From: Asticcacaulis excentricus
Lineage (GTDB): Bacteria > Pseudomonadota > Alphaproteobacteria > Caulobacterales > Caulobacteraceae
Reading direction: 5' to 3'
Assembly: GCF_003966695.1 (NCBI RefSeq)
Contig: NZ_AP018827.1
Location: 372,001 to 436,000, forward strand
DNA: 64,000 bases
Both the position numbers and the translations under genes were made by a program. Under the pieces are notes generated by a model that was not told the DNA's origin, searched no databases, and was given only the letters and a program-made list of their open reading frames with translations. Each line of letters begins with the position of its first letter. Position 1 is the stretch's first letter. Shown piece after piece: positions 1 to 64,000 of this stretch.

Positions 1-390
1 CTGGTGCTGCACGACTGGATGGCGGCAGGCCTGGCCGAAAAGGCCTTCGCCGATGCCTTTGCGGCGCTCAAACCCGGCGGTCTGCTGGGCATTGAGCAGC
101 ATCGCGCCGATGTCGGCAATGCGCAGGACCCGGCAGCGACCAATGGCTATGTGCAGGAACCCTTCGTCAAGCAACTGGCGGCTGAGGCCGGTTTTGAGTT
201 CCTTGAGGCGTCGGAAATCAACGCCAACCCCAAGGATAATAAGGCGCATCCGTTCGGTGTGTGGACCCTGCCGCCCTATCGTTTGACGGCCCCCAGAGGA
301 GAGCCGCCAAATCCGGATTTTGATGGTACACTGTATGAATCCATCGGCGAAAGCGACCGGATGACGTTGAAATTCCGCAAGCCTGCCTGA
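1..390 (+). CDS. SAM-dependent methyltransferase, C-terminal part (cut by window edge)
   Basis: The reading frame is open from the first base and ends in TGA, so the gene starts upstream and only about 129 C-terminal residues are visible. The segment HDWMAAGLAEKAF followed by LKPGGLLGIEQHRAD is the late Rossmann-fold part of a class I methyltransferase, where the phrase 'LKPGG' precedes strand 5. The following GYVQEPFV and WTLPPYRL resemble the predicted methyltransferases of the COG4798 type. The SAM-binding GxGxG loop is outside the window, so the substrate cannot be judged. The next gene starts 24 bp downstream on the same strand and could be co-transcribed. Confidence 0.7.
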   Translation: MVLHDWMAAGLAEKAFADAFAALKPGGLLGIEQHRADVGNAQDPAATNGYVQEPFVKQLAAEAGFEFLEASEINANPKDNKAHPFGVWTLPPYRLTAPRGEPPNPDFDGTLYESIGESDRMTLKFRKPA

Positions 391-413
391 TAACCCTGTT
401 TGAGACTGCACCC

Positions 414-1757
414 GTGACACGCATCGCTTCCCTGTCCACCGCGGCCCCGCTGATGGCGATACCGGAATACCGGCCGCCCGAAGGGGGCGTGGGTGAATGG
501 TTTCGCGGAGCGGGGGGGCTGCGTCTGCGACTGGGCTTCTGGCATCCGAAGGGACCGGCGCGCGGCACCGTCTTCGTCAGCCCCGGTCGGGCCGAACCGA
601 TCGAGAAATATTACGAGGTCGTCGCCGATCTGCTGGAACGCCGTTTCTGCGTTGTCGTACACGACTGGCGCGGGCAGGGCCTGTCGGCGCGTTTGCTGCC
701 GGATCGTCTGAAGGGGCACGCGCGTTCCGAAGACGAGTTTCTTGATGATTATCAACGCCTGCTCGACGGCTTTGAGGACCGGGCGCCCAAGCCGTGGGTG
801 ATGCTGGGCCATTCGATGGGGGCAGCGCTCAATCTGGCGACCCTGACGCGCGGTGAGGAGCGTTTCAGCGCCGCCGTCTTCATCAATCCGATGCTGCGCA
901 TCAAGACGGGCAAGCATTCCCTGTGGTCGGTGATGTTCCAGACCGACTGGAAGGTCAAACACGGTCAGGCCAGCGAGTACGTGCCGGAACTGTTTGACGA
1001 TCCGTTTGAGCACACCTTCGAAGACGACGCCCTGACCCACGATGCGGCGCGCTATAATCTGTGGCGCGAGCAACTGTTTGCCTGCCCGCATCTGGCGGTG
1101 GGGACGCCGACCTGGGGCTGGCTTTTGTTTGCGCTGCGCATCGGGGACACCCTGCTCAAGGACAAGGGCAAGGTGCTGAAAAAGGTGCGCACGCCGGTGT
1201 CGGTGGTGATCTCCAGCGACGATAGCCTGATGATGAAGCAGCCGACCAAGGCCTTCGTCAAGAAACTGGCCAAGGGGCGCTGCGTCGAAATCGCCGGTGC
1301 CGATCATGAAATCCTGATGGAGATGGACGAATATCGCCGTGTCTTCTGGGCCGAGTTCGACGAGCAGATCAGCTTCAACCTGCCGGCGGAGGCCCTGCCG
1401 AGCGCGCCGGTCGAGTCATCCCTGGCGCAGGTGACGGTAGCCGAGATCGAGGTCAGCGAACCCGTCGTGCCCGCCGCTACCGAGGTGTTCGATTCGCACG
1501 TCCCTGCTGAGGCGGTGGAGACGGTGGTTGTCGCGGAGCCAGCGGAGACGGAAGTGCGTCCGGCAACGGGGCAGCCGATCTTCTTTTCTTATGAATTGAA
1601 CGACATCCCCGTCTATGCGCCGCAACCGCCGCCGGAACGTCTGTCGGTGCCGGAAGGCCTGCGCGCGAAACGGGATGAGGTCGAGGTCGCGGACTGGGAA
1701 GAGACCCCAGCAGAAACCGCCGAAGGAACGTCAGCCGACGTTAGCGCCAAACCGTAA
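414..1757 (+). CDS. alpha/beta hydrolase, lysophospholipase (PldB)-like, with C-terminal tail
   Basis: This 447-aa protein has an N-terminal alpha/beta-hydrolase fold of about 325 residues. The nucleophile elbow GHSMG places the catalytic serine near residue 134. An oxyanion-region VSPGRAEPIEKYYE segment, an acidic residue in VISSDDS and the histidine in GADHEIL complete a plausible triad. The arrangement resembles lysophospholipase L2 / monoacylglycerol lipase (Hydrolase_4), so hydrolysis of a lipid ester is the likely activity; the exact substrate is inferred. The last ~120 residues are Ala/Val/Glu/Pro-rich, apparently disordered and not part of the family fold. The start is GTG. The stop abuts the convergent hisN stop with no gap. 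Confidence 0.85.
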   Translation: MTRIASLSTAAPLMAIPEYRPPEGGVGEWFRGAGGLRLRLGFWHPKGPARGTVFVSPGRAEPIEKYYEVVADLLERRFCVVVHDWRGQGLSARLLPDRLKGHARSEDEFLDDYQRLLDGFEDRAPKPWVMLGHSMGAALNLATLTRGEERFSAAVFINPMLRIKTGKHSLWSVMFQTDWKVKHGQASEYVPELFDDPFEHTFEDDALTHDAARYNLWREQLFACPHLAVGTPTWGWLLFALRIGDTLLKDKGKVLKKVRTPVSVVISSDDSLMMKQPTKAFVKKLAKGRCVEIAGADHEILMEMDEYRRVFWAEFDEQISFNLPAEALPSAPVESSLAQVTVAEIEVSEPVVPAATEVFDSHVPAEAVETVVVAEPAETEVRPATGQPIFFSYELNDIPVYAPQPPPERLSVPEGLRAKRDEVEVADWEETPAETAEGTSADVSAKP

Positions 1758-2585
1758 TCAGTGCGCCTCGGCGGCCTTTGCGGCGGGGGACAGGAGGCCG
1801 ACGGCGGCTTCAAGCACGGCGCGTGAACCGGCGGCCATGACCTGACCACCATAAGGACCAACGGGCGCACCCGCCCAGTCGGTCACCACGCCCCCGGCGT
1901 TTTCGATCACCGGAATGATGGCGTCGATGTCCCAGGCCTTGAGCCCGGTTTCCAGCGCACCGTCCATCGTGCCCTGCGCCACCATGGCAAAGGCATAGGC
2001 GTCGCAGCCATAGCGCATCAGCTTGGCCGCCTTACGCAGAGCGGTAAAGGCGGGGTCTTCGGCGTTCGAATACAGGTGTGGGTCGGTGGTGGCCAGCACG
2101 GCCTGACTCAGTGACGCGCAGTCGCGCACCCGCAGCGGCGTCGATCCCGAGGGGGTGATCAGGCGCGAACCGAGGGGCGAACCGAGGAAGATTTCCTTAA
2201 GGAAAGGCTGGGCGATGACGCCCATAATCGGGCGACCCTTGTGGCGCAGACCGATCAGGGTGGTCCACAGCGGCAGACCGGAGATAAAGGCGCGCGTGCC
2301 GTCGATGGGGTCCAGCACCCACACATAGTCGGCTTCGGCGCGCACCGTGCCGTATTCTTCGCCAATAATGCCGTGATCGGGATATTCGGCCTCGATCAGG
2401 GCGCGGATGGCGCGTTCGGCCCCCTTGTCGGCTTCGGTGACCGGGTCAAAGCCGCTTGAATGGCCGGGCTTGCTCACCTCACCCAGTTCGACGGAACGGA
2501 ACAGCGGCAGGGCTACGCCCGCCGCTGCCTCCGCCAGACGAAGGATAAAGGCTTCCAGAGTTTCGAGTTCGGCTGAGGACGCCAT
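1758..2585 (-). CDS. hisN: histidinol-phosphatase, inositol monophosphatase family
   Basis: The protein has 275 residues, the usual size of the family. Metal-binding motifs of the IMPase superfamily are intact: GEEYG at residues 75-79, DPIDGT at 92-97 and AWDIDA near 217. The alphaproteobacterial HisN-type enzyme dephosphorylates histidinol phosphate in histidine synthesis using Mg2+. The segment between the motifs (SGLPLWTTLIGL) also fits HisN better than SuhB. A related inositol- or adenosine-phosphate phosphatase is the main alternative. It is convergent with the alpha/beta hydrolase and sits 73 bp from the XRE regulator gene upstream of it. Confidence 0.85.
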   Translation of the reverse strand: MASSAELETLEAFILRLAEAAAGVALPLFRSVELGEVSKPGHSSGFDPVTEADKGAERAIRALIEAEYPDHGIIGEEYGTVRAEADYVWVLDPIDGTRAFISGLPLWTTLIGLRHKGRPIMGVIAQPFLKEIFLGSPLGSRLITPSGSTPLRVRDCASLSQAVLATTDPHLYSNAEDPAFTALRKAAKLMRYGCDAYAFAMVAQGTMDGALETGLKAWDIDAIIPVIENAGGVVTDWAGAPVGPYGGQVMAAGSRAVLEAAVGLLSPAAKAAEAH

Positions 2586-2658
2586 AGACCACCTTGCGCA
2601 GATTCAATCGGTCGCATGTGTAGGCGTCCGCCGGGCGGAACTCAAGACGGAAGACGGA

Positions 2659-3042
2659 TCAGGCCGCGGTTTCGGTTTCGGTGTTCAGCGACTTGGCCAG
2701 ATCGAGCAGACGGCGGCGCGGACGCTCCGACAGGCGGTAATAGGCCTGAATGAGGTCCAGCGTTTCCTTGCGCGAAAACACCTCGATGCCTTCGTTCTGC
2801 ACGGCGGCCACTTCGGTCGTGTTGTCTTCGAGGCCGTCGTAGAAATAGGTGACCGGGGTTTCCAGCGCCTTGGCGAGCTGGAACAGGCGGGCGGCGGAGA
2901 TGCGGTTGGCCCCGCACTCATACTTCTGGATTTGCTGGAAGCGGATGCCGACGGCCAGGGCCAGTTGCTGCTGGGTCAGGCCCAGCAGGCGGCGGCGGCG
3001 GCGCAGTCGCTTGCCCAGGTGCAGGTCGATATCGTTAGCCAT
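2659..3042 (-). CDS. XRE-family helix-turn-helix transcriptional regulator
   Basis: At 127 aa the protein is a single Cro/C1-type helix-turn-helix domain (residues about 10-65) followed by a helical tail. The run LGLTQQQLALAVGI then FQQIQKYECGANRIS is the characteristic recognition-helix region of the alphaproteobacterial regulators related to PhrR/PraR. The tail contains a basic LSERPRRRLLDLAK helix seen in the same group. It probably acts as a soluble dimeric DNA-binding repressor; its targets are unknown. A Glu/Asp-rich patch (GLEDNTTEV) separates the two parts. It lies upstream of hisN on the same strand, 73 bp away, so co-transcription is possible but not shown. Confidence 0.87.
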   Translation of the reverse strand: MANDIDLHLGKRLRRRRRLLGLTQQQLALAVGIRFQQIQKYECGANRISAARLFQLAKALETPVTYFYDGLEDNTTEVAAVQNEGIEVFSRKETLDLIQAYYRLSERPRRRLLDLAKSLNTETETAA

Positions 3043-3132
3043 GTGAGTTATCCCTCGTTCTATCTGTAAGCGTGCCGTTCCGGGACGGTTCGCCTGTGAG
3101 GGTTCAAATGGCGTGCCAGCGTTATGGGCGCG

Positions 3133-5997
3133 TTACGAGGCTTTTGAGTCGCCTTTCGGCACAGGTAACACCACCGTCTTCAAGGCCTTTGCGGGATCGA
3201 GATAGCGTTTGGCGAGGTCCTGAAGGTCGGCGGGGGTGAGGTTGTTCAGCAGCGCCTGGCGTTTCAGCACATAGTCGCGCTGACCGGCATTGGTGTCGAT
3301 GCCGGACAGGGCCGCCAGCCAGTAGCCGTTATTGCGATCCTCTTCGGCCATGCGGCGCAGCAGCGACTGACGCCCGCGCAGCAGTTCATCGTCGGTCACC
3401 GGCGCGCTTTTCAACCCGTCGATCAGGCTGAGGAAGCCGGTATAGAAGCTGCTTTCAGCCCCCGGATAGAGTTGCACCGTGGCCGACAGATAGCCGAAGC
3501 CTTTAAATCCTGTGGAGGGTACATGCCGCGCCAGTGGCACATAGGTGGTGCCGGTTTCGGCGCGCCCGGCCTCATAATGGCGCAGGCTCAGGACCTCAGC
3601 CAGCAGGTCGAGACCCAGACCGGTCTTCGGGTCGCTGTAGCGGTCAGTGGTGGGGAAGGCGATCATCATCAGTGCCTGTTCAGGGCTGCCCTGATGATAG
3701 AGGGTCTTGTAGAGGCTTGCGGTCGGGAAGCGGGCCGTCTCGCCGCCATCGGGGGCTGGGGTGTAGCGGGCGGGCAGGGGCGGCAGGACACCAAAGGTGG
3801 CATCCAGTGCCGGGCGCGCCTGTTCCGGCGTGATGTCGCCGACGATGACGATTTCCAGCGGCGTGTCGCGCAGCGAATTGCGGATCAGCGCGGCGATACG
3901 GTCATTGCTGAGGCTCAGCATGTCGGCCTGAGACAGCGGCGTCAGGCGGGCATCGCCATCATAGACCAAACGCGGCAGGTGCATGGCCATGACCCCGGAC
4001 GGGTTCGTCGAGGCGAAGGTATAGTAGGCGGGCATGGAATGGCGCAGACGCTCCAGATAGGCCGGATCGAAGGCGGCATCGGAATAGAAGGCGCGCAGCA
4101 ACTGCATTTCGCGCGCAAAATCGTGCGGCGTGCTTTGCCCCATCAGAACGGCCGCGTCTTCGGTCAGGCGATAGGCGAGGTCGAAATTCATGCCCGCCAG
4201 TGATTCTTCGATCTCGCTGGCCGACATGTTTTTCAGGCCACCCTGAAAAATATCGTAGAAGTTCAGAGCGAAGGCCGCATCCGGTGTTTTGGGTGACAAA
4301 CGTTTCAACCCGCCCAGAGCGCGCACGCTGACCATCACCGACCCGGCTTGTAGCTTCGACGGCTTGATCGTCACCTTCACGCCGTTCGCATAGGTCAGGC
4401 GCGTCGTGCCCAGCGCCGCGTCCTGTTCGGTGCGGACCGGCGCGACCGGTGCGCCGAAATCGGCATAGGCCCAGACCTTGGCCGTTTCGGACGCCGGCGC
4501 GGCGACGGGCGCCTTTTCTAGCGCCGCATAGGTCTTTTCGAGGGCTGAGGCATCCAGCCCGGCCACCGGGGCGGGGCCGCTGACCGATATCAGCGGACCA
4601 TCGCGCTGCATCAGGGCCTTCATGTAGCTGTTGACCGCTTCTCGCGACAGTTCGGGCTTGAGGTCCAGATAGAATTGCAGGTCCTGCGCCGGGGAATTGA
4701 TCACGTAGCGGTCGTCTATGGACCCTGCGATCATGTCGGCGATCCACTCGTTCGAGCGCGTGGCGGCGCTATCGGCGCGCTGACGCAGCCCGGCTTCATA
4801 ATCGGCGGCGGCACGCGCAAATTCAGCGTCGCTGAAGCCGTATTCGCCGACCTGCCGCGCCAAAGTCAGGGCCTCGTTAAGGGCCTTTTGCGTTTCACCG
4901 GGCTTGGGCATGACCATCAGGCTGAGGCTTTCGCCGGTGCGCTGAAAGGACTGACGGTTGAGACCTGCGCGGGCAAAGGCACTGTCCGGGCGGGCGGCGA
5001 CGCGCTCCAGCCGGTTATCGAGCGCCGCCAGCGCCAGATGCTCACGCATCATATCACGCACCGCCTCGCGGTTCTGAAAGCGCGTTTCGGCGGGTTTGAG
5101 CCAGGCGATGTCAATGATCTCCGGCAGGCCGGGCTCAAAATAGGTCGTGCCGCGCGGCCCTTTGGGTGTGTAGGCGCCGGCATCGCGCACCGCGGGGACC
5201 GGAGTCCTGGCTTTCCACGCACCGAACGTCTTTTCGATACGCTTTTCCAGCGCGGCGGCGTCGATGTCGCCCACAATGATCAGGGTGGCGCGCTCAGGGC
5301 GGTAATAGGTGTCGTAGAAGCGGCGGACCTGTTCACGAGGCGTATAGAGTACGATGTCGCGCAGACCTTTTTGTGGTCGTTCCGGCAGGAGCTGACCGGC
5401 AAAGGCGGTGCGCAGCCACTCGTCATAGCGACGCTGCACCGGCTGATCGGTATTATTAAGTTGCGTGACCACCAGCGCGCGGTCGCGCTGATCGGCCGTT
5501 TCGGGGAAGGTCAAACCGAAGGCCATGTCCGACATCACATTGAAACCGGTATCCAGCGTCGCCCCATCATTGCGCGGCAGGGCGATCTGATAGCTGGTTT
5601 CGCCTTCCTCGGTCAGGGTCTGCTGACCCGCCCCCATCTGGATACCCTGACGCTCAAGCTGCCGGAACAGGTCGCCGTCGGGATAGTGGGTCGAGCCGGA
5701 AAAGGCCATGAAGGTGATGAGGTAGGAAATGCCACTTTCTTCGTCGGCTTCGTCCAGCGGCCCGGCCCCGATGCGCAGACGCATCACCACCTTGCCCGGC
5801 TGAGCGGCGTTGGGATAGAGGACATAGGTCATGCCGTTGGACAGGCGGCCAAAGCGCGCCTGCGGATCGACGGGCAGGTCGGAATAGAGATGGGCGAACT
5901 GTGCACCCGGCGCTCCGGCTTTCAGAGGCTCGGCCATCGCCGCGCCGCTCAGTCCAACCGCCAGCATTACGCTTAATGCCAAAGCCTTCAGTGTCAT
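3133..5997 (-). CDS. M16 (insulinase/PqqL-type) peptidase homologue lacking the zinc-binding motif
   Basis: A 954-aa protein with a Sec signal peptide (cleavage after AMA, about residue 22) and two tandem M16 halves, the size of PqqL-type periplasmic proteases. In active members the first half carries HxxEH; here the aligned stretch GISYLITFMAFSGS has Tyr92, Thr95 and Phe96 in place of His, Glu and His. The distal ligand region, usually VVLEE, reads VVTQL. The second half keeps a ETGTTY segment typical of the substrate-binding Arg/Tyr region. I read it as a non-catalytic M16 protein, perhaps a partner or chaperone for an active one. It is a single gene, 90 bp from the XRE gene. Confidence 0.87.
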   Translation of the reverse strand: MTLKALALSVMLAVGLSGAAMAEPLKAGAPGAQFAHLYSDLPVDPQARFGRLSNGMTYVLYPNAAQPGKVVMRLRIGAGPLDEADEESGISYLITFMAFSGSTHYPDGDLFRQLERQGIQMGAGQQTLTEEGETSYQIALPRNDGATLDTGFNVMSDMAFGLTFPETADQRDRALVVTQLNNTDQPVQRRYDEWLRTAFAGQLLPERPQKGLRDIVLYTPREQVRRFYDTYYRPERATLIIVGDIDAAALEKRIEKTFGAWKARTPVPAVRDAGAYTPKGPRGTTYFEPGLPEIIDIAWLKPAETRFQNREAVRDMMREHLALAALDNRLERVAARPDSAFARAGLNRQSFQRTGESLSLMVMPKPGETQKALNEALTLARQVGEYGFSDAEFARAAADYEAGLRQRADSAATRSNEWIADMIAGSIDDRYVINSPAQDLQFYLDLKPELSREAVNSYMKALMQRDGPLISVSGPAPVAGLDASALEKTYAALEKAPVAAPASETAKVWAYADFGAPVAPVRTEQDAALGTTRLTYANGVKVTIKPSKLQAGSVMVSVRALGGLKRLSPKTPDAAFALNFYDIFQGGLKNMSASEIEESLAGMNFDLAYRLTEDAAVLMGQSTPHDFAREMQLLRAFYSDAAFDPAYLERLRHSMPAYYTFASTNPSGVMAMHLPRLVYDGDARLTPLSQADMLSLSNDRIAALIRNSLRDTPLEIVIVGDITPEQARPALDATFGVLPPLPARYTPAPDGGETARFPTASLYKTLYHQGSPEQALMMIAFPTTDRYSDPKTGLGLDLLAEVLSLRHYEAGRAETGTTYVPLARHVPSTGFKGFGYLSATVQLYPGAESSFYTGFLSLIDGLKSAPVTDDELLRGRQSLLRRMAEEDRNNGYWLAALSGIDTNAGQRDYVLKRQALLNNLTPADLQDLAKRYLDPAKALKTVVLPVPKGDSKAS

Positions 5998-6061
5998 CCG
6001 TCGCTCCTCTATACGCGGATGACCTTATCAGGCTTTGGGGCCTTTTGAAGACGGTACGCGC

Positions 6062-7651
6062 TTAAGATGAGGGAGAAGGGGTCGGTTTTAGCCGGGGTTG
6101 GCAGGGCACCATTTTGAAAGGGACATTGCGCGCTTCGCAGGCGGCGCGAGTCAAGGGTTGATGGTAGGTCAGCGGGGCGATCCACATAAAGCCCGCTGCG
6201 GCCCCGATACAGACAACCCCCAGCACGTAGTCTTTATGCTTTTCGATCCAGGCAAAGCGGCTTTTCAGCACCTGATAAAGCAGGGGCAAAAGCATGAAGC
6301 TGAGCAGCAGGCCCGCAAAATAGTGGTAGATATACATGACCCGCTGCGTGCCAAGCCAGATGTGGATCAGCATAAACACGACCCACATGCCGACAATGGC
6401 GGCCGCCATATCCATATCGTGCGTATCAAGCCATGGCTTTTTCTGGAAGGCGCGCTGGGCCAGAAGCACCAGCGTGCCCAACAGCGCCAGCCCGCCCAGC
6501 GTCCAGTTGAACAGGTTGCCTGCCATCTGCACATAGCTGGTGCGGCCATTATGGGCGTCCCAGCGATAGGTGATGTTCTTGTGCATCAGCGGCCACAGGG
6601 CCGGATTGGACCCGTTCTTTTCCGTTTTGACAATGCCGGTGAAGTCATTGTTCATGAAGCGGAAATAGCCATTGGTGGCATCGTATAACACCTGCGGTGT
6701 CAGGGGGCCGCGCTGTTCAAGCCACGCCTTGTAAGGCTCGGTGATGAAGGGGGCGTCCTTACGCCCGGCATCGCTTTTGAAATCCGGTGCCACCGGGTTG
6801 AGCACGGTGTGCAGCACAAAGATCGACACCATGATGGCGGTAAAGCTGGCGGAAACGGCCACGGCCTTGGCGGCGATATGGCCGATCGTGCGGTCCATCG
6901 GCCAGCGGCTGCGCATCAGGTCGCGCAGGGCGGTAAAGGCCGGAAGCGCCAGCAGCACGATCGTATTGACCTTGACCATAAAGCTCAGGCCGATCAGCGC
7001 GCCGAACAGGGCGGCGTGCTTCCAACTGTCCTTTTGCGGGTCACAGAAGGCGCGCAACCACACCAGTATGCCCCCCAGCGCAAAGGTAATCTGGAACGGA
7101 TCGAGATGCCCGGCGCGGAAATGCACAATCAGCGCGTTTTCAAACACGTAGAGCAGGCTGAATATGGCGGCGGAAAAGGCTTCGCGCGTTATGGTCAGGC
7201 AGATCAGATAGAACAGAACCGCCCCGGCCGCCCCGAACAGGCCCCCCATCAGGCGCACGCCGGTAAAGCTGTAGCCTTTGGGGATTTTGCGGGTGTCGGT
7301 CTTTTTGACCTCGGCCAGAAAACGGCTATCGGCCTTTTTGGCGTCTCCGACAAGGTCGCGGCCGACCTTCATCAGCATGAAGCCCAGAGGCGGGTGCGAG
7401 GCGTAGGAGGCAATATGGCCTTCGTAGCGTTCCAGCGCCGTGACGTAGTAGCTTTCGTCCCAGAAGGCACTGGGCGGATCATTGAGATCGCGCGCAAAGT
7501 TGAAGCAGGCCAGACAGAGGACGGCAAACCCCAGAAGCCAGCGCAGTACAGGTTCGCGCCCCAGAACCTGCATCAGCGAGTCGTCGCCCCATTTGCCGCG
7601 GCGGAGTTGCGTCCAGCGGGTTTTGACATCGGCAAGCAGGGTGTCGGTCAT
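6062..7651 (-). CDS. PMT-type (GT39) polyprenyl-phosphate-dependent glycosyltransferase
   Basis: A polytopic protein of about 529 residues. An N-terminal WDESYYVTALERY loop follows the first membrane helix and contains the acidic catalytic pair of the protein O-mannosyltransferase fold; HFRAGHLDPFQI and the C-terminal YHYFAGLLLS plus four helices match the PMT_4TMC region. It would transfer a sugar from a polyprenyl-phosphate carrier to a protein or envelope acceptor on the periplasmic side. The long frame opens with TTG at 7708, but I prefer ATG at 7651 because the extra residues are not membrane-like; neither has a strong ribosome binding site. It is 60 bp downstream of the VOC gene and probably ends that operon. 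Confidence 0.82.
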   Translation of the reverse strand: MTDTLLADVKTRWTQLRRGKWGDDSLMQVLGREPVLRWLLGFAVLCLACFNFARDLNDPPSAFWDESYYVTALERYEGHIASYASHPPLGFMLMKVGRDLVGDAKKADSRFLAEVKKTDTRKIPKGYSFTGVRLMGGLFGAAGAVLFYLICLTITREAFSAAIFSLLYVFENALIVHFRAGHLDPFQITFALGGILVWLRAFCDPQKDSWKHAALFGALIGLSFMVKVNTIVLLALPAFTALRDLMRSRWPMDRTIGHIAAKAVAVSASFTAIMVSIFVLHTVLNPVAPDFKSDAGRKDAPFITEPYKAWLEQRGPLTPQVLYDATNGYFRFMNNDFTGIVKTEKNGSNPALWPLMHKNITYRWDAHNGRTSYVQMAGNLFNWTLGGLALLGTLVLLAQRAFQKKPWLDTHDMDMAAAIVGMWVVFMLIHIWLGTQRVMYIYHYFAGLLLSFMLLPLLYQVLKSRFAWIEKHKDYVLGVVCIGAAAGFMWIAPLTYHQPLTRAACEARNVPFKMVPCQPRLKPTPSPSS

Positions 7652-7711
7652 TTCAATACGCGCGAGTGGGGCCCCGGCCCTTATGGCAAGCCGGGGCAGG
7701 GGCGGCAACCC

Positions 7712-8050
7712 CTATTTGTCGCTCCATACGCCCAGTTCATTGCCCGACGGGTCGGTGAAATGAAAACGCCTGCCACCGGGGAAGCTGAAGATGTCCTGCG
7801 TCAGGTGCCCGCCTGCCGCCACGACCGTGTCGCGTGACGCTTCGAGATTTTCAGAATAGAGGATAACCAGAGGTTTGGCCGGCCCGTTATCGGCGTCGAA
7901 ACCGCCGTCGAGACCGGCTTCGGACAGGGCGGCATAGGTTGGGCCGTAGTCAATGAAGCGCCAGCCAAAGGCTGTTTCATAAAAGGCTTTGGTTTCGGGC
8001 AGGGCGGTGGCCTGCCATTCGACGTAGTCGATCTTGTGATGTTCGCTCAT
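7712..8050 (-). CDS. VOC (glyoxalase/bleomycin-resistance fold) family protein
   Basis: A 112-aa single-module VOC protein with the beta-alpha-beta-beta-beta pattern: IDYVEWQATALPETKAFYE at the start, the FGWRF turn, and the closing FTDPSGNELGVWSDK in which the glutamate is a common metal ligand. Proteins like this bind small molecules or catalyse isomer- or dioxygenase-type reactions; no specific substrate can be read. Its ATG overlaps the stop of the methyltransferase gene upstream by 4 bp (ATGA), so the two are translationally coupled. Confidence 0.87.
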   Translation of the reverse strand: MSEHHKIDYVEWQATALPETKAFYETAFGWRFIDYGPTYAALSEAGLDGGFDADNGPAKPLVILYSENLEASRDTVVAAGGHLTQDIFSFPGGRRFHFTDPSGNELGVWSDK

Positions 8051-8691
8051 ATCAGGCTCCAGACGCTGGCGGGTTTCACCGCGCGGTCTTCGATTTGGGT
8101 GTCGGTGTGGATGTCGAAGGTCGCCAGGCGCGCCAGCCCTTCGCCGGGCAAGTAGCTGCGGTGCGGGTCGCCGACATAGACGGCGATACCCTGCGCCCGG
8201 CCCTTGCGCAGAAATGTCAGCATGGCGGCGGTCATCGACTTTTCGTAGCAGATGTCCCCAGCCAGAATAACATCGACGGCGGGAGGCGCTTCCGCCAGCC
8301 GGTCGGTCCCGTCATAGATGAGGTCCACGCCGTTCAGAGCCGCATTGAGCGCTACGGCGGCCCCGGCGAACGGGTCGATATCATTGGCGATGACCTGCGC
8401 CGCCCCCAGCTTCGCCGCCACTATGCCGACCAGCCCGGAGCCACAGGCCAGATCGAGTACCCGCTTGCCCTTGACGACGTGCGGGTTTTGCCTGAGCCAC
8501 AGGCCAAGCGCCTGACCGCCGGCCCACGGAAAGGCCCAGAAGGGCGGGGCCAGACCGTTTTGCGCCAGTTCGGCTTCGGTCATCTCCCACAGGCTCGTCA
8601 CCTCCGCCGCTTGGTAGAGGCTCAGATCGGGCAGGGAGGGGACCGGCAGAGGGGTGGTGTGGGCGCGGATAAACGCCGCCGGTTCGCTCAT
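8047..8691 (-). CDS. class I methyltransferase, ETFB-lysine methyltransferase (METTL20)-like
   Basis: The 214-aa protein has the order of landmarks seen in METTL20-type enzymes: PPFWAFPWAGGQAL before the fold, GKRVLDLACGSGLVGI as SAM motif I, IANDIDPFA as motif II, and ILAGDICYE then VYVGDPHRSYLP downstream. Known bacterial members methylate a lysine on the beta subunit of electron transfer flavoprotein, lowering its interaction with dehydrogenases. That substrate is inferred here. Both ends overlap neighbours by 4 bp, placing it in an operon with the DUF3298 lipoprotein gene upstream and the VOC gene downstream. Confidence 0.8.
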   Translation of the reverse strand: MSEPAAFIRAHTTPLPVPSLPDLSLYQAAEVTSLWEMTEAELAQNGLAPPFWAFPWAGGQALGLWLRQNPHVVKGKRVLDLACGSGLVGIVAAKLGAAQVIANDIDPFAGAAVALNAALNGVDLIYDGTDRLAEAPPAVDVILAGDICYEKSMTAAMLTFLRKGRAQGIAVYVGDPHRSYLPGEGLARLATFDIHTDTQIEDRAVKPASVWSLI

Positions 8692-9485
8692 TGAGTGGCC
8701 GCGGGGGGCGGCACGGGTTCCCCTGCAAAATCCGCCGCATAGGCCGGACTGATCAGGCCGCGCAACACCGCCTGTGGCACGCGGATCTGATAGGCGCCTT
8801 CGGCATAGGGGCCGACCTCATAGGGCGCGAAGAGGGCCTCGATCGCGCCGATCTTGCCAGAGGTGGTCGAAGCCACCAACGCCAGATGGCTGTCGATCAG
8901 CTTGGGGCAGGTGAAGCCGGTGGCGGTCTGCGTCGTCGGGGTTTGATTGCGGCGCGACCGTTCGGCCTCGATCTGACGGCAAAGAAATGCGTCGGCCGCA
9001 GCGAGGTCGGCATTGGGCGCGAACAACAGGCGCGCGTCGATGGCCTGTTTGGCCGTCTTGTCCCACAGCACGCTCTGATAATTGGCGTTCGGGTGGGCGC
9101 CGCCGGTAAATTCCGACTGCTCGGCATAGAGCGAGGCCAGATGCTCGGACTGCGCCGGCAGGGTCCAGGTTATCGAACGGAAATAGGGCGGCGGTTCGGA
9201 ACCCGCAGCGCTCAGTTCCTTGCGGTCCTTGGCCGCCTGATCGCCAAAGGCCTTAAGCTCGCTCTGGCCTTCGGAATACAGGCGATTGTGCAGGTCCGGG
9301 AAGGCTTTGATCGCTTCGGGGAAGGTCAGCTTGACCTCGGCATCCGGGGTCGTTTGCGCAAACTCAAGCGGTGCGGCGGCCACGGGCGGGGCGTCATCCT
9401 TATGCGCCTCGTCCTTGCGCGAGCACGACGCCAGAGTCAGCGCGCAAAACGCGACCGTGATCAGCAGGTGCGGTCTCATCCGCAT
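8688..9485 (-). CDS. DUF4163/DUF3298 (RsiV-like) lipoprotein
   Basis: The start is set at ATG 9485, because AAGGAG lies 6 nt upstream at 9492-9497; the frame would run eight codons further. This gives MRMRPHLL plus a hydrophobic stretch and a lipobox-like LASC, so an envelope lipoprotein of 265 aa is expected. The segment EFTGGAHPN is the hallmark of DUF3298, paired with the DUF4163-like N-terminal part (LTFPEAIKAFPDLHNRLY). The domain binds ligands such as lysozyme in B. subtilis RsiV, but in proteobacteria its role is unknown. It overlaps the downstream methyltransferase start by 4 bp. Confidence 0.72.
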   Translation of the reverse strand: MRMRPHLLITVAFCALTLASCSRKDEAHKDDAPPVAAAPLEFAQTTPDAEVKLTFPEAIKAFPDLHNRLYSEGQSELKAFGDQAAKDRKELSAAGSEPPPYFRSITWTLPAQSEHLASLYAEQSEFTGGAHPNANYQSVLWDKTAKQAIDARLLFAPNADLAAADAFLCRQIEAERSRRNQTPTTQTATGFTCPKLIDSHLALVASTTSGKIGAIEALFAPYEVGPYAEGAYQIRVPQAVLRGLISPAYAADFAGEPVPPPAATQ

Positions 9486-9512
9486 GTCTAACTCCTTAAG
9501 GTCGCCCATTGA

Positions 9513-10439
9513 TTAAACCGACCAGTGCCCGATCAGGATGGCTGCGACCCACAACAGGCCGGTTTCGCGATTCGCTTTGAACAGCTTCAGAAGACGCGCG
9601 TTGTCATCGATTCGCAAGGTGTTGACCTGCCAGAACAGGTGCAGACACACGGCCGCAAGCCCGGCATAGAGCGGCCAGCTCAGGCCGCCGAGTATGGCCC
9701 CTGTGCCGGTCAGGGCCACGGCGGCGGCGTAAAACAGTGAAACGCCGCTTTTGCCTTGGCTGCCTAAGGCGCGGGCCGAGGATTTGACCCCGATCATAGC
9801 GTCGTCCTCTATGTCCTGATAGGCGTAGATGGTGTCGTACCCCAGGGTCCAGAAGATCAGACCCGCATAGAAGATGACCGCGGCAAGGCTCAGAGTTCCG
9901 GTCATGGTGGCGACGCCCATCAGAAAGCCCCAATTGAAGGTCAGGCCCAGCCACGCCTGCGGCCACCAGGTGATGCGCTTCATAAAGGGATAGGCGGCGA
10001 CCAGCCCCAAGGACGCTACCCCCAGCCAGATGGCGGTCGGGCTCAGTTGCAACAGGACAAGGAGGCTGATCAGCGAGCACAGGGCGACGAACAACAGGGC
10101 CTGTTTGGGGCTGATTTGCCCGGACGGGATGGGACGCAGGCGCGTGCGTTCGACCTGTGCATCGAAATCGCGGTCCACGAAGTCGTTATAGGCGCAGCCC
10201 GCCCCACGCATCAAAGCGGAGCCCAGCGCAAACAGGACCAGCCTATAGGCCACCTCCAGCGACCACGGATTCGCCGCCCCGAAAACCAGTCCCATCGCCC
10301 CCGGCAGGAACAGCAGCCAGATACCGATGGGCCGGTCGAAACGCCCGAGCCTCAGCCACGGGCGCAGGGGGGCAGGGGCATAGAGATCGACCCAGTTGGC
10401 TTTGGGGGCGTCGGGGAGGGCAAGGGGATCGTGAGTCAT
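9513..10439 (-). CDS. ubiA: 4-hydroxybenzoate polyprenyltransferase
   Basis: A 308-aa integral membrane prenyltransferase with about nine helices. The two Mg2+-prenyl-diphosphate binding motifs are intact: NDFVDRDFD at residues 85-93 and YQDIEDD near 208. The N-terminal region RFDRPIGIWLLFLPGAMG is typical of UbiA. It attaches the polyprenyl tail to 4-hydroxybenzoate, the first membrane step of ubiquinone synthesis, supplying the quinone used by the bc1 complex encoded at 54.8-57.6 kb. It lies 27 bp upstream of the DUF3298 gene on the same strand and may be the first gene of that transcript. Confidence 0.95.
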   Translation of the reverse strand: MTHDPLALPDAPKANWVDLYAPAPLRPWLRLGRFDRPIGIWLLFLPGAMGLVFGAANPWSLEVAYRLVLFALGSALMRGAGCAYNDFVDRDFDAQVERTRLRPIPSGQISPKQALLFVALCSLISLLVLLQLSPTAIWLGVASLGLVAAYPFMKRITWWPQAWLGLTFNWGFLMGVATMTGTLSLAAVIFYAGLIFWTLGYDTIYAYQDIEDDAMIGVKSSARALGSQGKSGVSLFYAAAVALTGTGAILGGLSWPLYAGLAAVCLHLFWQVNTLRIDDNARLLKLFKANRETGLLWVAAILIGHWSV

Positions 10440-10583
10440 GGGCCCTCATTTGCGCCTTTCGCGGGCAGGTGTCGAGGCCCAAGGCGCGCGCCTGTTCGTT
10501 TCATCGCTAGGCACGAGGTTTGGCAAGCTACCTGTTGGTGATGGCTACTACATTACAAATGGTACATGTTTTAAAATGGTATC

Positions 10584-10612
10584 TTGCAATAAATAGTAGC
10601 TTGTCATATACA
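10584..10612 (+). promoter_or_regulatory. candidate sigma-70 promoter and operator for the PadR operon
   Basis: TTGCAA (10584-10589) and TATACA (10607-10612) are separated by 17 nt, in a conspicuously AT-rich stretch 48 bp before the padR start. An inverted pair GCTACTA (10544-10550) and TAGTAGC (10594-10600) puts one half-site inside the promoter spacer, and ACAT/ATGT elements lie between. PadR proteins commonly repress their own operon through ATGT-N8-ACAT-like sites, so autoregulation is a fair inference. Confidence 0.5.
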
Positions 10613-10659
10613 CCTCTTCATCACGGGGCGCACACGGCTCCGTCGAAAGGAAACCGGAG

Positions 10660-11025
10660 ATGGCTGAAACCATTGACATTCAACTGAAGAAAGGCGTGCT
10701 CGGCCTGTGCGTGCTGGCGCTTCTGGCCCGCAACGAGAGCTACGCCTATGAAATCGCTTCCACCCTGTCCGATGCGATCGGAATGGGCGAAGGCACCATC
10801 TATCCGCTGATGCGGCGGATGCAGAGCGACGGGCTGGTCGATACGCGACTGGTCGAATCCTCATCGGGACCGTCGCGCAAATATTACCGCCTGACCGAGG
10901 CCGGTCACGCGGCACTGGCGGCGCAGGCCGCTGAATGGCGCGGCTTTGCCCGCAGCGTCGATGCGCTGCTGGATGCCGCACCGCCTGAGCCGCAACCGGC
11001 TCCTACCGAAACGCAAGAGGGGTAA
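10660..11025 (+). CDS. PadR-family transcriptional regulator
   Basis: The 121-aa protein is a compact PadR winged helix: LKKGVLGLCVLALLA, then YAYEIASTLSD, then the signature EGTIYPLMRRMQSDGLV and the wing SGPSRKYYRLTEAG. It is a DNA-binding repressor that usually controls the genes next to it. A Pro/Glu-rich tail follows. GGAG (10651-10654) precedes the ATG by 5 nt. It begins a three-gene operon, with 5 bp to the DUF1700 gene and 17 bp from that to the DUF2807 gene; this padR-DUF1700-DUF2807 order is known from envelope-stress-type operons. Confidence 0.92.
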   Translation: MAETIDIQLKKGVLGLCVLALLARNESYAYEIASTLSDAIGMGEGTIYPLMRRMQSDGLVDTRLVESSSGPSRKYYRLTEAGHAALAAQAAEWRGFARSVDALLDAAPPEPQPAPTETQEG

Positions 11026-11030
11026 GGGAC

Positions 11031-11597
11031 ATGACCCGCAACGAATTTATCAATCGGCTTAAGCAAGGCCTGACGGGCCTGCCCGCCGCTTCCATCGCCG
11101 ATGTGGTCGCCGACTACGAAGCCCATTTCACGGACGGCGTCGCCGCCGGTCGCAGCGAGGCCGAAGTGGCTGCTGCCCTGGGTGATCCGGCACGTCTGGC
11201 GCGCGAACTGCGGGCCGAAATCGGCCTGAAACAGTGGGAAGACACCAAGTCGCCCTCTTCGGCGGTCAGCGCGGTGTTTGCCGTTCTGGGGCTTGGGGCC
11301 ATCGACATCCTGATCCTGCTGCCGCTGCTGATGGGCGTCATCGGCACCCTGTTTGGCTTCTTCATGAGCGCTATCGGTATCTTTATCGCCAGCGGCGTCG
11401 TCTTCGCGACCGGGGCCTTCTGGATGCCGGGCGGTGTGTTTGCCGCGCTTCTGGGCGGTGTCGGCGGGATGGCTCTGGCCGTTACCATTGCCGGCCTTAC
11501 CGCTATCGTCAGCGTGTGGCTGGTCAACGGTCTCGTCTGGTACGCCCGTCTGCACTATCGCCTGCTGAAACCCGCGCTTGATGCGCAGAACGCCTGA
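11031..11597 (+). CDS. DUF1700 membrane protein
   Basis: A 188-aa protein. Residues 1-65 form a soluble HAAS-like domain (MTRNEFINRLKQGLTGLP, then a YEAHFTDG and AALGDPARLARELRAE segment), which is the DUF1700 signature. Three or four strongly hydrophobic helices follow from about residue 80 to 170. DUF1700 proteins are membrane partners encoded with PadR regulators and are often involved in lipid or envelope stress responses; the biochemical role is not known. It is flanked tightly by padR and the DUF2807 gene. Confidence 0.85.
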   Translation: MTRNEFINRLKQGLTGLPAASIADVVADYEAHFTDGVAAGRSEAEVAAALGDPARLARELRAEIGLKQWEDTKSPSSAVSAVFAVLGLGAIDILILLPLLMGVIGTLFGFFMSAIGIFIASGVVFATGAFWMPGGVFAALLGGVGGMALAVTIAGLTAIVSVWLVNGLVWYARLHYRLLKPALDAQNA

Positions 11598-11614
11598 TCG
11601 GAGGAGGGAAGACC

Positions 11615-12403
11615 ATGATGATCCGTAAACTTGCCATTATTTCCGGCTCCGCCTTCGTCCTGTCGGTCGCGTGCCTCGCCGGTGCCGCCGGTCTGGCCAG
11701 CCATGACATCGCCAAAAACGGCGGGGTGTGGACCCTGTCGGATGTGGGAGATGGAAACAATAACATCCACTTCATGAAGACCACCAAGGCCGATATCGCG
11801 CCCACCGTGACGCGCACCCTTGTGTGGAGCGGTAGTGAACAGCTCAAGATCGACGTCCCGGCTGAGGTGGTCTATACTCAGGGGGCCACGCCTTCGGTGA
11901 CCGTCAACGGGCCTAAGGCCCTGACCGATCGGGTGCGCCTCGAAAACGGACGTCTCTATCTGGCCGATGGGCCGGATGTCGAAAAGGTGGTGCAGTTCCG
12001 CTTCGGGCCGGGCCATATCGAAGCCCACGCCAGTGACGAGCTGAAAATCGTCATCACGGCGCCTTCGGTGAAGGATTTCGAGATTTCCGGCGCTGGCGAT
12101 CTCCGGGTCAGCGCCTACGACCAGCCGACGATTGATCTGCGTATCAGTGGCTCCGGCTCGGCCGAAGTGACGGGTAAGGCCAAGGCGCTGAAGCTCGACA
12201 TCACCGGTGCGGGCGAAGCCGACCTGTCGGGTCTCAGCGTCGAAGACGCCGATGTCAGCATCTCCGGCTCAGGGGATGCCACCATCGCTCCGACCGGCAA
12301 GGTCAAGGTCGATGTGTCCGGATCGGGCAATGTCGATCTGCAAACCCGCCCGGCGCAACTCGATACCCGCATCAGCGGTGCGGGCAGCGTCGAGCAGGAC
12401 TAA
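11615..12403 (+). CDS. DUF2807 (GIN/head domain) secreted beta-repeat protein
   Basis: The 262-aa product starts with a signal peptide or N-terminal anchor. From about residue 135 on it has short repeats of the type SGSGSAEV / TGAGEADL / SGSGDATI / SGSGNVDL / SGAGSVEQ, spaced every 18-20 residues. That is the parallel beta-helix pattern of DUF2807, the putative auto-transporter adhesin head GIN domain. The likely role is envelope-associated, on the periplasmic or outer face. A strong ribosome binding site (GGAGGAGGG) precedes the paired ATG codons at 11615/11618. It is the last gene of the padR operon and is followed by a terminator. Confidence 0.82.
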   Translation: MMIRKLAIISGSAFVLSVACLAGAAGLASHDIAKNGGVWTLSDVGDGNNNIHFMKTTKADIAPTVTRTLVWSGSEQLKIDVPAEVVYTQGATPSVTVNGPKALTDRVRLENGRLYLADGPDVEKVVQFRFGPGHIEAHASDELKIVITAPSVKDFEISGAGDLRVSAYDQPTIDLRISGSGSAEVTGKAKALKLDITGAGEADLSGLSVEDADVSISGSGDATIAPTGKVKVDVSGSGNVDLQTRPAQLDTRISGAGSVEQD

Positions 12404-12411
12404 GCTGAGAT

Positions 12412-12443
12412 AAGGCCTCTTCGCTTGCGCGGAGAGGCCTTTT
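12412..12443 (+). terminator. Rho-independent terminator of the padR operon
   Basis: A perfect 9-bp stem AAGGCCTCT / AGAGGCCTT (12412-12420 and 12433-12441) with a 12-nt loop is followed by a short T run. It lies 9 bp after the DUF2807 stop codon. Confidence 0.85.
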
Positions 12444-12482
12444 GCTGATCACAGGAATCCGAAATGTGGCTGCGCCACCTTG

Positions 12483-12780
12483 GCCGCCGCCTCAATGGCG
12501 GCTTCAGCGGAATGATTTCAGTAGAAAACATTCCGCTCTCATTGATCAATTATAAAACAATCAGTTGCTAGAAAAACGGGCGGAGATCGACTGTACGACC
12601 CCCGCCCTTGGCTGATGCTCCGTTTTGGCGTTATCGGAGACTATTTAAAAAGAATGACTTATACCATGGGTCATTGGAAATGACTCTTGGTATTCCGTTC
12701 GAGAATTTCTCATGTTTCCAATACATATGAGACATTCTCGAGTTCACAACGGCCGGATGCGGTCAGCATCTTCGGCCGTT
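12483..12780. other. gene-free spacer packed with inverted repeats
   Basis: The 381-bp gap 12404-12784 carries no convincing ORF. After the operon terminator I find at least four more hairpins. AGCGGAATG / CATTCCGCT occupies 12506-12514 and 12529-12537. A 15-bp pair with two mismatches and a 3-nt loop lies at 12661-12693. A 14-bp pair with one mismatch lies at 12700-12740. AACGGCCG / CGGCCGTT lies at 12748-12755 and 12773-12780. The last could end the minus-strand gene at 12785 but lacks a T run. The stretch is clearly more AT-rich than its surroundings. Confidence 0.6.
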
Positions 12781-12784
12781 GGTA

Positions 12785-13831
12785 TTATCGTGACTCGGTG
12801 ACGAGCGTTCCGCGCAGCTTTTTGATGCGCGCTTCACCGGAGGCGCCGCCGATGTTCAGCGCAGTGAGGATGTATGTCCGGGTCTGCGCCGTCAGCGCGT
12901 AGGTCCCTGGTCGGGTAAATCGGGCGTTCAAACGGACATTTAACAGCTCACATTCCTCGTTGGCCACCCAGAGCGCAGGTGCAAAGGCCGTACACGACAC
13001 ACCATCGCCATCGCCCGGTTGTGACTCGCTGCCTACGATGCGGGCCGAGACACTGCTCGTGCTCGCGGCGGAGCCGAAAATACCTACGGCCTGCGCCCTG
13101 GCGGTCATGTCCACAGTCATGGTCGCGTCTACCGTTTCGTTCGACCGGATCCGAAACTCGTGAAGGTACTCGCCTTCGTTCTCGCAGCCGCCCGTGGAAA
13201 TCGCGACGGCCTTATTGGTCATATAGCCGCCAGAGACGTTGATTTCACCGCCGGCGATCTGACCGCAGCCCACATCCTTACTGATTGTGTAGTCTTCCGT
13301 GACCAGATTTTTGACCTTACGTGACGGCGTCGGTGCGGGCAATGACTCGCTGGCCGGCGCGCTTTTGCGGCTGGCAGCCTGCATTTTCGGGGCGGCCACG
13401 ATGCTGAGGTTGTCGGTCACCCGGAAGTCCATGTCCGGTGCGGCGACGGCCATTTCGCGGGCCATGGCGTTGAGATCGACATTGCTTTCGCGCAGGGCCG
13501 CCTGATAGGCCGCCTTGTTCTTGGCTTGATAGGCCTTCATCAGGCCCTCGCGCTTGTCTTCGTCGGATTCCTGCTGAATGACGCGCAGTTCAGCTTCCAT
13601 GCTGGCTTTCAGGGCTTCCTTGCCACGGAAGGCCTGAAGCAGGCGCTGGTCCTGACGCTGGGCGATGAGCTTGAGTTGGCTTAACTGGGCCGGCTGAATC
13701 TTGGCAAGGGCGGTCGTGTTCAGTTCAGCACGTTTCAGGGCTGGCTGAGCGACGGCGGTGAGGGGGGACAGGGCGAGCGGCATCAGAGCCAGAGCCGCGC
13801 ATACTGTCGTAGTCAGAGATGATTTACGCAT
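12785..13831 (-). CDS. secreted protein of unknown family with two-part architecture
   Basis: I do not recognise this 348-aa protein. A Sec signal peptide ends near AVAQ (residue 29). Residues 30-135 are strongly helical and charged (LKLIAQRQDQRLLQAF, ELRVIQQESDEDKREG), possibly a coiled coil. After a Pro/Ser/Lys linker near residue 165, the C-terminal 170 residues are beta-rich with four cysteines (VGCGQ, GGCEN, VSCTA, EECEL) that could form two disulfides. The role is unknown; it should be periplasmic or extracellular. It lies 149 bp downstream of the secretin-like gene on the same strand and ends in the hairpin-rich spacer. Confidence 0.6.
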   Translation of the reverse strand: MRKSSLTTTVCAALALMPLALSPLTAVAQPALKRAELNTTALAKIQPAQLSQLKLIAQRQDQRLLQAFRGKEALKASMEAELRVIQQESDEDKREGLMKAYQAKNKAAYQAALRESNVDLNAMAREMAVAAPDMDFRVTDNLSIVAAPKMQAASRKSAPASESLPAPTPSRKVKNLVTEDYTISKDVGCGQIAGGEINVSGGYMTNKAVAISTGGCENEGEYLHEFRIRSNETVDATMTVDMTARAQAVGIFGSAASTSSVSARIVGSESQPGDGDGVSCTAFAPALWVANEECELLNVRLNARFTRPGTYALTAQTRTYILTALNIGGASGEARIKKLRGTLVTESR

Positions 13832-13980
13832 AGATGTCTCCTTTTCAGGGTGAAATATCTGTTGTCTTTAGGTCGGGAAGATAAGTTTTAAGCTTTACTG
13901 GTACTGCAACGTGCACCGGAAAGGGCTCATCCATTCAGAGATTGCTCTTTGGATTCAGTCTCAACGATGCGGCGTTACTC

Positions 13981-15600
13981 TCAGGGCGCGATAAGCTCCC
14001 TCAGAATGTCTTCGTTGTCGTGCGGCAGGTTGGGCCACGACAGCGGCGCATCGGATTTGCGCGCCCGACTAAACAGGCGCGAACGCGACAGGGTTTCGGT
14101 GACGGTGTCGAGGTCGGAGCCGGGGGCGATGGTCTTGTCCCAAAGCGTCATCAGGCGTTCGACGTCGGTCGGCCGGCTCCATGGGCGGCTGTTGAATGCC
14201 TGAACTGGCGACGGCGTGACCAGCACCAGCACGGCGTCGCGGCGTTCATTGGTGACGCGGCGGTTGAAGCCGGACCCGATCAGCGGGGCGTCCCCCAGAA
14301 TCGGGGTCTTGGTCACCGAAGAATCGCGCACGCTTTCAGACAGGCCCGACAGAATGAGCGTCGTGCCAAAGCGGACTTCGACCGTGGTCGAGACGGTTTG
14401 CCGCCACGTGTTGAGCGCCTCGTTGAACGTGCCCGCCGGTTCGCCGGACAGAAACGAGCGGGTCACCTCGATCTTCAGCCGCGTGCCTTGGGCGGTGATG
14501 TCCAGCGGCGTGACCTTGACCTGCGTGCCGATGTCGATGTTTTCGAGCTGCGAGAAATTGATCCCCTTCACCGCCACCTTGGTCGAGCGGCCCACGAAAA
14601 AGTCCGAAGGTTCTCCGCGATAGGCGGTCAGCATGGGGCGGGCGACCACCTGGTAGTACTGGCCAAAACGATTGAAAAGATTTAGATTATAGGTGAGCTG
14701 AGGCAGGGTGATGGTGTCGGTGATGGTGCGCGCCACGCCCGTGTCGCTGCCCGAATGCGTCTGCTGATCCTGACGGCCATACTGCAACTGAAGGCCATCC
14801 AGCAGGTTCAGGCCGATGGAGTCGCGCTGGGCATTTTGCGACAGGATAATGGCGACATCGACCGAGACCTGATCCGGTGAACCGGACCCATCGGGTGTGG
14901 GCACAGCCTCCGTATCCGCGTTCTGAGCGCGGGCCAGTTCCTGCATCCGCGTTCTGATGGCGGGGGCCCCCGCTGGGGCCAACAGGGCCAGTTGCTGATA
15001 GGCGATTTCGGCGGCCTGCGTCTGACCGGTCGCGGTATGGGCAAGGCTGAGCAAACGCAGCGCATGGGCTTTGAGGTCAGGGCTTGCCGCTAAACTGGCG
15101 GCACGACTGGCCGCTCTGGCGGACAGGTGCGGATCACCGGCCATGTAGGCACTGCTCGCCAGTCCCGTCAGGGCGCGCGCATCCTCCGGGCGCAGGATGA
15201 CGGCCCGCGCATAGTAGGCCTGCGCCTGCCCGTAGCGTCCGCGATCGAACGCAGCCTTTCCGGCCAGTGCGGCCGCCCAGAAGCTGTCCTGCCCGCTACG
15301 CAGGGCCAGATCATAACCCGCCAGTGCCAGATCCAGATGCCCGGGGTCGCTGGACGCCGCAGACTGATAGGTCAGAGCCAGAAGCGTCTGAAGCGCCGGG
15401 TCAGATGGTGAGCGGGCGGCCGCATCGCCAAAGCCCTTGCGCGCTGTGGCAAGATCACCGTGGCGCAGGGCGTCCGCCGCATCAGCAGGCGTTACGATGT
15501 GTGCCACAGGCGACGGACTGACGGGAGCTGTAGCGCAGGCGCAGACGCTGCACATTAGCAGTGAGGTCAGGGTGGCGCGGAGAAGGGGCGTGGCTTTCAT
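13981..15600 (-). CDS. lipoprotein with TPR repeats fused to a secretin (type II/III) domain
   Basis: The 539-aa protein has a signal sequence with a possible lipobox VCAC near residue 22. Residues 35-225 are TPR-like helices (RHGDLATARKGFGDA, DRGRYGQAQAYYARA and others). From about 240 a secretin fold follows: VSVDVAIILSQ, the VTPLDITAQGTRLKIEV strand pair, and VRFGTTLILSGLSES, TPILGDAPLIGSGF, NERRDAVLVLVTPSP, which are the conserved late secretin motifs. The usual N0/N1 ring domains are replaced by the TPR part. It should form or help form an outer-membrane ring. No secretion ATPase or pseudopilin is nearby. It follows the 215-aa gene after 5 bp, hence one operon. Confidence 0.75.
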   Translation of the reverse strand: MKATPLLRATLTSLLMCSVCACATAPVSPSPVAHIVTPADAADALRHGDLATARKGFGDAAARSPSDPALQTLLALTYQSAASSDPGHLDLALAGYDLALRSGQDSFWAAALAGKAAFDRGRYGQAQAYYARAVILRPEDARALTGLASSAYMAGDPHLSARAASRAASLAASPDLKAHALRLLSLAHTATGQTQAAEIAYQQLALLAPAGAPAIRTRMQELARAQNADTEAVPTPDGSGSPDQVSVDVAIILSQNAQRDSIGLNLLDGLQLQYGRQDQQTHSGSDTGVARTITDTITLPQLTYNLNLFNRFGQYYQVVARPMLTAYRGEPSDFFVGRSTKVAVKGINFSQLENIDIGTQVKVTPLDITAQGTRLKIEVTRSFLSGEPAGTFNEALNTWRQTVSTTVEVRFGTTLILSGLSESVRDSSVTKTPILGDAPLIGSGFNRRVTNERRDAVLVLVTPSPVQAFNSRPWSRPTDVERLMTLWDKTIAPGSDLDTVTETLSRSRLFSRARKSDAPLSWPNLPHDNEDILRELIAP

Positions 15601-15605
15601 GCGTT

Positions 15606-16253
15606 TCAGGCCTCCAAAGCCCAGATGGCCCGTACCCCCGGCAGGGTGAGGGCGAGGAAATGACCCTGAGCATCGCGTTCAAACGCCCAGGCGGTGAAAA
15701 AGGGGTCGTCGGAAAAGGGCAGGCGCACGGTTTGCGTGTCTTCGACAAAGCAGGGGAGGTAGCGGCTGTTGTCCGGGGCCCTTAGCGCTTGCCGGATGAC
15801 AGAGCGTTCGGCGGCTGAGCGCTGATCAAAGTCCGCAGGACAGGGATCGGGGGCCTGCGGCACCGGTGGCAAGGCGGCATAAAGGGCGTTGAACTCTGGC
15901 GCGCGCGCGGTGCCGCCTACAGGCCGGTCAATGCCGCCAGCCGCTGTGATCAGACGGTTGAAATTGACCGGGGCGATGGCCTTGCCGGATTGGGTGAGGC
16001 GCGACAGCTTGCGTTGGTAAAGCCCCCGGCGACGGGCATGGGCCTCGACCGGCGTGCCGTTGATGAGCAGGAGCAACACCTGCGTGCCGCCAAACTCCGC
16101 CAACTGGCAGATGGCGCTCTGGTGCGCGGCCATCAAAGCCTTGACGCTCGCCGAAGACGTGAACGCCGTCGCGGCTATGGTCAACGGCGCGGCCATCACC
16201 GTGGCGGCGGTCGATCCGAGTGCGGCTCTGCGCGTCCATAAACCCATCTGCAT
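15606..16253 (-). CDS. twin-arginine-type secreted protein of unknown family
   Basis: A 215-aa protein with an N-terminal TRRAALGSTAATVMAAP stretch that looks like a Tat signal. I recognise no catalytic family. The mature part has a hydrophobic QVLLLLINGTPVEAHARRRG segment, a Cys pair (ICQLAE, DPCPAD) plus LPCFVED, and a C-terminal aromatic stretch DPFFTAWAFERDAQGHFL. Export of a folded or cofactor-bearing protein is implied by the signal only. It is 5 bp upstream of the secretin-like lipoprotein gene and 149 bp downstream of the HTH-TPR regulator gene, all on one strand. Confidence 0.6.
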   Translation of the reverse strand: MQMGLWTRRAALGSTAATVMAAPLTIAATAFTSSASVKALMAAHQSAICQLAEFGGTQVLLLLINGTPVEAHARRRGLYQRKLSRLTQSGKAIAPVNFNRLITAAGGIDRPVGGTARAPEFNALYAALPPVPQAPDPCPADFDQRSAAERSVIRQALRAPDNSRYLPCFVEDTQTVRLPFSDDPFFTAWAFERDAQGHFLALTLPGVRAIWALEA

Positions 16254-16402
16254 CCCCTTGGCCAGCGGTCAGGAGGCGATGAGCGCCTGTGCCGCTAAGA
16301 TGAGGAAAGCATGAAGGTTTTTTGAAGTTTGGCCATGTCGCAACTTGTTGCACGACGTGAGAAAACGCCGCGCTCAGGTGTCGCAATCTGTTGCAGTGTG
16401 GG

Positions 16403-17746
16403 TCAGGCGGCGCGGCGGGCGCGCAGCGACTGGAGCAGGGTGTTGATTTCGGCGTCGTCGGGCCACAGCCGCGCGATGCGCGCACTGAGCCCCGCTTCGC
16501 CCCACGATTCCCCGCGCTCCGTGGCGGTTTTCAGGAATCTTAGGACGTCCGCCCGGTTTTGAGCCACAGAGGCCAGAAACACGGGCCAGACGTGTGTGCG
16601 GCGCGGGTTGGCGGCAACCTCCTCAAGCGCCTTTTTCATCAAAAGCGCCTGAACGGCCGGGGCGCCGGATTTCAGGGATGCGCGCAATTGCGCGGCATAG
16701 GCTTCGAGGTCGCTTTCATCCCGAAGGCGCGCAAATTCGCTGAAGTCCTGCACGTAACCGACATAATCGCCGTCCGCCAGCTTGATAAGACTTGTGCAAT
16801 CAAACAACACCGGTGAGCTGGCATTCTGCTGCCTGAGTTGCCCAAAGGCCGCCTTGGCAGCGGCGTCATCGCCTGCGGCCCATTGCGCCCAGGCCAGATC
16901 GATCTGAATAGAAATGGAGCCGGGTTCAATCAGCCGGGCCGTATTCAGCTCTTTCAGCGCGGCGCTGTGTTGGCCGTTGTCTGACAGGACGTTTCCGTAC
17001 CAGAAATGGGTCTGGGCTTCACCGGGCTTCAGCGACAGGGCGCGGCGGAAGGCATCCCCCGCCTTGGCCGGATCGTTTTCCCACCAGTAGGAAATAAAGC
17101 CAAGGGCCCGATGCGGAGAGGACAGGTTGGCATCGAGCTGTGAGGCCTTCAGAGCCGCGGCGCGGGCCTTGGTGAAGGCGTCTTCGTCGGTCATTTCGCC
17201 GAATTCACGCGAGAGCAGATAGGCGTCTGCCAGTCCCGCCCATGCAAGGGCCGAATCCGGCTGCTTCTCGATAAGGGTGGTAAACAGTGTGATCGCGCGC
17301 TTGAGGGATTGCGGTGTCCTCTGCGCCCAGGCGTCGCGCGCTTCGAGATAAAGAGAGGCCAGGGCGGGGTCAGCCGGCAGGCCTTGCGAGGCTGGTACGG
17401 GTTGCGGCCTTGGCCAGACATTACCCAAAGCAAAGATCAACGCCGTACCCATCAGGCTGATAACCGCCAGCCGACGCCAGTTGCGCTGCCAGAAGCCGGG
17501 TGCAGGGGCGGGTTGCGTATCGGGTTCTGCGTTGGTGTTTTCCGGGGTCTCTGCCGTCAGGTCCGTCTGATTGGCGGCCCATTTCTCCAACTCATCGACG
17601 AAGGCATAGACCGTTCCCGTCTTGCCGCCGGGCAGACGGCGCACGGGCAGACCACGGCTTTGGGCCCAGCGCATGACGGTCGTGCGGTCACGTCCGAAAT
17701 GACCACCAATCGCCTTCCAGCCATCGAGCCGTCTGGATGACGCCAT
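16403..17746 (-). CDS. membrane-anchored HTH regulator with C-terminal TPR domain
   Basis: The 447-aa protein begins with a MerR/excisionase-like helix-turn-helix (LDGWKAIGGHFGRDRTTVMR then RRLPGGKTGTVYAFVDELEKW, residues 7-58). A Pro-rich linker, a basic patch QRNWRR and one membrane helix (about 90-108, VISLMGTALIFALGNVW) follow. Residues 120-400 are TPR repeats, for example DSALAWAGLADAYLL and PGEAQTHFWYGNVLS. This is a CadC-like layout: DNA-binding in the cytoplasm, sensing or binding partners in the periplasm. It likely controls the two downstream genes. The start codon is ATG at 17746, and the gene is well separated (153 bp) from the channel gene. Confidence 0.75.
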   Translation of the reverse strand: MASSRRLDGWKAIGGHFGRDRTTVMRWAQSRGLPVRRLPGGKTGTVYAFVDELEKWAANQTDLTAETPENTNAEPDTQPAPAPGFWQRNWRRLAVISLMGTALIFALGNVWPRPQPVPASQGLPADPALASLYLEARDAWAQRTPQSLKRAITLFTTLIEKQPDSALAWAGLADAYLLSREFGEMTDEDAFTKARAAALKASQLDANLSSPHRALGFISYWWENDPAKAGDAFRRALSLKPGEAQTHFWYGNVLSDNGQHSAALKELNTARLIEPGSISIQIDLAWAQWAAGDDAAAKAAFGQLRQQNASSPVLFDCTSLIKLADGDYVGYVQDFSEFARLRDESDLEAYAAQLRASLKSGAPAVQALLMKKALEEVAANPRRTHVWPVFLASVAQNRADVLRFLKTATERGESWGEAGLSARIARLWPDDAEINTLLQSLRARRAA

Positions 17747-17899
17747 GCCCGTATACCCTCCCCAAGTCCTTGCCCGTTTGTTTTCTACCGTTTGGGGAAT
17801 GGTGTGGCAACGCCAAACACGTGATATGGCAAAGTCTTGGTGTTAAGAGAAATCTGACAAACGTTCTCCGTGGAGCAGATTGTGTTTTACAGATTGGAC

Positions 17900-18715
17900 C
17901 TACCGCTCGGGGCGCGTAAGTATCCAGGTGAGCGCTTCGATCTGTTCCTTCAGAGCGGCGACCTCCGTCGTCAGCTCGCCAATGGCTTCGGCTTCCGTGG
18001 CAGGGGGCGACGGCGTGCCTTTGTCCGCCTGAACCCGCTGCATGGCTTCCAGCATCACCCCGATAAACAGGTTCAGCACGGTAAAGGTCGCCACCAGAAT
18101 GAAGACGATCATGAAGGGAATGGCGGCGGCATGGGTAGCCGCCAGACTGCGCGCCATGTCCGCCCAGCCTTCGAGCGTCATGATCTGAAACAGGCTGAAC
18201 AGGGACGCATCCAGCGTGCCGAACCACTGCGGGTGCGTGGCCCCAAATAGCTGGCTGGCCATCACCGCTGAGACGTAATAGATGATCACCAGTATCGCGC
18301 CGATGGACCCGATACCGGGCAGTGCCGCCACTATGCCGCCGATGACGCGCCTCAGGCTGGGGAAAACGGAGATCAGACGCAAGACCCGCAGCACCCTGAG
18401 GGCGCGCAGAACACTGAAGGCGCCTGCGGCCGGAAGAAGAGACACGATGATGATGCTCGCATCAAACAGGTTCCACGGGTCACGAAAGAACCGCCAGCCC
18501 TGAGCAAACAGGCGCAGACCCAATTCCAGCACAAAGACGGACAGCAGGATCTGATCGATGGAGGACAGTAACGCGCCTGCCGAAGCCATGATCGCGGGAT
18601 AGGTCTCCAGCCCCAGAACAATCGCGTTGAGAATAATCAGCGTGACGACTGTTGCGGTAAAGGCGGGGTGTTCGATGATCGTCAGGACCTGACGCCGTGC
18701 GGACCTGAACGTCAT
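17900..18715 (-). CDS. single-domain voltage-gated cation (sodium-type) channel
   Basis: The 271-aa protein has six membrane helices. The S4 segment carries arginines every third residue (R104, R107, R110, R113 in SVLRALRVLRVLRLIS). The pore loop FQIMTLEGWADM contains TLEGW at residues 180-184, close to the TLESW filter of NaChBac-type sodium channels. A C-terminal helix TEVAALKEQIEALTWIL fits the coiled coil that stabilises these tetramers. It should form a tetrameric voltage-gated cation channel; the Glu is known to set Na+ selectivity in the family, while the Ser-to-Gly change is unusual. Its ATG overlaps the terC stop by 4 bp. Confidence 0.9.
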   Translation of the reverse strand: MTFRSARRQVLTIIEHPAFTATVVTLIILNAIVLGLETYPAIMASAGALLSSIDQILLSVFVLELGLRLFAQGWRFFRDPWNLFDASIIIVSLLPAAGAFSVLRALRVLRVLRLISVFPSLRRVIGGIVAALPGIGSIGAILVIIYYVSAVMASQLFGATHPQWFGTLDASLFSLFQIMTLEGWADMARSLAATHAAAIPFMIVFILVATFTVLNLFIGVMLEAMQRVQADKGTPSPPATEAEAIGELTTEVAALKEQIEALTWILTRPER

Positions 18716-19695
18716 GGCCTGTGGCCTCCCGGTTTGTGGGTCTTGATAAGGGAAACAATCACACCGGCGGCAATCAGGCCCAGCGTCACCCCCAGCGAGA
18801 TATTGGCAGGAAACTTCTCCAGGCCCATGGCATCGGCGATAAAGGTCTTCGAGCCAATGAAGATCAGCACGATGGCCAGAGCGGGTTTCAGATAGCGGAA
18901 GCGATGGATGATCGCCGCCAGCGCAAAGTACAGCGCGCGCAGTCCCAGAATGGCGAAGATATTGCTGGTGAAGACGATGAACGGGTCCAGCGTGATGGTG
19001 AAGATGGCCGGCACGCTATCGACCGCAAAGATCAGATCGACAAATTCGATCAGGGCCAGCGCGACCAGAAGCGGCGTGGCATAGGTGCGCCATTTGCCGG
19101 TTTTGGGATCAGGCTGACGGGTCAGGAACTTCTGCCCGTCAAGGCCGGCGCTGATCGGAAAGACGCGCCGCATAAGCTTCAGCAGCGGATTGTTGCCGAT
19201 GTCCGGGTGCTTGTCGCCGACAAACAGCATCTTGATGCCGGTGAAAATCAGGAAGACGGCGAAGACATACAGCACCCAGCTGTATTGCGACACCAGCGTG
19301 GCTCCCAGCGCGATCATGATGCCGCGCAGGACTATAACGCCCAGTATCCCCCAGAACAGCACGCGATGCTGATAGAGGGGCGGGATGGCAAAATAGGTGA
19401 AGATCAGCGAGATAACGAAGACATTATCGAGCGCCAGTGTCTTTTCGACGATAAAGCCCGTCAGATATTCCTTACCGGCCTGATCGCCCAGCGACCACCA
19501 CACCCAGCCCCCAAAGGCCAATGCGATGGCAATATAGAAGGCCGACATCCACAGGCTTTCGCGAATGCTGACCTCATGCGTCTTGCGATGCAGAACGCCG
19601 AGGTCGAAGGCCAGAAGCGCGATAACAATGCCGATGAAACCTGCCCACATCCACAGGGGCTTGTCCATCACCGGCGTGACAAGAAACTCCATCAT
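18712..19695 (-). CDS. TerC/Alx-family integral membrane protein
   Basis: A 327-aa polytopic protein with the TerC signatures VEKTLALDNVFVISLIF and LIEFVDLIFAVDSVPAIF, both carrying conserved acidic residues in membrane helices. The family exports metal ions (Mn2+ in Alx/TerC homologues) and helps metallate exported proteins. No yybP-ykoY-type riboswitch was seen upstream, where the zinc-ribbon gene instead overlaps it by 4 bp. It shares an operon with that gene and the cation channel, suggesting a joint role in ion handling. Confidence 0.92.
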   Translation of the reverse strand: MMEFLVTPVMDKPLWMWAGFIGIVIALLAFDLGVLHRKTHEVSIRESLWMSAFYIAIALAFGGWVWWSLGDQAGKEYLTGFIVEKTLALDNVFVISLIFTYFAIPPLYQHRVLFWGILGVIVLRGIMIALGATLVSQYSWVLYVFAVFLIFTGIKMLFVGDKHPDIGNNPLLKLMRRVFPISAGLDGQKFLTRQPDPKTGKWRTYATPLLVALALIEFVDLIFAVDSVPAIFTITLDPFIVFTSNIFAILGLRALYFALAAIIHRFRYLKPALAIVLIFIGSKTFIADAMGLEKFPANISLGVTLGLIAAGVIVSLIKTHKPGGHRP

Positions 19696-19919
19696 ACGGA
19701 TCGATCCTGTTCATCAGAAAAGCGGGCGGTGTGGGGGCGCGCCGGACGCTGACGGGCATAGATGGGCATCAGTCCGTCGAGATTGAGCGCCACGATCTGG
19801 TTCATTTCGCCCTTATCGAGCCAGACGCCGCGGCATTGCGGGCATTTGTCGATCCGGACGGGTCCGTGAGTCTTTTCCTTGAGCGGTATCTGGCAGTCGG
19901 GACAGCAGCGCAGGGGCAT
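19692..19919 (-). CDS. TFIIB-type zinc-ribbon protein
   Basis: This 75-aa protein contains CCPDCQIPL and DKCPQCRGVWLDKGEM, the two CxxC knuckles of the zf-TFIIB family, with the usual GVWLDKGE motif after the second. A basic tail follows. Such small proteins bind zinc and are of unknown function. The ATG at 19919 is the first of a three-gene overlapping operon with terC and the channel gene. Confidence 0.88.
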   Translation of the reverse strand: MPLRCCPDCQIPLKEKTHGPVRIDKCPQCRGVWLDKGEMNQIVALNLDGLMPIYARQRPARPHTARFSDEQDRSV

Positions 19920-20172
19920 GGGGTCGCCTGTTTGGAATGAATATCAACCTGTCATGTCTAGCGCGACCCTATGCTGCATTTCCGTTGGGAAGTCAGGCCG
20001 ATGGCGCTGTTTTTCCGTGGCGTCATTTTTACGGCGCGTTTACAGCCCGGCGGCGCGAAAACAGCGAACTGAGGCCCCGTTCGATACAGCGCCTTGGCGT
20101 ATCGGCACGCTAGGGTGAAGGGGCTCAGAACGAGAGCGAGCCTTTCAAGCGAACCCCTCAAAGGAGATGACA

Positions 20173-20928
20173 ATGCAGCCCCGCGGCCACTCCCGCGACC
20201 TGTTCAATGGGAGCGGAGCCACCACCAGAACCCTGGCCATGGACGGCGATCTGCGCCGCTACATGATGGGCATATATAACCGTATGGGTCTGGCCTTGCT
20301 GATCTCAGGCGGTGTCGCCTTTCTGGCGGCGCAATCCCCCGGCTTCATCAATGCGGTTTACGTCATGTCGGGCGACCGCATCAGCGGCCTGACGGGCCTC
20401 GGATGGGGTCTGGCCTTTGCGCCCCTGGTGATGGCCATGGTGTTAGGCTTCGGCGTGATGCGCATGAGCCTCGCGACAGCGCAATTCAGCTTCTGGGTCT
20501 TTGCCGCCATTATGGGCCTGTCGCTGACCTCGATCGTGCTGGCCTACACCGGTGCCTCCATTGCGCAGGCCTTTCTGATCACGGCGATCACCTTCGGCCT
20601 GACCAGCTTCTGGGGCTACACCACCAAACAGGACCTGACGCGTTTCGGCGGGTTTCTCATGATGGCCGTTATCGGCCTGATCGTCGCCAGTCTGGTCAAC
20701 CTGTTACTCCAGAGTTCGTGGCTGCAACTGGCCTTGTCGGCTCTCGGCGTGCTGATCTTCACCGCGCTGACGGCCTATGACACCCAACGCCTGAAGGGTC
20801 TCTATTACGACCTGTCCGATCAGGGGGAGACCCGCGGCAAGATCATGATCCTGGGGGCCCTGTCGCTCTACATCAACGTCATCAACATCTTCACCAGCCT
20901 GCTGCACCTTACCGGTGAGCGGCGATAA
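20173..20928 (+). CDS. Bax inhibitor-1/YccA family membrane protein
   Basis: The protein has about 251 residues and seven hydrophobic helices. The central ITAITFGLTSFWGYTTKQDL and the C-terminal TALTAYDTQRLKGLYYD are diagnostic of the BI-1/YbhL group, whose conserved aspartates line a pH-sensitive Ca2+ leak path in characterised homologues. I place the start at ATG 20173 rather than 20167 because AAGGAG (20161-20166) is then 6 nt away instead of adjacent. The small 57-aa ORF follows after 15 bp. Confidence 0.9.
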   Translation: MQPRGHSRDLFNGSGATTRTLAMDGDLRRYMMGIYNRMGLALLISGGVAFLAAQSPGFINAVYVMSGDRISGLTGLGWGLAFAPLVMAMVLGFGVMRMSLATAQFSFWVFAAIMGLSLTSIVLAYTGASIAQAFLITAITFGLTSFWGYTTKQDLTRFGGFLMMAVIGLIVASLVNLLLQSSWLQLALSALGVLIFTALTAYDTQRLKGLYYDLSDQGETRGKIMILGALSLYINVINIFTSLLHLTGERR

Positions 20929-20943
20929 CCGGGAGAGACGACC

Positions 20944-21117
20944 ATGGACTACGATGATTTTTACTTCGACGAAACCGGCAATCCCTACCGCGAGCGCCGC
21001 TCCCGCCGGGCCGCCGAACGTGAAGAAGACATCCTGATCGACACTCTGAGTTTCCGCTCTTCGCGCCGCGAGGCCCGCAAGCGCACCGAGCGCATGAATA
21101 ACAGATTGTTGCGGTAA
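20944..21117 (+). CDS. small charged protein of unknown function (57 aa)
   Basis: An ATG at 20944 opens a 57-codon frame ending in TAA. It is preceded by GGGAGAG about 6 nt away and lies only 15 bp after the Bax-inhibitor gene. The product begins MDYDDFYFDETGNPY and then becomes highly basic and acidic (RERRSRRAAEREEDI, SSRREARKRTERMNN). No membrane segment or known domain is visible. The good ribosome binding site, operon position and terminator right behind it support expression. Function is unknown. Confidence 0.6.
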   Translation: MDYDDFYFDETGNPYRERRSRRAAEREEDILIDTLSFRSSRREARKRTERMNNRLLR

Positions 21118-21123
21118 AGGGAT

Positions 21124-21170
21124 CGGTTCCCGCGCCATCGCCCCCCCCCCCCAGCGCAGGGAACCGTTTT
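21124..21170 (+). terminator. terminator with poly-C loop after the 57-aa ORF
   Basis: CGGTTCCC (21124-21131) pairs with GGGAACCG (21159-21166) and is followed by TTTT. The loop holds a run of 12 C residues (21141-21152), the longest homopolymer noticed in the window. Confidence 0.65.
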
Positions 21171-21232
21171 CGCCCGGATCGGCTGAATAAAGTCGGATCA
21201 CGGGCCGTCCAGCGGTAGGAGAGACCGCTGCG

Positions 21233-21273
21233 GGAAGCCGCCGGGCTGGTGCACCGGCGGCTTCCATTTTTTT
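21233..21273 (+). terminator. strong Rho-independent terminator
   Basis: A perfect 12-bp stem GGAAGCCGCCGG / CCGGCGGCTTCC with a 9-nt loop is followed by A and seven T. It is the second terminator within 110 bp, so either it is a backup or the stretch between (21171-21273) is a separate short transcript. Confidence 0.9.
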
Positions 21274-21348
21274 GATGGAGCGCCTCTCACGGGTTTCGAC
21301 CGAAAGTTCCGCTATCCTTTCGCCCCAAACGGATTTAGGCTCGGCCTC

Positions 21349-22869
21349 ATGCGTCTGCCGCCCTTTCTGGATCCTCCTCCCTTGCCGGTGCTGCGCGGCC
21401 AGCGCGCCCTGTGGCAGGAAGCGCTGCTGAGCCTTGTCATGGTGTTTGCGGCCGCCTGCGTCAGTTATGTTCTGATGCAGTCCGGCTTTCCCTCGCCTGA
21501 AGCCTTGAGCATCCTGTTTGTCCTGCCCGTTCTGGCGGCGGCGATCTTCCTTGATCTGCGGCTGGCGCTGGTGACCGTGGCGCTCAGCGTCATCACCTAC
21601 AATCTGGTCCTGCTGCCGCCCTTCTGGACTTTCGACCTGACCAACCCGCAGGCGGTGGCCAAGATCGTGGTGCTGCTCATCGTCACGCTTGTGGTAAGCG
21701 CCCTGACGACGCGCCTGCGCCGCATCACGGGCGAAAGTCAGGCGCGCGAAAACGTCCTGGGGGGACTTTATCAACTCAATCAGGACCTTGTCGGCAAAAC
21801 CACAGTGGCGCAGGTGCAGGCGGCCAGCGAAACCTGCCTGAGCGCCCTGACCAGCGTGCCTTGCCAGATCTGGTATAAGGATGTGCCCGTTGATGACCCG
21901 CTGTTATCCGAAGCGGCGCAGGAAGGCGCGTCAGCCGGGGCCGGTCAGGTGCTGGCGCCGCACGACCCGCGCCTGATCCTGCCCCTGATCGACGGCGAAA
22001 AGACGCTGGGGGTGCTGGTCTTTACGCCGCAAGACCATGCGCCGTTTCCGGTCGAACTCTTCCCCCCAAGCCTGTTGCCGACCCTGGCTGCACAGGTCGC
22101 CAGTGCCCTCAGTCGCGCCGCTTTGGCCGAAGCGCACGAACAGCAGGCGCGTCAGGCCGACCGCGAGCGCTTCATGAGCGCCATGCTGTCTTCGCTGTCG
22201 CATGACTTCAAGACGCCGCTGGTCGGCATAGTCGGCGCGCTGGAAGCGCTGGAAGGCCGCGTGGATAGCGAGGCGCGGGACATCGTCGCGGATGGTCTGG
22301 CCGAAGCCCTGAGGCTGAACCGCTATGTGGTCAATCTGGTCGAAATCAGCCGGCTTGAGGCCGGTGTGCGACCACGCAGCGAGCCCTTGCATATCCGCGA
22401 CGCCGTTTCCGGGGTTCTGCGTACTCTGCGCCCCCTGATCGGCCGCCAGAAGTTCCGCATTACGGTCGAAGCGGGGTTTCCGCTTCTCAACCTCAATGCC
22501 TCGCTGTTTGACCTTGTCCTGCTGAACCTGATTGAAAACGCCCTCAAATACGGCCCGCCCGAAGGCGAGATCACCATTGATGCCCGCGTCATTTCGGACG
22601 GTGTTGAAATTGATGTCGATGATGAGGGGGCAGGTATTCCGCCGCCTTTGCGAGAGCCGGTTTTCACCAAGTTTTATCGGGCCGTAGAGGGCGATCGCAA
22701 GATAGCCGGCACCGGGCTGGGGCTTTACATCTGCCGCGAGATCGTGGCCTCCTATGGCGGGCGTATCGAGGCCATAGATCCACCCGATGGCACAGGGGCC
22801 TGTATGCGCGTCTGGCTGCCGGAAGCGGCGACGCTGCGTCTGGCGACCCTTGAGGAGGAGATGGAATGA
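21349..22869 (+). CDS. KdpD-like sensor histidine kinase lacking the N-terminal KdpD/Usp domains
   Basis: At 506 aa this is roughly the C-terminal half of KdpD. Four close membrane helices (residues 25-120, DUF4118) are followed by a GAF-like segment (140-260), the H-box SLSHDFKTPL, and an ATPase domain with N-box LNLIENALKY, DEGAGIP and GTGLGLYICREI. The ~370-residue cytoplasmic KdpD sensor and Usp domains of classical KdpD are absent. It should autophosphorylate and pass phosphate to the next gene product, whose start overlaps by 4 bp. No kdpFABC genes are in the window, so a potassium role is not established. It starts 75 bp after a strong terminator. Confidence 0.88.
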   Translation: MRLPPFLDPPPLPVLRGQRALWQEALLSLVMVFAAACVSYVLMQSGFPSPEALSILFVLPVLAAAIFLDLRLALVTVALSVITYNLVLLPPFWTFDLTNPQAVAKIVVLLIVTLVVSALTTRLRRITGESQARENVLGGLYQLNQDLVGKTTVAQVQAASETCLSALTSVPCQIWYKDVPVDDPLLSEAAQEGASAGAGQVLAPHDPRLILPLIDGEKTLGVLVFTPQDHAPFPVELFPPSLLPTLAAQVASALSRAALAEAHEQQARQADRERFMSAMLSSLSHDFKTPLVGIVGALEALEGRVDSEARDIVADGLAEALRLNRYVVNLVEISRLEAGVRPRSEPLHIRDAVSGVLRTLRPLIGRQKFRITVEAGFPLLNLNASLFDLVLLNLIENALKYGPPEGEITIDARVISDGVEIDVDDEGAGIPPPLREPVFTKFYRAVEGDRKIAGTGLGLYICREIVASYGGRIEAIDPPDGTGACMRVWLPEAATLRLATLEEEME

Positions 22870-23570
22870 GCGGTTTGCAGCCCAAGGTACTGGTCATCGA
22901 AGACGATCCGCAGGTGCGCAAATTTTTGACCATCACCCTGACCTCTCACGACTATACGGTCATTCCGGCCGAGACAGGACGCGAAGGCATTCGTCTGGCG
23001 ACCTCGGTCAAGCCGGACGCGGTGCTGCTGGACCTCGGTCTGCCCGATATCGACGGCACGGAGGTCATAGGCTCTATCCGCAGTTGGTCCAAAATGCCGA
23101 TTCTGGTCGTGTCGGTGCGCGATCAGGAAGAGGAAAAGGTCAAGGCCTTTGATCTGGGGGCCAATGACTACGTCACCAAACCCTTTGGCACGGCGGAGTT
23201 GATGGCGCGCCTGCGGGCCTCTTTACGCGACTCCATCGTCGCATCCGTCGAAGATACGCGGGTCGAGGTCGGCGATCTCTGTATCGATCTGGCGGCGCAC
23301 AAGGTGTCCGTCCGCGACACCCCCATCAAGCTGTCGCCCAAGGAGTTCGCCCTGCTGAAGGTTCTGGCCACCCACGCTGGAAAACTGCTCACCCACAAAT
23401 ACCTGATGCAGAAGGTATGGGGCGAGGCTCAGGCCGACGACAACCAGTATCTGCGCATCTATATCGCCCAGTTGCGTCAGAAGCTCGAAATCGACCCGGC
23501 GCGCGATCAGTTCATCGTCAATGAGCCCGGCATTGGCTACCGGCTGGAAACGCCTGCCAGATCGCACTGA
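22866..23570 (+). CDS. KdpE-like OmpR-family response regulator
   Basis: A 234-aa two-domain regulator. The receiver domain has the acidic pair EDDP, the phosphoacceptor in VLLDLGLPD and the lysine in DYVTKPFG. The C-terminal winged helix has KLSPKEFALLKVLATHAGKL and LRIYIAQLRQKLE, the OmpR/KdpE pattern. It receives phosphate from the overlapping upstream kinase and binds DNA. The targets are unknown; in other bacteria KdpE controls the Kdp potassium pump, which is not encoded here. Confidence 0.92.
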   Translation: MSGLQPKVLVIEDDPQVRKFLTITLTSHDYTVIPAETGREGIRLATSVKPDAVLLDLGLPDIDGTEVIGSIRSWSKMPILVVSVRDQEEEKVKAFDLGANDYVTKPFGTAELMARLRASLRDSIVASVEDTRVEVGDLCIDLAAHKVSVRDTPIKLSPKEFALLKVLATHAGKLLTHKYLMQKVWGEAQADDNQYLRIYIAQLRQKLEIDPARDQFIVNEPGIGYRLETPARSH

Positions 23571-23745
23571 ACCTTTGAGCGGGTTCCGTTATCTCGGCGC
23601 GGGCATGGGCAGCGGTGATGTTAACAGGCTAAGGGCCGTATCCAAACGGTCACGCGCCCTATAAATTTACGGGTTGTCCAGTAAATCCGTTTAACTTTTC
23701 AAGGCTCGCCCTGTAAGCCGGGGAGATCAACCTGACCCTATAGCC

Positions 23746-24153
23746 ATGATTACCTCTGTCTCTTCACCTTTTCATCATGAACTGCCCTACCTGACGGTTT
23801 GTGGTGCGGCGGTGATCGTCTTCGCGCTGGGGACGGTCGAGAAGGTGATGCGCCTGCGCAAGGCGACGCGGGGTACGGACGACTTTTTCGCGCGCTATGA
23901 GCGTCTGGGGTTGGGCATGGCCTTTCTGACCGAAGGTCTCGCCGTGGCGGCGATTATCACCGGATGGGCCCTGTTGCCGGCGGTTGTGGGGCTGGTTGGA
24001 TATATTGTGGTTGTGGCGGCCTATAGTCTGAACGATGAGGGTGAGGACCGCGTTTCGCTGTTTTCGGTGGAGACGCTGCGGACGGATCTGGCGCTGGTCG
24101 GCTTGCTGGTCGTTCTGCTGACCATCGCCTATTCGCTGCGACTGGCGCATTGA
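23746..24153 (+). CDS. small integral membrane protein of unknown function
   Basis: A 135-aa hydrophobic protein with four predicted membrane helices: LTVCGAAVIVFALG, LGMAFLTEGLAVAAII, AVVGLVGYIVVVAAYS and LALVGLLVVLLTIAYS. Charged loops EKVMRLRKATRGTDDFF and LNDEGEDRVSLF separate them. I recognise no family. It stands alone behind a 175-bp spacer. A very small basic ORF begins 6 bp after its stop. Confidence 0.65.
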   Translation: MITSVSSPFHHELPYLTVCGAAVIVFALGTVEKVMRLRKATRGTDDFFARYERLGLGMAFLTEGLAVAAIITGWALLPAVVGLVGYIVVVAAYSLNDEGEDRVSLFSVETLRTDLALVGLLVVLLTIAYSLRLAH

Positions 24154-24158
24154 AGCGC

Positions 24159-24332
24159 ATGAATCTTCGGCAATCCCAGTCTGTGATCCTGCTGCACCGG
24201 CTGCGGCTGCGTGCGCGCCGCCTGAGGGACGTCAATCAAAAGGCCGGAAATGCGTCGGTTGCGCAGATTTACGCGAAGATTGACCGCTGGCTGGAAGGGC
24301 AGATGGCGCACGCCATGGCTGCGAAGCGATAG
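24159..24332 (+). CDS. possible small basic protein (57 aa)
   Basis: ATG at 24159 opens a 57-codon frame starting MNLRQSQSVILLHRL, rich in Arg, Lys and Leu and mostly helical (SVAQIYAKIDRWLEGQM). There is only a weak ribosome binding site (GAAG) and no recognisable domain. The frame also extends to a TTG at 24150 that overlaps the preceding stop. It could be a genuine small operon partner or a chance ORF in high-GC DNA. Confidence 0.35.
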   Translation: MNLRQSQSVILLHRLRLRARRLRDVNQKAGNASVAQIYAKIDRWLEGQMAHAMAAKR

Positions 24333-24450
24333 GCGATACGCCGCCGTGTGGATTGCCATGCACGCTTTTTTGGCAAAATCCGGGGATAATGCGCATTTGC
24401 CGCTTCACAAAGCCGCCAAGGCTTGCTAAGTGGCGCGCCTCCTGATGCGT

Positions 24451-24535
24451 GCGGTCGTGGCGGAATTGGTAGACGCGCAGCGTTGAGGTCGCTGTGCCGC
24501 AAGGCGTGGAAGTTCGAGTCTTCTCGACCGCACCA
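24451..24535 (+). tRNA. tRNA-Leu (anticodon GAG)
   Basis: The 7-bp acceptor stem GCGGTCG / CGACCGC closes the molecule and is followed by A and an encoded CCA. The D-arm includes AATTGGTAGACGC. The anticodon stem CAGCG / CGCTG encloses the loop TTGAGGT, giving anticodon GAG at 24485-24487. A long variable arm (TGCCGCAAGGCGT) marks it as a class II tRNA, and TTCGAGT is the T loop. It reads CTC and CTT leucine codons. Confidence 0.96.
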
Positions 24536-24543
24536 TCCGGATC

Positions 24544-24582
24544 AAAAAAGGTTTTGAGGCGCAATCCTCAAGACCTTTTTTT
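24544..24582 (+). terminator. terminator after tRNA-Leu
   Basis: GGTTTTGAGG and CCTCAAGACC form a stem with a 6-nt loop, flanked by a run of A on the left and seven T on the right. It begins 9 bp after the tRNA CCA end. Confidence 0.9.
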
Positions 24583-24695
24583 GTGTCTGATTGCCGGCGA
24601 AACCGGTTGCAATCCCTAGGGATTCGGCCCAGTGTCTGGCTCCGTGAAAAGATGTATGCCCAAGGGGATATCGCGATGAACAGGGAGGGGGAGAG

Positions 24696-26207
24696 TTGTC
24701 ACAAAAGCCCGAACCTGAACTCGATACCCTGGCGACGCCGCCCGATGAGTTACGCGGGTCGCTGAAGGCGCTGGCCGACGCCGTGGCGCGCGAAACGGCG
24801 GAGGCGGATGAACGTCCCGAACTGATCACGCCGGAACAGATCGAAGACTTCGCGCTTCAGGACGATTACGCCCTTAATCCGGAATATATTCAGCTCGTTA
24901 TCGACGCTGCCGATCGCAATGACGGTCTGCGTCTGCGTGATCTTCTGGACGCCTTGCATCCGGCCGATGTCGCCGATCTGCTGGGCTTTCTGTCCGAAGA
25001 TTACCGCGAACAGGTCATTCCGTGGATTCCGGCGGATGCCCTGCCGGAGGTGTTGCCGGAACTGGATGACGGTATCCGTGAGGAGATCGTCGAAAACCTG
25101 CGTCCGGTCGATCTGGCCGAAGTCCTTCAGGAACTAGATTCCGACGATGCGGCCGCCGTGTTCGAGGACATGGAGGCCGAGCAGCAGCAGGCGGTTCTGG
25201 CGGCCATGGACCCCGAAGACCGTGAGGCCATGGTCACCTCTCTGGCCTTCGAGGAAGAGACCGCCGGTCGCCTGATGCAGCGTGAAGTCGTGGCGGCGCC
25301 CGACTTCTGGAATGTCGGTGATGCCATTGATCATATGCGCGCGCACGGGGCGGACCTGCCGGAACTCTTCTTCGACGTCTATGTGATTTCGCCGACGCAT
25401 AAGCCTATCGGCGCGCTGCCCGTGTCGCTGCTGATGCGCACGCCGCGCGAAGTCCGCCTGTCGGCCATTATGGAACCGATCACCGAGATCGAGGTCCATA
25501 TGGATCAGGAAGAGGTGGCCTATATCTTTGAAAAATATCACCTGATTTCGGCCCCGGTCGTCGATCAGGGCGGGCGGCTGGTCGGTCAGATCACCGTCGA
25601 CGACATCGTGAACATCATTCAGGAAGAAAACCGCGAAGACATCCTGGCTCTGGCCGGTGTGTCCGATGAGGAGGGGCGTGACTCCACGGTGTTTGAGGTG
25701 GTGCGTTCACGCCTGCCGTGGCTATGCGTCAACCTGTTGACGGCCTTCGTCGCCTCGTCATTGATCGGCATGTTCCAGAGCGAAATCGAAAAGCTGGTGG
25801 CGCTGGCCGTGCTGATGCCCATGGTGGCCTCTATCGGCGGCAATTCCGGCACTCAGGCCTTGACCGTCTCCGTGCGGGCCCTGTCGGCGCGGGAACTGAC
25901 CACGGCCAACGCCTTACGCACGGTCTGGCGTGAGGTGCGGGTGGGGTGGTTCAATGGCGCGGTGATCGCCTGCATTCTGGGCTGTGTCGCCGGAACGGTG
26001 TGGCAGAACCCCATGCTGGGGGTAACCATCGCTCTGGCGGTGCTGATCAACCTCACCGCGGCGGCGTTGGCCGGGACGCTGGTGCCGCTCACCTTATCGA
26101 GGCTGGACCGTGATCCGGCGGTGGCGTCGCCCATTTTTGTGACCATGGTCACCGACTGCATCGGATTTTTTAGTTTCCTGGGGCTGGCGGCGATAATTCT
26201 GTTGTAA
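24696..26207 (+). CDS. mgtE: magnesium transporter MgtE
   Basis: A 503-aa protein with the full MgtE order. The N-terminal superhelical Mg2+-sensing domain has repeats such as LHPADVADLLGFL and LRPVDLAEVLQEL. A pair of CBS motifs follows (residues about 195-315), then five membrane helices from about 340 including MPMVASIGGNSGTQAL, the pore signature. It is a Mg2+-gated channel for magnesium uptake. The only in-frame start near a ribosome binding site is TTG at 24696, preceded by GGGAGGGGGAGAG. The N-terminus is somewhat longer than typical, starting SQKPEPELDTLATPP. Confidence 0.95.
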   Translation: MSQKPEPELDTLATPPDELRGSLKALADAVARETAEADERPELITPEQIEDFALQDDYALNPEYIQLVIDAADRNDGLRLRDLLDALHPADVADLLGFLSEDYREQVIPWIPADALPEVLPELDDGIREEIVENLRPVDLAEVLQELDSDDAAAVFEDMEAEQQQAVLAAMDPEDREAMVTSLAFEEETAGRLMQREVVAAPDFWNVGDAIDHMRAHGADLPELFFDVYVISPTHKPIGALPVSLLMRTPREVRLSAIMEPITEIEVHMDQEEVAYIFEKYHLISAPVVDQGGRLVGQITVDDIVNIIQEENREDILALAGVSDEEGRDSTVFEVVRSRLPWLCVNLLTAFVASSLIGMFQSEIEKLVALAVLMPMVASIGGNSGTQALTVSVRALSARELTTANALRTVWREVRVGWFNGAVIACILGCVAGTVWQNPMLGVTIALAVLINLTAAALAGTLVPLTLSRLDRDPAVASPIFVTMVTDCIGFFSFLGLAAIILL

Positions 26208-26319
26208 AAACGTAAGAGCCTATGGATAGCTACTCAGGCGGAATTAACCTTTTTTCTTAATCCTGTCGGGGGCGCAAGCGTCCGAATCGGTTGAAAAAAT
26301 GGTTCGGGGGTGTTCGCAG

Positions 26320-26335
26320 CGGCGCGATGCTTGCT
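26320..26335 (+). promoter_or_regulatory. near-consensus sigma-54 promoter upstream of spmX
   Basis: CGGCGCGATGCTTGCT matches the sigma-54 consensus TGGCACG-N4-TTGCW, with the invariant GG (26321-26322) and GC (26333-26334) exactly 12 nt apart. The start site would fall near 26346, about 40 bp before the spmX ATG. In Caulobacter spmX is activated by the sigma-54 regulator TacA, so the site fits known biology; the activator site was not located. Confidence 0.65.
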
Positions 26336-26385
26336 GGGCCCTTTACCTACCTGCGTAAGTGTACCGTTTTGGTTCAGGAAAAGTG

Positions 26386-28887
26386 ATGAGAGCGCGCCAC
26401 AAAATCTCCCGCGCCGGAGTCGAGCTGATCAAGAGTTTCGAAGGTCTGCGCCAGCAGGCTTCACAGTTGCCCGACGGGCGCTGGATGATCGGCTATGGCC
26501 ATACCTTTTCTGCCCGCGAAGGGGCGCGCGTCACCGCCGAAGACGCCGACGCTCTGCTGCGCTTTGACCTTTTGCCGATCGTCGAGGCGGTCAATAATCT
26601 TGTCCACACGCCGCTGACGCAGAATCAGTTCGATGCGCTTGTGTCGTTCTGCTTCAACATCGGTATCGAGGCGTTTGGCCAATCGGACGTGCTGCGTCGC
26701 GTCAACGAAGGCCGCGTCACCGAAGCTGCGCAGGCGATGGACAACTGGACCAGCGCCGAATTCAACGGCCAAACCTATGTGCTGGCCCCGCTGATCCGCC
26801 GTCGTGCCTCCGAAAAGAGCCTGTTCCTGACCCCCGATATGGAGGGGATGGAGCTTGATCCGCAACTGATGACGCCGGGCATGGTCATCCGCCCCGCCGA
26901 AGCGCCGACGGCACCGCAACCCGCGCCCGCCGCACCGGCCCCCAAGCCCGTCATCACGCGCGTCGCCGATATCGCTGAAACACCGACGGCTCCAGCCCCG
27001 ACGTCGCCGTCGATGGATGTTCAGGCCGCCTTGCTCAAGGCCGAGCAGGAGGCGCGGATTCAGGCCGAATTCCGTCGTCTGGAGCAGGTGCGCCTCGAAG
27101 AGACGCAGCGCCGGGAGGCTGAGCGCGCTGCCGCCGAGGAGGCCCGTCAGCGCGAAGCCGAACGCGCCGAAGACGCGCGTCGCGCTGAAGCGGCGCGTCA
27201 GGCCGAAGCCCGCCGTCTGGCCGACGAAGCGCGTGCCCGTGAAGACGAGCGCCTGCGCGAGGAAGCCCGTCGTCTGGAGGCCATTCGTCTGGCTGAAGAA
27301 ACCCGCGTTCGTGAGGAAGCGCGCCTGCGCGAAGAGGCGCGGTTACGCGAAGAAGCGCGTCTGCGTGAGGAATTGCGTCAGCGCGAGGAAGCGCGTCTGC
27401 GCGAAGAGGCCAAGCTGCGTGAGGAAATCCGCCTGCGTGAAGAGGCGCGCTTCCGCGAAGACACCCTGCGTCAGGAGGCCATGCGTCAGGCCCAGGCTCT
27501 GGCGGCGGCCCGCGTCGCCGAAGAGGCCCGTCTGAGCGAACTGCGCCGTCTGGAGGACGCGCGCCTTGAGCAGCAACGGCTGGAACGCCAGCGGCTTGAG
27601 GAAGAGGCGCGCCTGCGTGAAGAGGCAGCGCGTCTGGAGCGCGAGCGTCTGGAACAGATGCGCCTCGAACAGGCCAGACTTGAGCAGGCCCGTTTGGAAC
27701 AAGAACGTTTGGAGCGCGAACGCCTCGAGCGCGAGCGTCTGGAGCGTGAACGCGCCGAACGTGAGGCGCAGGCCAAACTTGAGCAAGCTCGTCTTGAACA
27801 AGACAGACTCGAACAAGAGCGACTGGAACAGGAACGCCTTGAGCGGGAGCGTCTGGAACGCGAACGTCTGGAGCGTGAACAGGCGGAAGCTGCTGCCCGC
27901 GCCGAACGTGAACGCGCGGCTGAGGCGCAGAAAAGCGCGGATCAAACCCCCAAGCCCACCGTCGATCCCGATGCTGAGGCGGTGCGTAAGGCGGAAGCGG
28001 CGGCGGCCCTGATGCGCCTCTATTCGCCGTATGCCACCATGGCCGGGCCTCTGGCCAAGCCGAAAGCGACACCTGCTACACCTTCGACACCTGCGCCGGC
28101 ACCGGTTCAGGCCCCGCCGCACAATCCGCCGCCTGCGGTTGCCGCACCGACGTCTGCCCAGGTCGCGTTTGAGATATCTTCGCGCCGTGACCCGGAACCT
28201 GCGCCTGTTACAGCTCAGGAAGCGGAAGACGATGCAGAGGATGCGCCGCTGGTGATGCGGCTGCACAGCAAGGTTGAACCGGGTGTGCGTCCCAACCCGT
28301 CGCTGATTGCGCCGCCCACGGTTGTGGCGTCTCCGGTCAGTGTGCAAACCGATGCGGCCGCCGCTTCGGCTCCTGCTCCGGCTCCGGTAGCCCCGCAGCC
28401 TCAACTCGTGCCTGAGCCACCCAGAGAGACACCCAAAGAAACGCCGCTCCATTGGCGCGAGCAGTTGCAACACCCGGCAACGGGCGTGGCGACGGCTGCG
28501 GCGGCCGTGCAAAGCGACGCCCTGAGCTTCAATAGCCACGCGGCCCCGCAGACCTATGTCCATGCCGAAGAGGTGGTGGAAGACGACGAATGGCTGGACG
28601 AAGATGGCCGCATCGCGGTTTCGACCGAAGAGGCAGAGGCCAATGAGCGTAGCCTGTGGCAGATGATCGCCTCAACCCTGCAATGGATCTTCATTTCGGT
28701 GATCGGTCTGGCCGCACTCGGTGGCGCGGCGGGGGCCTATCAGAAGGCCATCAATCTCGAAATGACCGAACCAGGCAATGCCGACGTCTTCACCACCATG
28801 TCGATTACGCTGGCGGTCGTGGGTATTGTCTGCGTCTGTGTCTCGGTGTGGCTGATTTTCCGCCGTCTGGGTGGGTTAAAGGACTAA
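26386..28887 (+). CDS. spmX: SpmX polarity factor: degenerate lysozyme domain, very long charged middle, two C-terminal TM helices
   Basis: The product has 833 aa from ATG 26386, which has AGGAAA 7 nt upstream; the open frame extends to GTG 26359. Residues 1-150 are a phage-type GH24 muramidase fold ([26 protein letters not shown]). The catalytic Glu is kept, but the Asp position reads Leu and the Thr position Met. Residues 195-530 are Arg/Glu repeats of the REEARL and LERERLE type, then a Pro/Ala-rich part, an acidic patch ([10 protein letters not shown]), and two membrane helices near 760-785 and 805-826. SpmX localises the DivJ kinase and, in Asticcacaulis, the stalk. C. crescentus SpmX is about 430 aa, so the middle is greatly enlarged here. 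Confidence 0.92.
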
Positions 28888-28929
28888 AGCCGCAGACGGC
28901 CTGATAGATTTGATCAAAGGGGAAACAGA

Positions 28930-28965
28930 AAAGGCCCTGCCGGTTTCGGCAGGGCCTTTATTTTT
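28930..28965. terminator. bidirectional terminator between spmX and atpF
   Basis: AAAGGCCCTGCC and GGCAGGGCCTTT form a perfect 12-bp stem with a 6-nt loop, followed by ATTTTT on the plus strand and a short T run on the minus strand. It can serve both converging transcripts. Confidence 0.9.
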
Positions 28966-28981
28966 GCGTGATCGCCGTGTT

Positions 28982-29488
28982 TTACGACAGGCGGGCCGCC
29001 ACCTGCGTGATGGCCTGATCGACCAGCGGATCGCTCTTCAGGCCGTCAACGCGGCTGATGAGGATGTTTTCCGCAATCTGCGTCGCCAGATCGGCGGCCG
29101 CGGCCTTGACCTCAGACGCGGCCTTGGCCTCGGCCTGAGCGATCTTGGCTTCGGCTTGCGCCTGACGGCGCTTGATCGACTCGTCGAGCTTCGTCTTGGC
29201 CTCGGCGGTGAGGCGCTGGGCCTCTTCCTCGGCAAAGGCGATCAGTTCCTTGGCCTTTTGCTCGGCCTCAAGGCGCTCGGCCTTGATCTGGTTGAGCAGG
29301 GCCTGCGCTTCCTGACGGATACGCACGGCCTCATCCAGTTCGGCGCGCACGGCATTGCCGGTGTCGGCCAGAGAGGCCCACAGCTTTTGCGGCACCTTCA
29401 TGACGATCAAAAGCAGGAAGAAGCAACCCAGACCGATACGGACCCAGGTTTCCGGATTGGCCCAGAAGGACGGTTCAGCGTGTTCCAT
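28982..29488 (-). CDS. atpF: F0F1 ATP synthase subunit b
   Basis: The 168-aa protein has one N-terminal membrane helix (VRIGLGCFFLLLIVMKVP) and a long charged helix rich in Ala, Glu and Lys up to the C-terminus, as expected for the peripheral stalk. The end AENILISRVDGLKSDPLVDQAI is typical of alphaproteobacterial AtpF. It pairs with subunit b' encoded 10 bp upstream to link F0 to F1. It is the last gene of the F0 operon; the F1 genes are elsewhere, as is usual in this class. Confidence 0.92.
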   Translation of the reverse strand: MEHAEPSFWANPETWVRIGLGCFFLLLIVMKVPQKLWASLADTGNAVRAELDEAVRIRQEAQALLNQIKAERLEAEQKAKELIAFAEEEAQRLTAEAKTKLDESIKRRQAQAEAKIAQAEAKAASEVKAAAADLATQIAENILISRVDGLKSDPLVDQAITQVAARLS

Positions 29489-29498
29489 CGGGTGCTCC

Positions 29499-30146
29499 TC
29501 AGCTCTTCTTCAGGGCGGCGGTCAGGGCCGTCTTGGTCGGGGCCTTGCCCGTCAGCTTTTCGACCAGCGCCGACGCGGTGTCGGTGGCGATCTCGGTGAC
29601 GTGGGCTAGGGCTTCGTCGCGCTTGGCGCGGATCGAGGCCTCGGCTTCGGCCAGAATGCCGTTCAGACGGGCGTCTTCCTTGGCCTGAGCCGCCGCCATT
29701 TCGGCCGTCGCTTTCGCCTTGGCATCGGCGGCCAGCTTGCGTGCAGCGGCATGAGCCGCCGCGGTTTCAGCGGCCGCGTCCTTGGCCTGAGCTTCGGCCT
29801 CGTCGCGGATGGCGCGGGCATTGGCCAGATCTTCGGCGATCGTCGCGCCGCGCGTGTCGATGACATTGCGCAGGCGAGGGGCGAACACCTTGGCGATCAG
29901 GATGAACAGGACGGTGAAGATAAGCAGAAGCCAGACAATTTGCCCTGCCCAGTTCTCGAACTTCATCTGCGGAAGCCCGCCGCCGTGCTCTGCATCACCG
30001 TGACCAACGGTTTCGGTATGCGCTGACGCATGGGCGACCGCGTTCGCTTCAGCCGGGGCTACCGGTTCAAGCGTGGCGACGGTCGTGATCGGCTCACCAG
30101 TAGCCGAGACGGTAGCTGACGACGCAATGTCGGTAGCAGCGGTCAT
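29499..30146 (-). CDS. atpF': F0F1 ATP synthase subunit b' with long N-terminal extension
   Basis: The 215-aa protein carries the b' signature LPQMKFENWAGQIVWLLLIF, a single membrane helix (about 67-85), then APRLRNVIDTRGATI and a long Ala/Glu/Lys helix. Together with subunit b it forms the peripheral stalk heterodimer. The first 60 residues are Ala/Thr/His-rich (ASATVSATGEPITTV, ASAHTETVGHGDAEHG) and not part of the usual fold, so an internal start is possible, though none has a better ribosome binding site. It lies between atpE and atpF. Confidence 0.9.
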   Translation of the reverse strand: MTAATDIASSATVSATGEPITTVATLEPVAPAEANAVAHASAHTETVGHGDAEHGGGLPQMKFENWAGQIVWLLLIFTVLFILIAKVFAPRLRNVIDTRGATIAEDLANARAIRDEAEAQAKDAAAETAAAHAAARKLAADAKAKATAEMAAAQAKEDARLNGILAEAEASIRAKRDEALAHVTEIATDTASALVEKLTGKAPTKTALTAALKKS

Positions 30147-30269
30147 TACTCACATCCTTTGAACCGTCCCTGATGGGCGGTTCTGTGTAGTGTCGGTCAA
30201 AACAGATGCGGACCAGACACGCTCTTTGGCGGCTGGTCCGCGATCAGGGCTAACCTGCGTGCGCTCCGA

Positions 30270-30497
30270 TTAGGAAGCGTACAGGATCAGAACCGCGACA
30301 ACGAACGCGAAGATGCCGAGGGCTTCGGTCAGGGCCATACCGATGAAGAGGTTGGTTTGTTGCGACTTGGCCGCCGACGGGTTGCGCAGAGCACCTTGGA
30401 AGAAGTTACCGAACAGGATACCCAGACCAACGCCTGCGCCGATCATGCCGAGCATGGCCAGACCCGCACCGATGTACTTGTAAGCAGTAGCGTCCAT
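30270..30497 (-). CDS. atpE: F0F1 ATP synthase subunit c
   Basis: A 75-aa hairpin of two membrane helices. The first contains [20 protein letters not shown] with closely packed glycines; the loop is [11 protein letters not shown]; the second is [20 protein letters not shown] with the ion-carrying Glu58. It forms the rotor ring; the residues around the Glu suit H+ rather than Na+. It is 48 bp downstream of atpB. Confidence 0.95.
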
Positions 30498-30545
30498 TGA
30501 CTTTAGACTCCGATAGAGAAGGAAAGAAGAGATAGAAAGTTATGA

Positions 30546-31316
30546 TTAGTGGTGATGCAGGTTCACCACGTCATTGAGATACACGCAAGCCAGAACTGCG
30601 AAGACGAAGGCTTGCAGATAGGCCACGAGAAATTCCAGTGTGGTTAGAGCCACTACTGACACCAGCGAAATCGCTGCGCCAGCGAGCGCCAAACCACCAG
30701 CCGCCACCATCCACACGACGAACTGAGCGAAAACTTTGAGCACGATGTGGCCGCCGACCATGTTTCCGAACAAACGCAGCGTCAGCGTGATCGGGCGCAT
30801 CAGGAAGGATACAACTTCGATGATAACGATCATCGGCAGCAGCCACCAAGGCACACCTGAGGGTACGAATAACTTGAAAAAACCGAGACCGTTCTTGGCG
30901 AAGCCAACTACGATGACCGTACCAATGGTCAGAACTGCCAGCGTGAGCGTGACGGCTATCTGCGATGTAGCCGTGAAGTATGTGGTCATGCCGATCAGAT
31001 TGCAGCTCAGTATGAACAGAAAGAGCGTGAACACAAACGGAAAGAATGCACGCCCCTCATGGCCGATAATCGACTCTGCAAGGTTGTCAACCAGACCAAA
31101 AAGGCTTTCAGCCATCACCTGAAAGCGACCCGGAATGATCGAGGCGCGTGCGGTGGTCAGGCCGAAGAATACGATCACGAGGCCCACACCGATAAGCATG
31201 GCCAACACCGAATTTGTGATCGAAAGGTCGATGGTTACCCCAGCAATCGTGACGGGCTCGATTTCCCAGACGGGCACGACCTGAAACTGGTGCAACGGAT
31301 CGAATGGACCGGCCAT
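30546..31316 (-). CDS. atpB: F0F1 ATP synthase subunit a
   Basis: The protein has 256 aa and five or six membrane helices. The key segment RPITLTLRLFGNMVGGHIVLK carries the essential arginine of the proton channel, and EFLVAYLQAFVFAVLACVYLND closes the protein as in other AtpB sequences. It forms the stator channel next to the c-ring. It is preceded by atpI (51 bp) and followed by atpE. Confidence 0.95.
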   Translation of the reverse strand: MAGPFDPLHQFQVVPVWEIEPVTIAGVTIDLSITNSVLAMLIGVGLVIVFFGLTTARASIIPGRFQVMAESLFGLVDNLAESIIGHEGRAFFPFVFTLFLFILSCNLIGMTTYFTATSQIAVTLTLAVLTIGTVIVVGFAKNGLGFFKLFVPSGVPWWLLPMIVIIEVVSFLMRPITLTLRLFGNMVGGHIVLKVFAQFVVWMVAAGGLALAGAAISLVSVVALTTLEFLVAYLQAFVFAVLACVYLNDVVNLHHH

Positions 31317-31367
31317 AAGCCTCTACCTCATCAATTCAAATAGCGATGGGCCAGAGGCCCTGAAATT

Positions 31368-31661
31368 TCAGCGTTGTCCACTGCGGACGACGGCATATAC
31401 CCCTGTAATTAGACCCACAATTGCACCTACTATCATACCGAAGGGGCGCGTATGCAGGTGTTCGTCACTGAGCCAGCCTAGTCCCAGTCCAATGAAAATT
31501 CCCCCGAGAAGTTCGCCCAGAGCCTGATAGCCCTTTCCGGCGCCCGCTTCGCTTTCGGCGTGGTCGGTCTCTTTGCGGCGCTTTTTCTGCTCAATGGCAT
31601 TAAGCCGCCGTTCGAGGTCGTCCAGCTTCGACGAAGTCTCATGATCGGGGTCATTATTCAT
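31368..31661 (-). CDS. atpI: ATP synthase assembly protein AtpI/AtpZ
   Basis: The 97-aa protein has a charged N-terminal coil (KLDDLERRLNAIEQKKRRKE) and two membrane helices (LGELLGGIFIGLGLGWLSD, GMIVGAIVGLITGVYAVV) with a short loop HLHTRPFG. This is the AtpI/AtpZ pattern; the family helps assemble the c-ring and may carry Mg2+. It is the first gene of the F0 operon. Confidence 0.88.
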   Translation of the reverse strand: MNNDPDHETSSKLDDLERRLNAIEQKKRRKETDHAESEAGAGKGYQALGELLGGIFIGLGLGWLSDEHLHTRPFGMIVGAIVGLITGVYAVVRSGQR

Positions 31662-31873
31662 ATTCGGACCTTTCGGAAGGACATTCGCACACAGACAAAT
31701 ATCCCCCTTCGGACGGCGCGGAACCTAATCGGACAGACCGCAAAGGTCAAGCAAGCCGATGACATAAAGTTGATCTAATTGCCCCGTGCAAACACTACAG
31801 GGCATCACTATTTGCGAAAGTTCGTTTCCCGTGCGGGGCTTTATCGCGGCAAACCCTTGTAACAATGGTTTGC

Positions 31874-31895
31874 AAGCCCCATTCCGGCGGGGCTT
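31874..31895 (-). terminator. weak hairpin after smc
   Basis: AAGCCCC and GGGGCTT (31874-31880, 31889-31895) form a 7-bp stem 19 bp beyond the smc stop. There is no clear T run, so it is only a possible terminator. The rest of the 253-bp gap to atpI shows no gene. Confidence 0.4.
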
Positions 31896-31914
31896 AAGAC
31901 TTTGGTCGGTTGCC

Positions 31915-34900
31915 TCAGGCGACCAGCGCCTCGGCGGCCTTCAGATCGACGCTGACCAGTTGCGAGACGCCGCGTTCGGCCATGGTCACGCCAAACAGGC
32001 GATCCATGCGCGCCATGGTTACCGGATTGTGGGTGATGGCGATAAAGCGCGTCTGGGTGCGGGTGCGCATTTCATCAAGCAGCCGGCAATAGCGATCGAC
32101 ATTGGCGTCATCGAGCGGCGCATCCACTTCGTCCAGCACGCAAACCGGGGCTGGATTGGCCAGAAACACGCCAAAAATCAACGCCGTCGCCGTCAGGGCC
32201 TGCTCGCCGCCTGACATCAGGCTCATGGTCGAAAGGCGCTTGCCCGGCGGGCAGGCATAGATTTCCAGTCCGGCCTCCAGCGGATCGTCTGATTCGACCA
32301 GCCGCAACTCCGCCGAGCCGCCCCCAAACAGGGCGACAAACAGCGTCTTGAAGTGTTCATTGATCACGTCAAACGCCGCCAGCAGGCGTTCGCGGCCTTC
32401 GGCGTTCAGTTCGTCGATCCCGTCGCGCAGCTTGCCAATGGCTGTGGTCAGGTCGAGCCGTTCACGGCTGATGCCTTCCAGCCGCTCCTGATACTCGGTT
32501 GCCTCTTCTTCGGCGCGCAGATTGACCGCGCCCAGCAGATCACGCTCTTTCTCCAGCCCTGACAGCAGGGCTTCGGCCCCGGCCGCGTCCGATGGCGTGG
32601 CAATGGCCTCTTCTTTCAGGCGCTGGCCCAGCGCTTCCGGTGTGTCCTGCGTCTGATCGAGGATTTGCGCTTCGATTTCCGCCTTGCGTGCGGTGGCGGC
32701 TTCAAGCCGAGCCAGCGCCCCGGCGCGGTGTTCGCGCGCCTGCGCCGCCGTGTGTTCGCGCGCCTTTTCCTCGGCATCGGCCTCGCGTTTAGCGGTTTCG
32801 GCAAGAGCCAGCGCGTCGCGCGCCTCGGACAGGCGCTTTTCGGCGGCAGTGAGCGAATCGAGCAGGCTCAGGCGGCGGGTTTCAAACGTCGCGGGCGCGG
32901 CCTCGGCGATAGCCAGCGCCGCCAGAGTCATTTCCTGTTCGCGCGTCAGCTTTTCGACGCGGCTGCCCGATTCGCCGTGGCGTCGCGTCCAGTCGCTGAG
33001 GTCGCGGCTCAGATTGCGTTCGCGCGATTCGCGTTGCTGCCGGTTGCGCGCGTCTTCGTCCAGCGCCGACCGCGCCGCCAGCACGGCCTGACGCCGGCTA
33101 TTGGCGAGATTGCGTGCTTCGACCAGTGCGTCGTTCAGGGCGTCCAGCGTTTCCGGCGTCGATTGCGCGTCAGCCAGCGCCTCATAGGCGGTCTTGGCCT
33201 CGCTCAGATCACCGCGCAAGCGTTTGATACTGCCATCCAGCGCCTCCATCCGCGTTTCGTACTGCGTCTGGCGGCGGCCCAGTTCATCGGCCTGCGCCGT
33301 CTTCGTGCGCAGATCGCGTTCCAGTTCCGGCAGGCGGGTGCGCGCCTGACGCAGACGGTCTTCGAAGCGGCGTTGCGCGTCGGCGGCGCTTTTCAGCGCG
33401 GTTTGCGCGGCCTCAAGCTCCGGCTTGAGCGCGTCAATTTCGGCCTCCAGCTCATCGAAGCGGGTGCGTTGGGCCAGACGCACAGCGGCAGGCTTCGGGG
33501 CCTTGGCGCGCACGATCAGCCCATCCCAACGCCACAGATCGCCTTCTTTCGACACCAGCCGCGCGCCCACGGGCAGGTGTGTCTGAAGGCGGTCGCCCTC
33601 GGCCTGATCGACCACGCCGATGGCTGAAAGGCGCAAGGACAGGGCGGGTGGGGCACTGACGTATTGCGTCAGCGGCGTGACCCCCAGCGTCGACAGATCG
33701 CTCAGCACGGCCTGCGAATCGAAATCCTCAGCCCAGAAGGCCAGCGCATCGAGTGCCCCGCGCTTCGACAGGCTGAGATTGAGATCGTCGCCCAGGGCCG
33801 CCGCCAGCGCCAGTTCATAGCCTTTTTCGGCGCGCACGGCGTCGAGAACCGGGCTTTTGCCCTTGGCGGTATTGGCGTTCAGAATCTGCGCCAGACCGCG
33901 CGATTCGGCCGTCAGCCGCCCCAGCCGGTCTTCGAGGTCGCGCGCACTTTTGCGTGCCTGCGCCTCGGCATTGACCACCGCCACCCGCTCGCCTTCCAGC
34001 GCTTCGGCCTCAGCACGCGCGGCGTCCAGCGTCTGTTGCGCGGTGTCGGCTGCCTGTCGCGCCGTCTCCAGCGCCGCGTGATCAAACACGCCCATCGCCT
34101 GTTTTTCGCGCTCGGCCTGATTGGTCTGGGCCAGCAGGCGCTCAAAGCGGGTCTGCGCCTCCTTCAGGCGCGTGGCCTCCAGCCTTTGCCGCTCGGTCAA
34201 GGCGGCCAGTTCGGCCGCCAGTTCCTCAATGCGCTGATCGGCCTCGACGCGCTCGCCTTCGGCCATCAGCACGGCGGCCTTCAGTTCCGGTTCGCGCGAC
34301 GGGGCGTCTTTGATCTCATCGCGCACGCGCGCCAGCATTTCGGTCAGGCGTTCAATCTGGGCCTGACCGTCACACGCCAATTCCAGCTCGCGCGCATGGT
34401 CGGCCTGCTGACGGCGCAAATCGTTTTTCAGCCGCTCTATCTCGGCTTGCGCCTGCTGGGCTTCGAGGTCGAGGCGTTCTTTCTCGATGCTCAGACGGTG
34501 GTTGACGGTCGCCGCGATGGCTTCTTCTTCGCGCAGCGGCGGAATGGCTTCGGCGGCTTTCAGGGCCTGAACCTGTGCGGCGGCGGCTTCGCGAGTCGTC
34601 TCTTCGACGGCCTGCGACAGGGTGTGCATTTCGCCCGTCGTGGACTGAAACACAGCCAGCGCCTCCAGCCATCGGGCGTGCAGAATGGCCTTTTGCAAGG
34701 CGCGGATTTCGGCGGAAATCTTCTTGTACTTGTCGGCCTGCCGCGCCTCGCGCTTCAGTCGCGACAGGGCGCTGTCCAGTTCGCGCGAAATATCGTCCAG
34801 CCGCGCCAGATTGGCCTCGGCGGCGCGCAGACGCAGTTCGGCCTCATGACGGCGGGTGTGCAGGCCCGACACGCCCCCGGCTTCTTCGAGGACGCGGCGG

Positions 34901-35379
34901 CGGTTTTGCGGTTTTGCGGCGATCAGCTCGGAAATCTGCCCCTGACGCACCAGGGCCGGGGAGTTGGCGCCGGTCGAGGCATCGGCAAACAAAAGCTGCA
35001 CATCGCGCGCACGCACCTCCTTGCCATTGACCTTGTAGGTCGAGCCCTGACCGCGATCAATGCGCCGGGCGATGTCGAGCACGGGCTGATCGGTGAAGGG
35101 CTGAGGGGCGAGGCGGGCCGAATTGTCGATGGTGAGCGTGACTTCGGCCCAGTTGCGCGCCGGGCGTTTGTCCGACCCGGCAAAGATCACGTCTTCCATG
35201 CCTGCGCCGCGCATGGCCTTGGCCGAGGTCGCCCCCATCACCCAGCGGAGCGCTTCCAGCAGGTTCGACTTGCCGCAGCCATTGGGGCCAACAATGCCCG
35301 TCAGTCCGGGTTCGATGCGAAATTCAGACGCATCGACGAAGGACTTGAAGCCGGAAAGTTTCAGCCGTTGGAATTGCAA
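31915..35379 (-). CDS. smc: chromosome segregation ATPase SMC
   Basis: The 1154-aa protein has the complete SMC layout. The N-terminal head has GPNGCGKSNLLEALRWVMG, followed by a coiled coil (170-490), a hinge around 500-640 and a second coiled coil. The C-terminal head has LMSGGEQALTATALIF (signature) and CVLDEVDAPLD (Walker B). It forms a ring that condenses and aligns chromosome arms. The start is TTG 35379, because MQFQRLKLSGFKSFVD is the conserved beginning. Its neighbours (DsbA-like proteins, DUF721, mutY) reproduce the conserved alphaproteobacterial order, here with a TraB-like gene inserted on the other strand. Confidence 0.96.
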   Translation of the reverse strand: MQFQRLKLSGFKSFVDASEFRIEPGLTGIVGPNGCGKSNLLEALRWVMGATSAKAMRGAGMEDVIFAGSDKRPARNWAEVTLTIDNSARLAPQPFTDQPVLDIARRIDRGQGSTYKVNGKEVRARDVQLLFADASTGANSPALVRQGQISELIAAKPQNRRRVLEEAGGVSGLHTRRHEAELRLRAAEANLARLDDISRELDSALSRLKREARQADKYKKISAEIRALQKAILHARWLEALAVFQSTTGEMHTLSQAVEETTREAAAAQVQALKAAEAIPPLREEEAIAATVNHRLSIEKERLDLEAQQAQAEIERLKNDLRRQQADHARELELACDGQAQIERLTEMLARVRDEIKDAPSREPELKAAVLMAEGERVEADQRIEELAAELAALTERQRLEATRLKEAQTRFERLLAQTNQAEREKQAMGVFDHAALETARQAADTAQQTLDAARAEAEALEGERVAVVNAEAQARKSARDLEDRLGRLTAESRGLAQILNANTAKGKSPVLDAVRAEKGYELALAAALGDDLNLSLSKRGALDALAFWAEDFDSQAVLSDLSTLGVTPLTQYVSAPPALSLRLSAIGVVDQAEGDRLQTHLPVGARLVSKEGDLWRWDGLIVRAKAPKPAAVRLAQRTRFDELEAEIDALKPELEAAQTALKSAADAQRRFEDRLRQARTRLPELERDLRTKTAQADELGRRQTQYETRMEALDGSIKRLRGDLSEAKTAYEALADAQSTPETLDALNDALVEARNLANSRRQAVLAARSALDEDARNRQQRESRERNLSRDLSDWTRRHGESGSRVEKLTREQEMTLAALAIAEAAPATFETRRLSLLDSLTAAEKRLSEARDALALAETAKREADAEEKAREHTAAQAREHRAGALARLEAATARKAEIEAQILDQTQDTPEALGQRLKEEAIATPSDAAGAEALLSGLEKERDLLGAVNLRAEEEATEYQERLEGISRERLDLTTAIGKLRDGIDELNAEGRERLLAAFDVINEHFKTLFVALFGGGSAELRLVESDDPLEAGLEIYACPPGKRLSTMSLMSGGEQALTATALIFGVFLANPAPVCVLDEVDAPLDDANVDRYCRLLDEMRTRTQTRFIAITHNPVTMARMDRLFGVTMAERGVSQLVSVDLKAAEALVA

Positions 35380-35563
35380 GCAGGGACCAAAGGAATAGCG
35401 AATCAGACGAGACGCAAAGGTTAACGGGCTTTAACGCTTTTGCCTAAAGGCTTCTTATTAAAGCGAGGGTGGGGAGGCCCGCAAGGGGCGCAATCCCTCT
35501 CTCCCTTGCCCTATTTTCGCCCTTCCGCCAACCTACCACCGATAGATGCAAGGGATTGAGGGG

Positions 35564-36487
35564 ATGATGAAGACGAAAATCCTGTTGACGCTGGCTTTTG
35601 TGGTTCTCGCTCCGATCACGGCGTGGGCACAAGACGATGCTATCTGGAGCACGACCGATGTCACGGTGGTCAAACGCCTGCCCGGACCCGCCCTGTGGAA
35701 GGTGGTGCGCGACGATAAGGTGGTTTGGATCATCGGCTCTGCCCAAATTGAGGGTAAGGCGGGTTGGGATAGCACGCGCATCGAGAACATACTGACCGGG
35801 GCCGAAACCCTGTACACGCCGCCGACGGCGAGCGGAGGCTTGTCACTTATTTTTCGTCTGATGAAGGACAAGGATTTACCGGGGCGCACGACGCTGAAAG
35901 ACGTGCTGCCCGAGGCTGAATATACGCGGTTTCAGGCTACGGCCCGGCGTTATGGCATCAAAACGAACGATATAGAGAAGGACAAGCCGCTGTGGGCCGG
36001 GATGCGTCTGTCCATGAAGATCAACCAGAAATACGGCTATTCATCTTCGGCGGTGGTGGACCGCCTGAGCAAGGTGGCCAAAAAGAAGAAGGTGAAGGTG
36101 CGCGCGGTGGCCAGCTATGAAGCCAAGCCACTGCTGAACCAGATTGCAGCCATTGATGCCGAGGAAAGCCGTCGCTGTCTGACGATGACGCTCGATTCCC
36201 TCGATTACGATATTCCCAATGTGCCGATGGTCACCAAGGCCTGGGCCTCTGGCGATGTGGCGCGGCTCAAACCGATCTGGCGCAATGGCCCGAAGGGCGA
36301 CTGCCTTCAGGGACTGGGCGCGGACCTGTCGGCGCGGGTCAGTGGCGACACGATCGCGGTGATCGAAAAGGCGATGAGCGGTTCGAAGCGGAGCGTGCTG
36401 ATCCTGCCTATGGGTATGTTTATCAATGACGACCGGCTCGTGTCCGGCTTGCGGGCCCGCGGCTATCAGGTGCGCGAGCCCCTCTGA
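35564..36487 (+). CDS. TraB/GumN-family protein with altered active-site motifs
   Basis: The protein has 307 aa from ATG 35564 (AAGGGA 8 nt upstream; 35567 is also possible), with a signal peptide ending TAWAQ. LWKVVRDDKVVWIIGSAQIEG aligns with the TraB/GumN start, where active members have GT(V)H; here the histidine is Gln. The C-terminal motif, usually a second GxxH, reads LPMGMFIND. MKDKDLPGRTTLKDVLPEAE and LWAGMRLSM also match the family. The family is thought to be metal-dependent peptidases, so this member may be inactive. It is convergent with the thioredoxin gene (6 bp apart). Confidence 0.75.
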   Translation: MMKTKILLTLAFVVLAPITAWAQDDAIWSTTDVTVVKRLPGPALWKVVRDDKVVWIIGSAQIEGKAGWDSTRIENILTGAETLYTPPTASGGLSLIFRLMKDKDLPGRTTLKDVLPEAEYTRFQATARRYGIKTNDIEKDKPLWAGMRLSMKINQKYGYSSSAVVDRLSKVAKKKKVKVRAVASYEAKPLLNQIAAIDAEESRRCLTMTLDSLDYDIPNVPMVTKAWASGDVARLKPIWRNGPKGDCLQGLGADLSARVSGDTIAVIEKAMSGSKRSVLILPMGMFINDDRLVSGLRARGYQVREPL

Positions 36488-36493
36488 GCCGGT

Positions 36494-37189
36494 TTACTTC
36501 ACGGCCTTGATGGCGGCTTCGATGGCGGCATAGTCGCTTTCGACGCGCTTGCCATTGACGAAGAAGGTCGGGGTGCCCTCGACGCCGTCCTTGGCCATAT
36601 TGGTTTCCATGCGAGCGGAGATCGCCTTGAACAGGTCCTCGTTTTTCAGGCAGTTGTCGGCTTCGCTCTGGTTCAGGCCCGCCTTGGCCGCCAGCGAACG
36701 GAAGACCGGTTCGGCTTCACCCGTCTCGTAGATTTTCGACTGAGCGGCGAAGAAGCCGTCGATGATGGTGAAATAGGCCTTTGTGCCGCCCTTCTGACCC
36801 AGCCAGTTGGACTTATCCGCCGCGCAATGGCCCAGCATATAGACGCCGAAGGCCATCTGAGCCGGGTTGGTGGCGACTTCGCGATAGACGTACTTCACCT
36901 TGCCCGTCTTGATGTAGTTGCGCTCGAATTTGGGCCAGTTGGTGGTGTACCATTGGGCGCAGTGGGTGCAGGTGACCGAGCCATATTCGACCACGGTCAC
37001 ACGGGCATTGGCCGCGCCCTTGGTCATCTCTTTCAGAGGGGCGACCTTGGCTTTTCCCGTGCTCTGGGCGTCGGCGGCCACGCTGAACAGGGCGGTGGTG
37101 AGCACCGCCAGCAGAAAGACCGCCACGGCCTGCTGCCAGAAGGGCGCGCGGCGGGCACGATCATAAAGGCGACGAACAGTGGCGGTCAT
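36494..37189 (-). CDS. DsbA-like periplasmic thioredoxin protein (CTHC), copy 1
   Basis: The protein has 231 aa with an N-terminal membrane anchor or signal (AVAVFLLAVLTTALFSV). A DsbA/Thioredoxin_4 fold follows, with EYGSVTCTHCAQW as the CxxC site and GTPTFFVNGKRV as the cis-Pro loop. It should form or isomerise disulfides, or act as a thiol reductant, in the periplasm. It is similar over its whole length to the next gene upstream and probably arose by tandem duplication; the gap between them is 21 bp. Clients could include the cysteine-rich exported proteins encoded at 39.6 and 47.3 kb, which is speculation. Confidence 0.9.
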   Translation of the reverse strand: MTATVRRLYDRARRAPFWQQAVAVFLLAVLTTALFSVAADAQSTGKAKVAPLKEMTKGAANARVTVVEYGSVTCTHCAQWYTTNWPKFERNYIKTGKVKYVYREVATNPAQMAFGVYMLGHCAADKSNWLGQKGGTKAYFTIIDGFFAAQSKIYETGEAEPVFRSLAAKAGLNQSEADNCLKNEDLFKAISARMETNMAKDGVEGTPTFFVNGKRVESDYAAIEAAIKAVK

Positions 37190-37210
37190 GATGGCAATTC
37201 TCTGAAAAAG

Positions 37211-37846
37211 TTACTTCTTGGCGGCAGGCGCTTTGTCGAGCGCTGCCGTGAAGGCTTCGACGCTGGTGTAGTCGCCTTCGAACTTCTGACCATTGATGAT
37301 CAGGGTCGGCGTGCCGGTGATATTGTCGGCCTTGGCGTATTTTTCCATATTGGTCTGGATGCGTTCCAGACCCTTCGGATCGTTGACGCACTTGGCAAAG
37401 GCCTCGTCGGACAGGCCGGCCGAATTGGCCACGCGCTTGAGGATGCCCTTGGCGTCGCCCGTGGTGAACAGTTCCTGCTGCGAACGCATGATGGCGTCGA
37501 TCACCTCGAAATACTTGTCCTTACCGGCGCAGCGCGCCACCAGAACGCCCGCCGCCGAGACGTCCGCCGGAGGGGTGAGGAATTCGCGGTAGATGTACTT
37601 CACCTTGCCGGTGTCGATATATTTGGCCTTCACCGTCGGGAAGACCTTTTCGTTGAAGGCGGCGCAGTGGGTGCAGGTCACCGAGGCGTATTCGACGAGG
37701 GTGATAGGGGCGTCGGCCTTACCCAGAACCATGTCGTCGGCTCCGGCATCCGTTTTGTTGCCACCACAGGCGGCGAGGGCGAATGTGCCGAAAGCAGCGG
37801 CGGCCATAAGCGCGCCGCGAACGAGGGTGTGACGGGTCAGGTGCAT
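37211..37846 (-). CDS. DsbA-like thioredoxin lipoprotein (CTHC), copy 2
   Basis: A 211-aa protein with a lipobox (FALAAC) near residue 27, so it is probably membrane-tethered. EYASVTCTHCAAF is the active site and GTPTLIINGQKF the cis-Pro loop. KVKYIYREFLTPPADVS aligns with KVKYVYREVATNPAQM in copy 1. It acts in periplasmic thiol-disulfide chemistry. It is the upstream member of the pair; 86 bp separate it from the DUF721 gene. Confidence 0.9.
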   Translation of the reverse strand: MHLTRHTLVRGALMAAAAFGTFALAACGGNKTDAGADDMVLGKADAPITLVEYASVTCTHCAAFNEKVFPTVKAKYIDTGKVKYIYREFLTPPADVSAAGVLVARCAGKDKYFEVIDAIMRSQQELFTTGDAKGILKRVANSAGLSDEAFAKCVNDPKGLERIQTNMEKYAKADNITGTPTLIINGQKFEGDYTSVEAFTAALDKAPAAKK

Positions 37847-37932
37847 GGATCGGGCCCTTATGTGAGAATCTGGATCAGGCGTCTGTTGGCCTTATCCCGA
37901 CTTCCTACGGCGAGAGCGTGGCCTTTGGCAAG

Positions 37933-38493
37933 TTACTTCCGTCGGGCACGGTCCTTGAGCAGCACCGAACGGCCCAGTCGCAGCAGTTCGCGCCGCAGCT
38001 TTTCATCCGCTACGGCCTTCACGCTTTCCTGCAAGGCCAGTTCTTCGGCGGCGCTCAGGGGCTTGGGGGCAGGAGGCGCCACCGGACGCGCGACCTTCTG
38101 CACCGGCCCCTGAATGAGGCGCAGGCGTTCGACCGTACCCGCCCCCAGGAACAGATTAACGCGATCGAGAATGACGCGGCTCTGATGCTGGATAACCGAG
38201 GCAAACGACCCTTCGACGCGCAGATCGAGCGTGCCGCCCGCCTTGGCGCCGGGACGGGCGCGGATGACCTTTATCGGCTCGGTCACGCGCGCCACCGTAT
38301 CGCCGACAATCTCAGGCCAGCGGCTTTTGAGGCGACCGGCCCCGGTGTCGTAGGCTTCAAATCGCTCATTGAGCGCCTTCATCATCGGCGCTATCTGTCG
38401 GTTGACGGGCGGCGAAGGTTGCGGCGCGCGGCGCGTCCGCGTGGTCCGCAGGATGCGCACGGCTTCTTCATAGGACGGCAGGTCACGTTTCAT
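37933..38493 (-). CDS. DUF721 / DciA-like protein
   Basis: The 186-aa protein contains the DUF721 core: LKSRWPEIVGDTVARVTEPI and LDLRVEGSFASVIQHQSRVI, then VERLRLIQGPV. DciA is the widespread replicative-helicase loader of bacteria lacking DnaC, and this domain is its core, so a role in DnaB loading or replication is likely. A Pro/Ala linker and a basic C-terminal helix follow. It lies divergently from mutY; the CAT of its start codon overlaps a possible mutY start. Confidence 0.85.
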   Translation of the reverse strand: MKRDLPSYEEAVRILRTTRTRRAPQPSPPVNRQIAPMMKALNERFEAYDTGAGRLKSRWPEIVGDTVARVTEPIKVIRARPGAKAGGTLDLRVEGSFASVIQHQSRVILDRVNLFLGAGTVERLRLIQGPVQKVARPVAPPAPKPLSAAEELALQESVKAVADEKLRRELLRLGRSVLLKDRARRK

Positions 38494-38512
38494 GAGATTG
38501 AGTATAGAGCTT

Positions 38513-39577
38513 ATGGGCGAGGATGTCTCGTCTGCGCGTCAGAGAGTGCTGGACTGGTATGACTGCAATGCGCGCGTTTTGCCGTGGCGCGAGGGGCCGG
38601 GGGCCGCGCTCAAGGCCGATCCGTACCGGGTGTGGATGTCGGAGGTGATGCTTCAGCAGACCACTGTGCCGCACGCCACGCCCTATTTTGAAAAATTCAC
38701 CACCCTGTGGCCAAGCGTGAGTGCGCTGGCCGCCGCACCCGATGAGCGGGTGATGGCCGAATGGGCGGGACTGGGCTACTATTCGCGGGCGCGCAACCTG
38801 CTCAAATGCGCGCGGGCCGTGGTCAGCGAACATGGCGGCGTCTTTCCGGCGGATGAGGGGGCCTTGCTGAAGCTGCCGGGGTTCGGTCCCTACACGGCGG
38901 CAGCGGTGATAGCCTTTGCGTTTGGAAAGGCCGCCAATGTGGTCGATGGCAATATCGAGCGGGTGATGAGCCGCCTCTATGCCGTCAAAACACCTGTGCC
39001 GCAGGCGCGGCCTCTGTTGCGCGAACTGGCGGCGCGTTGGGTGCGCGAAGACCGCGCGCGCGACTGGCCGCAGGCGCTGATGGACCTGTCGGCCAGTGTC
39101 TGTCGTCCCAAATCGCCGTCCTGCCTGATCTGCCCGTTGCGTGAGGATTGCGCGGCTTTTGCCGAAGGCCAGCCGGAGGCCTATCCGCTGAAGGCGGCCA
39201 AGGCCCCGAAACCCGTGCGGCACGGCGTGGCCTTTCTGATCATGTCAGAAGACGGGTTTGTGGTCGAGCGTCGTCCGGACAAGGGCTTGCTGGGCGGGAT
39301 GCTGGGCCTGCCGCATCTGGAGTGGCGTTCAGAGGTGTGGAGTGAGGGGGAAATCGTCTTCCCATCCGTCCACCACGGAAATGAGGCTTGGGAAAATCTC
39401 GGCACCTACGCGCACGTTTTTACGCACTTTGCCTTGAAGCAACAGGTCTGGCGGGTGGTGCTGAGCACAAAAGATATGACGGCGTTTTTGCGTCAGCACA
39501 ATGCTTATCAGGGTTTGAGTTGGGGTGAGGCGAAATCGCTGCCGACTGCATTTGCAAAGGCGTTGAGGCCCAAATAA
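38513..39577 (+). CDS. mutY: A/G-specific adenine glycosylase MutY
   Basis: The protein has about 354 aa. VWMSEVMLQQTTVPH carries the catalytic glutamate; LPGFGPYTAAAVIAFAFG is the helix-hairpin-helix; VVDGNIERVMSR supplies the catalytic aspartate; CRPKSPSCLICPLREDC is the [4Fe-4S] loop (C-x6-C-x2-C-x5-C). A C-terminal NUDIX-like domain recognises 8-oxoG. The enzyme removes adenine opposite 8-oxoguanine. I prefer ATG 38513; ATG 38492 adds seven residues but overlaps the start codon of the divergent DUF721 gene. Confidence 0.94.
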   Translation: MGEDVSSARQRVLDWYDCNARVLPWREGPGAALKADPYRVWMSEVMLQQTTVPHATPYFEKFTTLWPSVSALAAAPDERVMAEWAGLGYYSRARNLLKCARAVVSEHGGVFPADEGALLKLPGFGPYTAAAVIAFAFGKAANVVDGNIERVMSRLYAVKTPVPQARPLLRELAARWVREDRARDWPQALMDLSASVCRPKSPSCLICPLREDCAAFAEGQPEAYPLKAAKAPKPVRHGVAFLIMSEDGFVVERRPDKGLLGGMLGLPHLEWRSEVWSEGEIVFPSVHHGNEAWENLGTYAHVFTHFALKQQVWRVVLSTKDMTAFLRQHNAYQGLSWGEAKSLPTAFAKALRPK

Positions 39578-39604
39578 AAAATGCCCCGCCAGTGAAGGCG
39601 GGGC
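39575..39604 (-). terminator. terminator of the first five-module cysteine-repeat gene
   Basis: GCCCCGCC and GGCGGGGC (39583-39590, 39597-39604) form an 8-bp GC stem, and the adjacent A run on the plus strand gives a T run on the minus strand. It lies directly against the mutY stop codon. Confidence 0.88.
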
Positions 39605-39646
39605 AAGGGGAGGGTTCACGAGGTACGCTTACTGAAACCGGAGTGG

Positions 39647-41065
39647 TTATCCCGCGGTGTTGCTGCCATTGCCGGCGATCGTGCACTTTTCAGGCACGCC
39701 GGGATTGGTGGCGGCGACATGGCAGGGCACGGCGGGATTGAGGGCCGTGCGGGCCTTGTTGAGGACGGCAATGTAGCCGCGCTTGTTGGTACAGGCGATT
39801 TCCAGCACCACCTGCCCATTGTTTTCAAAGGCGTAGCGGGCCTCGCCGATCACGCAGTCAGGCTTGATCGACTTATGATTGGTGCTGAGGGTTTGCAGGT
39901 ATGCCTTGAGCTGATCACGGCTCATATAGGCGCACTCGGTCTTTTGCACGGCGGCCCCGAAGCAGTCGAAGGTTTCGAGCTTACCTTCTTTACCCGCATC
40001 GGGGATCAGGGCGATCAGCCCGGTCTTGGCTTCCGGGCATTTGAATTCGGCCAGGTCGCGGTTGGTGGCGGTGTCGCGGCCGATACGGCGGAAGTCTTCG
40101 ATGGTGCAGGCAATACCGGCTGCGCTCAGGGCCTGCGCATAGGCGTCCTTGTATTTGGCCTTGGCCTCGTCCTGTTTGGCCTTACCCGCAGCGGCCAGAG
40201 CGGCGGCGTCGGTAAACTTGCAACCGCCGATATTGGCCGCCTTGTCGCAGCCGACCTTACCCTTGAACTGGGTGTCGAGATCGGTGACCAGCACGAAGCC
40301 CGGCTTACCTTCGCAGCCCACTTCGTAATACTCGGCGTCCTTGGTCGCGCCGATAAACCGCGCATTGTTCAGCGTGCAGTCCGGGGCATTCTTGCGCACC
40401 AGCGCGCCGACGGTTTGCGGCAACAACTCCGGCGTCGTCAGTTCGCATTTCAGAGCCGTGTCGGCGGTTTTCAGACAGTTGAGGAAGCCAACCGTCTGGT
40501 CGCTGGCCTTCCAGGTCGGCACTGTGAAGATGCCACCCGCCGTATTTTTACAGCCAATTTCATAGGTTTCGCTGTTTTTCGCGGCGTCGGCACGGATAAA
40601 GCGCGCCCCTGCGATCTGACAGGCCGGGATCTTCGACTTGGCAGTGTCGGTCAGCCAGTAATGGGCCGCGCGGTTGCCGCGTAACTTGCACACCGGGCTG
40701 CCGGGTGCGGCCTTGGCAATAGCTGCGGCCTGAAGGCAGCCCATCGGATCGCCAAACGGCGCCTTTTTGGCCATGTAAAGAAGATAACCCCGCTGGTCCT
40801 TACAGGCGACTTCAAAGCTTTCGATGGCGACTTTCTTGCCATCGACCGTGGCTTCGGCGGCCGCGGGAACCGTGGCTTCGGTCACTTCGCAGGGCAGGCC
40901 AAAGGTCTGCACCAGCTTGCTGACGGTCTTGACGTTTTCAGCGGCGGCTTCGGCGGCCAGCATTTCTTTGCGGCTTTGCTGCGCACTGGCCGATGAGGCG
41001 ATCAGCCCCAGACCGGTAAAGATAGTCAAGGCCACCGCCCAGCGGCGAAGAGTGTGCGTAATCAT
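39647..41065 (-). CDS. secreted five-module four-cysteine repeat protein, copy A
   Basis: A 472-aa protein with a Sec signal (cleavage near SSASAQ). The mature part has exactly 20 cysteines in five sets of four: 59-88-110-126, 149-172-197-207, 230-251-273-282, 320-343-368-378 and 404-425-448-461. Modules share the pattern C-x2-x-ARFIG ... YEVGC ... GFVL ... GC ... C, for example CTLNNARFIG, YYEVGCEGKPGFVL. I know no named family. Two disulfides per module are likely, implying a periplasmic or surface protein. Copy B at 47310-48695 matches module for module. A terminator follows the gene. Confidence 0.75.
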   Translation of the reverse strand: MITHTLRRWAVALTIFTGLGLIASSASAQQSRKEMLAAEAAAENVKTVSKLVQTFGLPCEVTEATVPAAAEATVDGKKVAIESFEVACKDQRGYLLYMAKKAPFGDPMGCLQAAAIAKAAPGSPVCKLRGNRAAHYWLTDTAKSKIPACQIAGARFIRADAAKNSETYEIGCKNTAGGIFTVPTWKASDQTVGFLNCLKTADTALKCELTTPELLPQTVGALVRKNAPDCTLNNARFIGATKDAEYYEVGCEGKPGFVLVTDLDTQFKGKVGCDKAANIGGCKFTDAAALAAAGKAKQDEAKAKYKDAYAQALSAAGIACTIEDFRRIGRDTATNRDLAEFKCPEAKTGLIALIPDAGKEGKLETFDCFGAAVQKTECAYMSRDQLKAYLQTLSTNHKSIKPDCVIGEARYAFENNGQVVLEIACTNKRGYIAVLNKARTALNPAVPCHVAATNPGVPEKCTIAGNGSNTAG

Positions 41066-41182
41066 CCTGACGTTCCCGTGGTTACGGCTTTGCGCCGTTT
41101 ATTTGTCAGATGATTAAGCGCGCAGATTATTTCAAAATCAAGCGGAAACGATCAATATTGCGATTTTAGTCGTAAAGTAGAC

Positions 41183-41208
41183 AAAACCCGGCCTTTCGAC
41201 CGGGCTTT
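41183..41208. terminator. terminator downstream of ccrM
   Basis: AAACCCGG (41184-41191) pairs with the complementary part of CCGGGCTTT (41200-41208). T-rich ends lie on both strands. It lies about 56 bp after the ccrM stop, in the 198-bp gap that must also hold the promoter of copy A; no gene is seen in that gap. Confidence 0.75.
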
Positions 41209-41263
41209 GTTGTTCATTGAAAATGGACGATGCCGCCTGCCGCGGTACGTTCCGGGTGCAGGG

Positions 41264-42382
<1,119 letters not shown>

Positions 42383-42437
42383 TTAACCCCGGATCGTGGC
42401 GGCCCGCTTCTGTGGGCCGGTAAGAAAAGACAGGTTA

Positions 42438-42547
42438 GAATCCTGTGGGGTTAATAAAAAGTTACAACTTGACTCGCGGCGAATCGGGCGAGTCTCATTT
42501 GACTCAATTTTCTGGGGGTGAGTCTTTTGGGACTCAGTTTTGGATTC
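42438..42547. promoter_or_regulatory. cluster of eight GANTC (CcrM) sites upstream of ccrM
   Basis: GANTC occurs at 42438, 42471, 42481, 42490, 42501, 42520, 42531 and 42543, eight times in 110 bp. Random expectation for GANTC is about once per 256 bp. In Caulobacter two such sites in the ccrM leader allow methylation-dependent shut-off; this cluster would give a stronger version. The sites lie 59-168 bp upstream of the ccrM ATG. Confidence 0.85.
42449..42465 (-). promoter_or_regulatory. CtrA-like box in the ccrM promoter
   Basis: On the minus strand the sequence reads GTAA-N7-TTAACC, with the right half-site perfect and the left half one base off TTAA. CtrA binds TTAA-N7-TTAA and activates ccrM in Caulobacter, so the place and strand fit. 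It sits between GANTC sites 1 and 2. Confidence 0.5.
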
Positions 42548-42558
42548 GTTTTGTTCTC

Positions 42559-43194
42559 TCAGGCGTCCACAACGGCCGTTTCAGACGCGGCAGACAGAAC
42601 CGAGCGTACCGTGGCCCAACTCAGGCGATGGATGGGCGAGGGGCCGTGCAGGCGGATGGCGGCTATGTGGGCTTCGGCCTGATAGCCCTTGTGCGATTTG
42701 AAGCCATAGGCGGGATAGAGGGCATCCATCTCGATCATGATGCGGTCGCGCGCCGTCTTGGCGAGGATCGAAGCGGCCGCGATGGACAGGGATTTGTCGT
42801 CGCCCTTGACCACCGCCGTGGAAGATATGGCCAGCGGCGGGCAGCGATTGCCGTCGATCAGGGCATGGATGGGCTGCGGGCGGAGGGCTTCGACGGCTTG
42901 CGTCATGCCCATCATCGTCGCCTGAAGGATGTTGTGGCAGTCGATATCGGCGGCAGAAATCTCGATTACCGACCACGCCAGAGCGGCCGCCTTGATGTCT
43001 GGCTCCAGCGCGAAGCGCTGTTTTTCGCTGAGCTTTTTGGAGTCGGCTATGCCGGGTGGAATGCGCGCCGGATCAAGGATAACGGCGGCCACGCATAAGG
43101 GCCCGGCGCAGGGGCCGCGTCCGGCCTCATCGACCCCACAGACCAGACCGTCAAACTGAGACTCAAAAGTGAAATCGGGCATGGATGGCTCCAT
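42559..43194 (-). CDS. rnhB: ribonuclease HII
   Basis: The 211-aa protein has the RNase HII core: GVDEAGRGPCAGPL with the catalytic Asp-Glu pair, ISAADIDCHNILQATM, and LIDGNRCPP followed by KGDDKSLSIAAASILAKTARD. It removes ribonucleotides from DNA and RNA primers. The order rnhB-ccrM on one strand is conserved in Caulobacter. The stop is just upstream of the GANTC cluster, so ccrM most likely has its own promoter in the 179-bp gap. Confidence 0.95.
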   Translation of the reverse strand: MEPSMPDFTFESQFDGLVCGVDEAGRGPCAGPLCVAAVILDPARIPPGIADSKKLSEKQRFALEPDIKAAALAWSVIEISAADIDCHNILQATMMGMTQAVEALRPQPIHALIDGNRCPPLAISSTAVVKGDDKSLSIAAASILAKTARDRIMIEMDALYPAYGFKSHKGYQAEAHIAAIRLHGPSPIHRLSWATVRSVLSAASETAVVDA

Positions 43195-43212
43195 ACCCGA
43201 TTCCGCTGAGGC

Positions 43213-43782
43213 TTAGAAGGTGGCGGCCACGCTTTCGGTAACGCCCCGCCCCTTGGGGTCCGGGCCAAAGCGGTTGGCGTTGGGTGTGCCATCCTGCACA
43301 TGGAACCACAGGGTCACCAGACTGGCCAGCCAGGTGGGCAGCAGCACATAGAGCGCGATGGGGGCCATGGCGCTGTAAACAGCCATATTGGCCTGCGCGT
43401 CGCCCGATTCGAGGCTTGAAGGATCAAGGTTCTGGAAGTTCTGCCCCATCTGGGCCACGGCATCCGCAGCAAACACAAGGGTGAGGATCAGCGACACGAT
43501 CATGACTGCCGGGTAGAACAGAATCCACAGGCCGGTACGGTTGGTATCGTGGAAGCGGCGTACACCCACGGCGATGGAGGGGATGAGAACACCCAGTCCG
43601 AAAATCAGGGCCACACCGGCGGCAAGGCCTGCGACCAGCCCGCCCGTCATCTGCACGATGTTCAGGAAGAGGCTGACCACAACCTGAAACAGATAAAACA
43701 ACCAGTATTCCGAACGACGGGCGCGGCCCTGAAAATCGAAATAGCGCTTCAGCGGTTGAAACATCAGATCGAAACTGAACAT
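43213..43782 (-). CDS. DUF805 membrane protein
   Basis: A 189-aa protein. FDFQGRARRSEYWLFYLFQV and VGVRRFHDTNRTGLWILFY are the two DUF805 signatures, separated and followed by hydrophobic helices (four in total). The C-terminus contains WFHVQDGTPNANRFGPDP, also common in the family. The function is unknown. It is upstream of rnhB with an 18-bp gap, so possibly co-transcribed. Confidence 0.88.
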   Translation of the reverse strand: MFSFDLMFQPLKRYFDFQGRARRSEYWLFYLFQVVVSLFLNIVQMTGGLVAGLAAGVALIFGLGVLIPSIAVGVRRFHDTNRTGLWILFYPAVMIVSLILTLVFAADAVAQMGQNFQNLDPSSLESGDAQANMAVYSAMAPIALYVLLPTWLASLVTLWFHVQDGTPNANRFGPDPKGRGVTESVAATF

Positions 43783-43853
43783 GGGCGTCCCTTTGGCCGT
43801 GAGTGGTGTTTGACGATAACCGCAGCCGAACGGACTGGCAAATGAAACCCGTG

Positions 43854-44663
43854 TCAGGTTTCAGACGCATTGAGGTGCGGGGTCAACCAGTCGGGGACGG
43901 CGAGGGTGACCGTGTCGTTTTCGCAGGTCAGATCACCGTCCAGCCGGTCGAGCCGCATCAGGGCCAGCGACTTGCCATTGGCGGAGGCCAGAATCTCCCC
44001 GGCGCGACGCTCGCCCAACAGGACTTCGCTGCCGAAAGCGAAGGCACCGGTATGGCTCAGGGGGATCAGGCGGTTCTTGATCGTACCGCGCCGCTTCATG
44101 CGTGACGTCGTTTCCTGACCGACAAAGCAGCCTTTTTTGAAGTCGATGGCCTTGATCAGGTCCATATTGATGTCGATGGGGTAGAGATAGTCTTTGGGGA
44201 AGTCGAGCCCCGGTTCGGCCACGCCCTGCGTCAAACGAAACTCCGTGTAGGTCGTGAGGTCTCCCGTCGCCTCAAACGTCCCGTAGGCGCGATAAAGCCC
44301 CGGTGCGCGGGGGTCGGGCAATCCCTCAGACAGGGAGGCATAAACCTGCGCCTCGGGTTTGGACAGGGTGACTTTCGCCCGCAGCTTGAACATATTCAGA
44401 CGGGTGAACAGTTCGTCGCGCACTCGCGCATCGACATCTATCCATACGGTATCCGAATCCCGTGGACAGATGAACACATCGGTGCTCAGCTTGCCTTGCG
44501 GGGTCAGGAACGCGCCATAATATAAGGGTTTGTTCTCTCCGGCGGCGACGGCGTCGAAGATGGTTTCCACGTCAATGGTTGTCTGGCCATTGAGGAACTT
44601 TCCCCAATCGGGGCCGCTCAGGGCGATCAGGGCACGGTGCGGCAGGGCAATAAGGTCGGTCAT
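43854..44663 (-). CDS. ygfZ: YgfZ/CAF17 folate-binding protein
   Basis: The 269-aa protein has a GcvT-like fold and the signature KGCFVGQETTSRMKRRGTIK, with the conserved cysteine of YgfZ (pattern K-G-C-[YF]-x-G-Q-E). The N-terminus LIALSGPDWGKFLNGQTTID also fits. YgfZ uses folate to help repair or assemble some iron-sulfur proteins, such as MiaB. The gene is divergent from the GT9 gene with a 39-bp gap and probably shares the promoter region. Confidence 0.9.
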   Translation of the reverse strand: MTDLIALPHRALIALSGPDWGKFLNGQTTIDVETIFDAVAAGENKPLYYGAFLTPQGKLSTDVFICPRDSDTVWIDVDARVRDELFTRLNMFKLRAKVTLSKPEAQVYASLSEGLPDPRAPGLYRAYGTFEATGDLTTYTEFRLTQGVAEPGLDFPKDYLYPIDINMDLIKAIDFKKGCFVGQETTSRMKRRGTIKNRLIPLSHTGAFAFGSEVLLGERRAGEILASANGKSLALMRLDRLDGDLTCENDTVTLAVPDWLTPHLNASET

Positions 44664-44702
44664 GTTTGCTGTGAGCCATAGATTCGGGATAGGGTATGTA
44701 GC

Positions 44703-45692
44703 ATGAGCCGTTCGTTTCCGATCCTGATCGTCGCGCTTGAGGAACCGAAAAGGGCTCTGGCTCTAGGTGGGGTTCTGGCGCGCCTGCTGCAAGAAGTGCC
44801 GAACGCGGCCGTGACCCTGATCACGCGCAGCGACAGTGCCGCCCTGTTTGCCGATTTCAGCCATATCGAGGCGATCATCCCTTTTGATGGCGAGGTCGTG
44901 TCGGTGGCCGGTCTGAAACTGTGGTGGCAACTGCGGCAGCGCCAATGGGGCCTGCTGCTCGATACAGGGCCGACCCTGTGGTCGCGTTTTCTTAATGCAA
45001 AGACCCGTGCCATAGCGCCGGATCACCACACAGACGAACACCCGGTGATCACCGCGTCGCGCCTGCTCAGGCTCGAAAAGCCCGAACTGCCGTGGCTGCA
45101 TGTGGCCGAAGCGCGGGCCGTGGGGGCGGAATTTTTTCTCGATGACACACCCGGTGAGGAGGGGCCTTTGCTGGCCATCGCCCCTGGTGCGCGCTGGCAG
45201 GGGGCGCAGTGGCCGGCGGAGCGCTTTTCGGTGCTGGCGACGCGCCTGATGAACGAAGACGGCCCGCTGAAAGGGGCGCGTCTGCTGATACTGGGGCACG
45301 AAAGCGACCGCGAAGCCGCAACGGCCCTGCGCATGGCCGCCCCCAAGGCCCGTGTGATTGAACTGACGGGTAAGCTCGACCCGCTGACCGCCTATGCCTG
45401 CCTGCGTCAGGCCGATGTGTTTATTGGCAATGATGATATCTGGCTGCATCTGGCGGCGGCCGCCAATGTCCTGAGTTTCGGGCTCTACGGCCCCTCAGAT
45501 GATCGGGTTGAGGCCCCGCTGGGCCATAATGTGCATATTCTGCGCACGCCGCGGCATTTTGAAGAAATTCGCGCTCAGGACCCGAATCTCGATCAGGCGC
45601 TGTGTCATATGCTCGACCTCAGCGTCAACCGGGTGTATGAGGCCGTTCAGACCACATTGACGGTATCTCACCAGGCTCCCCGTCTCCCCTGA
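44703..45692 (+). CDS. glycosyltransferase family 9 (heptosyltransferase-like)
   Basis: A 329-aa protein with the GT9 layout. The N-terminal domain starts FPILIVALEEPKRALALGGV. The C-terminal nucleotide-sugar domain has LAIAPGARWQGAQWPAERF, LILGHESDREAA and ADVFIGNDDIWLHLAAAANV then FGLYGPSDDRVEAP. Members add heptose or related sugars to LPS or other envelope glycans; this one lacks a close match to WaaC or WaaF. The last residues (SHQAPRLP) are coded by the start of a palindromic intergenic repeat, so the natural C-terminus may have been changed. Confidence 0.82.
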   Translation: MSRSFPILIVALEEPKRALALGGVLARLLQEVPNAAVTLITRSDSAALFADFSHIEAIIPFDGEVVSVAGLKLWWQLRQRQWGLLLDTGPTLWSRFLNAKTRAIAPDHHTDEHPVITASRLLRLEKPELPWLHVAEARAVGAEFFLDDTPGEEGPLLAIAPGARWQGAQWPAERFSVLATRLMNEDGPLKGARLLILGHESDREAATALRMAAPKARVIELTGKLDPLTAYACLRQADVFIGNDDIWLHLAAAANVLSFGLYGPSDDRVEAPLGHNVHILRTPRHFEEIRAQDPNLDQALCHMLDLSVNRVYEAVQTTLTVSHQAPRLP

Positions 45693-45778
45693 GGGAGAGG
45701 GCTGGGGTTAAGGTGGGGCCGTTGTTTCCCCCTCATCCGGCCTTTCAGGCCACCTTCGCCCGCAAGGGAGAAGGGAAA
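45681..45778. repeat. palindromic intergenic repeat between GT9 and dihydroorotase genes
   Basis: Nested inverted repeats fill the spacer: CTCCCctgaGGGAG at 45684-45697 (covering the GT9 stop), GGCC-TTTCA-GGCC at 45739-45751, and CCTTCGCCC / GGGAGAAGG at 45753-45774 (one mismatch). This pattern resembles dispersed palindromic repeats of alphaproteobacterial genomes. Only this copy is in the window, so its repetitive nature is inferred. Confidence 0.5.
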
Positions 45779-45790
45779 CGGAGACGCCTC

Positions 45791-47116
45791 ATGCCGACCT
45801 ATGATCTGATCATCCGCAACGCTGACATCATCAACCACGCCGGGCGCGGGCAGGGCGATATCGGCATCACCGCCGGTAAGTTCGTGGCCTTTGGCGACCT
45901 GTCTCAGGCTTCGGCAGGCGAAGTGTTCGACGCCACAGGCCTTCTGGCCATGCCGGGCGTCATCGACACGCAGGTGCACTTCCGCGAGCCGGGACTGGAG
46001 TGGAAGGAGGACCTCGAAACCGGTTCTCAGGCTGCGGTCATGGGCGGGGTCGTGGCCGTGTTCGAAATGCCGAACACCAATCCCAACACCACCGATCCGG
46101 TGACCTTTGAGGACAAGCTGAAGCGCGCGCATCACCGTATGCACTGCGACCACGCCTTCTATGTCGGCGGCACGCACGAAAACGCCGCCCATCTGGGCGA
46201 GCTTGAGCGCATGAAGGGCTGCTGCGGTGTCAAGGTCTTCATGGGGGCTTCGACCGGCACCTTGCTGATCGCCGATGACGAGGGCGTGGCCAAGGTGCTG
46301 GCCAGCGTCAACCGCCGCGCCACCTTCCATTCCGAGGACGAATACCGTCTGGCCGAGCGCCGCGCCCTAGCCCGCGAAGGCGACTGGACCAGCCATGACT
46401 TCGTGCGGGATGCCCAGTCGGCCATTCAGTCCACCCACCGTCTGGTGCGTCTGGCGCGTGAAGCGGGCAAGCGTATTCACGTCCTGCACGTCACCACCGC
46501 CGAAGAGATCGAGTTCCTGTCGCACAATAAGGACATAGCCACGGTCGAGATCACGCCGCAGCACCTGACGCTGGTGGCGCCCGAAGCCTATCAGCGCCTG
46601 AAAGGTTATGCCCAGATGAACCCGCCGATTCGCGATCAATACCACGTCGACGGCCTGTGGCGCGGCATCAGCGACGGCGTCGCCGACGTGCTGGGCTCTG
46701 ACCACGCGCCGCACACTATCGAAGAGAAGCAAAAGCCCTATCCGGCCTCGCCGTCGGGTATGCCCGGCGTGCAGACCCTGTTGCCGGTTATGCTGACGCA
46801 TGTCGCCAATGGCAAGCTGTCGCTGGAGCGGCTGGTGGACCTGACCTCGGCCGGGGCGCAGCGTGTCTTCGGCGTGGCAGGCAAGGGACGGATGGCCGAA
46901 GGCTATGATGCCGACGTGACGCTGGTCGATCTGAACCACAAGCGGGTCATCACCCACGATCAGATGCGGTCGCGCTGTGGCTGGACGCCGTTTGATGGCT
47001 TCGAAGCCCACGGCTGGCCCAAGGCCACCATCATCCGCGGCAAGGTGGTCATGCGTGATGACGAGATCGTCCGGCCGTCGCAGGGGGAAGCCTGCCGCTT
47101 CATGGAGATATTGTAG
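45791..47116 (+). CDS. pyrC: dihydroorotase-like amidohydrolase (first metal His replaced by Gln)
   Basis: The protein has 441 aa from ATG 45791 (CGGAG 7 nt upstream). It has the class I dihydroorotase layout: PGVIDTQVHFREPG, a metal-bridging lysine region GVKVFMGASTG, AFHSEDEYRL, IHVLHVTTAEEI and LGSDHAPHTIEEK with the catalytic aspartate. In classical enzymes the first motif is DxHxH; here Gln replaces the first His. I recall the same DTQVHFREPG in related alphaproteobacterial proteins, so it is likely a subfamily trait. It would interconvert carbamoyl-aspartate and dihydroorotate in pyrimidine synthesis; another cyclic amidase activity is possible. Confidence 0.82.
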   Translation: MPTYDLIIRNADIINHAGRGQGDIGITAGKFVAFGDLSQASAGEVFDATGLLAMPGVIDTQVHFREPGLEWKEDLETGSQAAVMGGVVAVFEMPNTNPNTTDPVTFEDKLKRAHHRMHCDHAFYVGGTHENAAHLGELERMKGCCGVKVFMGASTGTLLIADDEGVAKVLASVNRRATFHSEDEYRLAERRALAREGDWTSHDFVRDAQSAIQSTHRLVRLAREAGKRIHVLHVTTAEEIEFLSHNKDIATVEITPQHLTLVAPEAYQRLKGYAQMNPPIRDQYHVDGLWRGISDGVADVLGSDHAPHTIEEKQKPYPASPSGMPGVQTLLPVMLTHVANGKLSLERLVDLTSAGAQRVFGVAGKGRMAEGYDADVTLVDLNHKRVITHDQMRSRCGWTPFDGFEAHGWPKATIIRGKVVMRDDEIVRPSQGEACRFMEIL

Positions 47117-47123
47117 TTTAAGC

Positions 47124-47240
47124 CACGAAAAACACGAAAAGCCAGATGGGTATGGCTTTGCCCGAAGGGCCAGCTTTTTTGCTATCCTATGGTGGCCAAT
47201 GCGCGCCGAATATCCATCTCAATATTTTCGTGATTTTTCG
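47124..47240. repeat. inverted-repeat element with CACGAAAA termini
   Basis: CACGAAAAACACGAAAA at 47124-47140 and its near-reverse complement TTTTCGTGATTTTTCG at 47225-47240 bracket about 115 bp. Inside is a stem (GGCTTTGCCC-GAA-GGGCCAGC) followed by TTTTTT that can terminate the dihydroorotase transcript. No ORF is visible inside. Confidence 0.5.
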
Positions 47241-47256
47241 GGGCCAATATTCAAAA

Positions 47257-47288
47257 AAAAGCCCCGCCGAGTGATCGGCGGGGCTTTT
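47257..47288. terminator. bidirectional terminator next to cysteine-repeat copy B
   Basis: AAAAGCCCCGCCG and CGGCGGGGCTTTT form a perfect 13-bp stem with a 6-nt loop and A/T runs on both sides. It ends the minus-strand copy B gene 22 bp past its stop and can also stop plus-strand readthrough. The core GCCCCGCC stem is similar to the terminator of copy A. Confidence 0.92.
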
Positions 47289-47309
47289 CGTTGGGCGTTA
47301 AAACACCGA

Positions 47310-48695
47310 TCAGTCGTTGGAACCACCCGCCGGTGGCACGTAGGTGCCGTTGCCGGGGATTTCACACTGGATCGGGTATTTGCGGCTCTTGGCGATGTTA
47401 CAGGAGACGACTTCATCGAACCCCGTGCGGGCCTTCACCACGGCACCCACATAGCCACGCTTGTTGGTGCAGGCGATTTCGACCAGAGCGGCGTCATCGT
47501 CGCCACGGCCCAGATAGGTAACCTGCTGAACGTCGCAATCCTTCTTGGCCGCCTTGATCAGGACGTCCAGATGCTTGTCCAGCGTGGCGCGCGGCACGAA
47601 ACCGCATTCCTTACGGCGTGAGATCATGGTGAAGCAGTCCATGGCTTCGAACTTGGCCGTCGAGCCGGTGTTCGGGACAAAGGCCGCCAGACCAAACTTC
47701 TGCTCAGGGCATTTGAATTCGATCAGATCGCGCTTGGTGGCGGTTTCCGTGCCGATCAGGTTGTATTCAGCGACGGTGCAGGTGATACCCGCCGCCTTCA
47801 GCTTTTCACCATAGGCGGTGCGCGTTTCGGCGGTCAGGCTGGCGGCGTCCGTGTATTGGCAGGGGCCAAGCGTACCGGCGCGGTCACAGCCGACACTGGC
47901 GATGTACTTCATCGTCGTCGTCGTCTGCAAAACGAAGCCGGGCTTGCCGGCGCAGCCGATTTCATAGAAGTCCTGACCTTCGCTGTTGACGCGACCGATC
48001 CAGCGGGCTTTTTCCACTGTGCACGACGGCTGCGCTTGTTTGACGGGCGCTTGCAGGGACTGCATGGCCTGCGCCTCAGTGGTGTACTGACAGGCTGAGT
48101 TGCCCTTGGTCATCAGACAGCTGGAAAAGCTCAGCTTGGCGCTGGTGGCTGTAAAGGGCACGTCCATCACGAAGCCGGGGCGACCGTCGCAGGCCACTTC
48201 GTAGCGGTCAAAGCCATGGTCCGTGACCGCGCCCATCCAGCGGGCATTGCTAACGGTACAGGCCTGGTCATATTGCTGCGCCAGAGGCGTCATCCACGCA
48301 TAGTGCTTTTCGTTGGCCGGCAAAATGCACTTGGACTGCTTGTTGTTGGCAGCGTTTTGCGAAAAGGCTTGGGTACAGTTGAACTTATCGACCTTGTTCG
48401 TCGTGGTGTCCTTGCTGAGCAGGTAGCCCCCTCCGGCCTTACAGGACACTTCGGTGACCTGAAGCTTGACCGGTTTGCCATCGGCTCCTTTGCTGCTGGA
48501 CTCGCCGACATAATAGGCATCCGCCGGTTCACAGGGCACGCCCGCCGCCTGGATCAGGGCCGGGGCATCCGCCACGCCCTTGGCGCGTTGCTTATCGTTG
48601 AGCTTGACCGCTTCGGCAGCCGAGGCCGCGCTGCACCCCAGCGCGAGGGCGGCTACGGCCATAGCCGCGCCTCTGAGGAAGGTGGAAAGAGACAT
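47310..48695 (-). CDS. secreted five-module four-cysteine repeat protein, copy B
   Basis: A 461-aa protein with a signal peptide. The mature part has exactly 20 cysteines: 55-85-107-123, 146-169-193-202, 225-248-270-279, 306-329-354-364 and 387-409-432-444. Modules match copy A in order: GVPCE, ARWMG...YEVAC.GRPGFV, ARWIG...YEIGCAGKPGFVL, ITCT...ATKRDLIEFKCPE, and LVEIACTNKRGY...IPGNG. The best-conserved modules are the third to fifth. Function is unknown; disulfide-bonded, exported. It lies about 6.2 kb from copy A on the same strand, with the ccrM-to-pyrC genes between, so it is not a simple tandem. Confidence 0.75.
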   Translation of the reverse strand: MSLSTFLRGAAMAVAALALGCSAASAAEAVKLNDKQRAKGVADAPALIQAAGVPCEPADAYYVGESSSKGADGKPVKLQVTEVSCKAGGGYLLSKDTTTNKVDKFNCTQAFSQNAANNKQSKCILPANEKHYAWMTPLAQQYDQACTVSNARWMGAVTDHGFDRYEVACDGRPGFVMDVPFTATSAKLSFSSCLMTKGNSACQYTTEAQAMQSLQAPVKQAQPSCTVEKARWIGRVNSEGQDFYEIGCAGKPGFVLQTTTTMKYIASVGCDRAGTLGPCQYTDAASLTAETRTAYGEKLKAAGITCTVAEYNLIGTETATKRDLIEFKCPEQKFGLAAFVPNTGSTAKFEAMDCFTMISRRKECGFVPRATLDKHLDVLIKAAKKDCDVQQVTYLGRGDDDAALVEIACTNKRGYVGAVVKARTGFDEVVSCNIAKSRKYPIQCEIPGNGTYVPPAGGSND

Positions 48696-48926
48696 CGGTT
48701 GCGTTTTCCTTGAATGCGAACCTGTGAATGAGACGACGGCCGGATTTTAGCGGCTCTTTATAACAGGATTGTCTCTACAGGATGTGGCGGCTTGAAGGCA
48801 ATGCCGGGAACGCGCGGCAAATGGCACTCGGCATAAAAAAACGCTCCGATTTTGAGGCTTGCCTGACCCAGCGGCAGACGTGCCATATAGAGGTGGGATT
48901 ATAACACAATAAGGGAACGAAACGGC

Positions 48927-49655
48927 ATGTCGGTAAAGGTGACAGACGCGGCGGGCATCAGGCGCATCAGGCTCGATCGGGCCGCCAAGAAAAACGCTCT
49001 CGATCACCCGATGTACACCACGCTGTCCGAGGCGATCGAGACTTCCCCGGGCGTTGCCCTGCTCGAAGCCGAGGGCGCTGACTTTTGCGCCGGTAATGAC
49101 ATTGTCGATTTCATTTCACTGGCCTCGCACGAGGGCGCAGTCGAAGCCCTGCCGGTCTTTCGTTTCCTCAAAGCCCTGACCTATGCGCGGATGCCGATTG
49201 TGGCGGCGGTGCAGGGGCAGGCCGTGGGGGTGGGGACGACCCTGCTGCTGCATTGCGATCAGGTGCTATTGTCCGAAGACGCGCGCCTCAGCCTGCCGTT
49301 CCTCAAGCTGGGCCTGACACCCGAAGGCGGTTCCAGCCTACTGCTGACCCAGCGAATCGGCCATGCGCGGGCCTTTGAGTGGCTTAGCTCCGGGCGGGTC
49401 ATCCCGGCGGCCGAAGCGCTGAGCACCGGTGTCGCCAATCGCGTGGTGGCCCGTGAGGCTTTGGAACCGGAATCTCTGAGCGTTGCTGAAAAACTGGCCG
49501 CCCTGCCTCTGGAGGCGCTCATTCAGGCCAAGGCCCTTATGCGTCAGCCTGACGTCATCTGGGACCAGATCGTGCGCGAGGGTGATATTTTTCTGGCGCG
49601 TCTGAGGAGTCCGGAAGCGGCGGCGGCCTTTGCGGCGTTTCTCAAAAAAGGCTGA
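48927..49655 (+). CDS. enoyl-CoA hydratase/isomerase family protein
   Basis: The 242-aa protein has the crotonase fold. FCAGNDIVDF supplies one oxyanion-hole glycine region, VQGQAVGVGTTLLLHCD the second, and LKLGLTPEGGSSLLL contains the usual acidic catalytic residue. Only this one of the two hydratase glutamates is clear, which suits an enoyl-CoA isomerase or a related reaction. It acts on acyl-CoA thioesters in the cytoplasm. It is a single gene with a 230-bp upstream spacer shared with divergent copy B. Confidence 0.85.
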   Translation: MSVKVTDAAGIRRIRLDRAAKKNALDHPMYTTLSEAIETSPGVALLEAEGADFCAGNDIVDFISLASHEGAVEALPVFRFLKALTYARMPIVAAVQGQAVGVGTTLLLHCDQVLLSEDARLSLPFLKLGLTPEGGSSLLLTQRIGHARAFEWLSSGRVIPAAEALSTGVANRVVAREALEPESLSVAEKLAALPLEALIQAKALMRQPDVIWDQIVREGDIFLARLRSPEAAAAFAAFLKKG

Positions 49656-49767
49656 GTTGTAACAATCGCCTAACCTTGTTTATTTGACGGGGCATGGGTT
49701 TAGGACTAAAGGGTGCGACCGTTTTTGCCGCATTGTGGCATGTGTTGCATATAAGTCAGGTCTGGCC

Positions 49768-50301
49768 GTGGATAGCTATGCCTTTGATCGTCTGATTTCC
49801 GTGGAGGCGCTGGCTGAGCGTGAGGCCGCTGATGCGCTGGTCAACCGCGTGTTCGGACCCGGCCGCTACGCCAAGACGGCGGAACGCCTGCGCGAAGGCA
49901 ATCAGCCCATCCCCGGCCTGTCGTTCGTTATGCACCGGATCGAACAGGGCGGGCGCAGCGAAACCGCCATTATCGGTTCGGTGCGTCTGTGGCCGGTCAA
50001 GGTGCGCGATGACAATCAGGCGCTCAAAGGCGACATGGCCTTTCTGGGGCCGATCGCCGTTGACGAAGATCACCAAAGCCTGGGTATCGGACGTGCCCTG
50101 ATCCGTACCGCTATCAAGGCGGCCTTTGACGCGGGCGTGACCGCCATTCTGCTGGTCGGTACGCCGGCCTATTTTCAGAGCTTTGGCTTTGCGAAAGCCG
50201 AGGGGCTGAGCCTGCCGGGGCCGGTCGATTTGCGCCGCCTGATGGTCCTCTATAACCCCGCCTATAAGGGCGAACCTCTGATGGGTGCGGTGGACAAATG
50301 A
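49768..50301 (+). CDS. GNAT-family N-acetyltransferase
   Basis: The protein has about 177 aa. The acetyl-CoA-binding motif is VDEDHQSLGIGRALIRTAI, and VTAILLVGTPAYFQSFGFA closes the fold; the latter is typical of the putative-acetyltransferase group that includes YhbS. The frame is open to TTG 49684, but the first 28 residues look non-coding (KGCDRFCRIVACVAY), so I take GTG 49768 preceding DSYAFDRLISVEALAERE. The stop overlaps the DUF1285 start by 4 bp (ATGA). Confidence 0.87.
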   Translation: MDSYAFDRLISVEALAEREAADALVNRVFGPGRYAKTAERLREGNQPIPGLSFVMHRIEQGGRSETAIIGSVRLWPVKVRDDNQALKGDMAFLGPIAVDEDHQSLGIGRALIRTAIKAAFDAGVTAILLVGTPAYFQSFGFAKAEGLSLPGPVDLRRLMVLYNPAYKGEPLMGAVDK

Positions 50302-50804
50302 ACGGCTGGCTGACCGAAGCCGCGCGTTTTCCTGATAAAGACTATCCTGTTGAGTCGTGGCAGCCGTCCCTGTGCGGGGCCATGGATATTCTCATCCGCC
50401 GCGATGGCGTCTGGCTGCACGAAGGCCGGCCTATTGCCCGCCCGGCGCTCGTGCGGCTGTTTTCAAAACTGCTGCGCCGTGACGCAGACGGCTATGTGCT
50501 GGTCACGCCCGTTGAGAAGCTGACCATCCGGGTTGAGGATTTGCCGTTTCGCATTGTCGATTTCGAAGGCAGGGTCTTCCGCAGCGATCAGGACGACCCG
50601 CTGCCCCTGTCGGACGCGCATCCACTGGTCATTGAGGTGCAGGGCGAAGAGTGGCAGCCGCGGATGCGGGTGCGCGGCGATTTGTGGGGGCGCCTGACGC
50701 GCGCCTGCGCGGCCCGTCTGTTCGAGACGGCGGAGTTGGACGGCGATAGTGTACGGCTGGAGCTGGACGGACAGAGATTTGAAATCCCGGTGGTTTCAGC
50801 ATAG
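50298..50804 (+). CDS. DUF1285 protein
   Basis: The 168-aa protein carries DUF1285 landmarks: CGAMDILIRRDGVWLHEG, RPALVRLFSKLLRRDADG, LVTPVEKLTIRVEDLPF and HPLVIEV. Its two beta-rich halves form a known compact fold, but the function is not established. It lies between the GNAT and cca genes in what looks like one operon; the gene before it overlaps and the next is 35 bp downstream. Confidence 0.88.
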   Translation: MNGWLTEAARFPDKDYPVESWQPSLCGAMDILIRRDGVWLHEGRPIARPALVRLFSKLLRRDADGYVLVTPVEKLTIRVEDLPFRIVDFEGRVFRSDQDDPLPLSDAHPLVIEVQGEEWQPRMRVRGDLWGRLTRACAARLFETAELDGDSVRLELDGQRFEIPVVSA

Positions 50805-50839
50805 GTTCCGGAGTCTGTAACAGAAATAAGGCTGTCCTG

Positions 50840-52069
50840 GTGCCTATCGCGCTTCCTCTGGAAATGACCGCGCCAGCGGTTCAGCAGGTCTTTGCCGCGC
50901 TCGAAGCGGCAGGGGGGGCAGCCTGTGTGCGTTTTGTCGGCGGCTGTGTGCGTGACGTGGTCATGGGCCGCACGCCGGGCGATCTCGATCTTTCGACGCA
51001 ACTGACGCCGGACGCCACCGAGGCGGCGCTGTCGGCGGCGGGTATCCGCCATGTGCCGACCGGCAAGGCCTTTGGCACCATTACCGCAGTGATCGAGGGC
51101 CGGCTGTTCGAAATCACCTCCCTGCGCGAAGACGTCGAAACCGATGGCCGCCGCGCCGTAGTCAGCTATACGACGGACTGGAGCCGTGACGCGCAACGCC
51201 GTGATTTCTACCTCAACGCCCTCTATGCCGATATTCGCGGCGAGGTGTTCGATCCGACGGGGCAGGGGCTTGACGACGTGCAGGCCGGGCGGGTGCGCCT
51301 TATCGGAGACGCTGAGACAAGACTTCGCGAAGACTATCTGAGAATATTGCGTTTTTTCCGTTTTAGCGCCAGTCATGGGCGGGGCTTGGATGAGGCGTCC
51401 TTGAGCGCCTGCGTGGCCTTGCGGGAAGGGATAGACAGCCTGTCGGGTGAGCGTATCCAGCAGGAATTGTTCAAGTTGCTCGCTATTGCTGACCCGGTAA
51501 ATGTCGTACAGCGCATGATCGAAACCGGGGTCATGGCGTACGTTGTGCCGGGTGCCCCCGTGAATCCCGAGCGCGTGGCGGCAGGTTTCCCCCTGACCTC
51601 AGACGTTATTCAACGATTGATTATACTGATCGGAGGCCACGGATGGGCTGAGGCGCTTGCCGCCTTAACCCAGCGTCTGCGCCTGTCCAATCGCGTAGCC
51701 AACCGTCTGAGCGCGGCCGCTGCCGCCTATGCGGAGGCCGATGTCAGGGCGTCACTGGCGGCTCTGAGGCGCGGGCTCTATCGCCATGGCCCGCAGGCGC
51801 TGAGCGATGCGCTTGTGCTGCGGGGGGCCGAAGCGCGGGTGAGTCCAGAGACGTGGCAAGCCCTCGATCAGAACCTCAAACAGATCGACGTGCCGGTTTT
51901 TCCGCTGAAGTCTGCCCGCCTGATCTCTGCCGGCCTCGCGCCCGGCCCGGAACTGGGGCAAACGCTGCGCCGTATTGAGGCCAACTGGATCGCACACGAT
52001 TTCTCACCAATCGTGATTGAGGACGCCATTGACGCCATAGCCAAACAGGCAAACATAAGAGGCCAGTAA
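50840..52069 (+). CDS. cca: CCA tRNA nucleotidyltransferase (poly(A) polymerase family)
   Basis: The protein has 409 aa with a GTG start. The class II nucleotidyltransferase head is clear: RFVGGCVRDVVMGRTPGDLDL with the metal-binding Asp pair, ITSLREDVETDGRRA, WSRDAQRRDFYLNALY and RVRLIGDAETRLREDYLRIL. The tail has RFFRFSASHGRGLD. It adds or repairs the CCA end of tRNAs; the tRNA-Leu in this window encodes its own CCA. It is the third gene of the GNAT-DUF1285-cca group. Confidence 0.94.
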   Translation: MPIALPLEMTAPAVQQVFAALEAAGGAACVRFVGGCVRDVVMGRTPGDLDLSTQLTPDATEAALSAAGIRHVPTGKAFGTITAVIEGRLFEITSLREDVETDGRRAVVSYTTDWSRDAQRRDFYLNALYADIRGEVFDPTGQGLDDVQAGRVRLIGDAETRLREDYLRILRFFRFSASHGRGLDEASLSACVALREGIDSLSGERIQQELFKLLAIADPVNVVQRMIETGVMAYVVPGAPVNPERVAAGFPLTSDVIQRLIILIGGHGWAEALAALTQRLRLSNRVANRLSAAAAAYAEADVRASLAALRRGLYRHGPQALSDALVLRGAEARVSPETWQALDQNLKQIDVPVFPLKSARLISAGLAPGPELGQTLRRIEANWIAHDFSPIVIEDAIDAIAKQANIRGQ

Positions 52070-52090
52070 AACCCCGTTGCTGTTTGCCTT

Positions 52091-52801
52091 ATGTCCTACG
52101 TTGCTATCCTTGAAACCGGTGTGCCGCCTGAAAATCTCAGCGAAACATACGGCACCTATGCCGACATGTTTCGCACGCATCTGGCCGCGCCGGAGCGCCA
52201 GTTTCGCGTGTTCCGCACCATGGAAGGCGAATTGCCGGGACCCGATGACAAACTCGCCGGCGTGGTGATCACCGGCTCGCCCGCCGGGGTCTATGAAGAT
52301 CATGCGTGGATTTCGGACCTCATCGGCTGGCTTAGGGGGCTGGATGCGCAGGTGCCGGTGGTCGGAATTTGCTTCGGTCATCAGGTGATGGCGCAGGCCT
52401 GGGGCGGCCACGTTGAAAAATCAGATAAGGGCTGGGGCGTCGGCCTGCACGAATATACCATCCATGACAATATCTTATGGCGCGAACTGGCCACAACAGA
52501 CCTGTCGTCGATCCGGGTCGCGGTCAGCCATCAGGATCAGGTGGTCAGAAAGCCCGACACGGCGGTGGTGCTGGCCGGGTCGGACTTCACGCCCTATGGC
52601 GCGCTGGCCTATACCGACCGCAAGGCGATTTCGTTCCAGTGCCATCCGGAATTTTGTGAAAACTTCGCCGGTGATCTGTGGATGAGCCGCCGCGGCTGGC
52701 GCATTTCCGAGCATCTGGTCGATCAGGCGATGGACAGCCTCAAGGCCGGTACGACGCGCGACCATGTGCTGGCAGCGATTTCCCGGTTTCTGGCGGCGTG
52801 A
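52091..52801 (+). CDS. class I glutamine amidotransferase-like protein
   Basis: A 236-aa stand-alone GATase1 domain. The nucleophile elbow VVGICFGHQVMAQAWGG carries the catalytic Cys; SFQCHPEFCENFA supplies the His-Glu pair. GVVITGSPAGVYEDHAWI is the oxyanion region. It hydrolyses glutamine or a gamma-glutamyl compound, as in the YfeJ-like or PuuD-like groups; the acceptor is unknown. It lies 21 bp after cca. Its stop overlaps the next start (GTGA). Confidence 0.88.
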   Translation: MSYVAILETGVPPENLSETYGTYADMFRTHLAAPERQFRVFRTMEGELPGPDDKLAGVVITGSPAGVYEDHAWISDLIGWLRGLDAQVPVVGICFGHQVMAQAWGGHVEKSDKGWGVGLHEYTIHDNILWRELATTDLSSIRVAVSHQDQVVRKPDTAVVLAGSDFTPYGALAYTDRKAISFQCHPEFCENFAGDLWMSRRGWRISEHLVDQAMDSLKAGTTRDHVLAAISRFLAA

Positions 52802-53181
52802 AACCATATTTTGAAGCCTGTGCAGCTCTGCAAGACATTTATCTGGAAGACAGCTATGTCTTGGGAATTGCTGAGCAGGACCCCGATCTGATCTTCCTGC
52901 TGGATGCGGTCCTGACCGAAAACCATCCGGCCTATCAGGTGCCGCCTTCTGAAATATACTACTGCTTCAAGCGTTTAGCCCTTAGATTTGAAAATGTTTC
53001 GCATGTAGATTGGAAGGCTTTGCGCTTGAAAAATGCCCTCTCTACGGATGCCGATGGTGAAGTCGATTACGGTAATATCGACACGCTTCTTTTAACAGGC
53101 AACAGGGCTCATATCGAAGGCTGTTGGGGACAGGTTGAACTTACCTTTTCCCGGATTACGGTCGATTATCTGGAGCCGTAA
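52798..53181 (+). CDS. hypothetical acidic protein overlapping the amidotransferase gene
   Basis: Starting at GTG 52798, which overlaps the previous TGA by 4 bp, the gene encodes 127 aa. The open frame extends back inside the amidotransferase gene, but those residues are a shadow. The protein is acidic with many aromatic residues (LQDIYLEDSYVLG, PSEIYYCFKRLALRF) and ends WGQVELTFSRITVDYLEP. No known domain is recognised; composition recalls small immunity-type proteins, which is only a resemblance. Base composition is lower in GC than its neighbours, hinting at recent gain. Confidence 0.6.
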   Translation: MKPYFEACAALQDIYLEDSYVLGIAEQDPDLIFLLDAVLTENHPAYQVPPSEIYYCFKRLALRFENVSHVDWKALRLKNALSTDADGEVDYGNIDTLLLTGNRAHIEGCWGQVELTFSRITVDYLEP

Positions 53182-53210
53182 GACTTTTCAGTCGTTTGCC
53201 ATTGAGCCAA

Positions 53211-54125
53211 TTACGGCCACTTTACCGCCGGTGGCATGGACGACAGGATGGACTCCACATTGCCGCCGGTTTTCAGGCCGAACAGCGTCCCGCGATCATA
53301 GAGCAGGTTGAATTCGACATAGCGGCCGCGCTGTATCAACTGTTGATCGCGCTCCTCTTCTGTCCATGTCTGTTCTAAACGTTCGTGCACGAGCCGCGGA
53401 TAGATATCGAGAAACGTCTCGCCCACTGCACGGGTGAAGGCAAAATCGGCCTCATGATCGCCGGTGTTGAGGTGGTCATAGAAGATACCGCCAATGCCGC
53501 GCGGTTCGTTGCGGTGAGGCAGGAAGAAGTATTCATCACACCACTTTTTGAAACGCGCATAATAGTCCGGCGCGAAATGATCGCAGGTCGCTTCGAAGGC
53601 CGCGTGGAAGGCTTTGGTCTGCGGGGCGTCTTCGCGACGATCAGCGGCCAGAAGCGGCGTCAGGTCGGCGCCGCCGCCGAACCAGCTCTGCGTCGTGGTG
53701 ATAAAGCGCGTATTCATATGCACCGCCGGGACGTGCGGGTTCCACATGTGCGCGATCAGGCTGATGCCGGTGGCGAAAAAGCGCGGGTCTTCGGCGGCCC
53801 CCGGTATGGTTTTGGCGAAGTCCGGGCTGAAGGTGCCGTGCACGGTTGAGATGTGCACGCCGACCTTTTCGAACAGCCGCCCGTGCATCATCGACATTTC
53901 GCCGCCACCACCATCGCCGTGTTCTGAGTCAGAGCGTGTCCAGGGCTTACGCACAAAGCGGCCGGGCGTCGGTCCGTACAACGTCTCAGGGGCCGCGTCC
54001 TCCAGCGCCTCAAACGCGGCGCAGATGCGGTCGCGCAAGGCGCGGAACCAGACGGCGGCGGCCTGCTGGCGCGTGCTCAGGGTATCGGCTGAAAGCGGGG
54101 CGGAGAGGGGGGCGGTGGCGGTCAT
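53211..54125 (-). CDS. hemF: oxygen-dependent coproporphyrinogen III oxidase
   Basis: The 304-aa protein carries the HemF core: [46 protein letters not shown] and [12 protein letters not shown], with [19 protein letters not shown] near the end. It converts coproporphyrinogen III to protoporphyrinogen IX with O2, in the cytoplasm, for haem used for example by the bc1 complex. The gene lies 9 bp downstream of trmL on the same strand, so the two may be co-transcribed. Confidence 0.96.
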
Positions 54126-54134
54126 GATGGTCTT

Positions 54135-54614
54135 TTAGGCTATTGGCGGGGTTGGGGCAAACCCTTGCGTCTGGCGAAGCGCCTCGCCCAGCGCCATGGC
54201 GGCAGCATTGATGACATTGATCGAGCGCATACCGGGTCGCATGGGGATCAGCAGACGGGCATCGGCGGCGTTGTGAACGTCGTCCGGCACACCCGCGCTT
54301 TCACGCCCCATCAGCAGGATGTCGTGCGGCCCAAACTGAAAGTTATGATAGGGCTCCGCTCCCTTTGTGGTGAAGAGGACAAGACGGGCCGCCTGCGGCC
54401 AATCGTCGCGCCCGTTCAGGAAGGCCGCCCACGAATCATGCCGCGTCACATCGGCCTGACCGCCATAGTCCATGGCCGCGCGACGGATGGCGCGGTCGCT
54501 GAGGGGGAAGCCGCAGGGTTCGATGACGTCCAGTGCGACATCAAGGCACGCGCATAAACGTAACGCACTGCCTAGATTCTGTGGAATATCCGGTTGAAAA
54601 AGGGCCAGACGCAT
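54135..54614 (-). CDS. trmL: tRNA (cytidine/uridine-34-2'-O)-methyltransferase
   Basis: The true start is ATG 54614, giving MRLALFQPDIPQNLGSALRL and 159 aa; the longer frame (to 54743) is non-conserved. The SPOUT knot is shown by LMGRESAGVPDDVHN and IPMRPGMRSINVINAAAMAL, which bind SAM. TrmL methylates the wobble base of tRNA-Leu isoacceptors; one tRNA-Leu (GAG) is encoded at 24.45 kb. It is followed after 9 bp by hemF. Confidence 0.93.
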   Translation of the reverse strand: MRLALFQPDIPQNLGSALRLCACLDVALDVIEPCGFPLSDRAIRRAAMDYGGQADVTRHDSWAAFLNGRDDWPQAARLVLFTTKGAEPYHNFQFGPHDILLMGRESAGVPDDVHNAADARLLIPMRPGMRSINVINAAAMALGEALRQTQGFAPTPPIA

Positions 54615-54842
54615 TTTATGCCATATTTTGGACAGAGGATTTTTTCGGCGCGCAAATGCCGCTATAGACGGAAAGACCTCTGACAGGTAAGAGGAGCTAT
54701 CTGCGTCTTGTCGGGGAAAACCACCGGCGGGGTCGCAGGTCAATAAGAATTATGGCCGCCCTGTGGCGGCGAGCATTGAGGTAAGCGTCCCGCCCGTTCA
54801 GGTCGGGTCGGCGCATTGAGCGCAAGACGAAGAGGTGTCAAG

Positions 54843-55382
54843 GTGAGCGAACCTGCTACGGATCATGGCGGTCATGGGGACCCGAACCGCCGCGATTTCA
54901 TTTACATAGCCGCGGGTGCGGCCGCCGTAGGCGCAGTGGCGATGGTTATTCCGCCGCTGGTCGATCAGATGAACCCCGCGGCAGACACCCTGGCTCTGGC
55001 TTCGACGGAATTCGACCTGTCTAAGGTACAGGAAGGTATGCAGGTGGTGATCAAGTGGCGCGGTAAGCCCTTGTTCGTTCGCTATCGCACGCCCAAGGAA
55101 ATCAAAGAAGCGCAGGACGTCAAGCTGTCGGATCTCAAGGATCCGCAGGTTGACGCCGACCGCGTGAAAAAAGGGAAGGAACAGTATCTGATCCTCGTGG
55201 GCTCGTGCACGCACCTGGGGTGTGTGCCGACGTTCGGGGCTGGCGATTACGGCGGGTGGTTCTGCCCCTGCCACGGTTCGCACTATGATACATCGGGTCG
55301 TATCCGTAAGGGGCCGGCACCGCTGAATCTGGCCGTGCCGGACTTCCAGTTCCTGTCCGACACCAAAGTGAAGATCGGTTAA
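54843..55382 (+). CDS. petA: ubiquinol-cytochrome c reductase Rieske iron-sulfur subunit
   Basis: The protein has 179 aa from GTG 54843 with AAGAGG 8 nt upstream (the frame also opens at TTG 54816). The N-terminal [20 protein letters not shown] is a Tat-type membrane anchor. The [2Fe-2S] ligands are in SCTHLGC and CPCHGSHYD. It carries electrons from ubiquinol to cytochrome c1 in the bc1 complex. It is the first gene of petABC, with 10 bp to petB. Confidence 0.96.
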
Positions 55383-55392
55383 GAGGGGCATC

Positions 55393-56688
55393 ATGAGCGA
55401 CCATCCGTCAACCTATGAGCCGAAGACCGGCGTCGAGAAGTGGCTCGACCAGCGACTGCCGATCGTTCGACTCGCCTATGATTCGTTTGTCGATTATCCG
55501 ACGCCGCGCAACCTGAACTACTGGTGGACTTTCGGCGGCATCCTGTCCGTTTGTCTGATGATCCAGATCGTGACCGGCATCATTCTGGCCATGCACTACA
55601 CGGCGCATATCGATCTGGCCTTCAATTCCGTTGAGCGCATCATGCGCGACGTGAATTACGGCTGGCTGATCCGTTATGTGCACGCCAACGGCGCGTCGAT
55701 GTTCTTCTTCGCCGTCTTCGTTCACATGTTCCGCGGTCTTTACTACGGGTCGTACAAGGCCCCGCGCGAAGTCCTGTGGATTTTGGGCTGCCTGATCTTC
55801 TTCCTGATGATCGCCACGGCCTTTATGGGCTACGTCCTCCCTTGGGGGCAGATGTCCTTCCACGGCGCCGTCGTTATCACCAACCTGATCGGTTCGATCC
55901 CCGTCATCGGCGGCCCGATCCTCACCTGGCTGCAAGGCGGCTTCGCGGTGGATCAGGCGACGCTCAACCGCTTCTTCTCGCTGCATTATCTGCTGCCCTT
56001 CGTGATCGCCGGTGTGGTTATCCTGCACATCTGGGCGCTGCACGTCGTCGGTCAAAACAACCCGGCGGGCGTCGATATCAAGTCGAAGGAAGACACCGTG
56101 CCCTTCACGCCGTATGCGACGGTGAAGGACGGTCTGGGGATCATCTTCTTCCTGATCCTGTTCTCGATCTTCGTCTTCTTCATGCCGAACGCCCTGGGCC
56201 ACGCCGATAACTACATCCCGGCCAACCCGCTGGTGACCCCGGCGCACATCGTGCCGGAATGGTATCTGCTGCCCTTCTACGCCATCCTGCGCGCCATCCC
56301 GGATAAGTTCGGCGGCGTGATCGCGATGTTCGGTGCCATTGCCGTGCTGTTCGTCCTGCCGTGGCTTGACACGTCGAAGGTGCGTTCCATGCGTTACCGC
56401 CCGGTGATGCGCTGGTTCTTCGTCATCTTCGTCGTGGTCTGCCTTGGCCTCGGCTGGTGCGGGGCTCAGCTTCCGGACGCCCCTGTGGTGCCGGGTCTGC
56501 CCAGCTTTACCCTGTTCGACGGTGAGTTTAATTCTTACCTGTGGCTGACGCGCGCCCTGACGCTCTACTACTTCGCCTTCTTCCTGCTCATCATGCCCTG
56601 GGTCGGCCTGAAGGAAGATCCGTTGCCGGTTCCGGCATCCATCAGCGAGGCCATCCTCGCCGAACACGCGAAGAAGAAGGGGGCTTAG
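55393..56688 (+). CDS. petB: ubiquinol-cytochrome c reductase cytochrome b
   Basis: The 431-aa protein has eight to nine membrane helices. The haem-binding histidines lie in [19 protein letters not shown] and [36 protein letters not shown]-type and [18 protein letters not shown] segments mark the quinol sites, the latter with the PEWY motif. It oxidises and reduces ubiquinone across the membrane. It is the middle gene of petABC. Confidence 0.96.
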
Positions 56689-56693
56689 GTCAC

Positions 56694-57563
56694 ATGTCCG
56701 CTATCATGACAAAAGGTCTTAAGGCTCTGGGACTGGCCGCCATCACCGCCACCCTAGCCCTGTCGGCACCGGCCTTTGCGGCCGGTGGGGCCAAGCATCC
56801 GCACGCGCCCAAGGAAGGCTTCAGCTTCGAAGGGCCGTTCGGCACCTTCGATCAGGGCCAGCTCCAGCGCGGCTATAAGGTGTTCCGCGAAGTCTGCTCC
56901 AACTGCCACTCGGCGACCCTGATGTCGTTCCGTAACCTCGGTCAGAAGGGCGGCCCCTTCTACGATCCGAAGTACAAGAACCCGAACGACAACCCGATCG
57001 TCAAGCAGATCGCCTCAGAGTTCGAAGTGCCGGATGTTGACACAGACACAGGTGACGCCATCACCCGTCCGGCGACACCGTCCGATCACTTCCCGGCCAA
57101 GTTCGCCAACACCTATGCCGCAGCGGCGTCTAATGGTGGGGCTATCCCGCCCGATCTGTCGGTGATCACCAAGGCGCGCCACGGCGGTGCCCGTTACGTC
57201 TATTCGCTGCTGACGGGATACGTTGGGACTCCGAAGGGGCTGACCGTAAATGAGGGGCAGCACTACAACCCCTATATGGCAGGTGATCTGCACAGCGCCT
57301 GGAAGGGGGATCCAAAGCATGTTCCTCCCGGTGGCGTGCTGGCCATGGCTCCGCCGCTGAAGGACGATCTGGTCACCTATGACGATGGCACCAAGGCCAC
57401 GACGCATCAGATGGCTGCCGACGTCGCGGCCTTCTTGGAATGGGCCGGTGACCCGCACGCCACGCTTCGCAAGAAGACCGGTGTGGGCGTGCTGATCTAT
57501 CTGCTGCTGTTCGCCGGTGTGACCTATGCGGCGTACCGCAAGCTCTGGCACGGCAAACACTAA
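56694..57563 (+). CDS. petC: ubiquinol-cytochrome c reductase cytochrome c1
   Basis: The start is ATG 56694; the longer frame inside petB is a shadow. The 289-aa protein has a signal peptide (SAPAFAAGG), the haem c site CSNCHSA, a Met-containing LAMAPPLKDD axial region, and a C-terminal membrane anchor VGVLIYLLLFAGVTYAAYRK. It is the periplasmic cytochrome that hands electrons to soluble or membrane cytochrome c. It lies 5 bp after petB. Confidence 0.96.
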   Translation: MSAIMTKGLKALGLAAITATLALSAPAFAAGGAKHPHAPKEGFSFEGPFGTFDQGQLQRGYKVFREVCSNCHSATLMSFRNLGQKGGPFYDPKYKNPNDNPIVKQIASEFEVPDVDTDTGDAITRPATPSDHFPAKFANTYAAAASNGGAIPPDLSVITKARHGGARYVYSLLTGYVGTPKGLTVNEGQHYNPYMAGDLHSAWKGDPKHVPPGGVLAMAPPLKDDLVTYDDGTKATTHQMAADVAAFLEWAGDPHATLRKKTGVGVLIYLLLFAGVTYAAYRKLWHGKH

Positions 57564-57579
57564 TCGCCAGCCTGGCTCT

Positions 57580-57660
57580 ACGGCGAGGGGCTGCGAAGCC
57601 CCGTCTTTCAAGCTTCCGGTGCTCACGTACTGGTGTACGCTGCGCTCCGGGTCTTGAAAG
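57580..57660. repeat. palindromic intergenic repeat after petC
   Basis: The outer arms CTTTCAAG (57605-57612) and CTTGAAAG (57653-57660) enclose CCGG / CCGG and GTAC-TGGT-GTAC at the centre, making a 56-bp nested palindrome. A short GGGGCTGCGAAGCCCC stem precedes it (57587-57602). It looks like a dispersed repeat or a large structured RNA end; no second copy lies in the window. Confidence 0.5.
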
Positions 57661-57717
57661 TCAGGTCTTCTTGCCGCCTCGCAGCGAGCCATGCAAGACG
57701 ATTAGTCGCGCATTTTC

Positions 57718-57745
57718 AAAGCCCTCGGTTCGCCGGGGGCTTTTT
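57718..57745 (+). terminator. terminator of the petABC operon
   Basis: AAAGCCCTCGG and CCGGGGGCTTT form an 11-bp stem with one G-T pair and a TTCG tetraloop, followed by five T. It lies about 155 bp after petC, beyond the palindromic repeat. Confidence 0.88.
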
Positions 57746-57853
57746 CTGTTGGGGGATTCAAAAAGTGATCGCTCATCCGGTGTAAAAGGGCACATCCCTT
57801 CGTGATCACGTGCTACAGATCAGGCCGAGGCAGGGGACAGTATCGAGTCGTCC

Positions 57854-58579
57854 ATGGATTGTCAGACCCAACCCGTTTCCAAAGGCACCAGCCGGTTTCC
57901 TGATGCGCAGGCCCTGCAAAAGATGATGGCCGCCCGTCTGGCACCGTCCTTTGCGCCGCATGAAGCTCTGGCCGAGGCCTTGCTGCCGCACGTTCTGGGC
58001 AGCAGTGACGACGGTTCGCACGACGTGTCGCACCTCCAGCGTGTGTTCAAGGTCGCCATGACCCTCTGTGCCGCCGAAAATGGTGAGGCCGAAATCGTGG
58101 CGGCGGCGGTCCTGCTGCACGATTGCGTTCAGGTCGAGAAAAATTCCCCCCTGCGCGCCGAAGCCTCGCGCCTGTCTGCGGAAAAAGCGAGCGACATACT
58201 GGCGGCGATGGGCTGGGAACCCGCGCGCAGAAAGGCCGCTGCTCACGCCATACTGACCCATTCGTTCAGTGCCAATGTCGCGCCGGAAACGCTGGAAGCG
58301 AAGATCGTGCAGGACGCCGACCGTCTGGACGCCATCGGCTTTGTCGGCATCGCACGCTGTTTCTACACGGCCGGGCGCATGAACAGCGCCCTCTACGACC
58401 CGTTCGACCCAAAGGCCGAAGAACGCGAACTGGATGACCTCAGCTTCGCGCTGGACCACTTTGAAACCAAGCTGTTCAAGCTGAAATCCGGTTTTCAGAC
58501 CGCCGCCGGCCGCGATATGGCCGATCTACGCCACGCCCGCATGAAGGCGTTTATAGAATATCTTCACGAAGAAATATAG
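57854..58579 (+). CDS. HD-domain phosphohydrolase
   Basis: A 241-aa protein. The HD ligands are recognisable: SHDVSHLQRV (His and Asp), VLLHDCVQVEKNSP (HD doublet), ILTHSFSANV and VQDADRLDAIGFVGIAR (final Asp). This is the order of the YedJ/PgpH-like HD hydrolases that act on nucleotides or phosphomonoesters. The exact substrate cannot be predicted. It starts 109 bp after the petABC terminator; the DUF2750 gene follows after 9 bp. Confidence 0.88.
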   Translation: MDCQTQPVSKGTSRFPDAQALQKMMAARLAPSFAPHEALAEALLPHVLGSSDDGSHDVSHLQRVFKVAMTLCAAENGEAEIVAAAVLLHDCVQVEKNSPLRAEASRLSAEKASDILAAMGWEPARRKAAAHAILTHSFSANVAPETLEAKIVQDADRLDAIGFVGIARCFYTAGRMNSALYDPFDPKAEERELDDLSFALDHFETKLFKLKSGFQTAAGRDMADLRHARMKAFIEYLHEEI

Positions 58580-58588
58580 CAAACGACT

Positions 58589-58948
58589 ATGAGCGTATCC
58601 GCAGCTCAAATGACCGCTTTCTTCAACGAAGTTATAACTTCGCAAGTGGTTTGGACGATCTGTGATGAACAGGGGTTTCCGGCACCAATGACCTCAGCCG
58701 GGCAAAGAAGCATGCCTTTTTGGTCTCAACAGAGCCGCGCTCAGCGTATAATAGAGACAGTGTCAGCCTATCAGGGTTTTGCTGTCTACCGGTTATCATT
58801 GCAGGTATTTGTGGAAAAATGGCTGCCGGGTCTGAAAGCAGATGATACCCTGGTAGGCATTAACTGGTCTGGGATAGCAGCCACTGGTTATGATCTAACA
58901 CCTGACGAGGTTATGGCTCGTATGGAAAGTAAGCAAATAAAAGGCTGA
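58589..58948 (+). CDS. DUF2750 protein
   Basis: The 119-aa protein has the DUF2750 signature: MPFWSQQSRAQRIIETV then LQVFVEKWLPGLKADDTLVG and INWSGIAATGYDLTPDEVM. Its function is unknown. The gene is AT-richer than its neighbours. It follows the HD gene after 9 bp and converges on ychF, with the shared terminator overlapping its last codons. Confidence 0.82.
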   Translation: MSVSAAQMTAFFNEVITSQVVWTICDEQGFPAPMTSAGQRSMPFWSQQSRAQRIIETVSAYQGFAVYRLSLQVFVEKWLPGLKADDTLVGINWSGIAATGYDLTPDEVMARMESKQIKG

Positions 58949-58964
58949 CCATAAGGCCAGCCTT
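58935..58964 (-). terminator. terminator of ychF
   Basis: AAGGCTG (58941-58947) and CAGCCTT (58958-58964) with an inner CC/GG pair form the stem. On the minus strand it is followed by TTTTATTT. It also overlaps the end of the DUF2750 gene on the other strand. Confidence 0.82.
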
Positions 58965-58969
58965 CAGGA

Positions 58970-60082
58970 TTAAACATTGAACCGGAAGTTCATCACATCG
59001 CCGTCCTTGACGATGTATTCCTTGCCTTCTTGACGGAACTTGCCGTTTTCCTTGGCACCCGCTTCACCGTTGAACTTCACAAAGTCCTCATAGGCGATGG
59101 TTTCGGCGCGGATGAAGCCCTTTTCAAAGTCCGTATGGATGACGCCGGCGGCCTGCGGCGCGGTATCGCCAACATGGATGGTCCAGGCGCGCGCTTCCTT
59201 GGGGCCGACGGTGAAGTAGGATTGCAGGCCCAGCAGGGCGTAGGCTTCGCGGATCAGGCGGTTGAGGCCCGGTTCTTCGAGGCCAAGCGTTTCCAGAAAC
59301 TCCTGACGCTCATCGGCATCGAGCAGCGCGATTTCCGATTCGATCTGCGCCGAAATGACCACCGACTTGGCGTGATCGGCGGCGGCGCGCTTCGAGACGA
59401 TCTCCGACAGGTCGTTGCCGGTCGAAGCCGAGGCCTCATCGACGTTACAGACATACAGAGCGGGCTTTGAGGTCAGCAGTTGCAGCATCTCCCACGCCTT
59501 GGTGTCTTCCTTGCTGATCTTGCCTTTCTCATAGGCGACGCGGGCCGGGCGGCCATCGCGCAGTTCGGCCAGAGCGGCATGGATCAGAGATACGGTGAGG
59601 GCCGCGTCCTTGTCGCCGCCCGACTTGGCGCGCTTTTCAAGCTGCGGCAGGCGCTTTTCCAGCGATTCCAGATCGGCGATCATCAACTCGGTTTCGATTA
59701 TTTCCAGATCAGCCAGCGGGTCAATGCGGCCTTCGACGTGGGTGATGTCCGTATCGACGAAGCAGCGCGCCACAAAGGCAATGGCGTCGCAGTCGCGGAT
59801 ATTGGCAAGGAACTGGTTGCCGAGCCCTTCGCCCTTCGACGCGCCGCGCACCAGACCGGCAATATCGACGAAGTTGATGCGGGCGGGGATGATTTCCTTC
59901 GAGCCGACGATCTTGGCCAGCACCTCAAGGCGCGGCTCCGGCACGGCCACTTCGCCGGTGTTCGGCTCGATGGTGCAGAAGGGGTAGTTGGCAGCCTGGG
60001 CCGAGGCGGTCTGGGTCAGGGCGTTGAACAGGGTGGACTTGCCGACATTGGGCAGACCGACGATTGCGACTTTCAGGGCCAT
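58970..60082 (-). CDS. ychF: YchF-type redox-regulated ATPase (Obg family)
   Basis: The protein has 370 aa. [15 protein letters not shown] is the P-loop, [18 protein letters not shown] the G3 region, and LYVCNVDE takes the place of the NKxD motif, which explains the ATP preference in this family. The C-terminal TGS domain starts near [15 protein letters not shown] and ends [15 protein letters not shown]. It is a ribosome-associated ATPase involved in stress and translation. Its gene often lies next to pth; here two genes intervene. Confidence 0.96.
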
Positions 60083-60223
60083 GGGATTCCAAGCGGAGAA
60101 GAGAGAAATTGGCCCGCTGCCTAACGCATTTTCCCCGGCAAGGCCAGTGCTTTAAAGACAGAGGTGCTTGCGTAATCGAAATGACGCGGAGTAGGCTGTG
60201 GTATCTATTGCAAGGATATGACT

Positions 60224-61795
60224 ATGTTGCGCACCGACCGCCGTTCGTTCCTCACCCTGACTGCGGGCCTTGCCGCGGCGACGGCCCTGCCTGCCGTTGC
60301 GCAAACCTCGGACACGGCGCAGATTGACGCTATTGTCGAAGCCTTTATGGAGAAGTTGGCCTTGCCGGGCGTGGCTGTCGCCGTCATCCGGCCCGGTCAG
60401 CCCGACTATGTGAAGGGCTATGGCGTCCGCACCCTGGGCAAGCCGGACAAGGTCGATGTGCATACGCAGTTCGGCGTCGCGTCGAACACCAAGGCCTTTA
60501 CGGCGGCGGCTCTGGCCCTGCTGGTCGAAGAGAAAAAGGTCGAATGGGACGCGCCGGTCGTGCGCTATATCCCCGAATTTAAAATGTACGACTCGGCCCT
60601 GACACCGCTGGTGACGGTGCGGGACCTGCTGTCGCACCGGGCCGGTCTGGGGCTGGGGCAGGGCGATCTGATGCTGTTCCCGGCGTCAGACCACACGCGG
60701 GAGGATCAGCTCAAGGGGGTACAGTTTCTCAAGCCGCAATACCCCTTCCGTTCGGGCTATGCCTATAACAATGTCATGTTCACCATCGCCGGTCTGGTCA
60801 TCGAGCGGGTGTCGGGTCAGACCTATGAGCGCTTTGTGACCGAGCGTCTGCTGACGCCCTTGGGCATGGCCGATACGGTGCTGGGTTGGCCCAATGTGAC
60901 CGGGAGCAATGTGGCGGGGCGGCACGCGCGCCTGACCGGACCGCTGCGCGGCATGGGGGATTATAAGGTGGTGCTGCCGGAAGAGACCCTGTCCTTTTCA
61001 CCGGCGGCGGGGCTGGTCACCAGCGTGACGGGCATATTGCCGTGGCTGCATACCCAACTGAAAAAGGGCGTGATGCCAAATGGTCAACGGCTGTTTTCCG
61101 AGGCCTCGTCGCGCGAAATGTGGAAGCCCAACACGATGGTCGGGGCCGGGATGGGGCCGACGTCAGAGATGCCGACGGCAGCGCTGTTCCGTACCTATGG
61201 TCTGGGCTGGTTCATTCAGGATTATCGCGGCCTGCGTCTGGTGTCGCACTCTGGCGGGCTGGTCGGGCAGGTGACGCAGCAGGCCCTGTTGCCGGAAAAG
61301 GGCATAGCGGTCGCCGTCTATACCAATGTCGAAGATGGGGCGAGCGGGCAGATTCGCAACGCCATTCTCGACCTGCTGATCGGGGCGCCGACCTATGACT
61401 GGCTGAAGGCGGCCGTTGAAGGCACGGCCAAGGCGGCGGATAAGGCGCTGGCCGATGCGCCTAAGGCGCAGCCGGGCGGCCCGTCCCTGCCGCTGTCGGC
61501 CTATGCCGGCACCTATCGCGATGCCTGGTATGGCGATGTGACGGTGGCGGTGAGCGGCAAGGGCAAGACGGCGCGCCTGACGCTGGATTTCACCCGCACG
61601 CCGCGCCTGAAAGGACCGCTGGAGGTGTTTGGACCGGACGTTTTTCGAACACGCTTCCCGGTCGGCTGGGGCGAGGACGCCGTGGTGACGTTCGAAGTCA
61701 AGGACGGCAAGGTTGCGGGTATGAAGCTGGTGGCCTATTCGCCGCTGGCGGATTTCAGCTTCGACTATCAGGACCTTGATCTGCGGAAGATATGA
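60224..61795 (+). CDS. serine beta-lactamase-like hydrolase with Tat-like signal
   Basis: A 523-aa protein from ATG 60224 (AAGGA 7 nt upstream; ATG 60218 is adjacent to it). The N-terminal DRRSFLTLTAGLAAATAL looks like a Tat signal, ending at AVAQ. The penicillin-binding fold has GVASNTKAF (SxxK), GYAYNNV (YxN) and LVSHSGGLVG (HxG). The last 100 residues form a DUF3471-like beta domain. It is an esterase, peptidase or lactamase of class C type; real beta-lactamase activity is uncertain. It stands alone between ychF and a GT1 gene. Confidence 0.88.
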   Translation: MLRTDRRSFLTLTAGLAAATALPAVAQTSDTAQIDAIVEAFMEKLALPGVAVAVIRPGQPDYVKGYGVRTLGKPDKVDVHTQFGVASNTKAFTAAALALLVEEKKVEWDAPVVRYIPEFKMYDSALTPLVTVRDLLSHRAGLGLGQGDLMLFPASDHTREDQLKGVQFLKPQYPFRSGYAYNNVMFTIAGLVIERVSGQTYERFVTERLLTPLGMADTVLGWPNVTGSNVAGRHARLTGPLRGMGDYKVVLPEETLSFSPAAGLVTSVTGILPWLHTQLKKGVMPNGQRLFSEASSREMWKPNTMVGAGMGPTSEMPTAALFRTYGLGWFIQDYRGLRLVSHSGGLVGQVTQQALLPEKGIAVAVYTNVEDGASGQIRNAILDLLIGAPTYDWLKAAVEGTAKAADKALADAPKAQPGGPSLPLSAYAGTYRDAWYGDVTVAVSGKGKTARLTLDFTRTPRLKGPLEVFGPDVFRTRFPVGWGEDAVVTFEVKDGKVAGMKLVAYSPLADFSFDYQDLDLRKI

Positions 61796-61865
61796 GCAGG
61801 TGGGTGACACGTCATTGACTTAAAAACCCCCACCACCGCATCTCAGCTTCGCTTCCTACGGTCCC

Positions 61866-61887
61866 CCTCCCCAACAAGTTGGGGAGG
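61866..61887. terminator. hairpin between converging serine hydrolase and glycosyltransferase genes
   Basis: CCTCCCCAAC and GTTGGGGAGG form a perfect 10-bp stem with a two-base AA loop. It sits 6 bp from the stop of the minus-strand GT1 gene and is of a type often repeated between converging genes. There is no long T run. Confidence 0.6.
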
Positions 61888-61892
61888 TATAA

Positions 61893-63182
61893 TTAAACCG
61901 TCACCGGCAGGCTTTGCATCAGGCGCTCGGCGGCGCGTTCGGCGCCGTCTTCCTGCGCCACGATGGAGGAGGCGGCTTGGGCCTTATGGGTAAAGGCAAG
62001 GTCAGACAGCAGACGGTCGAGCAGACGAATGGCTGAATGCTTATGCCAGCGGTCGAAGGTGATCGACAGGCCAGCCCCCAGACGCTCGATACGGCGGCCA
62101 TTGTCGAACTGATCGCCGAAAACTGGCGTGACCAGTTGTGGCCGCCCGGCGCGCAGGGCCTGAGCGGTGGAGCCGATGCCGCCGTGGTGGATATTGACGC
62201 GGGCGCGCGGCATCAGCAGCGAGTGCGGCGCATAGGGGACGCAGAGAATATCCGGTCCGAAGTCGTCATTGAGCAGCGGGCTTTGGCCGCCGACCAGCAG
62301 CACCGCGCGCTGACGCAGTGCCTTCGCCGCCTTGACCGCGGTACGGTAGAAGTCTTCGCCGTCATAGACGGCGGTAGAGCCCAGACTGAAAGCCAGTGGC
62401 GCCTGACCGGCGGACAGGAAGGCCTCCAACTGCGGAGGCAGTTCGCTGCGGCGGCCGTCTTCGGAATCGAAGAAGGGGAAGCCGACGATCTCGGTATGCG
62501 GCGGGAAGTCCGGGGCCACGTCGCCGATCAGGGGTGAATAGAGGCCCAGCGTCATCTGATCCGACTGCACGCCGCCCAGGCTGATTTCCATATTGACGCC
62601 GTACTTGGCATAGATGGCACGGATGGGGGCGAGGCAGCCCGACAGCTTTTTTTCACCGATCCAGAAGATGGCGCGGTTATATTGCCGGCCCAACTCGGTG
62701 CGTGGCGACAGCACCAGAGGCGCGTCTTTCAGCTTGGGCGGATCATAGGCCGACAGCATAACAGCCGGTTGTAAGGCGACGGTGGAGAAGGGGCGGCCTT
62801 CGAGACGTGCCGCCAGATGCGCCGTATAGGCATAGGAGGAGGAGACGACCAGATCGGCCTGCCGCACAATGGGGCGCAGCTCAGACAGGCCCTGCTCGAT
62901 ATAGGGGGCCACGAGGTGCTTCAGCATGAAGCCGTGGTCCTGCGAGAAGTGGCGGATGATCTGCGCGGCGTCGATACCCAGATTCTGGCGATAGGTTTCC
63001 ATGCTGGGGCCGCAGGCGAGGAATTTCAGCCCGGCGGCCTCGACCTTACCCTCATAGTCGGGGTGAGAGGCCAAGACGACGCTGACCCCACGGCGTTTCA
63101 GCGCAAGGCCCAACGCCATGAAGGGATGCAGATCCCCCAGCGAACCAAAGGTCGTCAGAACGATTTGAGGCGCGGTCGGCAT
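61893..63182 (-). CDS. GT1 (UGT-type) glycosyltransferase
   Basis: A 429-aa GT-B fold protein. IVLTTFGSLGDLHPFMALGLAL is the classic acceptor-side start, and INIHHGGIGSTAQALRAGRPQL (VNIHHGGIGS) the donor-binding motif; VTPVFGDQFDNGRRIERLGAG completes it. The closest named relatives are rhamnosyl- and sterol-type glucosyltransferases such as RhlB, which glycosylate small lipids. The acceptor is unknown. It is immediately downstream of pth (18 bp) on the same strand, so possibly co-expressed. Confidence 0.88.
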   Translation of the reverse strand: MPTAPQIVLTTFGSLGDLHPFMALGLALKRRGVSVVLASHPDYEGKVEAAGLKFLACGPSMETYRQNLGIDAAQIIRHFSQDHGFMLKHLVAPYIEQGLSELRPIVRQADLVVSSSYAYTAHLAARLEGRPFSTVALQPAVMLSAYDPPKLKDAPLVLSPRTELGRQYNRAIFWIGEKKLSGCLAPIRAIYAKYGVNMEISLGGVQSDQMTLGLYSPLIGDVAPDFPPHTEIVGFPFFDSEDGRRSELPPQLEAFLSAGQAPLAFSLGSTAVYDGEDFYRTAVKAAKALRQRAVLLVGGQSPLLNDDFGPDILCVPYAPHSLLMPRARVNIHHGGIGSTAQALRAGRPQLVTPVFGDQFDNGRRIERLGAGLSITFDRWHKHSAIRLLDRLLSDLAFTHKAQAASSIVAQEDGAERAAERLMQSLPVTV

Positions 63183-63200
63183 CGTCTAACCTTCTAAGTC

Positions 63201-63809
63201 CTACTGAACGACTTTTTTAGGATCGAATTTCGGAGCCGGGCTCAAACGCATCACTTCGGTCATGTATTTTTCACTTTCCCCCAAGATCGCCAGAGGTAGC
63301 GCCGTGACGCAGGCGTCACACAAACGCTCAACCCAGTCCTCGGCCTTGTAGAAGTCCGACAAGACCCAGCTATGTACCAGTTCCTTTTGTCCGGGGTGCC
63401 CGATCCCCATGCGCCCGCGCACAAAGTTCGGCCCCAGATGTCCCATAATGGAGCGTAAACCATTATGGCCCGCATGGCCACCGCCCATTTTCAGCCGGAA
63501 ACGCCCCGGAGCCAGATCCAGTTCATCATGAAATACAAGGATATGGTCGGGCTTGATCTTGTAGAAGGTCGCCGCTTCCAGAACGGCATTGCCGGACAGG
63601 TTCATGAAGGTTTGCGGCTTCATGGCCAGTATTTTCGCCGGGCCCTTGGGCGTATCGACGGTCCCTTCGGCGACTTCGGACTGAAATTTTTTGCGCACCG
63701 GGCCGAAGTTAGCCCTATCGATCAGGCGATCAATAAACATGAAGCCGATATTGTGCCGGTTCTTCGCATATTGCGTACCTGGATTGCCAAGACCAACGAC
63801 AAGAAACAA
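63201..63809 (-). CDS. pth: peptidyl-tRNA hydrolase
   Basis: The 202-aa protein starts at TTG 63809 (MFLVVGLGNPGTQYAKNRHNIG). GGAG lies 6 nt upstream and the N-terminus is conserved. The catalytic His is in NRHNIGF, the Asp in VFHDELDLAPG, and GGGHAGHNGLRSI and RMGIGHPGQ complete the family signature. It frees peptides from dropped tRNAs. Upstream and beyond the window the usual neighbour would be rplY (inference). Confidence 0.95.
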   Translation of the reverse strand: MFLVVGLGNPGTQYAKNRHNIGFMFIDRLIDRANFGPVRKKFQSEVAEGTVDTPKGPAKILAMKPQTFMNLSGNAVLEAATFYKIKPDHILVFHDELDLAPGRFRLKMGGGHAGHNGLRSIMGHLGPNFVRGRMGIGHPGQKELVHSWVLSDFYKAEDWVERLCDACVTALPLAILGESEKYMTEVMRLSPAPKFDPKKVVQ

Positions 63810-63934
63810 GGCGGGCTCCGATCAGCTCAAATCGATTCCGTACTCAATGAACGGTGATCTAATCAAAAAAATGGCAGAACGAACATGCCGAAATGCACAG
63901 ACCCGGAGCGGATTTGTCGGGTTGCACACAGAAA

Positions 63935-63967
63935 TAAGCCCTGTCCTTGGGGTAAGGACAGGGCTTT
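63935..63967. terminator. terminator upstream of pth
   Basis: AAGCCCTGTCC and GGACAGGGCTT form an 11-bp stem with a 9-nt loop, flanked by AT-rich ends. Since it lies upstream of pth, it presumably ends the minus-strand gene that begins beyond the right edge of the window. Confidence 0.8.
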
Positions 63968-64000
63968 ATCCTATTCCGTGTAAAAGCCGTTATCAGGCTT

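Follow-up and report, generated by a model that had tools for sequence, protein, structure and literature searches.

In the Alphaproteobacteria, CcrM is the enzyme that sets the methylation clock of the cell cycle, and it accepts any base at the centre of its target sequence GANTC. The promoter of its gene is known from Caulobacter crescentus, where it is activated by CtrA and carries two GANTC near its start; Stephens is said to have reported in 1995 that the two sites at Caulobacter ccrM go with repression. The shut-off of ccrM has been argued mainly from Caulobacter, with its few sites. Asticcacaulis, the subject of this analysis, is a freshwater genus.

Several further systems offer points of comparison, each taken here from those passages of the papers that bear on ccrM or GANTC. 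In one of them, ccrM is described as "most probably" under methylation control (PMC3973325). A comparative scheme infers ccrM to be a core GcrA target across the Alphaproteobacteria, and this seems to have been lost in Brevundimonas and freshwater relatives (PMC7987155). The gcrA promoter region of Agrobacterium tumefaciens belongs to the same circuit and, like the promoter analysed here, has multiple GANTC, six in 250 bp; it is less active when methylated by CcrM, an effect also seen in Escherichia coli without alphaproteobacterial regulators, but the gene is a different one and the passages describe no CtrA box or palindrome (PMC11514494). As at ccrM, several CcrM sites lie upstream of the master regulator gene ctrA in Caulobacterales, up to six GANTC in 300 bp, although these are counts without spacing or alignment (PMC8116508). 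Clustered promoter GANTC are also found at the MucR-shielded P169, which has four; there a bound repressor keeps GANTC unmethylated, whereas shielding of this kind would be an improbable reading of the array described below (PMC5172544). A count of CcrM sites before cell-cycle genes published in 2010 draws, in the passages concerned, no conclusion on methylation control (PMC2877005). While inferred methylation control of ccrM is thus already in print, we found in the accessible open-access text, subscription papers and supplements aside, no description of the phased array at ccrM or of the fixed TTGAC-N14-GANTC geometry.

A Dense and Helically Phased GANTC Array Lies Upstream of ccrM

The window, by which we mean the whole 64,000-nt stretch of DNA analysed, contains ccrM, a GANTC adenine methyltransferase gene of 371 aa, at 41264..42379 on the minus strand, and upstream of it, in the same reading direction, an open reading frame at 42559..43194 (minus strand) that the first-pass annotation named rnhB. 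An exact count found GANTC starting at 42438, 42471, 42481, 42490, 42501, 42520, 42531, and 42543, exactly the eight coordinates given in that annotation, and all eight fall in the interval between the ccrM start and the rnhB stop, where it had placed them. The depletion of GANTC that it mentioned is real, as the window holds 105 copies against a shuffle mean of 259. For the density in the genome, we sampled 80 stretches of 20 kb that together with the window make up 1.664 Mb, or 44% of the 3.79-Mb genome, and found 2,649 GANTC, equal to 1.59 per kb. From this sample about 0.17 sites are expected per 110 bp, a lower figure than the 0.4 first proposed. A scan for the densest windows in the sampled 44% of the genome ranked the ccrM cluster first, with 8 sites in 110 bp compared with 4 in 110 bp for the runner-up, and a Poisson model expects approximately 4e-6 clusters of such density per genome. 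The observation of an eight-site cluster is thus confirmed, and no comparable GANTC cluster was present at gcrA of the same genome within its 3.5-kb locus.

The site-to-site spacings are 33, 10, 9, 11, 19, 11, and 12 bp, of which only the first was missing from the earlier list. The eight positions in the window show a 10.5-bp periodicity (R = 0.80; p = 0.0012 by simulation), and the helical spacing suggested in the first pass therefore holds for Asticcacaulis, to which we limit the claim; across the class, the signal comes mainly from short pairs. Phasing among the alphaproteobacterial ccrM regions described below was significant overall, but after removal of pairs of at most 14 bp the p values were 0.21 at 10.5 bp and 0.0175 at 11 bp, and we rejected it as a class-wide property. 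Pairs of GANTC at 11 bp are not a habit of this genome either: with the cluster removed, its sample holds 5 of them, where the average over spacings is 5.04. One 26-nt imperfect direct repeat, 77% identical, was also found. The pattern GAGTC-N6-GACTC is present twice only in the whole genome, both times within the ccrM cluster; the same pattern read backwards has five occurrences.

On the ccrM strand, a CtrA-like box of the form GTAA-N7-TTAA with one mismatch occupies 42465-42451, and the GATTC at 42442-42438 (site 7) begins 23 bp after the start of this box and abuts the hexamer TAACCT at 42437-42432. In the passage on Caulobacter ctrA P2, the CtrA box begins at -39 (PMC4287350), and the same placement here would make TAACCT the -10 hexamer and give a predicted ccrM transcription start near 42426, on which the assignment of the box to -39 to -25 depends. 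Site 7 (42438..42442) would then lie at about -16 to -12, adjoining the predicted -10. The seven remaining sites would fall between about -121 and -45, just ahead of the CtrA box and, by their spacing, roughly on one face of the helix. These are site 6 (42471..42475, about -49 to -45), site 5 (42481..42485, GATTC on the ccrM strand), sites 4b and 4 (42490..42505), which form a second GAGTC-N6-GACTC palindrome beside an 11-bp insertion, sites 3 and 2 (42520..42535), which form the core palindrome TGAGTC-N6-GACTCA, and site 1 (42543..42547, about -121 to -117) at the upstream end of the array.

Three features of the Caulobacter-type promoter are present at Asticcacaulis ccrM: the ccrM ortholog is the gene driven, a CtrA box matching TTAA-N7-TTAA, with one mismatch in the window, stands at a predicted -39, and a GANTC lies at fixed distance from it in the predicted -10 region. 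The two promoters share the CtrA box at the -35 position, the GANTC in the -10 region, and a presumed methylation-dependent turn-off, and they differ in the up to seven extra upstream GANTC and the core palindrome of Asticcacaulis.

The Array Is Conserved across Asticcacaulis and Stays with ccrM

We compared the ccrM upstream regions of 25 Asticcacaulis genomes, excluding L106, which had no anchor, and L107, the second fragment of the genome of L104. The ccrM protein has a single match in the genome of the window and is 84–100% identical in the other 24, two of them with the gene in pieces; among the best 80 of at least 561 protein matches, an Asticcacaulis sp. record is 99% identical and the next three are also from Asticcacaulis. 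One of the interrupted genes, that of L104 and L107 (G016), consists of two overlapping pieces covering residues 13–278 and 274–368, reflecting either a frameshift or an assembly error.

The array was found in all 25 genomes, with 4–8 sites within about 120 bp upstream of ccrM and largely in register, so that no related promoter without the cluster, the finding that the first-pass annotation had set against its reading, turned up within the genus. Site 3 (GACTC) and site 5 (GATTC) align without a change at any of their five bases in 25/25 genomes, and site 2 (GAGTC) is intact in 23, each exception being a change of one base. Site 1 is in register in 19 genomes and shifted by one base, still as GANTC, in three more (L094, L097, and L098), giving 22/25 in all; it is lacking in L095, L096, and L104. 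Site 4 is present in 18/25, site 6 in 19/25 (lacking in L094–L098 and L104), and site 7 in 22/25 (lost in L088, L091, and L097). Next to site 4, 4/25 genomes (L081, L082, L084, and L085) carry an insertion of 11 bp, one turn of the helix, which creates a second GAGTC-N6-GACTC in the window and in L085; site 4b is seen in three genomes (L081, L084, and L085), and sites 4b and 4 form the full GAGTC-N6-GACTC in two (L081 and L085). The core GAGTC-N6-GACTC itself is at ccrM in 23/25 genomes, against 8 copies elsewhere in all 25 combined.

The central base varies at sites 4, 6, and 7 with the GANTC frame kept, whereas at sites 1 and 2 it is constant wherever the site is present in register. The shift of site 1 to another GANTC and the variable centres of sites 4, 6, and 7 suggest selection on GANTC itself, and the pattern of conservation further suggests an additional constraint on sites 2, 3, and 5. 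As CcrM takes any base at the centre, it does not explain the invariant central bases. Together with the one-turn spacing, these constant bases suggest one or more further protein readers of the core palindrome in addition to CcrM.

A scan for the CtrA box with at most one mismatch was positive in 24/25 genomes, compared with a mean of 6.7% for letter shuffles, and in L094 the box was recognized by reading the alignment. A GANTC follows 23–24 bp past the start of the box in 22/25 genomes (with L094 read by eye). When the phasing was computed from sites beyond 205 nt upstream of the ADPPYN codons, R ranged from 0.41 to 0.89 among the 25 genomes; with all sites it ranged from 0.39 to 0.83, the genomes being related and not independent tests.

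Two local variations stand apart. The loop of the core palindrome (42525-42530 in the window and the same place in L081–L105) reads TTTTCG in six genomes; in L099, L101, and L103 it reads CGAAAA, the reverse complement, and looks flipped between the inverted arms. L094–L098 and L104 have, in place of site 6, GGTTAATTTAAC, which mostly takes the form of the palindrome GGTTAATTTAACC, overlaps the start of the CtrA box, and is perhaps an added CtrA site.

In 15/25 genomes rnhB ends no more than about 90 bp from the cluster, and in L092 the distance is about 200 bp. In the nine others rnhB is displaced or missing: in L082, L085, L086, L088, L100, and L101 it is about 650–920 bp off with a further frame of 90 codons or more in the gap, in L099 it is about 400 bp off with no such frame between among the three listed, in L102 it was not found by tblastn and ORF placement and another frame adjoins the cluster, and in L103 only a piece is found at the end of the fragment, again with another frame adjoining the cluster. 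In 9/9 of these the cluster still adjoins ccrM. The assignment to ccrM made in the first pass thus extends to 25/25 genomes, and as the linkage survives insertions beside rnhB, the cluster belongs to ccrM. In L082 and L085, about 20 bp separate the array from the start of a 281-codon frame that points away from ccrM, and, judged by this arrangement, the array may serve two promoters there.

GANTC Enrichment and a Fixed Promoter Geometry in Other Alphaproteobacteria

For a comparison within the family, we chose by hand, among the matches listed (249 genomes searched, 244 matching), 60 genomes from 12 other genera of Caulobacteraceae. Their densest 110 bp upstream of ccrM held 0 sites in 4 genomes, 1 in 18, 2 in 28, 3 in 6, and 4 in 4, and the comparison within the family thus has a divided outcome: the cluster is kept in all 25 Asticcacaulis, but the other genera have only 0–4 sites.

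The class set consisted of 40 ccrM upstream regions (L257–L296) from 39 families, hand-picked from the better-scoring part of 101 matches (142 searched), and distant CcrM are therefore underrepresented in it. Counts refer to 37 of the 40 regions, as L267, L278, and L284 lacked the ADPPYN anchor and were omitted; with a looser anchor, L267 and L278 show TTGAC with GANTC at +19, whereas L284 does not. We also analysed 58 loci that are related to one another and that we labelled Rhodobacterales-like (L023–L080); they belong to the 80 best matches among at least 561. The density of GANTC between -300 and -90 from the ADPPYN codons was compared with that elsewhere on the same fragments, which is mostly coding sequence. 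It was 18.8 per kb at ccrM vs. 2.5 elsewhere in the class (7.6-fold), 12.6 vs. 1.35 in the Rhodobacterales-like loci, 8.65 vs. 1.42 in the 60 other Caulobacteraceae, and 31.0 vs. 1.70 in the 25 Asticcacaulis, the highest of the four groups. Among the Rhodobacterales-like loci, at least three GANTC were found in 44/58 ccrM regions but in only 18/4,529 other 210-bp windows. Dense clusters occur in the class as well, with 7 sites in 110 bp in three of the 37 regions and 8 in one.

A more specific pattern, TTGAC with a GANTC 18–20 nt after its start, was present in 25/37 class genomes, with 12/37 lacking it, and in 47/58 Rhodobacterales-like loci. The background is low, with 19/3,186 TTGAC in the sample of the Asticcacaulis genome and 5/606 TTGAC elsewhere in the Rhodobacterales-like loci. 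When the 25 class promoters were aligned on TTGAC, 23 of them had A at +24 and 24 had T at +28, and an extra GANTC in the spacer, at +7 to +10, was counted 22 times. We read this layout, TTGAC-N14-GANTCA-N3-T, as a putative sigma70 promoter in which 17 bp separate the -35 from a -10 that reads CANNNT, and the first base of this -10 would be the last base of GANTC.

The TTGAC and GANTC layout was absent from the ccrM regions of Asticcacaulis (0/25) and of the other Caulobacteraceae (0/60), and the ccrM promoters of Asticcacaulis and of the class are for that reason not the same object. In Asticcacaulis, the CtrA box occupies the place of the class TTGAC. We also considered a divergent class-type promoter inside the array and did not adopt it; on the ccrM strand, 0/25 genomes have TTGAC at the class distance, and both strands were judged by eye. 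A pair of GANTC at 11 bp, on the other hand, is found at ccrM in 24/25 Asticcacaulis, 47/60 loci of L021–L080, 12/37 class genomes, and 4/60 other Caulobacteraceae.

Our data resemble the published GcrA scheme in that extended GANTC motifs are conserved ahead of ccrM in many orders, but in that scheme the regulation seems lost in Brevundimonas and freshwater relatives, where we find in Asticcacaulis the densest of four groups; its main text, as accessible, does not name Asticcacaulis, and its section on ccrM does not give the TTGAC-N14-GANTC geometry (PMC7987155).

A Proposed Methylation-Gated Feedback Model of ccrM Expression

With moderate confidence, we favour a model in which the ccrM promoter of Asticcacaulis would be a negative feedback gated by methylation, read at the promoter itself and joined to CtrA control, with the array sharpening or delaying the response; on the conservation described above, CcrM probably controls its own production through the array. 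Phosphorylated CtrA would start ccrM transcription late in S phase, after the replication fork has left the locus hemimethylated. According to sampled GC skew, and assuming a circular replicon, the gene sits at about three quarters of the origin-to-terminus distance, and at this place it would become hemimethylated late. CcrM would then remethylate its own promoter, and full methylation would directly lower activity at the -10 and spacer. The closest experimental precedent in the passages considered is the gcrA promoter region of Agrobacterium, with its lower activity under methylation (PMC11514494). The methylation would be read at the level of RNA polymerase or via CcrM occupancy, GcrA being accessory at most; in the passages seen, CcrM binds as a dimer and a bubble is opened at the bound GANTC (PMC6787082), which would make CcrM occupancy another direct route. 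The array would make the shut-off depend on several methylation events and draw CcrM to its own promoter, resulting in a later and sharper self-limiting pulse. Repression as the sign of the methylation effect is carried over, by analogy, from other promoters, and the -10 GANTC itself is not indispensable, as it is lost in 3/25 genomes.

A wider reading, which we offer tentatively and consider rather doubtful, would make this switch ancient in the Alphaproteobacteria: a GANTC over the sigma70 -10 would be read by RNA polymerase or CcrM without GcrA, Caulobacteraceae would have swapped the -35 for a CtrA box, and Asticcacaulis would have added the helically phased array that counts methylation events as a timer. 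With up to seven extra and precisely placed sites, Asticcacaulis offers a natural system for relating site number and helical phase to the sharpness and timing of a switch.

Alternative Readings of the Array

Among the alternatives, the one that survives best is a platform for GcrA, the protein that the first-pass annotation had put forward as an example of a methylation-sensing reader. GcrA would bind methylated GANTC, work via sigma70, and activate or repress ccrM according to methylation state. The genome has one gene with the PF07750 domain, and passages of published work report that GANTC methylation enhances GcrA binding (PMC3667746) and, from conserved motifs, infer ccrM as a core target in many orders (PMC7987155). 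The extended GcrA motif YGAKTCK, counted in one orientation, fits 65/171 array sites of the genus compared with 26.4% of 2,544 sampled genomic sites, but the excess is modest, the sites are not independent, and of the eight sites in the window three fit and five do not. The class set is less favourable to this alternative. By PF07750, 7/40 genomes lack GcrA (L259, L263, L272, L277, L283, L285, and L290); a search of these with the Asticcacaulis GcrA protein gave E values of 0.0017 or weaker in six and no match in the seventh, while two positive-control genomes gave 1.7e-40 and 3.3e-25. One of the seven assemblies is 84% complete and the others 90–100%, and a very divergent GcrA could escape such detection. 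The TTGAC and GANTC layout was present in 6/7 GcrA-less genomes (not L285) and in 19/30 GcrA-positive genomes, or 21/33 when the three omitted regions, read by eye, are included, and GANTCA-N3-T in 5/7 and 19/30, respectively. The genomes without detectable GcrA also have as many sites, with a mean of 4.71 compared with 3.77; the tested differences were not significant, and thus no class-wide link between the GANTC layout at ccrM and the presence of GcrA was found among 7 GcrA-less and 30 GcrA-positive genomes.

As six of the seven GcrA-less genomes keep the layout, GcrA seems not to be obligatory in the class, and the proposal that it reads the array is weakened by this and by the motif counts. 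GcrA may act at ccrM where it is present, but it is unlikely as an obligatory reader, and we regard the platform as a whole as unlikely too. With the class geometry kept without GcrA, direct methylation sensing by RNA polymerase or CcrM, as in the feedback model, becomes a testable alternative to the GcrA-centred view.

Less probable still, and in our judgment quite improbable, is that the array is shielded from methylation by a bound protein that is itself indifferent to methylation or blocked by it, such as a member of the MucR family or an unknown dimer on TGAGTC-N6-GACTCA; the GANTC would then be by-products of the binding sites of this protein. The constancy of all five bases of sites 3 and 5 in 25/25 genomes and of the centres of sites 1 and 2 in register would be expected of such a protein, the genome has three MucR-family genes, one per contig (C2:75019-75384, C1:947797-948159, and C3:217874-218212), and MucR is described, in the passages concerned, as shielding GANTC in Caulobacter and Sinorhizobium (PMC5172544). 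However, the one-base shift of site 1 in three genomes and the variable centres of sites 4, 6, and 7 point to selection on GANTC, and the 25 genomes together have just 8 copies of GAGTC-N6-GACTC away from ccrM, which would be unusual for a global regulator.

We give very little weight to a purely structural or titrating element, that is, a CcrM decoy, a cruciform, or a bent segment that works without methylation read-out. The palindrome at the core, whose loop is rich in A or T, the opposite orientations of that loop in six and three genomes, as from hairpin-mediated inversion, and the helical phasing would all suit a structural role, but the place directly upstream of the CtrA box suggests a role in the promoter, and eight sites against roughly 6,000 in the genome, by extrapolation, cannot titrate CcrM globally. 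Finally, although the 26-nt direct repeat could suggest local repeat expansion, we consider chance, or a by-product of such expansion or of the rnhB 3' end and its terminator, practically negligible, and we reject chance and an rnhB by-product on the density, the conservation in 25/25 genomes, and the independence from rnhB.

Outside Asticcacaulis, GAGTC-N6-GACTC was also seen in 3/16 genomes of the genus g22 (L152–L154), where it precedes the leader GANTC pair by about 75 bp.
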